From Alternaria dauci (taxonomy: Eukaryota; Ascomycota; Dothideomycetes; Pleosporales; Pleosporaceae), in contig NC_091275.1 in NCBI RefSeq assembly GCF_042100115.1, positions 1,798,001 through 1,862,000 of the forward strand: DNA of 64,000 bases, given 5' to 3'. Below are positions 1 through 64,000 of this stretch, piece after piece. Each line of letters opens with the position of its first letter. Within the stretch, counting starts at the first letter, position 1. The position numbers and the translations under genes are program-made. Below the pieces are notes generated by a model. The model was not told the DNA's origin. It saw only the letters and a list, made by a program, of their open reading frames with translations, and searched no databases.

Positions 1-31
1 TTCGCAGCCCAACTTGCCTAACTCTTGACAG

Positions 32-291
32 CGAAAGCCCTCGAGCTCTTTATGATCTCCCTCGTCACCAAAGCCGCCGCCGAAGCCAAGGCGCGCAACT
101 CGAAGCGCGTCGGCTCCATCCACCTCAAGCAAGCCATCACCAAGACCGACCGCTTCGACTTCCTCAACGAGATCGTCTCCAAGGTCGCCGACGCGCCGGA
201 AAAGAACGAGGGCGACATGGACGTGGATGGTAAGAAGAAGAAAACTTCAAGCCGGAAGAAGAAGAAGGCCGAGAGCGACGACGATTTTTGA
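32..291 (+). CDS. Histone-fold protein, NC2-alpha/DRAP1-like, C-terminal exon (5' partial)
   Basis: Only the last exon is inside the window. The sequence before it has a branch-like ctaac and ends in acag, so the exon appears to begin at 32 and the rest lies upstream. The readable part is the second half of a histone fold: an ALELF helix, SLVTKAA, a loop with RNSKRV, then HLKQAI and FDFLNEIV. This pattern is typical of the CBF/NF-Y-like subunits NC2-alpha (Bur6/DRAP1), CHRAC and Dpb3/Dpb4. The HLKQ...FDFL arrangement resembles NC2-alpha best, a TBP-binding general transcription repressor that pairs with NC2-beta. After the fold comes an acidic and lysine-rich tail ([13 protein letters not shown] then ESDDDF) that looks like a nuclear localisation signal. 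Assignment among the histone-fold subfamilies is inference, because helix 1 is missing. Confidence 0.7.
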
Positions 292-1134
292 GTCGGAGCA
301 CACCAAGTCGCGATAGCCCTACAGCTCTTCTTCATATGCCTTTGTATGCTCATACTGAGCTCTTTCTGTGCACATCCGAGGCGACGACATTGCCGCTGGT
401 CGCCTCCGCGCCATTTACTACAGTTGCCTGGAGACTGCGCATTGTTCACGTTGCCAAAGTCCCGTCTTCTGACACTCGAACTGGGGATTGGTTCGAGACA
501 CCGGTACCGGTACCTAGTGGATTAACACCATACTCTACCATTGTGTGGTCACGTATCTTGGTGGCCACAAATCACGGCCAGATACGACGTTCATAGACGA
601 CGCTTCTGGCAACCAAGGCGTTAACGAGTCCGGACATTGCATGGGCGGCGTTGTTTTGTTATTGCATGCATTACGATACCAATGAATACGGATACATGAT
701 TCTTCTCACTCGGTGCTTCTTCGCCCAGTTGTGTCGCTAACGGAACAACTGTGCCCGCGGCCCGAATGCAGCGCGAACGTCACACTCGCAGTTTACGCGG
801 CGTGTAGCCGATGGATAAACAGCGTTGCGAGCAAAACAACGCGCCCACCAACCAGGTTTTCTCGCTCCGCCCAATTTATCCGCCCATCTCCGCAGATCCC
901 CACATGTTAACGGTACCCCAGATACTCCTTCAGGAACAGGCCGTAGATCGGTTCCCGCGCCATCCCACATGCATGCTCGTGTCTATGTTTAGCCTCATTT
1001 CATTCCCTACATCCGTAATTTGGGGACCGTGGCAGCGGTAGGGTATTAAATATGCGGATGCCCCGGTGTTTTTTTCTGTCGGTCGTGGCATCGGCATACT
1101 CTTGAGCTGTCAATACAAGAACAACTGAGCCAGT
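292..1134. other. Intergenic region
   Basis: No gene is supported in these 843 bases. It holds the 3' flank of the histone-fold gene and the promoter of the secreted hydrolase. The short open frames here have no recognisable protein content and no convincing splice sites. Confidence 0.5.
1044..1053 (+). promoter_or_regulatory. TATA-like element of the SGNH hydrolase gene
   Basis: The sequence tattaaatat lies about 82-91 bases before the ATG at 1135. That leaves room for a start site about 30 bases downstream and a short leader. Assignment is by position and composition only. Confidence 0.4.
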
Positions 1135-2539
1135 ATGATCTTCTCGAGGCTCGCAGTGCTCCTAGTGGGCGTCGCGGTGTCGGTACAAGGCCATGTGGTT
1201 GAGATTGAGTCGAGAGCCTCCGGCAAACTTCGCCCCAATCCTTCCAACGGCCACTGGGTCGATGCATGGGCATCGATGCCTCAGCTCACAGAGCCAGCAA
1301 ATCTGCCGCCTGCTCCATTTGTATGCTGCTCTGTTCACGCATCATTGAGCCTGTACTAAAATTACGTACCAGAACCAAACAGGCGCTGTCTTTGTCAACT
1401 CTACGATCCGACAAACTTTGTACATGACCACGTCAGCCCACCAAATTCGCCTCAAATTCTCCAATGTCTTTGGCGGTTCCAACCTTCCCATCACCGCTGT
1501 GACAGTTGCTCTTCCTCTGAACCAAACCGCCGGCATTCACCAGATACAACCCCAAACTGTCCAGAAAGTTACTTTTGGAGGAAAGGATGGCATCAGTGTG
1601 CCGAACGGTGCCCTCGCAGTGTCCGACCCTGTAAACTTCGAGATCAAGGCGCAGCAAATCGTTACCGTAACCATGTACCTTGCGAGCGGACAGACCACAA
1701 ACAGCGTTACCAGCCATCCTGGCTCCAGAACTACAAGTTGGTGGCAGTTCGGCAACGCAGTCTCTTCGGCAGGTCTCGACATCAGCAATTCTACCACACA
1801 GTCCGCAGCACATTGGTACTTTCTCTCTTCCATCGAAGCCTGGGTTCAGCCGCGCGTGGGCTCCCTGCTCATTGTCGGCGACTCCATCACTGACGGCCGC
1901 GGATCCACAACCAATCAAAACAATAGATGGCCTGACCTGCTCCTTGCACGCCTCCAGATGAACCCCTCAACCAAGTCCATTTCCGCTGGCAACTTGGCCG
2001 CAGGTGGAAATCGTATCTTGGCAGACGGTCTCGGCCCCAACGCATTCGGACGTATCGATCGCGACGTCCTGGCGCATCCTGGCGTGAAGTACGCCATGAT
2101 CTTTGAGGGCGTAAATGATATTGGAAGTGCACCAACAACACCCGAAGCGCAAGAGCAAATCTACCAAGGACTGACTCAGGCGTATGAGCAGATGGTAACC
2201 CTCATCCATGCTCACGGCATCCCCGTTTTCGGCGCTACCATCACACCTTTCTCTGCCCCAGCCAACTTCACCCAACAACCTTACTCTAACCCTGAGCGCG
2301 AGAAGACACGCCAACGGGTTAACACTTTTATCCGCACCTCGGGTGTTTTTGACGCCGTCGTGGACTTTGACAAGTTCCTGGCCAATCCCACGATACCGAG
2401 TCAACTCAACCCGTTGTATGATTCGGGAGATTATCTTCATCCTAATCCTGCCGGGTACCAGTACATTGCGGACAAGTTTCCTATTCAGATTTTTGGTATG
2501 TGGGCGAATGGTGCGGATGAGTTCAGTTGGGGCATGTAA
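1135..2539 (+). CDS. Secreted SGNH/GDSL-family hydrolase (esterase)
   Basis: Two exons, 1135-1320 and 1373-2539, are joined in phase 0 across a 52-base gt...ccag intron, giving 450 residues. The first 20 residues (FSRLAVLLVGVAVSVQG) form a signal peptide, so the product is probably secreted. SGNH landmarks are in order: block I GDSITDGRGS with the nucleophile Ser near residue 233, FEGVNDIGS as block III, and DYLHPNPAGY as block V, carrying the catalytic Asp and His near residue 415. A beta-rich N-terminal domain of about 200 residues precedes the hydrolase domain, as in fungal GDSL esterases that deacetylate plant polysaccharides. The substrate cannot be read from the sequence; a polysaccharide acetyl ester is a reasonable guess. 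The gene converges on the Sin1 gene. Confidence 0.88.
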
Positions 2540-2870
2540 TACGGAACGATCTGGAGTTTCTAGGAAGAGCTCACTACGCGCCTCACAGTCAAGCAAAGAC
2601 CCGGAAACGTGGCGTTATATTTGGTCACTTGTATCAACCGCATCAGATCCATCGTGTACCGGAATTGATTTTTGTATATACACCAACAGGATATCGCCAT
2701 GTCCAAGGTATCTTCCCTAAAAGATGACCGAAGTCGCCACTGCAAATCGAACGCCATTCTGAAACCGCCCATGCTTGAAAACCCACAATGATGACAACGC
2801 CATGTTGACACCCCCGTGTCAACAGCTCCAAGACCGTACATAATGTGACCAGTGCGCGTGATTGTCCTCC
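2540..2870. other. Convergent intergenic region
   Basis: This 331-base gap separates two facing 3' ends (hydrolase on plus, Sin1 on minus). It should contain both polyadenylation regions. I see no gene in it. Confidence 0.5.
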
Positions 2871-5493
2871 CTACACAATACCCTGCGAGAACCTCTCGAC
2901 GCCATTCTTAATCTCCCTCACAATCTCCACTGCCTCGTTGGTGCTCTGAGCTTCAAAGTCATATCGCTTCGTCTCCCTCTCTTTGAAAACAATAACTCGG
3001 AACATCTTCGGATGTTTTTTGCTGACCTTGCTACCGACTACACTACTGAAGTGCACAGTTGTCGTCTTGCCTTGGCCTTCAACACCAAAGCCACCACGCG
3101 CCCCAGTCTTGGACTCGCCAGGCATAATGTGTATATACTCGTTGTCAAGGGCGATAATCCGCGATGTCGAAGAGGCAAAAGACATGGGCTGTTTGCGGAG
3201 AACAGCATAACGGCGGTAGTAGTTTGTTGAGGTAAGGGCCAGAGCACCAGAATCGCCATTTCTGGCGAGTGGATGAATGAGGCCTTGACCAGAGACGGCT
3301 GCATTTGTTCGGTCACCCTTCTTTGTCTTCTTTGGCGCACCACCGGTACTGATGATGAGAGGTGCATTAGGTGATGATGATCCAGGCGATCCTGAAAGCC
3401 CATAGACGCCGTCACCCACGAAGCGTCGGCGCACGAGATCCAGATCCATTCGTGTGTCGAGAGCCTCCACGGTGCGGTCAGGCGGCGCTATCGTAGTGCT
3501 GCCACTTACTTTGAGGATGTACAAGGCTTTTTCCAGGCGCAAGTCGTGGCATACTTGATCGAATATATCAGCAATATAAGTGTCCGTCGTGCAGGGAATA
3601 TTGAAGTGTTTCGTGTTGAAATTTTCGTCAGTGAAGTGGACGTTTACTGTTTTGGGGGCTCCGGTACGACTGGCAGCATGTGTTTGGGGTACTTTTGGTA
3701 CGTCGGCAAGATTGCTGATATCCTTGCGCGTCGCTGTTGGCGCAAATGAAGGTCCTGTGATGGGGTTTCTGAAGCTCTTCGCACGGCTCGGGAGGGGCTT
3801 CAGGGGCTTTTTCTCCTCTTTCTCATCGGGACCGTCGGTTTGCGATGCGACAGCACTGGCTGCTTCTTGACTGTAGATCGGCGTGAGCTTCTCATTCTCG
3901 CCAAATTCTCGTTGAGATGCCTCAACGAGCGCAAACTCGTCCCACGGCTTATCTCGCGCTCGGGGGCGCATACCACGCGCGTTGTTGGAAGCGAAGTCTT
4001 TCAATGGCTTGTTCCTAGTCAAAGGCGGGAACTCGTCGTCTACCTCTCCATCATCGTACATGCGCATAACCCATCGGTTCACATTCATCTGTTCCGGAGA
4101 GAGCGGTGGTTCTAGTTTCTCCTCTTGATATCGGTGTAATGCGTATCCGATCGCTTCTGCGACGGTAGGGCCCTCACCTTTGTCGTTGAATTTCCGGATG
4201 AGCAGCTCTACCGGCTTCGAAGGTTTGGATGAGAACGGACAGTAGAGTTTGATGTACAGAGGGTTCTGCTGAGCTTCGCTAGCAGCATTCCACATAGCAA
4301 AGCGCTGTAGCGGATCCGACGGCTTCTGCTCCTTGGCTCGAAGTGCTTGAGTCAACGCGCTCACTGGCAGTATAAAGCTGATGGGCCGTGGCGGAGGCAG
4401 TGCTTGGAGCGTGGGCGCAACGGGCTCTTTCTTCTTTTTTGGTGATAGGTTCTGGAAAGGTGTCAAGCCTGGCATGGTGGGCAGGTCACCACCTGCGGGA
4501 GAGGAGTCCAACGGGTCACCACCTGCGCCGATGAGAGATGCGCTGTCGTCGGAGCCAGAGAACTCGGACGTGAGTGAGTCATCTGATTCATCTCCTTCAT
4601 GCAGGGCCTCAAGGCGTGCGCGTGCGCCAACAGCCCCTACTGCGTCTTCCTCGATACGCTTGGACAGCAACTGGCTTGCGCCAGCGGCTTTGCGATGATT
4701 TACCCTCCTCTTCCTAAAGGATGAGTTGTCAAACTCATTCTCGGAGGACATCTCACTGCTGGTTATGGTGTCTCTTCTCGCTCGGCCTTTGCCCGCATCT
4801 ACAGCGTCCAGCGACTCTCGCCGCAATGCATCATCGGGTGGCCGTGATGGCGACGTGATGACGAGCGAGGGCCCTTCTCCAGCTTCTGCCAACTCATTGC
4901 GAAGGGCTGATCCGGGCATGGGCGACGATCCGGAGCGCGTTCGTAGTGGCATCTTGGTGAATTTGATTTGGTTGGCCGGTCTGGCGATTGTCAGTTCAGT
5001 CCGTGTGGCGCACGACGGTCGACTACCTTTGCGAGTCGTCGTCTTCGTCACTCTCATCGCTAAGGTCACTGCTGTCGTCCTCTTCGAGCTGTTCCTTCCT
5101 CCGCCTCCGTTTCGCATTCAGTGTAGGGCCCACCGTATCGTTGCTCCCCCCACCAGTGACCATGCCACCCTCATCCTCATCTTCGCCAAATCCTTCTGGC
5201 GACTTGAGGCCAGCCGAGCGCGGGGCCTGGAAGTATTCCGAGGTGATGGCGGTGGGTATTGGTGGGGAATAGGTGCGCTTGATGTCGGCGGCGTTGGGCA
5301 CCCAGCCTGCAGCGCGAAACGCGGGGCTGTTCAGGACGCTCGAGTCGACATTGATCAAGCGTTCGCCGACGCCGTCTTTGATCGACGAGAGGTAGGCGGT
5401 TCGAAGCTGGTATAGCACAAAGCTGCCCGAGTTAGCTGACGAGTGCGACGCGCAAGTACCATGGGCTTACTCTTCGTTCTGAAGGAGCGACAT
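2871..5493 (-). CDS. TORC2 subunit Sin1/Avo1
   Basis: Exons on the minus strand are 5471-5493, 5027-5422 and 2871-4980, split by introns of 48 and 46 bases, giving 842 residues. The tiny first exon encodes MSLLQNE, and the splice restores the N-terminal block ending FVLYQLRTAYLSS that is characteristic of the family. Then follow: an acidic, serine-rich disordered stretch; the CRIM domain (about 370-500, including NRWVMRMYDDGEVDDEFPPL), which recruits the TORC2 substrate kinase; a Ras-binding-like ubiquitin fold (about 580-650, from KTVNVHFTDENF); and a C-terminal PH domain (about 730-840) that binds membrane phosphoinositides. All family domains are present in the usual order, so I am confident. 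The role is the scaffold and membrane-targeting subunit of TOR complex 2, acting on AGC kinases of the Ypk/Gad8 type. The gene is divergent from the PRCC gene, with 242 bases between the start codons. Confidence 0.92.
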
Positions 5494-5735
5494 AGTTGGA
5501 AGGTCAAGGTATCATAGTCTCGTTGTAGAAGGGTATGCTCAGACCAGCTGAAGGGGTATCATGAAGCCATAGAGGGAAACTGTGGTGTAGCATGTGGGGA
5601 TGTGAATGTGTAGGGCACCTTGGACCCTGGCTTGGCACCGGTCCTTGTCGCGGCGCGCGTGCAGTGATCTCATCGTCAACTCTCTGATTTTCCCGCGCCA
5701 GACACCCGCCTCTCAAGAAACACGCCAAGACGACC

Positions 5736-7010
5736 ATGAATCTACTCGCCGGATACTCCGACTCAGAATCCGATGGCGAGACACCGCCCGCGCCCAAAGT
5801 AGTCGCGAAGCCAACCACGAAGCCGGCCTTCCAGAAAGTCGTCGATCGCTCGAATCCAGGACGCATCAAGGTCAACCTTCCCGGCGCGTCGCAGTCACGA
5901 TCCGACAAGGACGATATCCAGCATGATGCGCCGCCGGCAAAAAAGGCGCGCCTGGGTGGGAGTTCGTCCTTTGGCGGCTTCAACGCAATGCTACCTGCGC
6001 CGAAGAAGCCAAACGTAAATGCCATTTCAGCCTCCGAGGGCTCCAAGATGGGAAGCAGAGGGCTGGGCAAGGGGCTCGCCTCTGGTGTCAACCTGAAGAC
6101 TGGCGCAGAGCCTGCGTTCAAGAGGGAGTCCAAGGTGGAGGCGGACGAGTACGATGAGACCGGCAACCCGATCAAGAAGGAGCCCAAGTCGAAGGATGAT
6201 TTCAGGGCTATGCTAAACCTGCCAACACCCAAATCCGAGATTAAAACAGACACCAGGCTGGAAACGCCGACACAAGAAGCAAAGGTAGAGTCCGAGCAAC
6301 AACAGGTACCCAAGCCTGCAACCCCACGTTTTGTACCCATGTCTGTCGGTAAAGGAATGAAGAAGAAGAAGCCCGTCGCTCCTCGGCCAACAGCAGCATC
6401 AAACGAGACGAGCACCGCGACAAGCACACAAGCAAATGCATCCACAACACAACCGCAACAAGCGCCTCTTGAGACTAAGCCGCGGAAGTCCAAAGTATCC
6501 CTCTTCAGCGTCTCGAATGAAGTAGGGTCCGCACCGAAGGAGACACCTGATGGCCCGTATCAACCACTTCTCTACGACGCAGAAGAAGAAAGAGATGTTG
6601 CTACGACAGAGGGAGCATACACCATGCCACCAGCACATGAAGTGGCACAGTATGTTCCCTCATCCACAGGTGCATCTAATTCTCATGACCTGACCAACAT
6701 TGCTTCTGAGTTGAACCTATCGGAAGCAGAGCGCCGCCAACTATTCGGCAAGAAAGGACGCGGTGGGCCAGACTTTTCTGGTGCCACGATCAAAGACTTC
6801 AACACAGACATGGAGTATGCCCATAACGAGAAGTTGCGGCAACAAGGTGAAGCTGTGCAGCACAACCCACTCAAATCCATATCTGGCACGGGAAAGAATA
6901 GTCTCCGAAGTCTGGTAAATGTCGCGACCACCCAGAAGGACGCACTGGAGGATCACTTTGCTGCTGGTGCTCGAAATAAGAGAGAAGCAGGCAACCGCTA
7001 TGGTTGGTAA
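5736..7010 (+). CDS. PRCC-domain protein (spliceosome/mitotic checkpoint-associated)
   Basis: A single exon of 424 residues. The N-terminus is MNLLAGYSDSESDGE, typical for PRCC homologs. Most of the protein is low-complexity (Lys, Pro, Ala, Thr, Gln) and likely disordered. The conserved C-terminal block (about 325-424) includes LSEAERRQLFGKKGR, a DFNTDMEYAHNEKLRQQGE segment, a KNSLRSLVNVATTQKDALE segment, and ends in GNRYGW. That block defines the PRCC/MAD2B-interacting domain (Pfam PRCC family). The human protein is nuclear, binds MAD2B and co-purifies with spliceosomes; a nuclear splicing-related role here is inference from the family. ATG 5736 has a good context (accATGA) and follows the divergent Sin1 promoter. 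Confidence 0.85.
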   Translation: MNLLAGYSDSESDGETPPAPKVVAKPTTKPAFQKVVDRSNPGRIKVNLPGASQSRSDKDDIQHDAPPAKKARLGGSSSFGGFNAMLPAPKKPNVNAISASEGSKMGSRGLGKGLASGVNLKTGAEPAFKRESKVEADEYDETGNPIKKEPKSKDDFRAMLNLPTPKSEIKTDTRLETPTQEAKVESEQQQVPKPATPRFVPMSVGKGMKKKKPVAPRPTAASNETSTATSTQANASTTQPQQAPLETKPRKSKVSLFSVSNEVGSAPKETPDGPYQPLLYDAEEERDVATTEGAYTMPPAHEVAQYVPSSTGASNSHDLTNIASELNLSEAERRQLFGKKGRGGPDFSGATIKDFNTDMEYAHNEKLRQQGEAVQHNPLKSISGTGKNSLRSLVNVATTQKDALEDHFAAGARNKREAGNRYGW

Positions 7011-7630
7011 TAGGATAAGCCATGCTCATTTTTGTCGAGGGACGATTGATGGAACCATGGCCAGGATCGGGGAGTCTCTGACTTGGGGGAGGCGCTGGCG
7101 CTATGATACAGACTTCAGGTACGCATTATGCCTCTGATATTGCCAGTTGTGAACCTAGCTGTCAAATGTGAACCCAGAGACTAGGTATCTACCCCTTACT
7201 TCTTCTGATCTCCTTCGTCCGGTGCTTCTCATTCTTATCTCTTAATCCGTCTTTTCGTCTTCGTTGTTATCATAACCCTACGTTGTATTTCTGGCATTGT
7301 TGTATCAACGACCCTTTAGGTCCGCCACAGCCTCACCCTTAGTCTCAATCACCTGCCTTGTATTCGAGCGTTTGCATACTTTCGAGGTGAGTTAGGCTCT
7401 AGGTAGCATTCATGTTGGAGGCGTTTCTCTGTCAACTCACTGTCACTGTGGGTTTGCTTGTTGTGCACCAAGGACGTATATATATTGTGTGTGGACTCAT
7501 CCTTCCATTTTTCTCTTTAGCTGTCGAACCTCCACTGCAATTTCTCGATATCAACAGTCTGCAATCCGAGTTGACCTCACGCATCCACTAACACTCAGTT
7601 AGTCAATCGCAGTTACATCTAACTGCAGCC
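7011..7630. other. Intergenic region with a possible 5'-UTR intron
   Basis: It contains the 3' flank of the PRCC gene and a pyrimidine-rich leader of the SET gene. A gtgagt at 7387 and a ctctttag ending at 7520 would make a 134-base intron in the leader of the SET transcript. This is speculative. Confidence 0.3.
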
Positions 7631-8908
7631 ATGACGCCTTCAACCGCTGCCGAGAGTCCCATCGCCATCCGCGAGACCGTCCCCGTCGTCGCAAATTACG
7701 AGATTCGCCGTGTCCCCGTCGGCGAAGAAAACATCTTGGTGGATAGCCCATACCTTGTCGTCGGACAGAATGCACTGTATGCGACACAGAAGATCGTATC
7801 TGGCACCCGTTTCATCTGCGAGAGCCCCCTCATAGAAGTTCCTTGTGAGACATACGAGGATCTTCAATTCCTTCGCGACGCGTTCGCCGCGCTCAGTCCG
7901 ACTAAGCAAGACAGATTCTTCAAGCTGAATACGGTGCCGACTCACGTTGCCACCCAACTCCAAGAGATTGACATGGTCGTTCAACCCGTGGCCAGAGACA
8001 TGGCATGGCTGAACACCAAACAGCACAAGACAGCGTTTGAGATTGAGGAGCTTAACAAGTATGGCGCCAAGGTCGACGAAGCCATTGCCACGCTTCGCCT
8101 TTGGGCTCGCTTTCATGCAGGCTGCTATGAGATTGCCGAGCGCGGCACGATGGCGCACTTCCTCGAGACCGCATTCCTTCGCAATTCGTGCATGCCGAAT
8201 TGCTATACTGACTACAATGTCACCACGGGGCGTAGGACCGTCCATGCCATCAAGGACATCGCCGCTGACGAGGAGCTCACCATCGCAAAGCTCCACAACA
8301 CATACTTCTACTCTGCCGCAAACCGTGCTGTTGCGCTGATGGATCTTTTTGGCGTTGAGTGCAAATGTGTCGCTTGCGACCTCTCATCACCAGTTTTCGG
8401 ACTTCAAGACGAAATCCGCCAGCGAATGCTGCAGGCTAGCATCCAACTTGAAAAGGAGACAAGCGACATTCCAATCTTTGACCAATACCTCACCGAGACC
8501 GCCATGAAATCCTCGAATGATGAAGGAACCTTCAGCACCGCTGCCGCCGCCGCCACGATCTCTCTTCCTCGGCTTGAAGCCATTGAGCGACTGGCGCTCT
8601 CTATTGTCGCTAACTTGAAAACACTTAAACTCGGCACGGGCTTGGAAATGGTTCGCGTTCTCAACCCGCTCATTGAGCGTATCGAACCGCGCCTGGCGCA
8701 GTTTCCCGACCATGACGCCACCCTCCGCTGGAAGCTAATGGGCATCAAGGCATATCAAGTGATGAAGGCCTATGAAATCTCTCTGGGCAGGGACACAGAG
8801 AGGTTCGTTCTTGCTGAGATGAGATGGAAGAGGGTAATGAAGGCAGTCAGGGAGAACGGGGAGAGGGCCCAGGTGCTTAAGGAGAGCATGGCGAAGTTGG
8901 GCTTGTGA
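7631..8908 (+). CDS. SET-domain protein (SMYD/SET5-like)
   Basis: A single exon of 425 residues with ATG context gccATGA. The SET core lies in the first 260 residues: an N-terminal GTRFICESPLIEVP strand pair, a helical insertion (about 65-165), then LRNSCMPNC, the segment with VHAIKDIAADEELTI, and a post-SET-like C-x-C-x2-C (CKCVAC). The C-terminal 150 residues are helical and could be a TPR-like tail as in SMYD proteins. No MYND zinc finger is seen. The usual N-H-S-C-x-P-N motif reads R-N-S-C-M-P-N, and the Tyr after EELTI is not in its usual place, so catalytic competence as a lysine methyltransferase is uncertain. The substrate is unknown; related fungal proteins are usually annotated only as SET-domain proteins. 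Confidence 0.8.
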   Translation: MTPSTAAESPIAIRETVPVVANYEIRRVPVGEENILVDSPYLVVGQNALYATQKIVSGTRFICESPLIEVPCETYEDLQFLRDAFAALSPTKQDRFFKLNTVPTHVATQLQEIDMVVQPVARDMAWLNTKQHKTAFEIEELNKYGAKVDEAIATLRLWARFHAGCYEIAERGTMAHFLETAFLRNSCMPNCYTDYNVTTGRRTVHAIKDIAADEELTIAKLHNTYFYSAANRAVALMDLFGVECKCVACDLSSPVFGLQDEIRQRMLQASIQLEKETSDIPIFDQYLTETAMKSSNDEGTFSTAAAAATISLPRLEAIERLALSIVANLKTLKLGTGLEMVRVLNPLIERIEPRLAQFPDHDATLRWKLMGIKAYQVMKAYEISLGRDTERFVLAEMRWKRVMKAVRENGERAQVLKESMAKLGL

Positions 8909-9116
8909 GTGGAGGCTGATGGGGTTTGGAGCGTCGTGCTGGTGAGGGAATGAAGAGTTTAGGGTACATTGTGCGAGCGCGTTGGAAACATCCTGGCTGA
9001 TGGGTGTGTGCTTGGTATATGAACTTGCAGAGTGCTACGAGTCACTTCTGGCTATGCTGTAAAGCAAAATCCTGAATTTCAATGTATATGCGGAATATTG
9101 GGTATCGTCTTCTGTT

Positions 9117-10352
9117 TTACTTCCCAGCAGTAGCTTTAGCGGCAGCCTCCTTCTCCTTCTTCCTTTGCAGATACCTCTCTTTGGCACTACTGATGTCCTT
9201 CTCTGTCTTCTGACTCTTGCGAGCATGTTCCAGCTTCGTCTGTTCTTCAGCTTCTTCCTCTGCTTTTCGCTTGTTCGCTGCTTCGATTTGTTCGACGACC
9301 ATCTGTGTCTGCCTTTCGCGTTGCGCGTTCTTACCGGACTTGGGCTTCGTCCATGCTGACTGCGTTTGATTTGCAGCGGCAGTGGACGTAGATGCGGAAG
9401 AAGCGGGCTTGGGTTTCGCGAGAATGTTGAGTCCTGCTGAGAGGAGCTGACTTTTGTCCGCTACCTGACCTTCTTCGTTGAGTATGACATTTTTTCCCTG
9501 TTTACGCAGCTCTTCCACGATTTCAGCATCTGTCTTCTCCTTCTCGGCTGCTTCAACAGGAAGTTTGACACCTTCTTTTAATGCTTTGGCAGCTGCCTCC
9601 ATAGCCTCCTGATGCCGTCGCTCCTGCTCCGCGAGCATCTGCTTGTGGAACCCTTGCATACCAAATTTCTTCTTTTTCTCTTCCTCTGCCTCTTGCCGCT
9701 TCTTCTCTTCCTCCTCGGCTCTTCGTGTCTCCTCTTGTTGGGCCTTGTATGCGCCTGTTACAAACTTCTCCTTGTCGGCGAATTCATCGCCCTCAGCCTC
9801 GCGCTCGCGTTGGAGGAGTTTATCGCGCGCTCGTAATTGGTCTTTCTTGCGCTGTTCGGCGGACTCGAAGAGCGCGTCCATGTACTTTGGTTTCCGTTCC
9901 GCGGCGTTGTCGCGCTCGGCAGCTTTCTTTGCGGCGTTTACTGCGTGGAGCGCGTCGTAGGCAGCATCGTAGTCGTATATTGTGGCATCAGCTTCCAGTG
10001 CCTCTTGTGCGCGTTGCTCGGCTTCTGCGGCGCTTGCAGAGTATGCGATGGTCGTGGGATCGTCTTCTTTCGGCTTGGGTCTCTTGGACGGAGGAGCTGG
10101 AGGTTGTCCTTTCTTTGGCTTTGTAGGCACTGGTTTCGAGGACTCTGATGAGGCAGAGGCAAGCGTGTCTTCGAAGCTGAGCTCGCCAATGTCCTGGACG
10201 CCATCCGCTGCTTTGGATTTGCCCTTTACATCTTCCTCGTCGTCATCGAGTAGCGGCTTCTTCTTCTTTCCCAAAGCGGGCTTAGCAGCAGCAACTTTCG
10301 CGAGTGGGTTTGCGCCCTTGTTTTTGACATTGAGGCCGAATTTGAATGACAT
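9117..10352 (-). CDS. NSRP1/CCDC55-like nuclear speckle splicing regulator
   Basis: A single exon of 411 residues. I chose the start at 10352 (MSFKFGLNVKNKG) over an in-frame ATG 25 codons upstream because family members begin with this Phe-Gly-Leu-rich segment. The diagnostic DUF2040 region is around residues 120-260: a tyrosine-rich ATIYDYDAAYDALHA, then RKPKYMDALFESAEQRKKDQ, then long charged coiled coil with EFADKEKFVTGAYK. The rest is Lys/Glu/Ala-rich helix. In animals NSRP1 is a nuclear speckle protein that affects alternative splicing; the same role here is inferred from the family. The gene is divergent from the NFKBIL1-like gene (224 bases between starts), and three neighbours (PRCC, NSRP1, NFKBIL1-like) belong to families linked to splicing. 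Confidence 0.85.
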   Translation of the reverse strand: MSFKFGLNVKNKGANPLAKVAAAKPALGKKKKPLLDDDEEDVKGKSKAADGVQDIGELSFEDTLASASSESSKPVPTKPKKGQPPAPPSKRPKPKEDDPTTIAYSASAAEAEQRAQEALEADATIYDYDAAYDALHAVNAAKKAAERDNAAERKPKYMDALFESAEQRKKDQLRARDKLLQREREAEGDEFADKEKFVTGAYKAQQEETRRAEEEEKKRQEAEEEKKKKFGMQGFHKQMLAEQERRHQEAMEAAAKALKEGVKLPVEAAEKEKTDAEIVEELRKQGKNVILNEEGQVADKSQLLSAGLNILAKPKPASSASTSTAAANQTQSAWTKPKSGKNAQRERQTQMVVEQIEAANKRKAEEEAEEQTKLEHARKSQKTEKDISSAKERYLQRKKEKEAAAKATAGK

Positions 10353-10576
10353 GTTGGGTTTAGTGTCGGAGTGGTGTTGGAGTCGCGATCGCGAGTTGGC
10401 GTATCGCATGCCAAGATGCTCACGCAACCAGTGAAATCATCAGCACCTCCGCGCCTTCTCCGCAACTCGCCCTCCTCCACTCCCAACCTTGGAATGACTG
10501 TGGGCATTTCGCCCACGCACCTTTTTGCCCATCTCACTCATGCATGACTGGCTGCTGAGCCATCATAGTCCTCATC

Positions 10577-11638
10577 ATGGAGGAGCAGGCTAGTGACGCA
10601 ACAGCGGAGGACCTCTACACCAAGGCTAAAGCCTCACGATTCCACTTCAAATCCGGTTCCAAACGTCGCTCACACCGGCATGAAAGCGAAAACAAAGACG
10701 ACAGCACTGACGGCCATACGTCAAGGAAACGTAGGTCGGATCGCAACAGTGAAGAGCGCCGCAGCCACCGCGATTCAAGGCGCAAACACAAGCACAAGCA
10801 TCGCACCTCTCACCAAGACCGTCACCCCACGTCTACACGAGATGGCGCATACTACGACCCTGACTACCGCCATCGCGAATCATTGTACGACAATCTAGAT
10901 GAGTCAGGCGCAGGATCCCCATGTCCAGGCCCAGCTCCCGACGAAGCCTTCCGCGAGTCGCTCTTCGACGCGCTAGCCGATGACGAAGGTGCGGCATATT
11001 GGGAAGGCGTCTACGGCCAGCCTGTGCACATATATCCCGACACGAAGCCTGGCCCTGATGGCAAGCTGGAGCGTATGACAGAGGAGGAGTATGCAGACTA
11101 CGTGCGGACGAAGATGTGGGAGAAGAGTCACCAGCACATCGTTGAAGAACGTGAGGCGAGGGAGCGCGCGCGCCAACAGCGAAAGGCACAACGCAGTCAG
11201 CTTGATCATGAGGTAGAGCAAGAAGAGGCCGAGAGAGATAATATACGGCGCCGCATGGAACAGAGCCTGCGTCGAGGCGAAGAGCGCAAAAAGGCCAAAG
11301 AGGCGGAGGCTGCATGGGACAGTTACACAACCAAGTGGGACAGTCTGAAGAACCTTCAACGTCTGGATGGAGAGACAGATGTGAACGTGCGTGAGCTCAT
11401 GCCATGGCCTGTAGTTTCTGGCAAGGCAAAGCATGTGTCAAAGGAAGAAATTGAACGCTTCTTGCGGAACGCAAAGACGTGGAAAGAGGATTCGGTGGCA
11501 CTACTCAAGGCCGAGCGAGTGCGCTGGCATCCTGACAAGATGCAGCAGCGGTTTGGACAGCACATTGATGGCGATACAATGAAGCAAGTCACGGCGGTTT
11601 TCCAAATCATCGATCGGCTATGGAATGAGCGACGCTGA
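10577..11638 (+). CDS. NFKBIL1-like protein
   Basis: A single exon of 353 residues. The N-terminal 110 residues are Arg/Ser/His/Lys/Asp-rich, resembling RS-type nuclear proteins. The middle is a long charged helix (about 185-250). The C-terminal domain (about 280-353) carries the family signature: LMPWPVVSGKAKHVSKEEI, then RVRWHPDKMQQRFGQHI, and a closing TAVFQIIDRLWNERR. The HPDK segment resembles a J-domain motif, and this C-terminal block is what defines NF-kappa-B inhibitor-like protein 1 homologs in fungi. Fungi have no NF-kappa-B, so the vertebrate name is not functional; NFKBIL1 has been linked to splicing control. Start chosen at the first ATG, context atcATGG. Confidence 0.8.
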   Translation: MEEQASDATAEDLYTKAKASRFHFKSGSKRRSHRHESENKDDSTDGHTSRKRRSDRNSEERRSHRDSRRKHKHKHRTSHQDRHPTSTRDGAYYDPDYRHRESLYDNLDESGAGSPCPGPAPDEAFRESLFDALADDEGAAYWEGVYGQPVHIYPDTKPGPDGKLERMTEEEYADYVRTKMWEKSHQHIVEEREARERARQQRKAQRSQLDHEVEQEEAERDNIRRRMEQSLRRGEERKKAKEAEAAWDSYTTKWDSLKNLQRLDGETDVNVRELMPWPVVSGKAKHVSKEEIERFLRNAKTWKEDSVALLKAERVRWHPDKMQQRFGQHIDGDTMKQVTAVFQIIDRLWNERR

Positions 11639-13456
<1,818 letters not shown>

Positions 13457-16025
13457 ACGATGGCTTAAAGGATAGGGGGTATTCAAAAGGTCTTGCGGCT
13501 AGAATTCTTGTACATACACACAAACATTGTCAAATGACACCAGCATGATACGTGTTACATATTCATCGGTGCCGTAGATCAGCAACGTACAGTTTCTGTG
13601 TGGAATACATGTGGCGAGGGGGTGACATCGGGAGGTTTGTGCCCGAGGAACGGTTTTCGAAACACGCGACGTGACGCGTTGATAACCGGACTTCGGGAAC
13701 TTGCAATGTTCGACTTTTATCCCTGCCGGTTTCCCTGAAGCCACCGATATCTTTCCTTCATCAGTATCGATTAAATTACGTTTGCTGATACACAGTAAGA
13801 CGGACCCCAGTACAAACGTCCTCATCACGAATAGGCCGACGCCCACGCGTCAGGCGGTGACATTGGTTATTGAACTTGCGGATCTGAGGCGAACACGGTA
13901 ATTCTCCACAGCTCACAGGGTATGTGGGTTCTTGCGCATATGGATAGGTCGTTGCCAATGGCCGGTGCGTACGATATTTATGGCTTGCAGGCTCATCTGC
14001 GATGCGCGGAACACCACCATACTAGCGAAACCCGATGTTGCAGGCTATGGAGTATGCACTTCTACTCACTTGGTCATGACTGTCACTGCGATCCTTGTCT
14101 TCCAACTGATATCCAGCTCGTCAGGTTCTTGTGTCGTTTATACTCTCGGCTCTATTTACCATCGGAGCTATAGTGTACTCGTATTTTGGGTACTCAAATG
14201 CCAGAAAAGTACTTTAGCGACACAGATTGAGCCTTTATAGAGGTCTCCAGCAAATCAACAAGAATTCGCCATTCTGCCTTCTACCTGCTAAGCTTCGTCC
14301 AACGCCTATTGAAGCACAGCGAAAGCTCAGTCAAAAGAAGCGTAAGGAGGCATCAACCGCTTCATATTGTCGCTGAGCGACCAACATCTTGCGACCGCCA
14401 TGGTGATTTTGATCGTTACCATCGCAAATCAATGTACGCTTCACCGCCTTAACCTCGAATTGCTTTCTCATTGGCATGGTTCTCAACTACTACACATCTG
14501 GCAACACGCGACAGTTTACGGCAGTATTTCACGAAACACAGAGTCTACAAAATGTGTGAGCATATGGTATGCTCGCCTTCATGGTCTTGTTCCTCTATTG
14601 CTTCGTTATTGTATTGTTCATGGAGAATAGTCTTGCCGGTTCAATGCCACATCCGAGGTTCGGTCAGAACGTACAAGGACGAGGAGGTCACCCATTCGAC
14701 TTAATTCTGACCCTAGGTGATGACAGTTCTTGTCATCATATTTGCATACAAATTTCTCTTCATCTGTCGGTAGCCTGCCTGGCATATTGGGTCCCTCAAT
14801 GGTCAACCCCTTTAATTTTTGCCCCAATCACCATTCTACGGATATTCTTTGTTGGACTGCTGTGCGAAGAAACGGAGCGAGTCCGTTGATTAGGACTGCT
14901 TTGTAGATAAGTGCGGCATACCTTAGAGCAAAAGATTACTTCAACAAGCCTGTAATAACATAGCTTAAGGATTCTTTCAACTATTCCGTTAAGTCGCCTA
15001 CGATCTCACCTTGTACGAAGGGTGATAATATCTTCTTTATGCTCGACTTAAGTAGTTTGTTTCTTGCCGATTTGCTTGCGGTTCTTCCAAAATTGCCGGA
15101 CGCTCCAGTGCTCACTGTCGGATAGCTTTCTGAAGGACAACATCTGTTGGTCTGAAGTGAGAACTCGCGATACAGAGTTCAATCACAAATTACACGAATC
15201 TTTGAAGGCGGGTTGTTACCATATGATCTGTAAGCTTTTTCGATATTACCCAAATGTGCCTCAGAGGCTGCTTTGGATGTGACCAAACTGGAAAATGAGC
15301 AACGGGATTCGAGCAATATGTAGGCATACTGGCATGTGCAGCTGAAATGTCATCGGAAAGATGAACTGCGGCTGGTAATCAGTCGAAACAATCGAGTCTA
15401 TCGAGCGGTTGCTTCTTTTGGTGGCTCTATTGGAGATCCTGTAGGCATGATCGTCTAATGAACGTTTCAAGTTTTGAAAACTAAACTGGATTGATCGCTG
15501 AACGTGTGAGTACCTAGTTTCCTGGTTTTACTTGACCCAGTACCTTTTGCTACTTAGGTGCTTTACCTTTGCTATACTTTGTTCCGTCTAGCTGTATGTA
15601 CAATCATGATCATGTACATTTCTGATGTATCAGAAGATTTCCTTGAATCGGTAGGGCAGAACGATCGATACGAGATAAACTTAGTCCCTCTGTCAAATAA
15701 TTAACTGCGGCACGTTATGCCAAGCAGATGGCCCGGCGGGTTTGGCGTCGCTAGTCGGTGATAGAGGCTGCAACTAAGCAAGCTGAAAGCGATGTGGCTT
15801 GCAATCACTATCAATTGCGACCAAAATAGCTAACGAGTATGATGCAAACCGATAGTATGCTTTAAGAGCAAGCAGGCATAATGGTGTTGTTGCCGCGACC
15901 GAGTTACGGTCTCAGGCGGTCGAGTGATTGCGCTTCGCCAACCTCAAGTTGGCAAAGCTTCATTTCATACCTACCACGTATACATTAGTCGTACAGTATA
16001 TACACAAGTCGTAACCGAGCCGTGC
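13457..16025. other. Gene-poor region
   Basis: This 2,569-base stretch is visibly AT-richer than the flanking genes. Open frames are short and broken in every frame. I recognised no transposase or reverse transcriptase motif, though the texture would fit decayed repeat DNA. No supported gene. Confidence 0.4.
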
Positions 16026-16727
16026 TCAAGCAGCCTTCGTCCGTAGCTGCACGCCATGCCAGCTCTTTATTTCGTCTTTTAACACCTCGTTGACCAGCTT
16101 GTGTTGCTTGATGACGCTCAAGCCTTTGAATTTGGGAGATTCGATCTGGATAGCATACATGGACCCACACCCGCCGCTGATATCTTGTACCTGTTTCGAG
16201 ACATGTTAGCATACGTTCAAAGACTGGTAGAAATACATCCATGGTATGCGAGAATATTGCTTTTGTCCACAGATCTGACGTGCATCATAGCTTGCAATGT
16301 ACCCCGCAACGCTGATATGACATGCATGCTTGCGATGCAGTAGTCGGTCGCGCGACCGGTGTAGTCAGCGCATAGCGCTGCCACCTCCGCACATGTGCAA
16401 TCTCCAAAGGCGAGAAAGCGGGGAAGCATTACATACCTCCAGTTTCACAGGTTCCAACTCAGCTTTGATTTTATTGAAGACGTATAATTCTGCCTCATTG
16501 AGGTAATCCGGTGCTTCGGGTGCTGCGCCGGTTGACTGCGAATACGATCGTGTGCACAACGTGGGGATCTGTGACTGTTGCGACAGGCGCGACCGCAAGG
16601 CTGACGACTGATCTACTCTGCATAACGCAGACGGAGATGTGGCGAGAAGACGGGACGTCGGTCGTAAGCATCGTGTTGCGGTTGCAGAGGCTATGCGACG
16701 AAGAAGGACAGCTCTTGATGGTGCCAT
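16026..16727 (-). CDS. Mitochondrial BolA-family protein (Bol3/Aim1-like)
   Basis: Exons 16437-16727 and 16026-16190 join in phase 0 across a 246-base intron, giving 151 residues. The first 60 residues are rich in Arg, Ser, Ala and Leu with almost no acidic residues ([19 protein letters not shown]), a mitochondrial targeting peptide. The BolA domain begins near 74: [18 protein letters not shown], then [18 protein letters not shown], then [19 protein letters not shown] and [10 protein letters not shown]. The invariant His in [10 protein letters not shown] is present. Mitochondrial BolA proteins work with monothiol glutaredoxin and Nfu1 in delivering 4Fe-4S clusters to client enzymes. The join is well supported because the protein reads without a gap across the splice. 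Confidence 0.9.
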
Positions 16728-18328
16728 TGTCGCGATATTAGGCTGCTGTGATACCACTGTCAGCTACTATCTACCATAGTCTAATTTACTTCTGTGGTAT
16801 GAGAGTAGCACGCTTACGGGTTTCTGTTTGGTAGTTGACGCGACGACGCTGAACGTCGTTGACAGTTCGTCAAGTTCAACATCGCCAACTCCGTCATGGG
16901 TCCGAGCGTCCGCCGCCAAATCACATGCCTCGATTACTAAGTCGCACTTCCCAGGATGTTCTGTCCATGGTGCAATCACGGCCTCACAAATCTTGGTCTG
17001 TTCGACTTCGGAGAACGTCAAGTTCTACATGTGGCATCAATGGCCGAATCAGCTCGATTTCGATAGACCATGTCCGAAGCTGACCCGCGCATAGCCATCG
17101 TCGCAAAAGTTATGCTGGGGTAGGTTGCCATCAGGGACACCGCCCCACCGAAACTTCAACGTATCTCTATGTACCTCTTGTATCGCCTATCGGAGCGAGG
17201 CGAAGATAGCAGATTCTATTAGCAAAGAGCAATGCCGAAGGTATACAGATCCGCACATCACTCCACCAGCCATATTTACAACATTGAACGGTGGACGCGT
17301 CTCCACAGTTCTTCTCCGCTTCATGCTGATGGCGGAGTGCATATCATAGCACCTCAGCACACCTGGCCACACCTCCCAAGCTTACATAGGTTTTAGGAAA
17401 ACGACAACCTAGCGACGGACCTGGACACCTGGACCCCTCTTTTCCAAGACACAAGCGGCCGAGACTGTTCAGACCCTGATCAGCGGAGTGCAGCTTGAGA
17501 CGCAGACTTTCACATGTTGAGGACAGGGTTGAGATCGTAACCAAGCACCAAGCCTCCATCAGGACATCCTGACTGGGCCGTCGTACGCCAGGAGGCTGGT
17601 TTGGGCCAAGCTCTGCATGAGGTGTACGCCACATCCATGGGCTCTGCCGCCCGGCTTATCAAAGGATTCGTTCAACCGATTGAGGGGACAAACTCGTATT
17701 TCCTTATATCGAATTGGCGAACGCCTCTGAGACGCAAGAAGAGCTCATACTGCAGCGCAATGACGCGTTTTGGATAACCTGGGCCTCTCATGACGGGACT
17801 CGTATTGAAAATCTTTGTGCATGGACGGCTGAGTATTCCGTGTCAACTCTTGGTCTGAACGTCTGGCAATGGTCGTGCCGCCAGAAATCTGTCTTCGGCG
17901 TGGCGGCCATGGCCTCTCCAATTTAGGCAGTTTAGCCTTGTGTGGGGGATATATCAGGTCCAGATTAAGATGCGTGAGAAGCAGCCAATCAACCTCATCT
18001 TATCAAGCACTTACAATAACGATAGAGTAGATACAGCATGGAAATCGCTTTGGCAAAATTTCTATACAGCTTGCGCTGCCATGTATAGCCTCACAGCGTG
18101 CGCGACCACATTTCTGTCGCAAGTTGATGGAAGAAGCCTCAGTCCGCGCAGCAATATAGTACTGCTAGGCAGTTTCTGGAAACCTCAATCTCAAGAGCAT
18201 CGTAAAGGACTGTGGATTTGATGCGAGGCACCGAAGCGCTGGGGCACTTAGATAGAGCGAAGAACTTGAACGGTACAGACAATTGACTTCACAGCCTCGG
18301 CGCGCGCCTGTGACTTCCACAATTGACA
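16728..18328. other. Intergenic region, possible gene relic
   Basis: No supported gene. On the minus strand at about 16820-17021 there is an 84-codon open stretch (SEVEQTKICEAVIAPW, later GVGDVELDELSTTF) that runs into a good-looking 5' splice site (gtaagc), but no matching second exon is found before the BolA start. It may be a relic or chance. Confidence 0.35.
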
Positions 18329-19059
18329 ATGTCCATCAACAGTAGAATGCAGAATCTTCTCCTGTTCAATGCTCTGACAGTGTTGGTGATTGCGGTGCCA
18401 TACCCGCAGGCAACAGAGACGTCAATCGCACTGGGCGCAACTCTCATCTCGCTCTCAGCAATCCTACCAAATTCAACTGCTACAACTCCGGATTCGACAT
18501 CGCTAGACATATCAATCACATCGACAACGACACCCGACCCTAACTCAGAAGACGACGAAGACCCAGAGTCCAGCTCGTCGAAGAAAAACCCTCATTGGGA
18601 GCCAATTCCAATATTTACGAAGCAGTGTCAATGCCAATTGGCGACAGCTAGGTATCCGTGCTGGGCTACCGATGCACTGCAGGTAAGTCAGTTTTCACAA
18701 TACGTGAAGCATAGAGTGTATCAAACGTTACACAAAGTGACTCTAACGCAAAAACCAGAGCTGTCACTTCGAAGAGAACTTCTCGTATGGTTGTTACATG
18801 CAAGCTGTAGGTGGATGCCCAACACCAACACGTATCGTAGGTAGCTCTTTCGCCTTGGAAAATAAGCCCTGGTACTGATATCTCCTAGTGCAGCAGCCTA
18901 TTTGAACCTACACCCCGTCCTGGACCTCACCCGTGTGAACTCAGCCCCTACCCTCCTGTCACAACAAGCGTTCCCACCATCACTGGATTGCCGACTGCGA
19001 ACTTCACTTCACCAGTCTTGCCTTCTGCAAATGTGACATTGCCAAGAATATCGTTGTAG
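18329..19059 (+). CDS. Small secreted cysteine-rich protein (unknown function)
   Basis: Three exons, 18329-18682, 18759-18836 and 18889-19059, are all joined in phase 0 (introns of 76 and 52 bases), giving 200 residues. I chose ATG 18329. Residues 1-26 (NLLLFNALTVLVIAVPYPQA) form a signal peptide. A Ser/Thr/Asp/Pro-rich linker follows, then a domain with eight cysteines between about 100 and 160: CQC, YPCW, SCHF, YGCY, GGCP, RICS and HPCE, then a Thr/Pro/Asn tail with potential glycosylation sites. An even number of clustered cysteines behind a signal peptide is the profile of a secreted effector-like or wall protein. I recognise no family. After the TAG stop the same frame stays open for about 55 codons with two more Cys, so the true end is uncertain. 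Confidence 0.55.
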
Positions 19060-22000
19060 GCAGACGCTGAACAGGAGTGTGTATCAAGTATCTGTGGTCT
19101 ATATGCCAGATTAAAGATGGTTCGGCATGTCGTAGAGTTGGATAGAGCGACTCGCACAACAGATCATCATGTGCAATCTGAATCCAAGCAACACATTGTG
19201 CGTACCGCTGAAGCCACCGAAGCCTGAATGCACAATAACTCTTTTCCAATGCGTTACAGCAGCCCATCTCTACTGCATTTTGTCCGACACTTTCGTCAAG
19301 ATCTTCACCACCATGAAACATTCCACCTCGTATCCACTCATCACAGTGCATCCATCGCGCTGAACAAGAATCCTCTCCGTTCCGCAAATTCGACCGCAAA
19401 TATCGGGAGCCTTCCTCACGTAGCCCTAGCTTCCGCCAAACGACTTCCATCTTTGTCTCCACAACTCCTAACTGACTTACGTCCTAGGTCCGTAGGAAAC
19501 CGGTCTGTATCATCGGCTCTTTCTTGGCCATGGGCTCAGTGTGACTCTCAGCGGAGCTGAACGAAGCGCTTCAGAGCGTAGTGCTTCACACATCCACATC
19601 CTCATTGGTTCCCAAGCGAAAAGTCGGAACAACAATTGTGGGTACGAGATGAAGCTTGACTTGGTTCGACGATGAAGTGGTGGGATAGGGTAAATAAGGG
19701 GTGGACGGGATGGGGGGACGTGATGAGATGGGAGACCCACTCTCAACAGTTCGAGTTTGCAGATGAAGTAGTGCTAAACATCTAGTCCACGCCCAATGCG
19801 GGGCTTGCTCACCCACGCAAACGAAATGATGTCTCACGTCGGCTTTCTCACGACCACTTGTGGAGACTGGAGTGCAGAAAGTAACTGTCAACGGAGTGTC
19901 CTGTGCTCACTCTATGTTACTATGTGGAGAATGGAGTAGTTGAATTGGTAGTGTGTATAGTGGATCAGAATCGAAAGCTTTGATGTCACACTCGGAGATG
20001 TCCGACAGACTTCACAGGTTGTACTTGGAACATCAGTATATGCAGGAGGTCCAGTGGGTGGGATAGGTTGCATATGTCAGGATTCAAGCGCTGATCGGTC
20101 CCAGTAGGTCTGGACGGAGATTTGGACCCTTCTTTTTTTCGGATGGAGTTGAGCCGCAGGGTCCAGTGATGCTGGAATACACCAGGTTCCGTGGTACGAA
20201 CATGCGATGGCGTCTTTCGGACTTTTGCAGGAGATGTTGTATTCGGACCGCGGAGTCAGAGAAGACAATACTGATTTGGAACACGGCCGAGGCTCTTGCA
20301 TATCGTCCGTCAAGTGAAGATCCGATATACCTAATTGCTGATATGCGCAAAGCTCGCGATGATCAACGCGCGAGGCCACAGGTGAGCTATCATCGCGTAC
20401 CGTGTATCTTTTCACCGCTCGCTCCCCGCAATCAACAGACCTCCGTGCTTTTTGCCCCAGACGCACAACATTCCCAACTAACAACCAAAGCTGCAAGTAA
20501 TGCCCACATCCGATCTATCCTCCACGGAAAATCAATCTCAACCCTCCCTCTCTCCACAAGAGCTCCCACAGTAGCATCCCAACGGCCCGCAGAATAAGCC
20601 CACCCGTCATCTAGCCTCGTCTAGCACGCAATCTTCCCAACACACCGCATCGCACTTGCCTCGAGCCCCAATGAAAGCGCCACCAGAATCCGGAGTATAC
20701 TCCAAAAGACACCTAGACCCTGATTTTCGGAGTGAGAAAGGGAAGGGAGGGTCCGTGGACCCTGCCTGGATGATTTACAATCGCCCACACTGCCGACTAC
20801 TGCTGCTGGCTAGACGCTCATCTGACCGGGCAGTGGCTGACGCGTTGCGCATGGTTCAGCGACTGTGAACACAGAAGAGGTGGTGGGGAGATAAGCGCAA
20901 TGGTTTGTTTGTTGGGATTTTGCCGCTCGGGAAGATGTTGTAGCCAAGACAAGGGTGTGTTGATGATAGGGTAAGCCACAAACACACCGTTGCGGCTCAA
21001 CAACGGTGAGATTCTCATTCGACTGATATCGTACATATCTGGGGTGCTTGTTTAGCGTACAGGCGGCTTGGTGTGTCATGTCGCTCTTTCTTCCGACGTC
21101 GGATCTGATTTGTAATGTCGTGAAACGTGCAACGCATTGTGGCGATGCTTCACCACGTCAAGCTGTCGTGTGGAATGGGGATGGAAAATGGATTCGTGCG
21201 AGTTGCTAAGAATACCGCAGCCTCACACACTAGTCTTATTATGCCCTAGTCTTGCTTTGTGTTGACGCACCGTGCTCGCTTCGACGCCGACAGGGATGGC
21301 GCCAGCCATGGCGAACTTTGTTCATCACTACCGCGGGGCATAAACTTTACTTCTCCACACTCCTTCTCGGAGTCGTAATAGCGAAGATCACAGCAAAACC
21401 ATGCCACCCCGTATCGTCTTAGATTGCCGGTAAAGTCTGTGAAAATTTTCAATATAACAGTAGTCACAGATAAGGTGGTATGTCGAGCGCCACGCTCGGG
21501 TTTTGTGAGTAAGCGCCGAAGCGCCCCTTGTTCGTTGAGCGAATCCTTCCCGCTGCATTTGCCACAGTTCGCAGAATGGTGTTGTCCAGCCGTTTGGCAC
21601 TGAAATCAGTGTAACCGCGCTATGGCTGGCTTGTGTAGGTAATAAAGTTGCGAAGAGGTCAGTGGCGTTTTCATAGGGTCCAGAGATGAATGCACTACTT
21701 GGACAGATGGTAGTACGGTTGCTGACTGATGGTTGCAAGTAACAGGAGTGACCGTGCAGCGTGGAATGCAAGTCCGAGTAAAGATAGGACAAGACTGTTG
21801 GAAGCACGCGATGATTTTCCATACCACGTTCAGGACGACTTACCCACCGTTGTGAGATCTACTCCACTGTCTGCGGCTGCGGGCTCCACTCACATGTCGA
21901 GTACAGAACGCTTGACCCCGCATCTGCTCACCGTTCGGCCTATCGCCTACCATCCTCATACCCTCCCTCTTCACATCATGAACATTGCCGCTGTACGGCA

Positions 22001-25000
22001 GCTCATCTGCAACCATTACACCGCTTGTGCGATCTTGATCAGATGAGGCAACCCATTGTAAAGTACATACATGCATCACACGTATGGAGGGGAGCCGACT
22101 GGGGCGGGGTGCTTTTGTTGAGAGCGAGAGGATTATGGGCGTTGATTCTGCAGACCTGGGCACGTTGCGTAGATGCAATATTGGACAGGCGAGATTGCAC
22201 TGCGCCTCCAAGTCTGGGCCCAAGGGCGTCAGCTGCGACCATGTGCACGCGTTCGGCAGGTAGCATAACTGGATAGTCGAAATGAAGCCACACATCTGAG
22301 AAACATCAGGTGAGGTATGTAGTAGCGCGTATTGTCGGGCGTACGACTACGGAGACAGAAGCTATATGGATAGGATAATATAAGGAATGTCAGACGAGGA
22401 GGGCTAGAACAATTTACCATGTCCACGCAATGTAATGATGCCGAGATAGCCGTTATCGGGATACGAAGAATGAGCGTCCGCTTTCAAGATTTCTGACGCC
22501 GCATTCCGCAAGAACCTGCTCAAGAAAACCTAATCAGGACGGATCATGCTATGTGGGTGCCACTCTTAATCTGTAGTTGGAGCCTACCCCGCGATCTGAA
22601 CCTCTGATAGTGCTGGTGTTATCGCCGAGCTGTCGTACAATGAATTTGTTTTCATGTTAGAAGCTGCACCAACTGGCTGACAAAACCCTGAATGGTACTT
22701 CATTATACAGCATAAGCCGCTCAGACTTTGGGCAGCCCAGTCGAGACCATCGAGGGATGGAGCGATCTTCTAGGTCATCGTCCCAAACTCATGATAACAA
22801 GTCCTAATGGTGTTGTAGTATGTGTGGAACGATGATGTGTGCATCTGAAGGATCATGTAGCCTGTAGATCGAACAAATGCAGGAGGGGGCGTAAGACTAC
22901 TGTACGCCGCGCAATGATGTCGACCCTATGCCCTGCATATTCTTTGTCTCCGACTTCGAGTTTGACTGGTCGGAACACTTGCTACATACAAATGGCACCT
23001 CGATGTCGCTACAGCTGTGTGGCAGTGTTTGGTAGAAGACGTAGCTCCCACAGTCAGCCGGAACAGATCAGCGACTGTTCGGATGTGTTGATGCCACGTG
23101 CACGACATTTGGAGCTCTAGTGTAGGGAATGGAGCATCCGAGCCAGAGTCTCCATGCTAAGTAGCTTGGTCTAGTACCGTTGTCGTGAACGAATGTTACA
23201 CATCAAACTTTTGAGTGCGATCATATCACCGAGCGCATAATGTGCTACGCCAGATTCACCCGAGATTTGTCAGGCCATGGATATTGTTATCGTCCGCGAC
23301 TTGCGAAGTGTGAACAAAGTTGGCGATCACGATCATCATCGGTCCTTTGCTGGAACTTTTGTCGGTCGATAGCTTAGTGTTTTCGGCCCGGAAGTTCAGA
23401 AATCGTGGGGTGGGGCGCACAGACGGGAGGACGTCTCCCACTTTCTTCTGCACGGATGCGACGGCTCTTTGCCTGGCTTGACTCAAAGTCATGGGACTCT
23501 GCCTATATCCGCATTTAGAAAGACATCCAATAGCGAGCAGAACACTGAGTGGGTGTAAAGTTTGCAACAATGAAAATAGAGGGTCAAATAGCGGTGAAGG
23601 TCTGGCAAGGACAGGTGCGGACAAAACCTTCGGCGCTCCAGTAATGATAGGTAGGGTATTTCCGCGCGCGGCAGGCGAAGACGTGTGGGATAGCCAGTTT
23701 TTGTTTTGCAGGAGTCATCGGAGAAGGTGAAATTTGACGTCACGCATCGTGATGTTGCTAAACAGTTGGTATTCAGAGAGAATTGCCGTTTGTGTGGGGA
23801 TGCCATTCTTAGTTCTTGCGGTCCGTGACATGCCAGATAGTATGTGACATTGCTCCGAATGGTCGCTGTCGTGAATAATACTCTGACAAGTCGACACTGG
23901 AACCTAATCGCTTCGCTGCATCTGGCCTTGGGCAGCGGTATTGACAGTTGGCAACAAGGCAATCTGGCATTACGCGCTCAGCACAGCACCGACAGCCCCG
24001 TTTTCGCACGGAGGGATTCCTAGTAGATCTGCACCGCCCATCTGTTGAGCACAGAGCAAATCATCGGGGAATTCCACTCGGGTTCTTTGTGGGCATGGCT
24101 GTCGTGTCCCACGACGGTCATCCCAAGAAGTTGGTCCTGCGATTGAGTGACGTCTCGCATGACCGTCCAGCAAACCCACCAGACGTCGGGCCCCGCTTCG
24201 AGTGACGGCGACAGTGCATTTTTCAGTAGTGAACCAGTGTGCGGCTGCGGGCCTGCATCCAGAGCCGCGTGGGGCATTCCAGGAGCCGTCGTTTCTAGGA
24301 GCAGGACGAAGGGGGAAGTAATTTGCTTCACATCCTTCGGCAGGTTTGAAGCGTTTAATACATCAAATACTTGTTTAAGGTGACACAGACAGAGTCGTGC
24401 TCAGCATTGCGCCGCTCGTGCTCCGTGGTATTGTCGCGATCATGATGTCGCGGAGTACATCGGAAAGTGGGCTAGTCTGAGGCGGAACTGGCCCATGCCC
24501 CGCTCGATGAGCGTGCGGAGATCGACAAACTCGAGTCAATCGATGATAACATGGCTCGGACCCTGTCGGGCGGTGAGTAGCGGCGCCCCTTCCGCGGAAC
24601 CTGAATGGAGCGGACTCGTCGATTCTGCCGCAGTCTGACATGACGCGAATGGCATCACGCCAGGGCGCTGGTCAGCATGGGGGCTAGCGTGCCCGGTGGG
24701 CCCCGGTTCTGGCCAGCTTCGCCTACGTCGCGACCATCCCGAAGGCAACGTTTCAAGCTGGGCAGGATCGAAATTGTCAAAATAACCTTGCGAGCAGCAT
24801 GCAAATCTTGATCTCCGACAAAGGGCCTGGCGAGAAGCCTGCTTTCGTGCAGTAGGTTTCTGCGATTGCGCCGCGACCCGTGTGCCGCCTTGCCCACGTC
24901 TGATTGCAGTCCAGGTTCGGCCAGCGTTAGCTTTCAATAGAGCAATCTGCAATCTCCAGCAAGATAAGAACCGTGGTTGTCAGAGAGTTAGCGGGGCGAG

Positions 25001-27404
25001 GCTTCATCTGTCAGTGCACCTGGGAGTTGCCAAAAGAAATTAGGCGCTCAGCCACTCGAGTGCAGCGTCGGCATTGAGGTGAGCCGCCTGCACCCAGCGT
25101 GTCAGCCCATGAACGATGGACCGCCCCAACGGCCACGCGTAGGCGCGCCAGGTAGAGGATCTCTTTGCGTGCATGTGTAATTCAGGAGATCAGCTCATCC
25201 ACGACACGTACATGCCTTTACGAAGGGCTTAGCTGCATACGAGGCTCGACTGGGCCCGGCGTTGACAATGCGGGGAAGCTGTGAAGCCGGTCGTGCTGCG
25301 AGAGCCAATGGCATGTGTTTCGACATGGCCATGCCGAACTGGTCGGGTCAGCGATGCCGCAGCGACGAGGTTTCACTTTATCGCGCGACACCTGCGAGCC
25401 GTGCGAGCAGGGCCCCAGCAGCAGTCGAGATGACGAAGATGGGGTACTGCTGTAGTCCCGTGGGCTGCAGCAGAGCACGGTGGAACGCGAGGCCATGGTA
25501 ACGACAACAGTGCTTGGAGAGATATCTTGAGAGGTCGCTTGCAATCAGCCACTCGCCGCAGGGGCCAGTGAACTGCGACCGGGATGGCGACTAGGCCTCC
25601 CCTTCTCCTTCGATATTTGATTGGCATTGGCCCGACCGCCCTTTCTCAAACGGCAAGCGGCACCGGCGATCTCGCTGTGTTGAGCGTCGCGGAGGGGAAA
25701 TTTTTCATGGGAGGGCGGGCGGATTGGCAAGCCGCTCCCTTATCGCGCCGATAGCTTCAGGTACCGCGACGTGCTTCTGTCGAGCATTCTGCAACCATGG
25801 CAGCGTGGGAATGCGTAGAATGTGTAGAATGGGTGGGAATGACGAGCGTTGGCACGTCCAACGGTTCGTTGCGACAAGAATGACATCACAGCCTCGCTTG
25901 AACTTGGGACGTGCACGCAGCGTCGCTGAGGGCCCTGTTCGCATGGCTTGAGCGTTGCTTGCTTGCTTCTGAGACTGCCTGGCAACGGCTGGCAAATTAC
26001 GAACGCATCCGAGCTGATGCGGTTTGACCTCAGATCGAGTGATTGAGGTGCAGGCCATGAATGCCATGTTTCCCACGGCTGCTTGCTCGGGCTTGTTGTT
26101 GCTGACAGGCCATGTCTGCTGGGTTGCGTGCAGTAGAGCAGAGAGCGCGCGCGCGCGCGGCATGGGCACCCGAGCGAACAACGGCGAACACGTACGATAT
26201 AGCTGCGACAGCGAGTGAGTAATAGAGCCGGCCGCCTACGGGTGGGTGAGCAGAACAGCAGCGCGCTGTAGCACCGTTTCGAGCTGTAGCCGTGCCAGAG
26301 CCAGAGCCAGCCAGACAAGGCCGACGTTCGCTTGCTGTCGGGAGATAAAGAACATGAATCATCTGCTAATCCCGCGCCGACGCCACCACGGATACGGAAG
26401 CGCAGTCAGGTAGGCCAGGTAGTCGGCGTACCCCAAAGTACCTCTTGTCGCAGCCGCCGCCGTCGGCCTGCGTCTCTGTCGTCGCCCCCCCTCCCTCAGC
26501 GTACGACGCGGCGCCTGTCTCCGCTCCCGTTGGCCTCTCGCCGCAGTAGTCAGAACCGGTTGCTGCCGCTTGGCTGCGTGGTGAAAATCCTTGGTGGTGC
26601 CCCGGTCTGTTGGGGTTGAGCTAAAAGGCCTTGACCCACGTCTGCATTGGTGCTGTGCTGCAGCTCCTGGTCTGCCCCCCCTGCCTGCATCCAAGCTTGA
26701 GGCCTCGATTTCGCTACTATCCTGGTTCAACGATTCCCCAATAGTCGCGGCCCTGCACGCTTCTTCAGCGCTACCGCCCTCAACACTCTTCTCCGTCCCT
26801 CCTCTTCAACACTCGCCGGGCCCATTGCAGCCAGAAGACCCTTTTAATAGGACTGCTGCAGCCAAACGAAGTGCATCTTGGTTTGACACACGGCCCATCA
26901 GCCTCTCCACTCCACCGCCGCCTCGCCCACGGTTCCTTCCCAGTGCTATATCGTAAGAGCGCCCGCCGCTTGTTTATACGGAAGCCACCGGCCTCGCTGC
27001 CATACTGCACATACTTTCGGTCCTTCGAAAGCCTCACAATCGTCTCGATTCCCCCCAGATCGAGCCCATCCGCCAACTCCGACGTCATTGCAGCTTTTGC
27101 TAGCTGCGACCGCCCACGTTGCAACCTTTCCCTACCCGCTTCTCTCCCCAGAGCGAGCTTTGCAAGCCGCTCGTTGCTTCACCTATATCTGTAAGCTAGC
27201 CCGCCCCACGACTATACCAAGCGGCTCGCATCGCATCAATTCTGCGTAGCACGGGACCCTGTCAGTCTTTTCGCCGTGGTGCCTTCGCTTACACTCCTTC
27301 GCAGACTCCTCGTTACAGTAATTCTTTTAATGCTTTCAAAACACTGAAGCCCCTCCACAAACACCCTTTCGACCCGCTTCCTCTCACCCCACGAAGCCGA
27401 CCGA
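19060..27404. other. 8.3 kb gene-poor block
   Basis: No gene is supported here on either strand. The first 5 kb is mixed, with many 60-150-codon open frames that show no known motif. From about 24.4 kb the sequence becomes more GC-rich. The last 1.1 kb (26.3-27.4 kb) is strongly pyrimidine-biased and free of long frames, which fits a long promoter and 5' leader of the PP1-targeting subunit gene. No tRNA A/B-box pairs, no long terminal repeats and no transposase motifs were seen. Confidence 0.4.
26144..26158. repeat. Alternating GC dinucleotide run
   Basis: An uninterrupted run of 7.5 alternating G-C units. Alternating purine-pyrimidine tracts can adopt Z-DNA under supercoiling. It is a short simple repeat in the intergenic block. 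Confidence 0.8.
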
Positions 27405-29658
27405 ATGCCTTACACGCCTCCCTCCCAGCGGTCGCCGGCCTCGTCCAAGACTAACAGTCCCACCCTGAGCCGGAACCACTCCTACGTCGACCAGTCCCCC
27501 CGCTCGCCAGCCACGTCGCAACGCCCTTCCCTGCCTCGCTCCGTCTCATCAACCTCATACTTGGCCAAGTCGCGTCGGTCGCCGTCTTCTGTCACCAACG
27601 ACAACACCGCCGCTAATGGCCAACAAGGAACCGGAAGCGTAGATATCAAGTCTGACGCTAGCCGCCATGGTCCTTCAGCTAACGGTAGCCTCCGCCCGTC
27701 TCCTCCTCCTGTGAACGATCTTCTGATTCCGTCAGGTGCGATCACGACTCCTCCTGATTCCTCGGACGATGAAGAGCGCGGTCGTAGCATCGGAGACCTT
27801 CGCGAACTCCAACAGGCACTCCAGCACATTGACCAGAAGCGGATACCCTCGCCTACTCGCGAAACCACCGAGAACGCAAAGCAGGCAAGGCCACAGCCTC
27901 CCGTCACCATGGCGCGCACACTATCCGCCGAAGCACGCAAGATTGCACACTCACGGTCTTCCAGCGAAATCATGCTCTCACAACACATGATCCATCCCAT
28001 CAACACAGAGACAATCATCAGCTCATCAGATGGTAGCGATGCCGAGGACGAGGAGCTGCGGATAAAACCGCCGCTACTACGCAAGAAGTCTGGCGAGCTC
28101 GTCAAGCCTGCTCTTCGCCCCCCGTCCCGCCGCCGCCCCTCAAGCATGCCTGGTACCCCAACCTACTCTAAAGCAGTCCACTTCAACGAGGACATTGAGC
28201 AGGTCAGGCACTTCCTCCAGGTCGACCGGCCCATTGCTGTCAGTGCAGGCTCTTCCCCCGTTGAGACCTATGACAGCGAGAGCGAGTATCCTTTTGGCGA
28301 AGATTCGCGTTCCAAGACACCTGAATGGGAGATCAAGCTGATGAACTTCCCTACCCACGACACATATGAGAGGCAAACAGCCCCCGTTCGCGTGGAGCGA
28401 ATTTTCCTTGCCTCTGATCACCAGACACTGGTCGGCAACATCGCAGTGGCTAACCTATCCTTCCACAAGTTTGTCGTGGCTCGATTCACACTTGACTACT
28501 GGAAGACCACCTCGGAGGTGGTTGCTGAGTTCAACCAGGACGTTCGCAAGAAGCAGAAGGAGGACGGTTACGACCGATTCAACTTCAACATCAAGCTGGC
28601 TGACCAGGCAAACCTCGAATCCAAGACTCTGCTACTGTGTGTTCGGTACCAGGTTAACGGCCAAGAGTACTGGGACAACAACAACTCGATGAACTATCAG
28701 GTTGACTTCTCAAAGAAGGTCAAGCAGCGTGAGAGCAAGCGCCCGACTGCCAGTCTCGGCGCTGTCCCTCGCAGCCGGCACTCACCTTTGGCTCCCCGCC
28801 CCCGTTCCATGCCTGCTGCTTCCTTTGACGATGACTTTGGTCACGACAACGAGACCAGGTTCCAGTTTGGTAGCGGTCGTGCCATCATTGCTGAATCACC
28901 CAACTCGTCGATCAGGCTCAAGCCAAGGAGCAAGCGTAGCAGCATCTATACCGCCCAGACTTCATCTCGTCCCCAAGTCGCTCAGGCTTTCGCCTCTCGC
29001 TACGACTTTGGTGCCTCGCTGTCGGCTGCTCTTTCCACTGCCCAGACGGCACTTGGTGATCGCAGCGGACTCAAGGTAAACACCCAGGGCAAGATGAACA
29101 ACGGTTACTTTGATCGCCCGGCTCCTGCTGTCCAGGCGCCCGCATCTACTGCTCCTATCCCTGGTACTCGCCCCGACTCTCTGACGCTTGAGAAGCCCGA
29201 TCTTCAGTCTGCCGAGTACAACGAGTTAATCCAGAAGTTCTGCTTTGTACGTTCTCAACCTCCATCTCAGCACCCTGGTAGCTTGGCCTAGACGGAAACT
29301 GACTCGCATCCAGTTTGGCACACCTACTGGCAAAATTTCTCCCAACGTCACTACGCCTTCGACAAGGAACACACATAGCGACGGAGCCCAGGACTACGTG
29401 ATCAGCCACACTACTGGAAGCAACCAGTCTTCGGCTACAAGCAGTCCTCCATCGCCCTCCATGCCACTCATGGTAGACGGTGCGAGTGACCTTGTCACCC
29501 CTCGGAGCTCATCACCCTTCATCTCTCATCAGGCCTCGTCGGGCCCTCTTACCGGCTACTCATCCGAGGATCAATACACCTCTCAATATCAGTATGCCTA
29601 CAACATGCCAAGCGGCGTCTTCATTGAGCTCAGCCAAACACCTCAGGCTTGCGTTTAA
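27405..29658 (+). CDS. Protein phosphatase 1 targeting subunit with CBM21 domain (Gac1-like)
   Basis: Exons 27405-29246 and 29314-29658 join in phase 0 across a 67-base intron, giving 728 residues. The N-terminal 250 residues are Ser/Pro-rich and disordered. The PP1-docking RVxF-type motif is KAVHF at 256-260. The CBM21 domain follows (about 325-445): VERIFLASDHQTLVGNIAV, FHKFVVARFTLDYWKTTSEV, YDRFNFNIKLAD and YWDNNNSMNYQ, which contain the usual glycogen-binding aromatics. The C-terminal half is Ser/Pro-rich. Fungal Gac1/Pig-type subunits bring the PP1 catalytic subunit to glycogen to activate glycogen synthase; this is the expected role. Position relative to a very long upstream non-coding region suggests a long leader. 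Confidence 0.9.
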
Positions 29659-30648
29659 GAAGTCACTGCATTACCTGAATTTGCGGGGTACTTGCTTTTC
29701 CCGCGTAACGAATCTCTTTGGACACGAAGTACGCTTACGACCTAACTGATGGACGAGTGGAGCGGATGTTTCTGGTCTGCCGGCAACTGAGCGCTCACGA
29801 ATCTTCTTCACCACGGTACGAAACGTTGTTGTGGGCCAGCGACTAGCGTTCCTCGCGACGTCTTGTTAGAGACGATCGCCTCATCCAGCATAATCCGGAC
29901 GGCTCCTTTGCAGCATCTTCCTATTGGCTTTCTTGCATGTCTTTTCCACCGGCGTACATTGGGTCCCATTATGGCGTTCCTCGATCATCTTTATCCTTTT
30001 CCTCATTCTTCCTCATACCATAGATTGGTGTTGTAATGCTCTATGAGCTACCCCACTCTGGTTTCGGCGTTTATTGACAGTCGCTTCTGATCTGTGGGTT
30101 CGCAAAAGCTTGGGACGGTTTTGCATGTTGGAGCGTTTTTCTCATCATTCAATAGGACTCGTTGATCCGAATCTTCGTACATAGGCGGTAGGAGCGGCAA
30201 AGAATGCGAGCATGTGGTTGTCTAAATTGTGTCGATTGTATTATCAAATGTGCGATATCTTGTTCGTTCGTGTGTGGGGTTTGGAAATTTCATCGTTACT
30301 CGGGTCGGGATGATCGGCGTTGAAAGTTGTCGGAGAACAACGTGGACCTGGGAGTCTATATAGCAGTAAATAAAAAAAAAACATGTCAAAAAACGCTTAC
30401 CCTTATTTCACGATGTATCCACCTAGGCGCACCTCGTGAGCATGCTCTCTACCGCGGATTCTGAAGCTATTGGTTCTGGATCGTGACTTCCTCAGCCATG
30501 TGACCATGGTCTAAGCTCGTTAGCGTCCCTGGGACCCTGAATTATCTTCCACAGCTGCACCCGAGCGCGTATTCATCCACGACACAAGCGAGTTGTGTCC
30601 CAGCCGAGCCGCATCGTGGTCCCGTGTTCGTCGTGTTAACGTATCACG
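29659..30648. other. Intergenic region
   Basis: This holds the 3' flank of the Gac1-like gene and the promoter of the EBP-family gene. A run of ten A's lies near 30371. No gene is supported. Confidence 0.45.
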
Positions 30649-32077
<1,429 letters not shown>

Positions 32078-32391
32078 ACAGTCGCAGCATGAAAGCGTCC
32101 AAAAATTTAGATGATGGAAACACAACGACAAGCTCCAACGCCACGCATGTCCTTTTGGGTGTTCAATCCGCGATCAGACATGCCAAAACACTATTTTCGC
32201 AAAGCAGCTCGCAGCACGTTCTTAGCGCTTGTTGCTATCTCAAAGTCATACCAAGTGATGCTCCCTACAGACCAACGCATCGTCTGCTCAATACCTGACA
32301 TAGTACCTGCTTTCACCATGTATCCATGTCATCCATTCTGGGTATCATATCATCCTTATCTTTTGCTCATCGCACCCATGACCATTTCCCT
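32078..32391. other. Convergent intergenic region
   Basis: A 314-base gap between the facing 3' ends of the EBP-family gene and the GAR transformylase gene. I see nothing coding in it. Confidence 0.5.
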
Positions 32392-33094
32392 TCATGATGT
32401 ATTCCCCAACCCCTGCAGCACCCTTCTTGTTCCCTCAACAATCAAACCATGCTCAACCGCATGAATTCTCTCTTCCAACTCCTCCAATGTCTCTCCCTCC
32501 TTCAACTCGACCTCTTGTGTAACGATCGCGTCTCCAGCATCCACCTCTGCAATGACCTCGTGTATCATAACACCGGTCCTCTTCAACCCATCCTCTTTGC
32601 CCGCCGTCCACGCACGCTCAATCGCTTTCGCACCGGCAAACTCGCCCGGCAGAGCGGGATGTAGGTTTATTATTTTGACACCGGCTTCGGCAATGGGCGA
32701 GAGGAAGGCAGTGGTGACAATGTGCATCCAACCCGCGCAGACGATAAGGTCAGGGCGTGGATGTTGCCCATGTAGGATTATTTGTGCGAGGTCGCGGTCG
32801 TATTCTTCGCGGGCCTTGTCGTCTGCATGTTTCTTTTTGTAGGCAACGAGATTGTGGTAGGTTGTTGGTATCGAGGCTTTGCTGGCGCGTTCGAGACCGT
32901 ATGCTGCTTTGCGACTGTGAGTGTGTTAGGTTTGTTATCGAGGAAATTTTGGATTAGAGGCTGTAATACTTTGATATAACATGTGTTATGCGCGTGTTGG
33001 GGAGGGCGCCGGACGCGCATGCGTCAATGAGGGCTTGAAGGTTGGAGCCATTGCCTGAGATTAGGACAGTGAGGTTGAACTGACGGTCTGGCAT
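32392..33094 (-). CDS. ADE8: Phosphoribosylglycinamide formyltransferase (GAR transformylase)
   Basis: Exons 32970-33094 and 32392-32914 join through a split Asn codon across a 55-base intron, giving 215 residues, normal for a monofunctional GART. The N-terminus has the family strand-loop LTVLISGNGSNLQALIDAC, which binds the GAR phosphate. Catalytic residues are in place: HP of NLHPALPGEF (the conserved His), the preceding Asn, and Asp in EVDAGDAI. The segment PDLIVCAGWMHIV precedes the folate-binding region. It transfers a formyl group from 10-formyltetrahydrofolate to GAR, the third step of purine synthesis, in the cytosol. Hat1 lies 369 bases upstream on the same strand. Confidence 0.93.
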
Positions 33095-33463
33095 TGTGTG
33101 CATGAAACTGCCCGAGGACTTTACAAGGAAAACTGGTGTGACTGTGTTTGCACTGCGTCGACGCTGTTCAGGCTCGACGTTCAGATTCCAAAATTTGGGC
33201 GTGGGGTAGCTCTGCCCCGCGCGGAGATTAGCTTTTAATCGCCGTTAGGTATAGCTTTTCGACCCAGCCGACTAACATTCCAATAGTCTTTGATAGCGGC
33301 GCAAGAGCATTTCATGGATTGGGTATACTGCCTAAACTATGATGATGAATGAGATCCCAGGGTAAGGCTTCCATACAGATTGTGGTCTTTGAGACACCCT
33401 AGTCAACCAAGAGAGGCACCGCTCTCATTTGGAATACCTTTGAACCGTTACAGCATAATCACG
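33095..33463. other. Intergenic region
   Basis: 369 bases between the Hat1 stop and the ADE8 start, both on the minus strand. This should contain the ADE8 promoter. No motif stood out and no gene is supported. Confidence 0.45.
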
Positions 33464-35093
33464 TTACGATCGCATCCTCTTAGAGCTAGCAACTGACCCT
33501 TCATCCATGTCTTCCCACTCGTCATCCTCATCATCCTCGACCACAACCGCTCTCTTCCTCTTGCTTCTTGCACCGGCTGCGGGAGCAGATGTTTGTTCCG
33601 CGGCAAGACTCTGGCGCTTCTCCAACCCTTCCAGACGCTCTTCGAATTCCTCTTGCTGCGAGTCGACTGCACACTCCAGCTTCTCTACGCGCTCTGCGAC
33701 ATCCTCCATCTGATCCAATGCATCCGCGTTCTGGCTGTAGATTCGGTGCTTGAGGGCTAACCGCCAGAAGTAGTATTTTCTATCGTTCTCGTTGCTGGAC
33801 TTGGCTTTCCTTGTGATTCGCGCACGATTTCGGTTGTTTGGTGGGATTGTCGATAACAGATGAAGCTCGACCATCCTGTAGAACTGTCTGCTCACAATCT
33901 TGGTACTCTTCCGGAGCTCTTCAAGGTCTTTGCCGTTTCCGAGGATTTGGTCCCGCGGAATCGGCGAATCCTTCCTCAGCGATTCCTGGGGAAGGGCTGA
34001 GACAATTGACAGGTCTTTGAAGGCGGGAAGTGTACGAAGGTATGTGATGTCGCTGTAATCTCGCATGGCATCGAAAGCCTCGCTTGGATCCTCGACCGGA
34101 ATCTCGTAAATGAAGGGCTTGTTCACCAATTCGTGGAAGATGGTATCATACAAGCGGCTTCCGAGGGATTGGCCTTGGTATGGAGGGAGGATGAGGAATT
34201 GTGAAATGCGTTCCCTCGACGGCGTCTCAAGAAGGTCAAGCTTGTCGGTAAAGAGGAAGGTCTCGGGATCTTGTGTCAGACGAGGCGGCGTGTATTTTTC
34301 CGCGTCACCGTTACTGCTTTCGGCTGGAGATGGCAGCTGCTTCGTGGCACGCGCAATTTCGTAGGTGGGGAAGATCCAAGCGCGATACGATGTGGAGAAA
34401 CCGGCAAGTGTGTATGGGGAAAGCGATGCATCTGACAAAGGTGTCACATCGTACAGAAGGTATAGTGACCAACGATGATGCGTTTCCTCGTCGTCCAAGC
34501 CCTCCAATGTCGCGCCGTCGATGAAGAGCAGGTTGAGGATTTTCATATTCGTCCAGATGCGCCGAGCGTCGGGATCCGTCATGGAAGCTTTCCACACCTC
34601 ATACTGTTTCCCGTACAGACTAAAGGTCTTGATACACTCGCCCGGTGGTTTCCAATCTGAAGACGTGGCGCCAGCAGCATCATCGATAGACTCGGGTAGG
34701 TACTCGCGGAACAGCTCCGGTGATAGATCAACCTGGTTCAGATCTGAGGAGATCTTCTTGAGGTCGAGCTCCTGGTCGAAGGATATCTTCAGCTTCGGGT
34801 TTAGGTCGTTTGCGCGGAAGTCAAGCTCGATGCTTGGATTCTTGTAGCCGGCGATTGTCTCGTTCTCTTCGATGACAGTGTGCGTGTAGCTTGGGTGGAA
34901 GGATTCGTCGAGGATGCGTTCCGGGCCGTTTTGATTGCATGTGCGGTAGAGATTGATGTGGAAGCATTCGTTGGAGTTGGTGACCCCTAGGCAATGTCAG
35001 CAACGTATGCGCCGAAGCCATCCATGGCTGCACCTTGGTGTTGGTTAGGGTGCTGGCTGTTTGTAACTTACAGTCGTCGAGATCCAGCTCCAT
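33464..35093 (-). CDS. HAT1: Histone acetyltransferase type B catalytic subunit Hat1
   Basis: Exons 35072-35093 and 33464-34986 join across an 85-base intron, giving 514 residues. The mini-exon encodes MELDLDD and the splice makes the next residue Trp, continuing into VTNSNECFHINLYR, the expected Hat1 start. The N-terminal Hat1 domain runs to about 200. The GNAT core is seen at RISQFLILPPYQGQSLGSRL, the acetyl-CoA binding loop, followed by FIYEIPVEDPSEAFDAMRDY with the conserved catalytic-region acidic residues. The C-terminus is coiled coil plus acidic and KRKR stretches. With Hat2 it acetylates new histone H4 at Lys5 and Lys12. It is divergent from the metal-transporter gene (445 bases). 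Confidence 0.93.
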
Positions 35094-35538
35094 GATGATG
35101 ACGATGCTTGTCACGCGACTTAGGTCAAGTGGATGCAGATACGTGGGCGACGTGGGCGGGGTGAGTGGTGTGTCGCAGCTAGATGGCGGACAGTCAGCGC
35201 GTAAAGTGAAGGAGCGACTAGCGCGACGGGAGACGCGTTTTAAGGCAGCCAGCCCTAACCTACGTCGTTCCCGCCCCTGCTAGTCTAATACCACCAAGCC
35301 GCCTCAAGAAAGTTGCGCTATACCACCAACTTGTCCACAACAGCCTCGCACCTCTCAAACTCCCCAGCCCTCACCGCACACAACACTGCCACCACCTCTC
35401 CCGAATTGCGACGGCCGACTGATCGAGGCATGGATAGCGTCGATTGAACCGCTTGTCGTCTTCTTCTCTCTTCTGTGCACTCGGCGCATTCTTTCTTGGT
35501 AGATCCGCTTAGGGGACGAGACTACACACGACCCCAAC
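35094..35538. other. Divergent promoter region
   Basis: This 445-base gap lies between the start codons of HAT1 (minus) and the ZIP transporter (plus). It probably serves both genes. No consensus site was certain. Confidence 0.4.
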
Positions 35539-37000
35539 ATGTGGGACGGACTCTTCATGCTGCTCGCTCTGAGCACCGTCATGGCCGTTGCGTATGTCGC
35601 CAGCCGCTACAGTGCACACGACTGAACTCTAACACGCACAGCTCCTTTCTCGCCGGCATTCTCCCCCTCTCCTTTAACCTCTCCACCCGCCAATTGCGCA
35701 TCATCACCCTGCTCGGCACCGGTGTGCTGGTAGGCACCTCCTTGATCGTCATCATACCCGAAGGCATCGAAACCATGTACAGCGCCCCAAGCAAAGCACA
35801 CTCGCATAGTGCCCGAAGCCTCCAATCTATCCCATCCGTCACGAGCCTGCAAAAAGAGATACCTCACCCGCCCAAGTTCCCCAGCTGGAAGAGAGCGGAC
35901 CAACTGGGAACAAGCTCCCTCAGCGGAGGGGCAATCAAGGCCCCGGGCGCCCTAGACATGACTAGCGACAAAGCTGCCATTGACATGCAGTTGAAGAAGA
36001 TCAAGGACAGCAAGGAGAAGGAGGAGCCTGCCGAGGATCCCCACCCGCAGAAAGGCGGAGATGACGACTCGACAGAAGGTCACAAGGAGGGACATACCCG
36101 CGTGCACGCACCCGAAGACGACGAGCCAGCTAAAGGACACGCCGAAGCCAGCCATGACGACGGCCCCAGCCCACACGCATACATCGGTGTTGCACTGATA
36201 CTAGGATACATCTTGATGTTCCTCGTCGAACATCTGCCAGAAGCCATGGCCTCTACGAAACCAAAGTACCAGCCAATGCACATCTCCTTGTCCAACCTGG
36301 CACGTGGTCCCCACAACTCGTCTTCGTTGAGCCTCAACGGAATGGGTATGCAGAGCGCTGCAGTGACACCCCTAGCCACACCTGGCCTGCCCCCACCACC
36401 TACCAAGAAGACACCAGCAGCCACCATTGGTCTGGTTGTACACGCATGCGCTGATGGAATCGCACTGGGTGCTTCTTCTACAGCCGAATCCACGTCCCTG
36501 TCGCTAGTCATTTTCTTTGCGATTATGTTGCACAAAGCTCCGGCAGCATTTGGTCTCACTTCCGTCCTTCTCAAGCAAGGGCTTTCGAAACGAAAGGCGC
36601 GCACACATCTTGCTTTCTTCAGCTTAGCAGCCCCGGCTGGCGCATTGGCTACCTGGGCTATTGTACACATGTTTGGCCGCAATCACTTGGGTGGTGATGA
36701 GGGTCTGACATGGGCCACTGGCTGGGTGTTATGTTTCTCAGGCGGAACCTTCTTGTAAGTCTTTCATACTCTACCAAAACTCTCTCACGTTTACTAATTC
36801 AACATAGATATGTCGCTATGCACTCCATGTCTGAAGCCACAGCATCTCAACATGCACACGAAGATCCCACAGCAAACGGCTACATGGATGCCTATCCTGG
36901 CAACAACAGCATGTCCAAGGGCGACATAAGCATTGTAATGATTGGCATGCTACTTCCGCTCATCACCCAAATAGGGCATGCGCACTCGCACGGTCACTAG
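35539..37000 (+). CDS. ZIP-family metal transporter (ZIP9/Atx2-like)
   Basis: Exons 35539-35591, 35642-36754 and 36808-37000 give 452 residues with consistent phases. The first exon encodes a signal-anchor helix (GLFMLLALSTVMAVA), continuing after the splice into SFLAGILPLSFNLSTRQL and LGTGVLVGTSLIVIIPEG, as in ZIP9/Atx2. A long His-, Asp- and Glu-rich loop (about 130-220) is a likely metal sensor. Metal-binding transmembrane motifs are HACADGIALGAS (TM4) and FAIMLHKAPAAFGL (TM5). The C-terminus is IGHAHSHGH. The family moves Zn2+ or Mn2+ out of Golgi/secretory lumen into the cytosol; Atx2 in yeast affects Mn2+ homeostasis. Substrate here is inferred. Confidence 0.9.
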
Positions 37001-37541
37001 AGTACTCAAGGTTAGGATTGCATATGGCGGCGCTTCGCCCAAGCGCTTTTGCGCCGATTTTTATCACGTATAGAATACTGTTGTCGAATTGGTTTACAAG
37101 CGGTTCTGGAATGATACCAAATCTCCTTCACCTCATACTTGACCCCTTTAATAGGTACCATCTCTCAGGAAATGTAAAGCCAAGTTGTTCACATGGCCCC
37201 CGTACGCAGATCGCCGTACTCGTGTTCTTGCTCCGCCGCCTTCATACTCGGCCTTGATCACCGCCTCGCTTGACTACGTCCAAGCCTTCCGCCTCACTGT
37301 TGACCTCCTTTTCTAGCTTCTCTGTAGGCTGCTCCTCACACGCGACCGTTTCAAGGAGATGCGAGCATGCGTTTCTCTTGTCCAAGACGATTTTCATACG
37401 ACGCTCTCTCTCCCACATGATCACCAGTTTGACAATCCACTTGTCCGCGGATCACTGTTGTCTCACGCTCTGGATATCTGTGACTTCGTATCACGAATAC
37501 ATCGTGGAATCCTCGCTTCCTCACCATTTCTCAATCGTCCT
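37001..37541. other. Convergent intergenic region
   Basis: 541 bases between facing 3' ends of the ZIP gene and a small membrane protein gene. The frames here are antisense or chance; nothing is supported. Confidence 0.45.
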
Positions 37542-38012
37542 TCACCAAGGCATAGCCTCCGCGCCAAAATCGTTCCTCCTTCCCGCCTGTCTTCTGTCCT
37601 CCCACGCCTCTTCCTCATCATCCTCATAACCATGCGTCATACCCCACCTCTTCTTAACCTTCTTAACAGCAAATCTCCCCACCCCCCAAATCGTCGCGGC
37701 GAAAATCGTGCCCGCAATGCCCGTCGGCGCCAACACGAACCCTGCCCCGCTAACAAATGTGCCAAAAGCCCCAGCGCCTACCGTCGCCACCAGCGACCCA
37801 ATGGCAACGTATTTTGCATATCGCACAAGTTTCCAGAACGCGAAAATGATGCCGGAGCGGACGACGCGGAGAAATGCGCGGGTGCGGCGTGAAGATACGG
37901 CATTGGGCGCCGTTTTCGGGTCGTAGAGGTAGCGGAGGTTGCGCCGTGTCGAAGCAAGTGCTGAGCGGGATCGCGCATCTATTTCTTGGTCGTGAACATC
38001 GGTGGATGACAT
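37542..38012 (-). CDS. Small conserved-looking membrane protein, unknown function
   Basis: A single exon of 156 residues. I do not recognise the family. The N-terminal 45 residues are charged (DARSRSALASTRRNLRYLYD). Two hydrophobic, Gly/Ala-rich helices follow: WKLVRYAKYVAIGSLVATVG to about 85, and GAGFVLAPTGIAGTIFAATI to about 115. Both are flanked by basic residues. The tail (KKVKKRWGMTHGYEDDEEEA) is charged and disordered. The Gly/Ala spacing is typical of small mitochondrial or ER membrane proteins. The open frame covers the whole gene without introns, and codon use resembles its neighbours, so I take it as real. Confidence 0.65.
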   Translation of the reverse strand: MSSTDVHDQEIDARSRSALASTRRNLRYLYDPKTAPNAVSSRRTRAFLRVVRSGIIFAFWKLVRYAKYVAIGSLVATVGAGAFGTFVSGAGFVLAPTGIAGTIFAATIWGVGRFAVKKVKKRWGMTHGYEDDEEEAWEDRRQAGRRNDFGAEAMPW

Positions 38013-38640
38013 TTTCAGACGAATTGCGATCAGCCTTGGTGGTGGCGGTGGTGGTAGTACCTAGGTAGTATGGGATGAAAGTTTGCGGTGAAGTTTACTG
38101 AAGGAGATGACGTCATTGGTATTCAGATTGAAACCCAAAAGACTACAATTACCAAAATGTATAACGTTAATTAACAGATATGGGAGGCAGTCTCAGGATA
38201 AGATACGTTATAATACTCATGCACTCTACTCAGATATGCAGCTGCATGCAGTGAAGCAAGGTGTTCGAGAAACACACCTTTATCGCGATCTAGTACAGTG
38301 TCATCCAACAGTGTTGTGCTTGCGTCTTTTTACCAGCACTTTTACCATCTAAATAGTATTGCTTATTATGTCCGAGCCATTCGGACAAGTAAGTAGCTTT
38401 GGTTACCCTGGATGATCCACATGAAAAACATCCGCACGTAACAACCGGGCTAATGATGTGTGTTGGAAGAAGTGTGAATCACGATCATTAGTTATACCGA
38501 TTGACAATGGTCGTTGATAAAACCACGTACAACCTCATATCGCTCTTACAAATCATCCACACAGCCGAGTGCGCAAAGAAAGTATTACCCTCGATATGCC
38601 GACACGCGGGTAAGAAAGTGCGAGTCCCATCAGGGCGCTC
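38013..38640. other. Intergenic region with repeat copy A
   Basis: 628 bases between the small membrane protein start and the Vms1 stop. It contains one copy of the degenerate repeat described separately. Otherwise AT-rich and non-coding. Confidence 0.45.
38231..38339 (+). repeat. Degenerate direct repeat, copy A
   Basis: About 105 bases that align with 40861-40976 in the same orientation. Shared blocks include cagtgaagcaagg/caaagcaagg, gaaacac, a ttta-cgcg core, tacagtgt, caacag and gtgcttgcgtct/gtgcctgcgtct. I estimate roughly three quarters identity by eye. The two copies flank the Vms1 gene. They may be remnants of a non-autonomous element. Confidence 0.6.
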
Positions 38641-40650
38641 TCAAGTCTGCATCCGCTTGAGTCTTTCTTCAGCCGCTCTAGCTCGCCGTTCTCTTTCCAT
38701 TCTAGCTCTCGCTTCCGGCGTCAAGCCCCTCATTTCTTCCTCCCTCAAATCTGCTCCAGTCTTGGCAGGCAGCGCGCCCAAAGACTTGCCCTTGCCTAGC
38801 CTCTGCTCCTTTCTCCTAACCTCTTCAGCCTCGCTTTCTTTGCGTACGCGGTCGGCTTCAACCTTTCGTCGGTCAGCCTCGGCTTTACTTTCTGCAGCTT
38901 TATCGGTCTTTTCTTGAGCGTCTCTCTTGTCAGCTTCGGCTTTAGTGAGGGCTGTAGGAACGGCGGCTCTCTCCCAGTCCCAAGCAGACTCTCCGAGTTC
39001 TGAACGGGCAACGCGGAAAGCATCACGGGTTGCACGGTCACCAGTCAGTGTAAAGGGGGTCCGTGCTTCGTCGTTCATCAGAGTGGGATCGGCACTGGCT
39101 TTCGTCAGAAGTGCCAGGACGATGGGAGCAGAATTGAGCGATGCAGCAAGATGTAGCGGTGTCGGTGTGTGGTGGTTGGTGGGGACAAAGTTGAAGTTTG
39201 GCGGGACGTTGTTTGTCCTAAGGTAGTTGAGAAGCGCGGGTACTTTTGAACGCTTAATCATGGGTATAATCTGTGAAGTGTGCAATGTCGCAGCCTCTTC
39301 TTCTTTTGTTGGCTTCTTGGGCTTAGGTTTCGCTGGGACTGGTGTCGCAACAACCGCTTCTGTTTGGGAAGTATTGAGAGCAGCAAGCGCTGCCTCATCG
39401 ATGGTGCTCTGCTTCACTCGAGTGAGTTCAACAAACGCACGCATCAACTCTTTTTGAGTCGCTCGCCGTGTACTGAAGGGGAAGCCCCGATTGCGTGGGT
39501 CATTGTGATGCAGAACCTGTCCGTCATACGGACCAAAAAGAGTTCTCCGATTAGTCGCGCCGGTTGCGCGTACGAAGATCAGGTCTGCGGTATCAATCAT
39601 GTTCTTCCAGCTAGATAGTAGCTCGCGGACTTCAGCAACAAGTGCAGTTTCGTTGTAACGACGGATGGACGAACCGGCAGAGTGTGCGTTGCCTTTTGCG
39701 TTGTCATTGGCTGATTGCGAGCCTCCTTGTTTCCGTCGTGTAGTGTACCTGTGGAATGTCTTGTGCGCAACTACGGTCGCCGATCGCTCATCGAATCCAG
39801 TGTGGTTCTTTCCTATCTTTGGCGCTAGCGCTACTATCATTGCAGCGAAGTGGCCACCTCCTATCATGCATAGGAAGTAATGCGGCCCGATATCTGTGCC
39901 TGGTGGCGGGACACCGGCCTCGTTCGCCTTGATCTTCGGTAGTTGCTTCGGAGAAAGCTGTTTTTTGCGCAAAGTTTCCAGAATATGCGATTCATCTTCC
40001 TGCTCTGTATTCGAGAAGATTGCGCGATACACGCCTAGTGACATATTGTCGGGTATCGAGGGCGACGTGAACCACATCAACGGAGGCTTGCTAGGCCCTC
40101 TCTGCTTCTTCCGCGAGGCAAACTCGTCAAATACGGGATCTGAAATCTTGGCCTGCTTCTTCAATAGCGCACTAAGCGTGGATTCTTTCGCCTTGACCCC
40201 ATCCTCGTCTTCATCCTCGTCGGATTCTGATGACTCAGACCCTGATATGCTCTCATCCAGATCCCCGATCAGCCTCTCAAACTCTGCCTCGCTTACAGGC
40301 TTTGCGCCTTTTATCTTTTGCTTTAGGTTGTATCCGTGGAGGTCTGATCGGACGTGATTGCGCTGGTCCGCAAGGGATGCAAAGCTGAGCCCACAGAGGT
40401 TGCACGATGTGGCCTTTGCCGGGCTGCTGCTCTCGTCTTCGACGGTATCGGGAGACTCTTTAACGATCTCGGGTGTTCGGAGTGGTATTTCTTCTATCGG
40501 CTGCGCAGGCTGGTCTTTGAGAGCCAGTGTGGATAATAGCTCTTCGGGGAGGTCAAACACTGCGAATGTTAGTGTCATGCGCGCTGGGGATGCATCGGTC
40601 GTTTTACCATAGAGAGGACGCTGTAATAGGTGATCGTCTTTTTGCGCCAT
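38641..40650 (-). CDS. VMS1: Vms1/ANKZF1, ribosome-quality-control peptidyl-tRNA nuclease/hydrolase
   Basis: A single exon of 669 residues. Order of domains: an N-terminal segment; a C2H2 zinc finger (CNLCGLSFASLADQRNHVRSD, about 83-103); an acidic linker; the VLRF1 release-factor-like domain (about 240-410) with MIGGGHFAAMIVAL and HKTFHRYTTRRKQGGSQSA, which carries the catalytic Gly-Ser-Gln; an ankyrin-repeat part (PTPLHLAASLNSAPIVLALL); and a C-terminal Lys/Glu/Arg coiled coil ending in an Arg-rich segment resembling the Cdc48-binding VIM (ARMERERRARAAEERLKR). Vms1 releases stalled nascent chains from peptidyl-tRNA on 60S subunits and cooperates with Cdc48. All key parts are present, so it should be active. 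Confidence 0.93.
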   Translation of the reverse strand: MAQKDDHLLQRPLYGKTTDASPARMTLTFAVFDLPEELLSTLALKDQPAQPIEEIPLRTPEIVKESPDTVEDESSSPAKATSCNLCGLSFASLADQRNHVRSDLHGYNLKQKIKGAKPVSEAEFERLIGDLDESISGSESSESDEDEDEDGVKAKESTLSALLKKQAKISDPVFDEFASRKKQRGPSKPPLMWFTSPSIPDNMSLGVYRAIFSNTEQEDESHILETLRKKQLSPKQLPKIKANEAGVPPPGTDIGPHYFLCMIGGGHFAAMIVALAPKIGKNHTGFDERSATVVAHKTFHRYTTRRKQGGSQSANDNAKGNAHSAGSSIRRYNETALVAEVRELLSSWKNMIDTADLIFVRATGATNRRTLFGPYDGQVLHHNDPRNRGFPFSTRRATQKELMRAFVELTRVKQSTIDEAALAALNTSQTEAVVATPVPAKPKPKKPTKEEEAATLHTSQIIPMIKRSKVPALLNYLRTNNVPPNFNFVPTNHHTPTPLHLAASLNSAPIVLALLTKASADPTLMNDEARTPFTLTGDRATRDAFRVARSELGESAWDWERAAVPTALTKAEADKRDAQEKTDKAAESKAEADRRKVEADRVRKESEAEEVRRKEQRLGKGKSLGALPAKTGADLREEEMRGLTPEARARMERERRARAAEERLKRMQT

Positions 40651-41020
40651 GTTGAATCGTCAGAATTTGGGGTTGGGGGCTGTACGTTGGGAATGGTTGT
40701 GAGCAAGAGATTTGGAGGGGCGCGTTGTAACACGAACATGACGTACATCACAGGAGCCTCTCACGCGAGTCATAGCTCGACGCGCGGGTGCTTGGCGCGT
40801 TCAGCCCTTCACCTGCCACCAGCTTTACTATCAGACTCTTGATTGACTGATAGTTCGACGCCAATATACAGGTTCATACAGTGAAGCAAAGCAAGGTGCT
40901 TGGGAAACACCCCCCTTTTACCGCGGTACAATACAGTGTAACTCAACAGCGCTGTGCCTGCGTCTTATCACCAGCATGTCCATTGAATCAACACTTCGAC
41001 GCCAAGGGATTGGGGAAAAG
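40651..41020. other. Intergenic region with repeat copy B
   Basis: 370 bases between the Vms1 start and the stop of the first F-box gene. Contains repeat copy B and the Vms1 promoter. No gene is supported. Confidence 0.45.
40861..40976 (+). repeat. Degenerate direct repeat, copy B
   Basis: The second copy, aligned to 38231-38339 in the same orientation with small indels. It ends 45 bases before the F-box stop codon, so it lies in that gene's likely 3' UTR. Confidence 0.6.
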
Positions 41021-42472
41021 CTACGCATACTCTGCAGCAGCGACTTGGACGAACACCCAACCCGGTTCTACAAAGTCCAACAACTGCAGCGGATCCGGCC
41101 CCTCAATGTGGGCGGGAATGGACACAAACTCTATGTTCTGTTCCGCGAAGCACCGATGCAGCTGTGCAAAATCTGGCGGAAAATGTCCCAAAAAAGGCGG
41201 CCAGTCTACCACAGCCACTCTTTCCAATGACAGCCTCGAAGGGGCGGTACTAGCGAGATAGCGCAGCATCTCCGTCGGTCCCTCCCACCCTTTTGAGCCC
41301 CAGTGTTCTTGCCAGTCGATTTCAAAACTCATCTCCTTGAGTTTTGGTGGAAGTAGGCGCACCAGTTTCGTCACAAAATCAGGAGTGCATTGCGATGATT
41401 CATCGTCGTGCGTTATCAGGCCCATGTCCAACGAACGAAGGTTCGACATGCCGGATGCCAATCGGGCTACCTGTAGTACATGCTCCTGATGGAGCATCTG
41501 GTGGTCACCACGGATGGAGAGATGCTCAAGCGTTGTACGGTTTAATTTGAAAGCTGCTGCAAGCTGGCCAAACTTTGACAAAAGACTTTGTGGCTGAAAG
41601 CCGCGTTGGTCTAAAACGTCGATGGATCAAGTCAGCTTTTTTCTCACTCATTCCTCACAAGGGGATATTTTACCGTTGTTGATGTCTTGTTCGTACGCAA
41701 AGCTTTTTAACTGTTTGCAGGCTTCGGTAAAGTATTTCAGCGTCGACACCTGCACAACAGATCGCTTCAACGTGATTTTTTCAACTTGAGACGAAGCTGG
41801 GTCCAAAACTGTTGCAAGTGGAATATCTCTGTCCCAAACACGTTCGTGGTCGGTGCGCTCGGGGAGAACCAAGTCCGAAGCGATGAGTTCGCGAAGTGAA
41901 GGAAGGAGGAACAAGTGTGCTATGGCTTCCAACGACAGTGGACCATGTATGTTGATGCTTCTCAGATGTAGATACCGATATTGGTTCTCTGTGACCGTCG
42001 TGAACCAGTAGTCGCCATCCGGCCAGCAGATTCTATCTGCGATAACAAGCGTACGGAGATTCGGAGTGAACATTAGGAGTATCTCGACGAACTCATGATC
42101 ACGCCGAAGCCTATCAATATTACATATTGATCTCTCCCGGTGAGACAATTCTAAAGTCTTGATACAGCTGGATAGGACCGCCTGGTTATTCTCAATATCG
42201 TCGTGATCGTTGAAGCTGTGCCTCCATGTAATATTCTGGATTCGATTTGCAAGCGTGGGACTCGACCATAGCGTACGCAGCAGAGGCCACGGACGTCGTA
42301 CTAGGAGGTTTCGGTACAAATGATCGACCGACAGCGTGTACATACGACGGCTCGTCAAGCCTAGGTTGCATATATCCTTGGCGTTGTCGTTCGGCATGCG
42401 CTCGATGATGCTCATGATAAGTTCGTTGGGGAGAGCATCAAAGCCATACCTAGATGGGAGGTGAGTAGCCAT
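41021..42472 (-). CDS. F-box/LRR-type protein, tandem paralog 1
   Basis: Exons 41674-42472 and 41021-41610 join through a split Asp codon across a 63-base intron, giving 462 residues. I set the start at 42472 (MATHLPSRYG) because the F-box (FDALPNELIMSIIERMPNDN) then sits about 10 residues from the N-terminus, as in its neighbour. Two in-frame ATGs further up (42661, 42808) would add a hydrophobic leader, and the upper one would overlap the neighbour's stop. After the F-box come leucine-rich repeat-like segments (for example SHRERSICNIDRL, LHLRSINIHGPLSLEAIAHL, LEHLSIRGDHQML). F-box proteins link substrates to Skp1-cullin ubiquitin ligases; the target is unknown. The end (LLDFVEPGWVFVQ) matches the neighbour's end. 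Confidence 0.75.
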
Positions 42473-42791
42473 TTCATCTACTATGCTGTCTGAGTGGACG
42501 GTCGGTGGGCGGATACCCCGGCGTCGACGGCTTGTTACGCATTGAAGCATTTGTCCCATGACGCAAAAGGAATTGACGCAAAGTACGATAACAGGGATGA
42601 GGAGCTTCCCCGCGTTGGGAGGGACGCTAGGTAATGAGTCGGCTGTGTCAGCGGCAAGCATGGTTTTATTGGCTAGTACTACACTAATACGCACCCGTTC
42701 CGTACGAAAACCGTGTGAAAACCATCTAGAGCTTCTCCGGCAATTGTATACATACACTTCTCTAAGCTTAGTTAGACGATGTGTGAGAGAA
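42473..42791. other. Spacer between tandem F-box genes
   Basis: 319 bases, open in the frame of paralog 1, but probably leader and promoter. If the start at 42661 is used, part of this is coding and encodes a hydrophobic segment (LLIPVIVLCVNSFCVMG). Confidence 0.4.
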
Positions 42792-44273
42792 TCAGCAATG
42801 TTTCGCAAAATACTCCGTGTAACGAATCCAGAGCCAATCAGGCTCCACGTCTTCTATGACAGTCAGTAGCTCTTGATCAGTCTCTTCGTAGACTACATCG
42901 AAGCGCATTCCCCAGCGTTCGTATGCCCGCTTCAAACTGATGACTTCGTCTTGGAGAGGGAACCAGCCTGCAAGCGCTGGCCAATCTACGATAGAGATGC
43001 ACTTCAATCTGGAGTTTGAGCGAGCCGCGGCTTCGGCCAAGTGCCGTAAAATATCAATGAAGAGCTGTAACTCGGGTTCTTCGCCACGCCTCTCATAACC
43101 CCACTGAATCTGTAGGGACTCGAGTGTATCAGGAAATGCGAATATGATGCTTGAAGCTATAACTGATGGATCTCCTGATTGTGTGAGATCCAACCCTCTG
43201 AACGTGCTGATATTGCAAGGACCAATATTCAGAGTACGAAGTTTTCCGAGAACTGGAACAACAGTGTGATGACAAAGTGACGACATCTCTTCATGCGTCA
43301 CTGATAAGTCCATGCGTAAACATAGACTTTCGAGAGAGCTGTCTGGACCCCAGCACAGGTTTCCGATCCATGGGAAAACAGACGGCTGCATCCCGGGATG
43401 CGATGCAAGTTCGTGACAGACATGCTCGTAGGTGAAACTCTTGAGTTTCTTAAGTTTTCCAAGAATTTCTACTGCAGAAGGAATGTGCAGATCCGATTCC
43501 CGTATAACCAGAATTTCAAGAGACGAACCGCTCGCCAATCGTCGATCAACATAGTATTCGCCATCATCAGCCCATGAGAAAGCCCTGCCAGGCTCTTCGC
43601 GCATGTCGACGGCTTGTGTAAGACTCAGGATGCGTATGGACGGCAAAGTCAGAAGAGGCACGATATTTCTCAGGCGTAGAGGACCGAACACAGTAACGGA
43701 TCGAAGGTTTTCGAAACTAGATGGGTTGGCAGCCACGCTTTTGAACCAGTAACTGTGGTCGTCCCATTGCCATGCGTCGCGTACAGTAATTTTCTCAACC
43801 TTGGGCGTAAAGAACAAGAAGAACTCCAGATACCACCAATGAACTTCAAATTCGGAAGAGAAGCCTATGAAGCGTCCAGGCAGGTCTGTAGATAGCTCTG
43901 TAGTGTCCAAGATGGCTCCAGAACTCCTCAGTATGTTGGCAAGGGTATGCCTATCGCCTAGAGGAAGGCACCGACGTCTAGATGATCGGTTCCAGTAGTT
44001 CTGATACCAGACCACCTCTTTGATGTATCCCACAAATTCATGGCGTTCGTCTGGAGGCGACAGCACTATGGTGCGCAGAAATTGCTCTGGGGCGTAACCT
44101 GGAAACCTCTGATAGAGTCGACCTTTCGTAAGACGACGGAAACGCGAACTTGTCGCATACAAATTGCGCAATGTCAAATAGTCGTCTGTGCGCAGTTGAT
44201 CTAGAACGAGAAGGATCAATTCGTCGGGAAGTGTTCCCAGGCTTGGGCTTGGTGCAGGTATGGAAAGGTCCAT
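42792..44273 (-). CDS. F-box/LRR-type protein, tandem paralog 2
   Basis: A single exon of 493 residues, start at 44273 (MDLSIPAPSPSLG); a frame extension of 25 codons upstream is hydrophobic and unlikely. The F-box is at 14-50 (LPDELILLVLDQLRTDDY, then LYATSSRFRRL). LRR-like strands follow (SSFENLRSVTVFGPLRLRNI, SLEILVIRESDLHIPSAVEI, KLRTLNIGPCNISTF). Its C-terminal region (KCISIVDWPALAGWFP, then VIEDVEPDWLWIR) matches the C-terminal region of paralog 1 (ERVAVVDWPPFLGHFP, then LLDFVEPGWVFVQ), so the pair arose by tandem duplication and diverged strongly. Paralog 1 has an intron that this one lacks at the corresponding place. Likely a substrate adaptor of an SCF ubiquitin ligase. Confidence 0.78.
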   Translation of the reverse strand: MDLSIPAPSPSLGTLPDELILLVLDQLRTDDYLTLRNLYATSSRFRRLTKGRLYQRFPGYAPEQFLRTIVLSPPDERHEFVGYIKEVVWYQNYWNRSSRRRCLPLGDRHTLANILRSSGAILDTTELSTDLPGRFIGFSSEFEVHWWYLEFFLFFTPKVEKITVRDAWQWDDHSYWFKSVAANPSSFENLRSVTVFGPLRLRNIVPLLTLPSIRILSLTQAVDMREEPGRAFSWADDGEYYVDRRLASGSSLEILVIRESDLHIPSAVEILGKLKKLKSFTYEHVCHELASHPGMQPSVFPWIGNLCWGPDSSLESLCLRMDLSVTHEEMSSLCHHTVVPVLGKLRTLNIGPCNISTFRGLDLTQSGDPSVIASSIIFAFPDTLESLQIQWGYERRGEEPELQLFIDILRHLAEAAARSNSRLKCISIVDWPALAGWFPLQDEVISLKRAYERWGMRFDVVYEETDQELLTVIEDVEPDWLWIRYTEYFAKHC

Positions 44274-45254
44274 CGGTCCGCAGAGGGGTAGAATATTGGC
44301 GGGCGAGAAGCCAAGCAGTCCGACCTGTATCACCAACAAAGTATGCACCCGAAGCGGCTGCTAGAACGGAGATATAACAATACCGTAGTGGTAGTGGCAG
44401 GGATGTGGAAGCCGCCCGCGCAAGCCCTTTCCGCCTGCTCCATGGCGGCTCGATCTGCAGGGGTCACGCTACTTAGGTAATCAGCCTGCCACCATCTTTC
44501 ACGCCGTTGGAACAGCTAGTCTCTCATAACACCCTCCAATTTATGAAAGTGCTTTACGCTCTCGTGAATGCTCAACACTCACATTACTCACTTACCTTCC
44601 GAAAGACGGCTCTACGTTGGCCCTGTCCTAACGCCCCGTAGAAATCTCAACGCCAAGTAAGGCCCGCATACGCCCATGTCAAGCTGACTATTGCCTCTGC
44701 AACGCTGAGGCGCAGCGCACAGTGGATTCCTTAGATGTGAATCTACCTGTATTGCATCCATGTAAGTCACCCTTCGGACGGACAACAAATATTATCCGCC
44801 ACACAAATTACTCAATTAGCAGGCATCCTAGCACGCCTTCCATAACACACGTCTATTGCTGTCATTAAAAAGTAGCCGCTCATCGTATTGACCCATCAGC
44901 ACTAGCAACAGGGCGTCTGGGTCTAGTCTAGAGTGTGCACTCTGTCGCCACCACTAGATGCACGGCTGAGTGAATGATTGCTTCTATTATGCGGAGTACT
45001 GTATAGACGCTTATGTCGACGGTGCCTAGGTCCGGGTGGGTGTTCGAGCAAGCATCAATTATCCTACAGCTGCACGCACATCTCGCGCGCTAGCTATACG
45101 CGACGAGATGCTGGTCTGGAGCGACGTGCTTACGCCAGGGTCGCATGCTGTAGTGTAACAGCACTTGAGATGGAGAAAAATCCAAGGCTATATCGTCCTA
45201 TGTTTCAATGCTTCGCACACTGTGGTCTCCTCAGTCAATTGTGCGAACCTCACA
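44274..45254. other. Intergenic region
   Basis: 981 bases between the divergent F-box and tyrosinase genes. No gene is supported; it contains both promoters. Confidence 0.45.
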
Positions 45255-46559
45255 ATGAAGCTCGCTTTCGCTTTCTGGGTCTTGATCAGTGGCGCCGTCG
45301 CACAGGCTCCGCAAACTGATGCGTTGGCTAAACATGGGCTCGAGCAGCTCTGGCTTGATGTTGCCAAGCACCCCGACAGCTACACGAAGGACTGCACATC
45401 GAGGACAGCCGCCCGACGACGCGAATGGTATGTTCATCCTGGCAATATCAGAGATCTCGCTCATGCTCTCAAGGTCCCAGCTAAAGCGTTGGGAAAAGCT
45501 GAACTACATCAACGCTATTCAGTGCACTGGGAAAAAGAAGGCCAGAACTCCAGCCGCCATTGCCTCCGGAGCCAAAAGTCGCTATGATGACTTCGTTGTC
45601 ACTCATATCTTGCTGACACAATACACGCATGGCAATGTTCGCTCTTCTCGTGTCTATGTTGCACTACACAGCTGGCTAACCTCGACAAGGGTAACTTTCT
45701 GTCATGGCATCGTTACTTCATGTGGGCGTGGGAACAGACGCTGCGCAACGAGTGCGGATACAAAGGATATCTCCCCTACTACAACTGGGCCTTGTGGGCT
45801 GATGACCCCGCCGCTTCCCCTCTACTCGACGGAAGCGATACGAGTATCTCTGGAAACGGAGAATATATCCCTGGTCGCAATGCTACCTGTGTACCCAACC
45901 CAAACCGATGCCTCGTACAGGTTCCTCCGGGCAATGGCGGTGGTTGTGTTACATCAGGGCCCTTCAAGCAGTAGGTGGTCGTTCATGAGGCGTATATGTT
46001 GCATCCAGCTTACTGATGATCGTCTAGCTGGCAGATGCACATTGGACCAATTTCGTCCCTTGATACTACTGTACAGCCAAATCCATCCCCTGATGGCCTA
46101 GGCTACAACCCGAGATGCATTAGCCGAGACATCAACACACGTTCCTCGTCCGAAACCACCGATGCCAAGGTCGCCGAATTGATCACAGCCAGTGCCAACA
46201 TCTCTGCTTTTCAAGACACGCTCCAGAACCCTCTCCCAGGAAGCCTTCGCGTTCATCTCGGCGGTCACCAAACGATAGCCGGTGATGCTGGCTCCGATTT
46301 TTACAACTCTCCGTCCGACCCATACTTCTGGAACCACCACGCACAGATTGACCGGATTTGGTGGATTTGGCAGAACCAGAACTTGGAGGACAGGCGCTTC
46401 ACGATTGCTGGTACGCTCACATTTCTGAACAATCCACCAACGAGGAACGCGACGCTGGAAGATGTTATGACGTTTGGCGAGTATCTAGGCTTCCCAAACA
46501 TGACGATCAGAGAGGCATCAAGTACTCTTGCTGGGCCTTTTTGCTACATCTACGAGTAG
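45255..46559 (+). CDS. Secreted tyrosinase (type-3 copper)
   Basis: Exons 45255-45427, 45474-45636, 45690-45970 and 46028-46559 give 382 residues. A signal peptide (KLAFAFWVLISGAVAQA) precedes the tyrosinase domain. Copper A ligands are the two His in THILLTQYTHG and the His in SWHRYF. Copper B ligands are the two His in VHLGGHQ and the His in FWNHHAQIDRIWWIW. The stretch WAWEQTLRNECGYKGYLPYY is the classic family segment. There is no long C-terminal lid extension, as in short secreted ascomycete tyrosinases. It should hydroxylate monophenols and oxidise diphenols, in melanin formation or plant-phenol detoxification. The second intron has a weak donor (gttcgc); the other splices are ordinary. 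Confidence 0.88.
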
Positions 46560-46975
46560 ATATGCCCTGTAGGCAGTTGATCCAGTTTTACAAACCCTCT
46601 AAATCATCACCTAGATGTTTCTTATGATCCTTTCAATACCCTGTCTCTCTCCACTCCTCCATCCTCCTTTTGCTCTTGTACAAGTTGCCAATATATTTCA
46701 TATGCTTGCATGCATAGCGTGAAATTAAGGGGGTTTCAGCGTGGCGAAGTGTAAAGTACTTGTGGCACCGTAAGCTTTCGCCCCATGCGGCCAAGACCCT
46801 GCGCGACTTCAACTTGCTACATCGCTCAAGATGGATTAGCTTTCAACCCCCAATTTAAAACGGGACATCTGAAGAGTTTGTCGAGATAGCATGTACCCCG
46901 TTTAGGCAGAGCAGGTTGGAGCACTAGAGATAAAAATATATGTCGATCGGCTTATTCTTCTCGTCTTGTGGAACT
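46560..46975. other. Convergent intergenic region
   Basis: 416 bases between the facing 3' ends of the tyrosinase and TAH18 genes. Nothing coding is seen. Confidence 0.5.
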
Positions 46976-49055
46976 CTACCACGTCTCCTGCCTATATCTT
47001 CCACTCTTTTCCATGCCCAATAGATAAGCCTCTGCACCCTCTCTATCCATGCTTCCATGTTCTTGGAAAGCTTCGATGAGCGCTTCCCGTATCGCTTGGG
47101 GCATTTTGCCCGACGAGCCGCAGATGTACAGGATGCCGGATTTGCGAAAGAGATGCGAGAAGACAAGTGGGGAATGTTGTCGAATAAGATCTTGAACATA
47201 GACCTTTTGCCGCTGTTATGTTGTTAGTAAGGATTCTCAGCGATGGGAAATGGATACTTGCTTGGTCTCTGGAAAATGCCGCAAAGACTTCTAGAGGTAC
47301 ACCAGATGATTGCAGTTGCGCCCATTCCTCCTTGAAGAAGTAGTCTGATTCGGCATTGCGACAGCCGAAGAAGAGCAGATCCTTGACATTTTCATTGTCC
47401 TCCTGCGCGTGACCATTTAGAAGTTTCTTGTGCTCTTCGCGCCAGTGTTTGCGTTGATATATCAGCGCACGCATGGGTGCCACACCTGTCCCTGGGCCCA
47501 CCATAACAACCGGTTTATCGAGTTCATCTCTGCTCACACCGAGCCCGCCTCGCGAAAGCGTGACCGTAATTTCTTGTCCTGCGGTGAGCGAAGCGATGTA
47601 GCGCGTCGCAACACCTTGTCTTATTCTTTTGATGATTGTCTTATACTTTACTATCGCAATCAAAAGCTCAATCTCTGTCTTCTTTTCTAGCTCCGCGGTC
47701 GGGTTCATCGCACTTGCGATGCTGAATTGGCGACCGCGCAGAGTAGGGATGATACCGCACGCGCGCTGCCAGGGTATTTTCACAGATTCAAACTCCTGCA
47801 AGACCTCTAAGATGCTGCGGCGTGGACGTGTGGTGTAGTCGTATAGTTCATCCAGATATTGAGGGTCGGTAAACTCGAGTAATCTTGCTTTGTGGAACTC
47901 GTCACTCGTGTAATGCGCGAGCTGGGCGAAGAACGACCTTCGGGGTATAGCCATAATGTCGAGATGACTGGTCAAAAGCTGTCTCAAGGTTGTTGTACCA
48001 CCTGGATCCATATTAGGAATAGGTAGGGTGGTGCTGGAGGGTGTCGATGAGGATGAAGGGACAAAGCGGAGTGGTACGTCAGCGATGGAGGTCCAGCCCA
48101 TACATTCGAGGAAGAGCGATACATCAGAGGGAAAGTTCTTGGGGTAGATTGTGAGTACATCGCCCGGGACATATGGATGGGACTCTGGTATTTCGAACTT
48201 GATATGTCGCACGTCCTGCCAGTGGGTTGTCGGCGTGACTCTCTCAGTGCTTGCAATCTTCGCAGTAAGTCCGCCGGGTATGCTAAGAAGATCTGGTGGA
48301 GGATTCTCAGGCACGTCGCTGTTCAACCCTGACGCAGATCCGGCATTGGGTGAGGATGCTGCACCATCTTCCACAATCTCAAGCACCCATTTCGGGTCTA
48401 GTAGAACGTCGTCCGGTATCGGCTCAATGCCATTGGGGAGCGGGTAAGAACCAAGTAGATGTTGGCGAAGTTTTGTTGACCATGGCAGGAAGGAGCCATC
48501 GATGCTTGGAATGGTCAGACATGCGCTGAGAAGTGGGATGGAGTTTTGGCTGTATGGAGAAGCATTGATGACATTGACATACCCGTCTGGATGCTGCTCG
48601 TCTGACTCGCCGCGATGGCATATTGGCTGGGCTCCGAGCTGGACGAGCCGGTTGTACAGCTTGCGATGCGCCCAGTTGTACTTTGGATAGGACGTGTCAC
48701 CAAGACCAAAGGATGCAAATCTCATCTGGTGCAGGCATCCTGGGCGCAACCGAGCACTTCGGATGGCTTTCCAGAACTTCTGGCTGTTGGGTGGTAGTTC
48801 GCCCTGGCCGGTGGTGGAGATGGCGATGAGGACGACATGATGTTGCAGCAGCTGCCTCTACCAAGAGTCAACCATGGTTCCTTGGACGCAGCATGGCCGC
48901 GAACATACTAGAGTGATGGCGTTGAGCTCAGCGACTTGGGTATCGAATCTCAGACGCTCAGCGACCCTTCCCATTTCCTCAGCCACATCCTGCGCGTTGC
49001 CTGTTTCGGAGCCGTAAACGACCAGGGCGCGGCGCGCTTGGGGTGCACTCGACAT
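46976..49055 (-). CDS. TAH18: NADPH-dependent diflavin oxidoreductase Tah18
   Basis: Exons 48909-49055, 47262-48857 and 46976-47212 give 659 residues, all joined in phase 0. The first intron is 51 bases. The second (49 bases) has a GC donor (gcaagt), a ttactaac branch and an acag acceptor; it must be used because only it continues FSRDQ into RQKVYVQDLI. Flavodoxin domain: ALVVYGSETGNAQDVAEEM, AISTTGQGELP, FGLGDTSYPKYNWA. FAD domain: RRSILEVLQEF and GRQFSIASAM. NADPH domain: VGPGTGVAPMRALI, FFGCRNAESDYFF and YICGSSGKMP. Tah18 passes electrons from NADPH through FAD and FMN to the Fe-S protein Dre2, the first step of cytosolic Fe-S protein assembly. Confidence 0.93.
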
Positions 49056-49902
49056 GGCGGTATCAGCAATCAGATTGCGGTGAGAAGGGCCTAGCCTGGA
49101 CAGGACTCGAGTGATGGGAAATTTGAATGGCAACCCCCCCGGATCCAGTGCATGAAGAAGCGGTGCACTAGCGGACACGTCAACGGCAGGCGGGTCTTTT
49201 TCATGCTTCTAGCGGGTGGGGCGGAGTGAAGCTGGAGCGTCATGCAGCGCGCGCCGAGTGGGAGCAACTGTGGCGCTCCGGCAAAGGTGTGGCGTCGATA
49301 ATGGCTTGGCGTGCTCTTGCGAGAGTGAAAGTACCACGGATGCAGGTGAGAGTGTTGGCCCATGTCCCCGCCCTGCCCGTCGTGTGCAGCCATGATGCAA
49401 CTGCCCGTCTGCCTGTGCCTTTTCTTATCCCCCCTCTCTCTCTCGAACGCCGTCCATGCTCGCGGCGGCCGCCTAGTCGCCGTTTCCCCTATTGTGTCCA
49501 TGCACTCAGGGTGGTAGCTGCTCACAGGCAAGTGGGCCCTTGATTGTGCGCAGGGGCCGCTTCCGTTACCGGATGCGGGCAAGCCCCATGGCTGCGCTCT
49601 TCAAAATAATCTGCCTGATCGAGGCCTGCTCCCTTTCTCCCCCATCAAGTCAACAACAGAGACCAAAGACGCACCCCATCAACTCAATCCTCTCTCAACC
49701 TTCCCCGGGCTCGTAGCTACCCACTCCACACCCCCCTCGTCAACAGTTCCACCAACAGGCGGTTCGACAATCCCATCAACCACTCAATCACCCACTACTG
49801 TTCAAGGTTACCTTTACCGGTCTACCAGGACTCCAAGTTTCGTCAACTTTCTACACGTTCGATCTCCACTCGTGTTCGTCAACCACCCAAACTTCAGCAA
49901 TC
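49056..49902. other. Divergent promoter region
   Basis: 847 bases between the TAH18 and RRM-protein start codons. From about 49610 to 49902 the sequence is C/T/A-rich and G-poor, typical of the 5' leader of a highly expressed gene. No gene is supported. Confidence 0.45.
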
Positions 49903-51209
49903 ATGTCCGCACCTGTCGACAGTATCACCGCCCAGATGGCCACCACCTCCCTCACCGACAACGCCGCTCCCGCCGCCACCACCAACACTGCGGAGAGCAC
50001 TGGCGCTCAACAAACCACCGCAGCCGACGACGAGGCTGTGCGTGCGAGCGCCGCCGAGGGCAGGCGACTTTACATTGGAAACCTCGCGTACGCGACCACC
50101 GAGGGGGAGTTGAAGGAGTTCTTCAAGGACTACCTGGTGTCAGTGCTCCCTGTTTTCTCCGCATGACGCAACAGGGTCAAGCTAACACGTTGTACAGCGA
50201 GTCCACGACCATCCCCACCAACCCGCGCACCTCGCGTCCCGTCGGCTATGCCTTTGTTGCCCTCTCGACCCCGTCCGAGGCCGAGCGTGCTATTGCCGAG
50301 CTCAACGGCAAGGCCATCCTCGACCGCAAGGTCTCCATTCAGCTTGCCCGCACTCCCGAGGCCCACGCTGAGGGCGCCGGCAGCGGAGCCGAGGGCAACA
50401 CCGGCGAGGCCCGTCGCCGTACTTCTACCCGTGGACGTGGTCGCGGTCGTGGCCGTGGCGGCCGTGCTGGACGCGGTGGACGTGCTGTAAGTACCTTTGC
50501 ACGCTACAAACCTGTCTACGCAAGCTAATCAAGTTGTGCAACAAGGCCGATGCGGAAGGTGCCGAGCAGGTCGAGCTCTCCAACGAGGCTCCTGCCGACT
50601 CCACCCCTACAAATGTACCCGGCCAAGTTGCTCCCCTAACCGAAACTACCAACGAAGCGCTTACCGCGAAGAAGGGTGCCGACAAGTCCGCTCCCCAGGG
50701 ACCCCGTGAGCGCAAGCAGCGTGGTCCTCCCGAGGATGGCGTTCCCTCAAAGACAAAGGTCATGGTTGCGAACCTGCCGTACGACCTGAAGGAGGATAGG
50801 GCAAGTTCACACACTCCCTCCTTACAGCGTGTGCTAACTAGTCAACCAGCTTCTGGAGATCTTCAAGGACTACTCCCCCACCCAGGCTAAGATCGCCCTC
50901 CGCCCCATCCCCCGCTTCATGGTCAAGAAGCTCCAAGCCCGCGGTGAGCCCCGCAAGGGCCGTGGCTTCGGTTTCGTTACCCTCGGCTCTGAGGAGCTCC
51001 AGCAAAAGGCTTGCTCCGAGATGAACGGCAAGGAGATCGAGGGCCGTGAGATCGCCGTTAAGGTCGCGATCGACTCCCCCGGTAAGGAGGATGACGCTCC
51101 CGACGCGCCCGCCGACGGCGAGGCTCCCCTCACAGAGACCGCTGCCACCAACGAGACTTCCGACAAGGCCGTCGAGAACCCTCCCGCCACTTCCACTCCC
51201 GCTGCCTAG
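49903..51209 (+). CDS. RNA-binding protein with two RRMs and an RGG-like linker
   Basis: Exons 49903-50138, 50198-50486, 50546-50800 and 50850-51209 give 379 residues. The third intron is GC-AG (gcaagt donor), needed to join YDLKEDR to LLEIFKDYSP in frame. RRM1 (about 54-130) has RNP2 RLYIGNLAY and RNP1-like PVGYAFVAL. An Arg/Gly-rich linker (TRGRGRGRGRGGRAGRGG, about 155-175) follows. RRM2 (about 225-320) has KVMVANLPY and KGRGFGFVTL. The C-terminus is acidic and Pro/Ala/Thr-rich. Codon bias towards C-ending codons suggests high expression. RGG segments often bind RNA and are Arg-methylated. I cannot name the ortholog; a role in mRNP or pre-mRNA handling is inference. Confidence 0.87.
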
Positions 51210-52143
51210 GTAGCGGCTGCTGCTTAGGCGCGTTTCGTCCTCAGCGAATTGCGTCAGACATTGCATTGCGCAGTGGATTTGTGTATCGATGTTTCTGGCC
51301 TATTGACATCTACCATTTACCTTGATAGAAAGATATGGGCAAGCGCCTTTAGCATCTTAGTGCGTTTCGAGTTATCGGGTTATGTCCGCAAAAGTGCGAA
51401 TTCGGAGTCTATCAGGTGTCTCATGGTGGACTATTTCGGGTTCTTTACGGTTACGGAAAACTTATGTTAGCTGATACGAGAGATGAGATATCACATGAAT
51501 GAACAAACAAACAACCCCACCGTCTACACGACGGCTGACGAATATTTTTGCCTGGCTATGCTGTGTTCAATGACAAGCTCTCTCAGCATCCCCGCTCACG
51601 AACGCTTGACGGTTCCACAGCCGGGTTAAGATGGACCCATGTGTTGTGTATCCCCAGAGATGGGACTTATGATCGTTTGGAGCTGTACAGCATTAGTGAT
51701 AGTATCCACTAACTCGTCTTCTACTGTGTAGATGATCCTACTGGGGTCATAGGTCACGTATGGAATGTTGGACGGCTTAAACAGAAACGTGATAATGCAA
51801 TGAAACTACGGCTGGCCCAAGGATTTTTGTTCTTGAAGAAAACACATAAATGCTGTCCAACTTTAGCGTGAAAAGAAATTTGAAGAACATGGTCTGTTGT
51901 TGCGCTCATATTTATATTGTCATAGGTACAGACACTCGGTCACTTCAGGCAGTTACCAACCCAAAATAATGTATGAGTATGAAACTCTTGTAGTCGTACA
52001 AGAAACCTTGCTATTTACACTGCACTCCATCTTATTCATACTTGTACCTACGACACTTCCCTGCCAACATCGACATCGAAGATCAATAGCAGACGTGATC
52101 ACTGGTACAGTCTAGATCAAAGACCCTCCGTAGCCTTTGCCAC
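51210..52143. other. Convergent intergenic region
   Basis: 934 bases between the RRM gene and the 3' end of the GH17 gene. AT-richer than the genes. No gene is supported. Confidence 0.45.
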
Positions 52144-54370
52144 TTACATCACAATCCACTCAAAGAGACTTTTGATTCCTCGTCGTCTGTTCGCCACTCT
52201 GCCATCCGCCGCAGCCGTCAGCGTAGGGGAAGTGAACTCAGAAAGTGTAGCGCCAAATGGACCGGACGGTACTCTAAATGTGGGGGTGGAATAGGGAGAC
52301 GCTGGTGTCGTGGTAGCCACTGAAACTAATGTTGTTGAGTTTGAAGTAGGCAGTTGTGTAAATCGGGCTTCGCGACGTTTACATTGCGCCTTTTTCGATG
52401 ATGCTAACGCGAGGGTTAAAATGAATCAAAGTGTCAACTCAGCTACGCAACTTACTAGGTAATGGAGTAACAGCGCTTGCTGAATACGAAACAGTACCTG
52501 CTGGCGCCTGGATGCTGGAGAGCAAAGAAAATTCGATAGTCGGAGAGGTTGGCCGCAGGAGCCCTTTCGACGGCTCGGGCGCCTTCGAGTCGCTAGTCGA
52601 AGTAGCAATCGCAGGTACACCGCTGTATGTTGGGGGAATACTACACTCGCCATCTGCTCCAGCGGGCCCAGCATCAACAGGTACAGGATGACCATTGCGG
52701 TCGATATCGGCCACTGTAACACACCAAGCTGTTCCGATGGGTATCTGAGACGGCTTCGCTGCTGATTGTGCTGTGATATACGGGTATCCTTGAAAGGTTG
52801 GAGGTGCGGCACATTCTCCATCTAGCCCTGCAGGTCCGGCAGCAACAGCGATAGGTTTGCTATTTCGGTCCATATCGGCGACTGTGATGCACCATTTGAC
52901 ATCTAGGGGTAGTTCTTTTGGAGCAGATATTGCTGTAGTCTTGGCAAAGACAACGGTGGTTGCTGTGGTATTGACAGTGACCGTTTTAGGACCTGTCGCC
53001 AGTTGCATCTGTGCTGTAAAAGTGTTAGTTTTGACGGATTGCGCTCGAGGATATATCTTACCAAGTGAAGCGACATCATATTTGAGAGAAGTTGGTTGAT
53101 TGACACTCGCTAAAGTAGTGATCGATGCCTGTGCTGTTACTATCGTAGTACTAGTCATAGTCACTATGAGAGTGGTCAACGATTTGTCGCCAGATAGAGC
53201 TAGTGACGGTAAGACAGGCTCTGGAGTGACTGTAGTCGTCCTCGTTACCGTGATATGCGTGGTACTTGGTCCGGTCGGCTGTGATGCAGACGACGATATC
53301 ACGGCCGGCGCGCTTGGAGTGGCTGGTGGACCAGGGACAGGTGTGTTTGGGGGCGTCGACCCAACAGGTTGAGATGATGATTGCGAGATAGCTGGTGCTC
53401 CAACAGGGAGCTTGGCCTGTGGGTTGACGCAACTCAAATTCTTGATCCTTGACTGTCGATTGTCGGTATCAATGATACTCCAATCAGCCTTCTGTTCTGG
53501 TGTCGTGTCTTTGAGTAACTCGAAGTAGAATGTGGTGTATCTACCAAATACAGCACAGCCAACTTCGGTCCAGAACTTTTGGGCTTCGTCTACACCCGCA
53601 ACTGCAGCGCCGTGTTGTTCGGTATCAACAGAGGGCCAGCCCATCTCAGCAATTCATACAGGTCGGTTACCTGCGCGCTGCTTGACTTGCTCGAGAGAAC
53701 CCTGGAAGCTTGTGCTTGCTGATTCGATGCTGTCTTTGTTCCAGTATGGATATGCAGTCATGCCAATAAAGTCAGCGTTATCCACCACTGCATACTTGGC
53801 TGTATCGACGTGGCCAATTGGCTTGCCCTTCATATACTGTGCGAATGACGAGGCAGCGATGTCTTTCTTGACTTGAGCGATTGTCTGTCCTACAACGGCC
53901 GCGGTGACGCCTATCTCGCCTGCCCCCTCTGCACGATATACGTCTTCACTGCCGATAGAGAGTCCAATAACTAGATCAGAAAGAGCTTGGCCATGCTTCT
54001 TGAATCCTTTCTCAAGTGCAGCCATTTCATTCTTGACGTTCTCGTCCGGCGAGCCGCCTTTCTGCCCGGGCGTGATCCAGAATCCTAAGAGCAGGTTGGT
54101 TTTGGAGTCGACTGCGGCATCAAAAGCTTTAGTGGGCTCGTCGAGAGTGCCTGCTGCTTTGCAAGTGAACAAGCGCGCGCTATCGAAGGGTATGTCGGTG
54201 GTAAGATTCCTGGCCAGGAGGAAGCCGTCAAGAAAGTCTGCCTTCTTTTTGGCGTTGGCTTCCACGCCCCAGAAAGCGCCATAATTAAAGCCTGTATAGA
54301 TCTTGCTCGCAGCCTGCGCGAGACATGAAGATGATAGGAAGCAGAAGCAGAAGAAGAAAAAGTGCTTCAT
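52144..54370 (-). pseudogene. GH17 glucan endo-1,3-beta-glucosidase (EglC-like), interrupted by one in-frame TGA
   Basis: The frame from 54370 (signal peptide LSSSCLAQA, then SKIYTGFNYGAFWG) reads to a TGA at 53654-53656 after NRPV. The same frame continues directly as IAEMGWPSVDTE for about 400 more codons. GH17 enzymes have Trp at this place (RPVWIAE), so TGG appears changed to TGA, three codons before the nucleophile Glu. Other GH17 parts are intact (GLSIGSEDVYR with the acid Glu). Downstream are a Ser/Thr/Pro-rich linker and two copies of a small Cys-containing module (WCITVADMDRNSKPI and WCVTVADIDRNGHPV). A probable last exon is 52144-52319 after a 136-base intron starting at 52455; that part is less certain. 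Such proteins remodel cell-wall beta-1,3-glucan. A sequencing error or real stop readthrough are alternatives to loss of function. Confidence 0.7.
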
Positions 54371-55208
54371 TCCGAAATCTGGGTTAGGAGATTAGGAGAA
54401 CAGGAGGATATGGTGAGAACTATGACCTGAAAAGGAGATTGTAGCAGACTCCATGTAACAAGCCTAGCTTGGATTTCAATAGCCGTCATGTCTGCAGATA
54501 GTAATGTGATGGGTTATTGACTGTGACAGAAGACTCGACGCCTTGACATAAGTAAGGTTGCAGCAAAAATTCCATGCCTTTATGAAAGTGAATGAGGATG
54601 GGCCTGTCCACCTCTGCATACTGACATGAATGCATGTTGCGCATTTTTGTTTTTTGGAAGCGATGCAGGTGGGGAATTTGGCATCTCGAGGCAGTTCCAG
54701 GACATGTTGGCTTTGGGGTATTTTATCACGTGTAAACAAGATTCAGAATGGCCTGCCCGGGCCGTTGTTGCAGAGCCTGGGTTTTGATGGATCTGCAGTG
54801 GCCGCCGGGCTGTGGTGGGGAAGACGGTGTCGCATCATCACGTCGCAGCTCATTGGTCAGCCATGTACGGTAGACCAGTGAGAAGTTTTGTGCAACAATT
54901 CAATTTTCTAAGAACGCCGAATGCTAAAACCTATATATCTCAGCCATTTCGCGACCAAATCAAGTAACTTCTAGCTTAGTAGGATAAGATCAATTCGCTG
55001 TACAGGATAAGCTGTTTGAAGTCTCGCTTAGCGCTGCGATAGTAGAAAGAAAGAGTGATTACATTCTGTATGGTTGCACAAATGCTCTTACTAGTCGACC
55101 GTAGCCATGGGCTCGGAAAAGCCTCCGCCTCCCCGCGTCCTCCGAGCTCGCGCGTTTAAATTATTAGGATGAGCAACCCACTACGGACAGCGCAGCCATT
55201 CCGCCACA
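54371..55208. other. Divergent promoter region
   Basis: 838 bases between the start codons of the GH17 gene (minus) and ILV3 (plus). No gene is supported. Confidence 0.45.
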
Positions 55209-57061
55209 ATGTCTCTCGCACGTCTCGGAGGCGCTCTCGCGCGCGCAAGGTGCTCGCCGCGGCCGCAATGGCAGGCAGCGTAAGTATCTGGCAGTGAAAC
55301 GGAGAACCAAGTCTAATTGTTTGCAGACGTGCGCTTTCCAGTTCCGCCGCCCGCACCGCCAAAGCCGACAATGAGCTCAATTCGGTCAGCAAGCACATTA
55401 CCCAGCCCAAGTCACAGGGTGCCTCGCAGGCTATGCTGTACGCCACGGGAATGAGCGAAACAGACATGAACAAGGCCCAGGTGGGCATCTCGTCGGTCTG
55501 GTACTCGGGCAACCCGTGCAACATGCACCTCATGGACCTGAACCACAAGGTCAAGGAGGGCGTCGAGAGGGCAGGCCTGCTAGGAATGCAGTTCAACACC
55601 ATTGGTGTCAGTGATGGCATTTCCATGGGCACAAAGGGCATGCGCTACTCACTGCAGTCGCGTGAGATCATCGCCGACTCAATCGAGACAGTCATGGGCG
55701 GCCAGTGGTACGATGCCAACATCTCCATTCCTGGCTGCGACAAGAACATGCCTGGCGTCATCATGGCCATGGGCCGTGTCAACAGGCCTTCCCTCATGGT
55801 GTATGGCGGTACCATTCAGCCCGGCTGCGCCAAGACCCTCGACAACCAGCAGATCGATATTGTTTCCGCTTTCCAAGCATACGGCCAATTCATCACCGGC
55901 GAAATCACCGAAGACCAGCGTTTCGACATTATTCGACATGCCTGCAACGGCCAGGGTGCTTGCGGAGGAATGTACACTGCGAATACAATGGCTACTGCGA
56001 TTGAGACAATGGGCATGTCACTGCCTGGCTCTTCATCCAATCCGGCAAACTCCAAGGCGAAGATGCTCGAGTGCTTGGCAGCAGGTGGTGCTATCAAGAA
56101 CCTGCTCAAGGAGGACATCCGGCCAAGCGACATTCTCACTCGTGAAGCGTTTGAGAACGCCATGGTTGTCATCAGCATCACTGGTGGTTCGACCAATGCT
56201 GTTCTTCACTTGATCGCCATTGCAGACTCTGTTGGCCTCAAACTCACCATTGATGACTTCCAGAGCGTCAGCAACCGCATTCCGCTATTGGCAGACCTGA
56301 AGCCGTCCGGCAAGTATGTCATGGCCGATATCCACGACATCGGTGGCACGCCTTCGCTCCTCAAGTTCCTGCTCAAGGAAGGCCTCCTCGACGGTAGCCA
56401 GATGACTGTGACTGGCAAAACGCTCAAGGAAAACTTGGAAAACGTTAGAGATTTCCCCGCCGAGCAGAAGATTATCCGACCTCTCAGCGAGCCTCTAAAG
56501 TCTACTGGTCATTTGCAAATTCTGAGGGGATCGCTTGCACCGGGCGGCTGTGTCGGCAAGATCACTGGTAAGGAGGGCACCATATTCACTGGTAAAGCCA
56601 AGTGTTACGATGCCGAGGACGACTTCATCTCTGCTCTCGAGCGTGGTGAGATTAAGAAGGGCGAGAAGACGGTCGTTGTTATCCGGTACGAAGGCCCCAA
56701 GGGCGGTCCCGGTATGCCCGAGATGTTGAAGCCCAGCTCTGCAATCATGGGCGCCGGTCTCGGCAAGGATGTCGCGCTCATCACAGATGGCCGCTTTAGT
56801 GGCGGTAGTCACGGCTTCTTGATCGGTCACATCGTGCCTGAGGCGCAGGAAGGTGGACCCATCGGCTTGGTCCAGGACGGTGATGAGATCACCATCGACT
56901 CCGAGTCCAACGAGCTCAACATTGCGGTTAGCGAGCAAGAACTAGCAGAGAGGAGGAAGAAGTGGACTGCGCCCGCACTGAAGTACCAGAAGGGCACGCT
57001 TTTCAAGTACGCGCGGTTCGTCAAGGACGCTAGCCAAGGCTGTGTCACCGACTCCGAGTGA
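55209..57061 (+). CDS. ILV3: Dihydroxyacid dehydratase, mitochondrial
   Basis: Exons 55209-55279 and 55327-57061 join across a 47-base intron (gtaagt donor), giving 601 residues. The N-terminus ([13 protein letters not shown]...) is Arg/Ala/Ser-rich, a mitochondrial targeting peptide. The IlvD/Edd family signatures are complete: [12 protein letters not shown] with a cluster-ligand Cys, [19 protein letters not shown] with another, [13 protein letters not shown], and the C-terminal [18 protein letters not shown]. The enzyme dehydrates 2,3-dihydroxy acids to 2-keto acids, the third step of valine and isoleucine synthesis, using an Fe-S cluster. A second possible donor (gtgctc at 55250) would shorten the targeting peptide without changing the frame. 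Confidence 0.96.
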
Positions 57062-59030
57062 TCTCTGCGTTGTTACGTCGTTATGTTTGCTTCTGTATGT
57101 ATATTCTGATACTACACTGGGGGGTGGAAAAGTTTCGTTTGGAGTTCAGGCAAACGATACTTGTACATTTGACTCAATATAACTATTTGACATTCAGTGA
57201 CTTCTCTAACTGTTCTAGTCCAACCAGTCTGACATCGCTGCGACGTCACGAGCCTGATTGTCCAGCTGCCTTGACACTATTCACGATGCGTGGAGAAAAT
57301 AGTTGGTGCCCAAAGCGATCAAGATGGTTGTACTGTACGGAAAGTTGATGTACACGTCGGAACAGCTAACGATTGGTCCTGACAAGGCTGTCAAGACCCT
57401 GGAGCGTATGGAGCTAGATTGATGTGCGAACCAAAGAAGAAGCAAGGGCAAAGCTCCGAGATGAAAAGCAATAAGATATTACGGGAAAATCTTCCGCTGG
57501 TTATCCGCACATCTTACCGCCAATCCCTTCTTTCATCTGGTGTTGCGTACGCGGTGTAGATTGAGTTCCGCAACGCCATCTTGGTGAGTATTGGGAAACT
57601 TTGGGGAAGTAGCTGAGGGGTAGCACGTGAAAGCACTGACCACCTTGCGGTAGGAGACCGCGCCTGAGGTGTTTCATCACATAGCTACATCTGCAGCATT
57701 GAAGCTTCGACTTTACCATGGCAACCTCCGCAACTCTAAAGACATGTAAGGGGTTCACGCAGATCATCTGGATGGCGATGCGGGGCGAGCACTATGACCT
57801 GTATGCGCAGCTCCCGGCAGCAAAGCTTCCGGACAGCATAGCTCATTGCACCCCTGACCCAGTGTTTTGGAGTGTATGCTAGATGGTCAGATCATCGTAG
57901 TGTAAAGCAAGGTATTTGCATTGCTTGAGTCTAGATAGCTAGATCAACCATCACACAGGCTGCACTCGAGAGAAAAGAGCGATATCTTGCCGGCAACAAG
58001 AAGGAGTGACGCGAAGCACATCAGTACTCTGCTTGCACAACATGGGAATGCGTTCGCATCGCAGGCCGGAAAACCGCAAAGTAGCATATCGGCGAACTGG
58101 ATTGTGCTCCATCATGGCATGTGGCATAGCGGCCCGCGCTAGATACACATTAGTGAGGCAGATCTCCCCTATTTCGTTAGCAGCGTACATCACGAAGTAC
58201 GAGTCGAGTTGGGCCCTCGTCGCGCTAGACAGAGACTGCCGATGATGTTGAAGCATTTTTCCGAGCACACAAGATCGACACCCTGGGTGCACATCTCCCG
58301 AGAGACGTAGATCGTCAGGGGGCAGCCTTGCAGTGCAGACGGGAGGCATGTCAAGGAATCAAGTATTGCAAGACGTGAAACAGCAAGCCTCACGATGCTG
58401 TACACGCAACCTCGCTCGCAGGGACGAATTCCTGTCCCAACATCAAGTCCCCTACCAAAGCTAACAGGCACATTGACATCTGTGGCGTAACACAACTTGC
58501 TCGAGCCTCCCAAGCAGCGATCAAGAAGCTCGACGATGGGGATCCACCTATAGACTTGCGCTAAAGACGAGACCATAGATCCCCTTTACCCTAGTATTCG
58601 TGGATCATACTCCGGAACAGCAAATCTTACTTGCCAGGACTACCAATAAGCTTTCATAGTGCCCGAAGTGTTAGAGCCTCACTGGAAACGGCAACATTGG
58701 CTAACAGGTGTACGAACATCAACAATGCGTGCAGCATGACATGACTAGGCAAGCTGTAGTCCCGTCGTTCTCACCATGGTATAGCCTGATGTAGTGACTA
58801 CTGCAGCGTGCCTGACGCTCTAGCGTACAGTAGATTGTCGATCGATCAGACAAACTCAATCGGCATATCAAATTGGCGAGCGTCTGAATAGACATATAAG
58901 CCACCCTTTAGACCACCAAACAGGCATTATCCAACTCATCACATTCATTTTCGTTCATTACCAACCACTCACTCCATCTTAGAGTTCTAATAATCGTCCA
59001 TCCTCGTCGACTATCAACAAACCCATCAAA
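57062..59030. other. Intergenic region
   Basis: 1,969 bases with no supported gene. Several 80-130-codon minus-strand frames exist (about 57501-58576) but show no motif or consistent splicing. The last 140 bases are the promoter and leader of the secreted repeat protein. Confidence 0.4.
58893..58900 (+). promoter_or_regulatory. TATA box of the secreted repeat protein gene
   Basis: The sequence catataag lies 131-138 bases before the ATG at 59031, followed by a C/A-rich leader. Position and sequence fit a TATA element with about 100 bases of leader. Confidence 0.5.
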
Positions 59031-59933
59031 ATGCGTTCCACCATCGCCGTATCCGTCTTTGCGCTCTCCGCCTCGGTTCTTGCAGCCCCTACTCCCCAGC
59101 CTGCCGGTCTCACCAACCTCGTTGATGGTCTTACCAGCACTGTCGGCTCTATCACCAACCCCAGCGTTGGCAGCAACAACCAGGTCGCTGGCAACGGCAA
59201 CGGAAACTCTGTTGGCAATGCCAATGTTAACAACAACGAGATCGGTACCGGCAACGCTGCTGTTAACGGCAACAACTTGAATGTCAAGCTCCTCGGTGGC
59301 ATCCTAGGAACCCCTAAGCGTGGTCTTCTTGACACGGTCAATGGCCTCCCGGTTGTCGGATCCATCGCCGGTGGCCTTACGGGCAGCAGCAAGGGTGGTC
59401 TGCTCAATGGCGTCACAGCCGGCAGTACCACCGGCTCTCTCACTAAGGGCCTTCCTGTCGCTGGCAGCCTCGTCGGCCGTGGTCTTACCGACAGCCTTGA
59501 CCTCAGCAAGCTGAGCCAGATCCAGCTTCTCTCTCTCCTCGGCCAGGTCACTGGCGCTCTCAATACCAACGCTGCCACTTCCAGCGTCACTGGAACGACC
59601 AAGCCCGTCACTGATGTCGCCAAGCCTGTCACTGGAGCCGTCAAGCCCGTCACTGGTGTCGCTGGAGGTCTCGTCAGCACTGGCGACCTCTTGAAGCGCC
59701 AAGGTAACCTCCTTAGTGGTGTCACCGGCACCGTCAATGGTGTAGTTGGCACTGTTTCCAACACTGCTGGAGGTGCCGTTGGAGGACTCAAGCCCGTCAC
59801 TGGAGCCGTCAAGCCCGTCACTGGTGTCGCTGGAGGTCTCGTCAGCACTGGCGACCTTTTGAAGGGCCAGGATAACCTCATCGGAGGTGTCACAGGCACT
59901 GTCAACGTTGCTCCTGTGATCAAGTCAGTCTAG
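59031..59933 (+). CDS. Secreted Gly/Val/Thr-rich protein with internal repeats
   Basis: A single exon of 300 residues. A signal peptide (STIAVSVFALSASVLAAP) is followed by an Asn/Gly-rich part (NQVAGNGNGNSVGNANVNNN, about 50-80) and a Val/Gly/Leu/Thr-rich part. No cysteines are seen. A segment of KPVTG units plus GVAGGLVSTGDLL occurs twice (about 195-222 and 253-278). Lys-Arg pairs (TPKRGLL, LLKRQGN) are possible Kex2 sites; the second is lost in the later copy (KGQ). The architecture resembles fungal cell-wall or surface-associated proteins, or Kex2-processed repeat peptides, but I recognise no family. The neighbouring TATA box and biased codon use suggest strong expression. Confidence 0.8.
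   Translation: MRSTIAVSVFALSASVLAAPTPQPAGLTNLVDGLTSTVGSITNPSVGSNNQVAGNGNGNSVGNANVNNNEIGTGNAAVNGNNLNVKLLGGILGTPKRGLLDTVNGLPVVGSIAGGLTGSSKGGLLNGVTAGSTTGSLTKGLPVAGSLVGRGLTDSLDLSKLSQIQLLSLLGQVTGALNTNAATSSVTGTTKPVTDVAKPVTGAVKPVTGVAGGLVSTGDLLKRQGNLLSGVTGTVNGVVGTVSNTAGGAVGGLKPVTGAVKPVTGVAGGLVSTGDLLKGQDNLIGGVTGTVNVAPVIKSV
59621..59696 (+). repeat. Coding direct repeat, copy 1
   Basis: 76 bases nearly identical to 59789-59864 (three or so differences), in frame within the secreted repeat protein gene. Such high nucleotide identity indicates a recent duplication or ongoing gene conversion. Confidence 0.9.
59789..59864 (+). repeat. Coding direct repeat, copy 2
   Basis: The second copy of the 76-base repeat, 168 bases downstream of copy 1. 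It differs at a few positions and is followed by ggg where copy 1 has cgc, replacing Arg with Gly in the dibasic pair. Confidence 0.9.
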
Positions 59934-60353
59934 CCTAGATCACTGGGTAGCAGTTGCGTACTTTGGCCACACCTGCTGACAGCTTGTAGCTTCAGGTAAA
60001 AATTTAGCAATAATAAGTAGTCGATATACCTGTAACGAACTTTTCCCTTCCACGACGCTTGATGACTGGTATTGGTCTGACGGATTTACATACACACTTT
60101 AGTAGTAGTACGAATGCACTATTTTCATGCTTGTAATACCTGTTCAATCATCAGAATCGTTATATTCTGCACTGTGATAAGAATCAGTACTGTCTGGTGA
60201 AGTTTTCGAGGTCTTTGCAACATACAAAAACCTTTTAAAACAAGAGGATGCCACGTTTGATTGGGTGAAATACCAGCTACCTCATTTCCTTCCCACCCTG
60301 TTCTTCCTCCAGTCACGAGATGACTCTCTCGCCCTTCATAGGCCATCAAAGAG
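59934..60353. other. Convergent intergenic region
   Basis: 420 bases between facing 3' ends of the secreted repeat protein and the kinase gene. Nothing coding is seen. Confidence 0.5.
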
Positions 60354-61145
60354 TTATGAATCGAAGAAGTACTTGTCCGCAGGTCTTTCGACCATGACCC
60401 TCTGCCAGAGTTCGTTTTCGCCGAGGCTCTTCATCATCTCGGTAATGTTCTCTTCCTTTGACCCGTTCGCAGTGACCTTGGTGCTTTAGAGTTTGACTCA
60501 TTGTAAAGTGACGACTACTTACGTCGATCAGGATGCCGTGCTGACGATAGGCTTCTTCCACGGGTATGGTTTCTCGTTCGTACTCAGCAAAACGTCGCTC
60601 AAACTTCTCATCACTGTCGTTGCTATCCCGAGCTCGAGCTAGATATCTAGCTTTGGCGTTTTGCTTGCTGACTCGCAGTGACAGTACAATGTCTGGTTTC
60701 AGATTCGTGTTCGCTCCTCCTGCGGTTGGTACATCTCTAGAGAATGGCCATATACTCCGAGATTCCAGTTGTTCTTTACTTCTTGGAAACCCGTCGACTA
60801 GGATTCCTGCCTTGCAAGGCTTCTCGGCCGATGCGTCTTCGATTGCGCGACTTACGAACGGGTTCAAGTCTTCCGAAGTAAGGAAGCCTTGGTTGTCAAG
60901 TTTGTCCTGGATCTTGACAGCAAGTGGACTGTCACGATTCTCGCGCATCCAGCTGCGGAGACTATCACCGACAGAATAGTGTACCAGATTGCAAGCTTCA
61001 GCTAGGTGCGTGCAGAGACTCCCTTTCCCCGCACCGGGTGCACCTAGACATGGGTTACTACCGAGGTAATAAGTTTAAATCAGCAGTCAGGGAGTATACC
61101 TAGGACAAGAATGATGGCAAAGGCGCGGGGCTTGGATGCTTGCAT
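60354..61145 (-). CDS. Nucleoside-monophosphate kinase, UMP/CMP-kinase-like
   Basis: Exons 61100-61145, 60523-61043 and 60354-60476 give 229 residues; introns are 56 and 46 bases. The Walker A loop GAPGAGKGS is at 16-24. The NMP-binding region has HYSVGDSLRSWMRE and VDGFPRSKEQLE. The short-lid signature of UMP/CMP kinases appears as ARDSNDSDEKFERRF followed by EYERETIPVEEAYRQHG. There is an insertion of about 15 residues after DGFPR (WPFSRDVPTAGGANTN) compared with housekeeping enzymes. The C-terminal splice at 60477 replaces a nonsense-like read-through frame with VTANGSKEENITEMM, the normal family end. It should phosphorylate CMP or UMP with ATP. No mitochondrial signal is obvious. It is divergent from the viperin gene across 453 bases, suggesting a shared promoter and a supply of CTP precursors. 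Confidence 0.85.
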
Positions 61146-61598
61146 GGTACTGACTGGTGACTATGACGTGAAGACGACTTGTAGTTCCTATGCAAGACGA
61201 CGAATGCAGGACAACCAAATGATTATCGCGATGCAGTAGGCCTCCCAGGAGACCGAAAAGTGACGCTATACTCTCGTGGAGACGATTGCAGGACAGCGCT
61301 TGGCAGCGTGAAGAAGGTACTGAAGTTGTCGCTTCCGTGCTGTCCCGCTGACAGTCAGTGCTGATTGCCGTTTGTGGCAAGTGCCCTTGTCTTGTCTGCC
61401 AAGGTAATTGTTGTGAGCAAGCGCGAAAGCGATTCGTCGCTGTCAAAGTGTCCACAATTCCTTGGTCCTGCTTATCCACCCCAACCACTACTGGAAAACA
61501 CCACACCCCGCACCGTCCAATACTTCCCTTTTGAAGAGTTCAGCTACTTTATAGCACTTGGTCTCAACTGTGTACATCTACTAGGACAGTCGTCAGTC
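61146..61598. promoter_or_regulatory. Bidirectional promoter of the kinase-viperin pair
   Basis: 453 bases separate the two divergent start codons. A tttatag sequence at 61548-61554 lies about 45 bases before the viperin ATG. The frame in front of viperin is open but its content is not viperin-like, so the start at 61599 is preferred. Confidence 0.5.
61548..61554 (+). promoter_or_regulatory. TATA-like element upstream of viperin
   Basis: tttatag, 45-51 bases before the viperin ATG. Weak evidence: position and composition only. Confidence 0.3.
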
Positions 61599-62717
61599 AT
61601 GGTCCTTCTATCGCTACTGTCCAAAATTCCCGCACTTCGGTTCTTCGTCGTCATAGTTCTCGCGACATGCGCCTACATTGTCTACAAACAGTCTGTACCA
61701 AAGACAGTCGAGAATCTTCACCATGAAAGCGTCGTCCACGAAGTTCCCACCGAAAGTCCAATTCCCAAGACAGAAGAAGCATTGGACCCATCTCAGCCAC
61801 CAGATGCTCCTGTTTCGGTCAACTACTTCCCATCTCGGGAGTGTAACTACAAATGTGGCTTTTGTTTCCACACTGAGACCAGCTCTTACATTCTAAAAGA
61901 CGACAAGGCCCGTCAAGGCCTGAAACTACTGAAAGAAGCCGGTATGCGCAAGCTCAACATCGCCGGTGGAGAACCATTTCTTCACCCCAAACTTCTCTCT
62001 AGTTTGATCCGCTACTGCAAAGAGGATCTGGGTGTCGAAAGCATCAGTATCGTCAGCAATGGTAGCAAGATCACCGAGAAGTGGATGCAGGAGAATTCAC
62101 AGTGGCTGGACATTCTGGCTATCTCCTGTGACTCTTTCAACGCTCAAACAAATGTCAAGATTGGGCGCGGTGACGACGGAAAGAACGCTGACCGGTTGTT
62201 TCAAATCGCAGACTGGTGCCGGACCTACAACGTCAAATTCAAGCTCAACACTGTGGTCAACATTTACAATTGGGACGAAGACATGGTCGCCAACATCGAG
62301 AAGCTAGCACCATTCCGATGGAAGGTCTTCCAGTGCCTCATCGTTGCAGGTGAGAACGACGACGAAACCCGAAAACGTGACGCAAGGAAGTTTCTGGTTA
62401 CTGAAGAGCAATGGAAAACCTTCTGTAATCGACACAAGCACCTTCCATGCTACGTTCCCGAGGACAACAACTCCATGGCTAGTAGTTATCTATTGCTTGA
62501 TGAGTATATGCGCTTCATGGACAAGGGCGAGGGTATGATGACGACGAGTGATTCCATCTTGGATGTTGGAGTTATGAGGGCGATGGAGCAGATTGTTTGG
62601 GACAAAAAGTCGTTCGTCGAACGTGGAGGTATCTACGATTGGGGCAGAGCAGACATGAAGCCGGCTAAGGAGGTGAGCTGCGGTACTGGTCTCAACTTGA
62701 AGGAACTGGAGTTCTAG
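61599..62717 (+). CDS. Viperin-family radical SAM enzyme (RSAD2 homolog, ddhCTP synthase-like)
   Basis: A single exon of 372 residues. An N-terminal hydrophobic helix (ALRFFVVIVLATCAYIVYK, about 12-30) should anchor it to the ER or lipid droplets, as the amphipathic helix does in animal viperin. The radical SAM cluster motif is C82-x3-C86-x2-C89 in ECNYKCGFCFH; SAM contacts include NIAGGEPF (about 120-127), SIVSNGS and AISCDSF. Other viperin-specific stretches are NVKIGRGDDGKN, RWKVFQCLIVAGEN, CYVPEDN, SYLLLDEYMRFMDKG, SILDVGV and RGGIYDWGRADMKP. This density of matches separates it from other radical SAM families. Viperins convert CTP to 3'-deoxy-3',4'-didehydro-CTP, an antiviral chain terminator. 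It ends in Leu-Glu-Phe, fitting the Fe-S assembly client tripeptide. The start was chosen at 61599 because the frame upstream has no viperin-like content. Confidence 0.93.
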   Translation: MVLLSLLSKIPALRFFVVIVLATCAYIVYKQSVPKTVENLHHESVVHEVPTESPIPKTEEALDPSQPPDAPVSVNYFPSRECNYKCGFCFHTETSSYILKDDKARQGLKLLKEAGMRKLNIAGGEPFLHPKLLSSLIRYCKEDLGVESISIVSNGSKITEKWMQENSQWLDILAISCDSFNAQTNVKIGRGDDGKNADRLFQIADWCRTYNVKFKLNTVVNIYNWDEDMVANIEKLAPFRWKVFQCLIVAGENDDETRKRDARKFLVTEEQWKTFCNRHKHLPCYVPEDNNSMASSYLLLDEYMRFMDKGEGMMTTSDSILDVGVMRAMEQIVWDKKSFVERGGIYDWGRADMKPAKEVSCGTGLNLKELEF

Positions 62718-62893
62718 CTGGTCTGAAGGCGAGAAGAGGTCGATAGAGGCCAGAATTTGTGAATGTATAATGAGACATTGGCTAGACATTGGCTACAAAT
62801 TAGCTCATAAACACATGAACATAGTGCACGCTACACTATCATGCAGCAGGTCCGACATGTGCAGATTGTAGTTGAGCAGAACCTGCCCCCTAG

Positions 62894-64000
62894 CTAGCTC
62901 TTGCGCAGCAATGCCAATTGGCCTCCGGCTGTCACGGTGTCGCCCGGTTTTACCAACACCTTCTCGACACGCAATTTTCCTGCCTTGGCCACGGAATCCG
63001 GCGTCTTGACCGCAATCTCCAGCTTCATCGCTTCAAGAATAACAATCTGCATCATGTTAGCACCATCAGATGAACGATCCCCACTGAAACTCACCACACT
63101 CTCATCACCAATCTCGTCTCCCTCACTAACCTTCACCCTCCATACGTTCGCATCGACTGGCGCTTCAACCCCAACAATCGCCGGATCGTCCAGCAACTTC
63201 TCCACTGTTCCTCCATCAACTTGGCTCTCAGTTTTCTCCTTCCTCCAACGTTCTAAACTCTCGTTTTCCGCTTTCGTCATTTCTTCTTGCGCAACGGCTT
63301 GCTTCTTTCTGATCTTGTCTACTTCATCGCTCGTCGTCTCTAGAAGTTGATTGTGCTGTGCCATGTCAAACTCCACCTCATTGTACTCCCACTCGTATTT
63401 GCCCGCGCGAAACTTGGCAAATATGTCATCCAGTTCCTGTTCGCTAACCTGGTAAAAGGTGATAATGTCGAAGTCACGGAAAATCCAAGGCTTGTTATCA
63501 AAGCCAGGTTTGTAGGAGTAATAGTCCCAACAGGGGACTGTGCGACCGATCATCTGATATCCGCCCGGGGAGTCAACAGGATATATAGACATGCAACTAC
63601 CCGCCCAGCCTAGGGTACCCTCTGGTGTGAATACGCGACTTGGGTTCATCTTTGGGGCCGAAATGCGCTGACGCGGGTCGACAGGAAGTGAGACAGTGTT
63701 GCCACAAAAGAAGCCCACGACTACTGCCATGAACTGGCCAGTGAGGCATATGTCTTTGAGTTGTTGTGGCGTAATTCCGTTGTTCTTTGCTACAAAGCTC
63801 AGGTTGTCAGGCAGGTAGGGCGCATGCGGCCGCTGGTTTGTCATGTAGCGTTGAGTTGCTTCGTCTTGGAGTTTCGATTCGAATGAGACGGGCAACTTAA
63901 ATACGCGTGTGGGGACTTTAGTGTTCCTCAAATCACCGAGGTTTGACTCAATGAACTGGAGATGTGCGATGAGATCCGAACGAGGGAGTTTAGAGCCGTT
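62894..64000 (-). CDS. DUR1,2: Urea amidolyase / urea carboxylase, C-terminal part (5' partial)
   Basis: The frame is open from the stop at 62894 to the window end, 368 codons. The first part (about SDLIAHLQFIESN to DDIFAKFRAG) is the carboxyltransferase domain, KipI/CT_C_D type, with EGTLGWAGSCMSIYPVDSPGGYQMIGRTV as its glycine-rich core. A charged linker helix follows. The C-terminal 80 residues are a biotin-carrier domain with the biotinylation motif EAMKLEI and the hinge VKPGDTVTAGGQL. This order matches the C-terminus of fungal urea amidolyase, which carboxylates urea to allophanate with biotin and ATP. The amidase and biotin carboxylase domains should lie upstream, outside the window; if the amidase is absent, it would be a urea carboxylase only. 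Confidence 0.88.
   Translation of the reverse strand, partial: NGSKLPRSDLIAHLQFIESNLGDLRNTKVPTRVFKLPVSFESKLQDEATQRYMTNQRPHAPYLPDNLSFVAKNNGITPQQLKDICLTGQFMAVVVGFFCGNTVSLPVDPRQRISAPKMNPSRVFTPEGTLGWAGSCMSIYPVDSPGGYQMIGRTVPCWDYYSYKPGFDNKPWIFRDFDIITFYQVSEQELDDIFAKFRAGKYEWEYNEVEFDMAQHNQLLETTSDEVDKIRKKQAVAQEEMTKAENESLERWRKEKTESQVDGGTVEKLLDDPAIVGVEAPVDANVWRVKVSEGDEIGDESVVSFSGDRSSDGANMMQIVILEAMKLEIAVKTPDSVAKAGKLRVEKVLVKPGDTVTAGGQLALLRKS

Follow-up and report, generated by a model that had tools for sequence, protein, structure and literature searches.

A viperin gene paired with an ADK-family nucleotide kinase gene in Alternaria dauci and other filamentous ascomycetes

The vip1-kin1 locus

The analyzed window, a stretch of 64,000 nucleotides of the Alternaria dauci genome, carries a viperin gene (vip1) and a nucleoside-monophosphate kinase gene (kin1) that are placed head to head, with an ATG-to-ATG gap of 453 bp; this distance is the 453-base gap given in the preliminary description, whose coordinates and strands for both genes were right. 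The features of the pair are the following (window positions):

61599..62717 (+): vip1, viperin gene, 372 aa, one exon; ORF, profile and structure matches
vip1 product: hydrophobic N-terminal stretch, CxxxCxxC, C-terminus LEF; motif and hydropathy
61146..61598 (no strand): stretch between the start codons, 453 bp, candidate shared promoter
61291..61297 (+): GGACAGC, suggestive motif only
61339..61345 (-): GGACAGC, suggestive motif only
60354..61145 (-): kin1, ADK-family nucleoside-monophosphate kinase gene, 229 aa, three exons; gene model, Pfam ADK, AlphaFold2 fold
61100..61145 (-): kin1 exon 1; gene model
61044..61099 (-): kin1 intron 1, phase 1, in the first glycine codon of the P-loop; gene model
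60523..61043 (-): kin1 exon 2, with the P-loop and the catalytic arginines; gene model, alignment
60477..60522 (-): kin1 intron 2, phase 0, before V190; gene model
60354..60476 (-): kin1 exon 3, including the stop codon; gene model

The vip1 gene is an uninterrupted ORF, whose product scores 253.8 bits against the NCBIfam model NF038283 (viperin family antiviral radical SAM protein), above its cut-off of 180, and 391.4 bits (E 3e-117) against TIGR04278 (viperin), under that model's own cut-off of 450. Solved viperins (6b4c, 7n7i, 5vsl and others) are matched with E values from 1e-105 to 2e-100; the cysteines of the CxxxCxxC motif are C82, C86 and C89, and the GGEP motif is intact. The ORF, the NF038283 model, the structure matches and the two motifs confirm that vip1 is a complete viperin homolog, as had been claimed for this interval of the plus strand.

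By eye, the genes next to the pair encode a urea-amidolyase-like protein and a secreted protein with repeats, and no further nucleotide-related gene was seen beside it. A repeat-rich, secreted-looking protein with KPVTG repeats is encoded at 59031-59933 (+), and a 300-aa ORF of equal length lies on the opposite strand, at 58979-59881. Another gene, at 47043-48725 (-), about 13 kb from vip1, was read by eye as a Tah18-like diflavin reductase, presumably of the cytosolic iron-sulfur assembly pathway; viperin needs this pathway.

The coding sequence of kin1 starts with the ATG at 61145, is interrupted by introns at 61099-61044 and 60522-60477 and ends with the stop codon at 60354-60356; the resulting model is identical to a public A. 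dauci protein (P0001, ACET3X_005163). The product has the fold and the P-loop of the ADK/UMP-CMP short-form nucleoside monophosphate kinases and scores 73.6 bits against Pfam ADK (PF00406, cut-off 26.8). It falls under the curated cut-offs of every adenylate and UMP/CMP kinase model listed, including the UMP-CMP kinase model TIGR01359 (80.5 bits, cut-off 207.6), and also under that of the dTMP kinase model TIGR00041 (17.9 bits, E 0.002, cut-off 83.25). Its AlphaFold2 model fits UMP/CMP kinase and adenylate kinase equally well, and the sequence matches are likewise tied. A CMPK2-like, thymidylate-kinase-type identity was considered and is ruled out by the Pfam ADK assignment and the weak TIGR00041 score; the ADK/UMP-CMP type proposed beforehand agrees with the Pfam assignment, the profile scores and the fold matches.

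Family catalytic positions are kept among the 98 entries of the kin1 family: K22 in 90 (six others being gaps), R103 in 95, R166 in 96, and R148, R152 and R154 in 97 each. URA6 and adenylate kinase 1 share about 25% identity with kin1. The A. dauci URA6-like gene (C8:713 kb) can be told apart from the kin1 family by two features: it has A where V or I is found in 93/98 kin1 entries, and it is without the W-P-F insert of the family (W in 88/98), which is missing also from the second kinase described below. In the AlphaFold2 model of kin1 the insert adjoins a low-confidence loop. Three of the four homolog-derived alignments served only for searches and fold.

A second viperin-kinase pair in A. 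dauci

The A. dauci genome contains two viperin loci and six PF00406 loci, and each viperin has one of these six as its divergent neighbor. The second viperin (vip2; C9:2467824-2468786, -) is 52% identical to vip1 over the alignment, and a second ADK-family kinase gene (kin2; start at C9:2468996, +) diverges from it at a distance of 209 bp, so that the head-to-head orientation is present at both loci. If 12,000 genes are assumed, a given viperin would have an ADK neighbor by chance with a probability of about 5e-4, and both viperins would with one of 2.5e-7.

The two kinases share only 31% identity; nevertheless, two introns are common to their genes, in the same place and phase: one interrupts the first P-loop glycine codon (phase 1) and the other precedes the valine of LI[DE]V (phase 0), the last intron of kin2 being the counterpart of kin1 intron 2. 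The URA6-like gene has an open frame through both sites. A third ADK-like kinase (C9:1662856-1663368, -) is encoded in one open frame, is 34% identical to kin1 and lies on a very long branch; no viperin neighbor was recognized in the stretch fetched around it (L007).

The motif GGACAGC occurs once per strand in both intergenic stretches, of 453 and 209 bp (L011:554-560 and 481-487 at the second pair), a sharing that 43 of 1000 random segment pairs equaled or surpassed and that is a weak lead only. A shared promoter in the 453-bp stretch is plausible.

Other genes were noted around the second pair. An AAA_28 P-loop gene (PF13521, 84.9 bits; L010:8455-9135, -) lies downstream of vip2, and downstream of kin2 there is a gene weakly resembling thiamine triphosphatase (E 3.5e-4, no Pfam hit; L011:1536-2174, +). 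A gene model of A. panax (P0131) fuses vip2 with part of the AAA_28 domain; the fusion may be an annotation artifact and indicates that the two genes adjoin in that species too. About 3 kb from the vip2 cluster, L010:5958-6371 (+) encodes a Tc5-type transposase DNA-binding domain (PF03221), a sign of mobile DNA nearby.

The vip2-kin2 link was seen in A. dauci and A. panax only, in the latter from an equal-sized 5.4-Mb contig, and close relatives of kin2 are few among the best 120 of 271 matches. Two of the first 30 entries of the kin2 search lie on contigs equal in size to that of a viperin entry: P0016 is from A. panax, the species of the matching viperin, and P0248 (2220 bases) was rejected as a coincidence, as it comes from another source than its matching viperin and groups with URA6-like entries.

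Linkage and co-inheritance in other fungi

Homologs were taken as the best 120 of 1097 kinase matches and the best 120 of 3705 viperin matches, clustered at 90% identity, which hides members of the clusters. In all nine other genomes that show the tags of both genes under one prefix, presumably belonging to Dothideomycetes, Sordariomycetes and Orbiliomycetes, these locus tags are consecutive:

Diatrype stigma, 363/362
Diplodia seriata, 3138/3139
Arthrobotrys conoides, 9223/9224
Orbilia oligospora, 5949/5950
Monosporascus ibericus, 7822/7823
Monosporascus sp. CRB-8-3, 2364/2363
Fusarium poae, 11787/11788
Fusarium sambucinum, 141/140
Daldinia eschscholtzii, 9266/9265

Recurvomyces, where the contig sizes agree and the tag prefixes differ, was left out of the nine.

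A second line of evidence comes from contig sizes, two entries being placed on one contig when the sizes are exactly equal. At least 33 of 119 viperin entries (one of the 120, P0163, has no contig and was dropped) lie on a contig equal in size to that of a kinase entry, against 4 matches over 40 offsets when sizes were shifted up or down by 1 to 20 bases. In each of the 25 named matches the two entries come from a single species, and the other 8 matches are metagenome entries; one of the 33 pairs a kin2-type with a vip2-type protein, both from A. panax. Of the matched contigs, seven are shorter than 20 kb and four of these shorter than 6 kb; where contigs reach megabases, sharing one is by itself weak evidence of linkage.

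In the viperin tree, built by a quick method with one distant outgroup entry, all the viperins linked to a kin1-type kinase are found in one clade (SH-aLRT 99): 33 of its 84 entries are linked, A. dauci included, versus none of the 37 fungal entries outside (Fisher p 8.7e-7, uncorrected for relatedness). The other 51 entries of the clade are without a kinase match among the matches listed, which is not readable as absence; the kinase list is centered on the kin1 query and may thus lack diverged kinases from other species. In the kinase tree, from which entries shorter than 180 aa were left out, the 98 kin1 entries form one group, and the kin1 and kin2 families stand apart from the URA6-like and other adenylate kinase entries (100/100, with long-branch warnings, which concern chiefly the A. 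dauci kinase at C9:1662856).

The two trees mirror each other. Kinase and viperin distances across the 25 named linked pairs are correlated with r 0.77, a value that was not reached by shuffling partners within classes (r at most 0.66 in 2000 tries). Furthermore, joins against taxonomy are common to both trees: Colletotrichum (Sordariomycetes) is joined with Byssothecium and Massariosphaeria (Dothideomycetes), with support of 94/86 for the kinase and 99/96 for the viperin, and Lepidopterella (Dothideomycetes) is placed with Monosporascus, Daldinia and Diatrype (90/90 for the wider group in the kinase tree, 97/92 for the join with Monosporascus in the viperin tree). These common joins point to joint inheritance of the two genes, either through transfer or as an ancient duplicate. 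In places the trees conflict: the kinase of meta4076 is placed with Fusarium (97/96), its viperin with other metagenome entries (99/94).

Some species depart from the pattern. A. panax has a kin1 protein (P0002) and no vip1-like protein among the best 120 of 3705 viperin matches, and Arthrobotrys conoides carries a further kin1 copy whose partner is not among the matches listed. Both A. alternata vip1 proteins among the matches listed (P0182 and P0190) are shorter and have F for the first cluster cysteine and SGEP for GGEP, and they have the look of copies in decay. The best 120 of 1097 kinase matches include no protein of A. alternata; the pattern would fit joint loss, which absence among the matches listed does not show.

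Overall, the kinase gene is adjacent to the viperin gene beyond one genome. Conservation of the neighbor in related fungi, which had been set beforehand as a point on which the proposal could fail, is borne out by the consecutive tags, the contig matches, the single clade and the mirrored trees; taken with the two A. dauci pairs and the contig-size control, the same evidence excludes local chance as the explanation of the pairing. The second pair and the conservation across classes go beyond what the preliminary description had observed.

Possible function of the pair

Viperin genes with a linked kinase are known from animals and bacteria, and the fungal version with an ADK-type kinase is a variant of this arrangement. 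In humans, RSAD2 and CMPK2 are adjacent genes, and CMPK2 has been implicated, together with viperin, in the formation of ddhCTP (PMC12181374); a CMPK2-like kinase gene adjoins 15% of bacterial viperin genes (PMC11249213). Prokaryotic viperins (pVip) likewise lie next to a kinase or are fused with one; the A. dauci pair differs from them in its head-to-head order and in the introns of the kinase gene. The vip1 protein matches both PADLOC models of this type ("Viperins associated with kinases" and "Viperin-kinase fusion"), and kin1 has no PADLOC match at E 0.01. The animal RSAD2-CMPK2 pair also has a nucleotide kinase gene beside viperin; however, CMPK2 is thymidylate-kinase-like and kin1 belongs to the ADK/UMP-CMP family, and thus the vip1-kin1 pair is not the animal CMPK2 arrangement, which suggests that the fungal unit was assembled separately. 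According to Shomar et al. (2024, Nat Ecol Evol), eukaryotic viperins reportedly partner with genetically linked genes, notably nucleotide kinases, and this work may already cover the fungal viperin-kinase pair.

A viperin-family enzyme of a fungus has been described in Thielavia terrestris (TtRSAD2/SAND), a radical SAM nucleotide dehydratase that acts on CTP and UTP and for which the main text names no kinase partner (PMC9642334). Formation of ddh products from CTP or UTP is reported for the viperin family, with a fungal enzyme among its members (PMC9642334). Among the papers listed in a search of mostly open-access literature, none was recognized as describing an ADK-type kinase beside a fungal viperin, the one paper combining viperin, adenylate kinase and fungi being a macrophage microarray study. 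Viral contigs yielded two weak viperin relatives (30 and 33% identity) and 29 ADK-like loci. Among six viperin-related loci found in genome contigs, only one (L057, from a Leptospiraceae MAG, 39%) covers most of viperin, and by eye no kinase is present among the 5 ORFs listed there.

The reading preferred here, to which a probability of roughly 0.55 is given, is that the pair constitutes a two-gene module of filamentous ascomycetes, in which viperin is accompanied by a dedicated, divergent ADK-family kinase for pyrimidine monophosphates. It is drawn from the linkage of two intact genes, the restriction to one clade, the mirrored trees and the co-inheritance that they indicate, the kept catalytic residues and what is known of the two families. 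For the substrate of kin1, the co-regulation of the genes and the antiviral role of the pair, we infer the following scheme. The vip1 protein, probably held at a membrane through its N-terminus, would convert CTP and/or UTP to a 3'-deoxy-3',4'-didehydro (ddh) chain terminator; kin1 would phosphorylate CMP or UMP, refilling the substrate pool where viperin works, or, alternatively, would phosphorylate the ddh-monophosphate and return it to the pathway leading to the active triphosphate. By analogy, either supply of pyrimidine nucleotides or recharging of ddh-monophosphates is the most likely task of kin1. Against this reading stand the equally good match of kin1 to adenylate kinase, the 51 entries of the viperin clade without a kinase among the matches listed, the kin1 of A. 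panax and the extra copy of Arthrobotrys, which both lack a listed partner, and the conflict of meta4076.

A bolder form of this reading can be put forward only tentatively, namely that these fungi possess an antiviral cassette of their own, independent of CMPK2, with a kinase specialized for pyrimidine or ddh-pyrimidine nucleotides and transferred from class to class as a unit, of which the second pair, with its AAA_28 and triphosphatase-like genes, would be a larger version.

Virus defense may not be the main use of the pair, which could instead form a metabolic or natural-product unit, whose ddh-nucleotide or nucleoside tunes the metabolism of the fungus itself or hits competitors. No fungal viperin with a demonstrated part in virus defense, and no paper on viperin in defense against mycoviruses, was found in the literature consulted; for the Thielavia enzyme a role in natural-product formation has been suggested, and for human viperin roles in metabolism (PMC9642334), and the patchy joins across classes would fit as well. 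This explanation is nonetheless rather unlikely, as by eye no transporter or other biosynthetic gene lies beside the pair at the first locus and members of the viperin family act against viruses in animals and bacteria (PMC11249213).

Still less probable is linkage without a shared task, in which a common promoter locks a housekeeping kinase to viperin or slow gene shuffling has left it there. Head-to-head neighbors can, as is generally known, stay linked for regulation alone, and the nearest known relatives of kin1 are housekeeping kinases; however, the genome has a URA6-like gene elsewhere, the second viperin, itself diverged, is likewise flanked by a diverged kinase, and the linkage spans three fungal classes, with both trees sharing joins against taxonomy. 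Finally, a protective or recycling kinase, which shields host polymerases from ddh-nucleotides instead of feeding viperin, would leave the same genetic pattern, and the weakly thiamine triphosphatase-like gene next to kin2 could hydrolyze triphosphates, but a monophosphate kinase works towards triphosphates and not away from them, and by eye no such triphosphatase gene is present at the first locus, which makes this the least credible of the explanations.

The pair bears on why viperin genes so often keep an adjoining nucleotide kinase. With a clade in which the kinase is outside the CMPK2 family, and with a genome that holds two diverged pairs, it can be asked which activity is repeatedly joined to viperin by selection; moreover, the pair provides a defined two-gene candidate for virus defense in filamentous fungi, which is testable by deletion.
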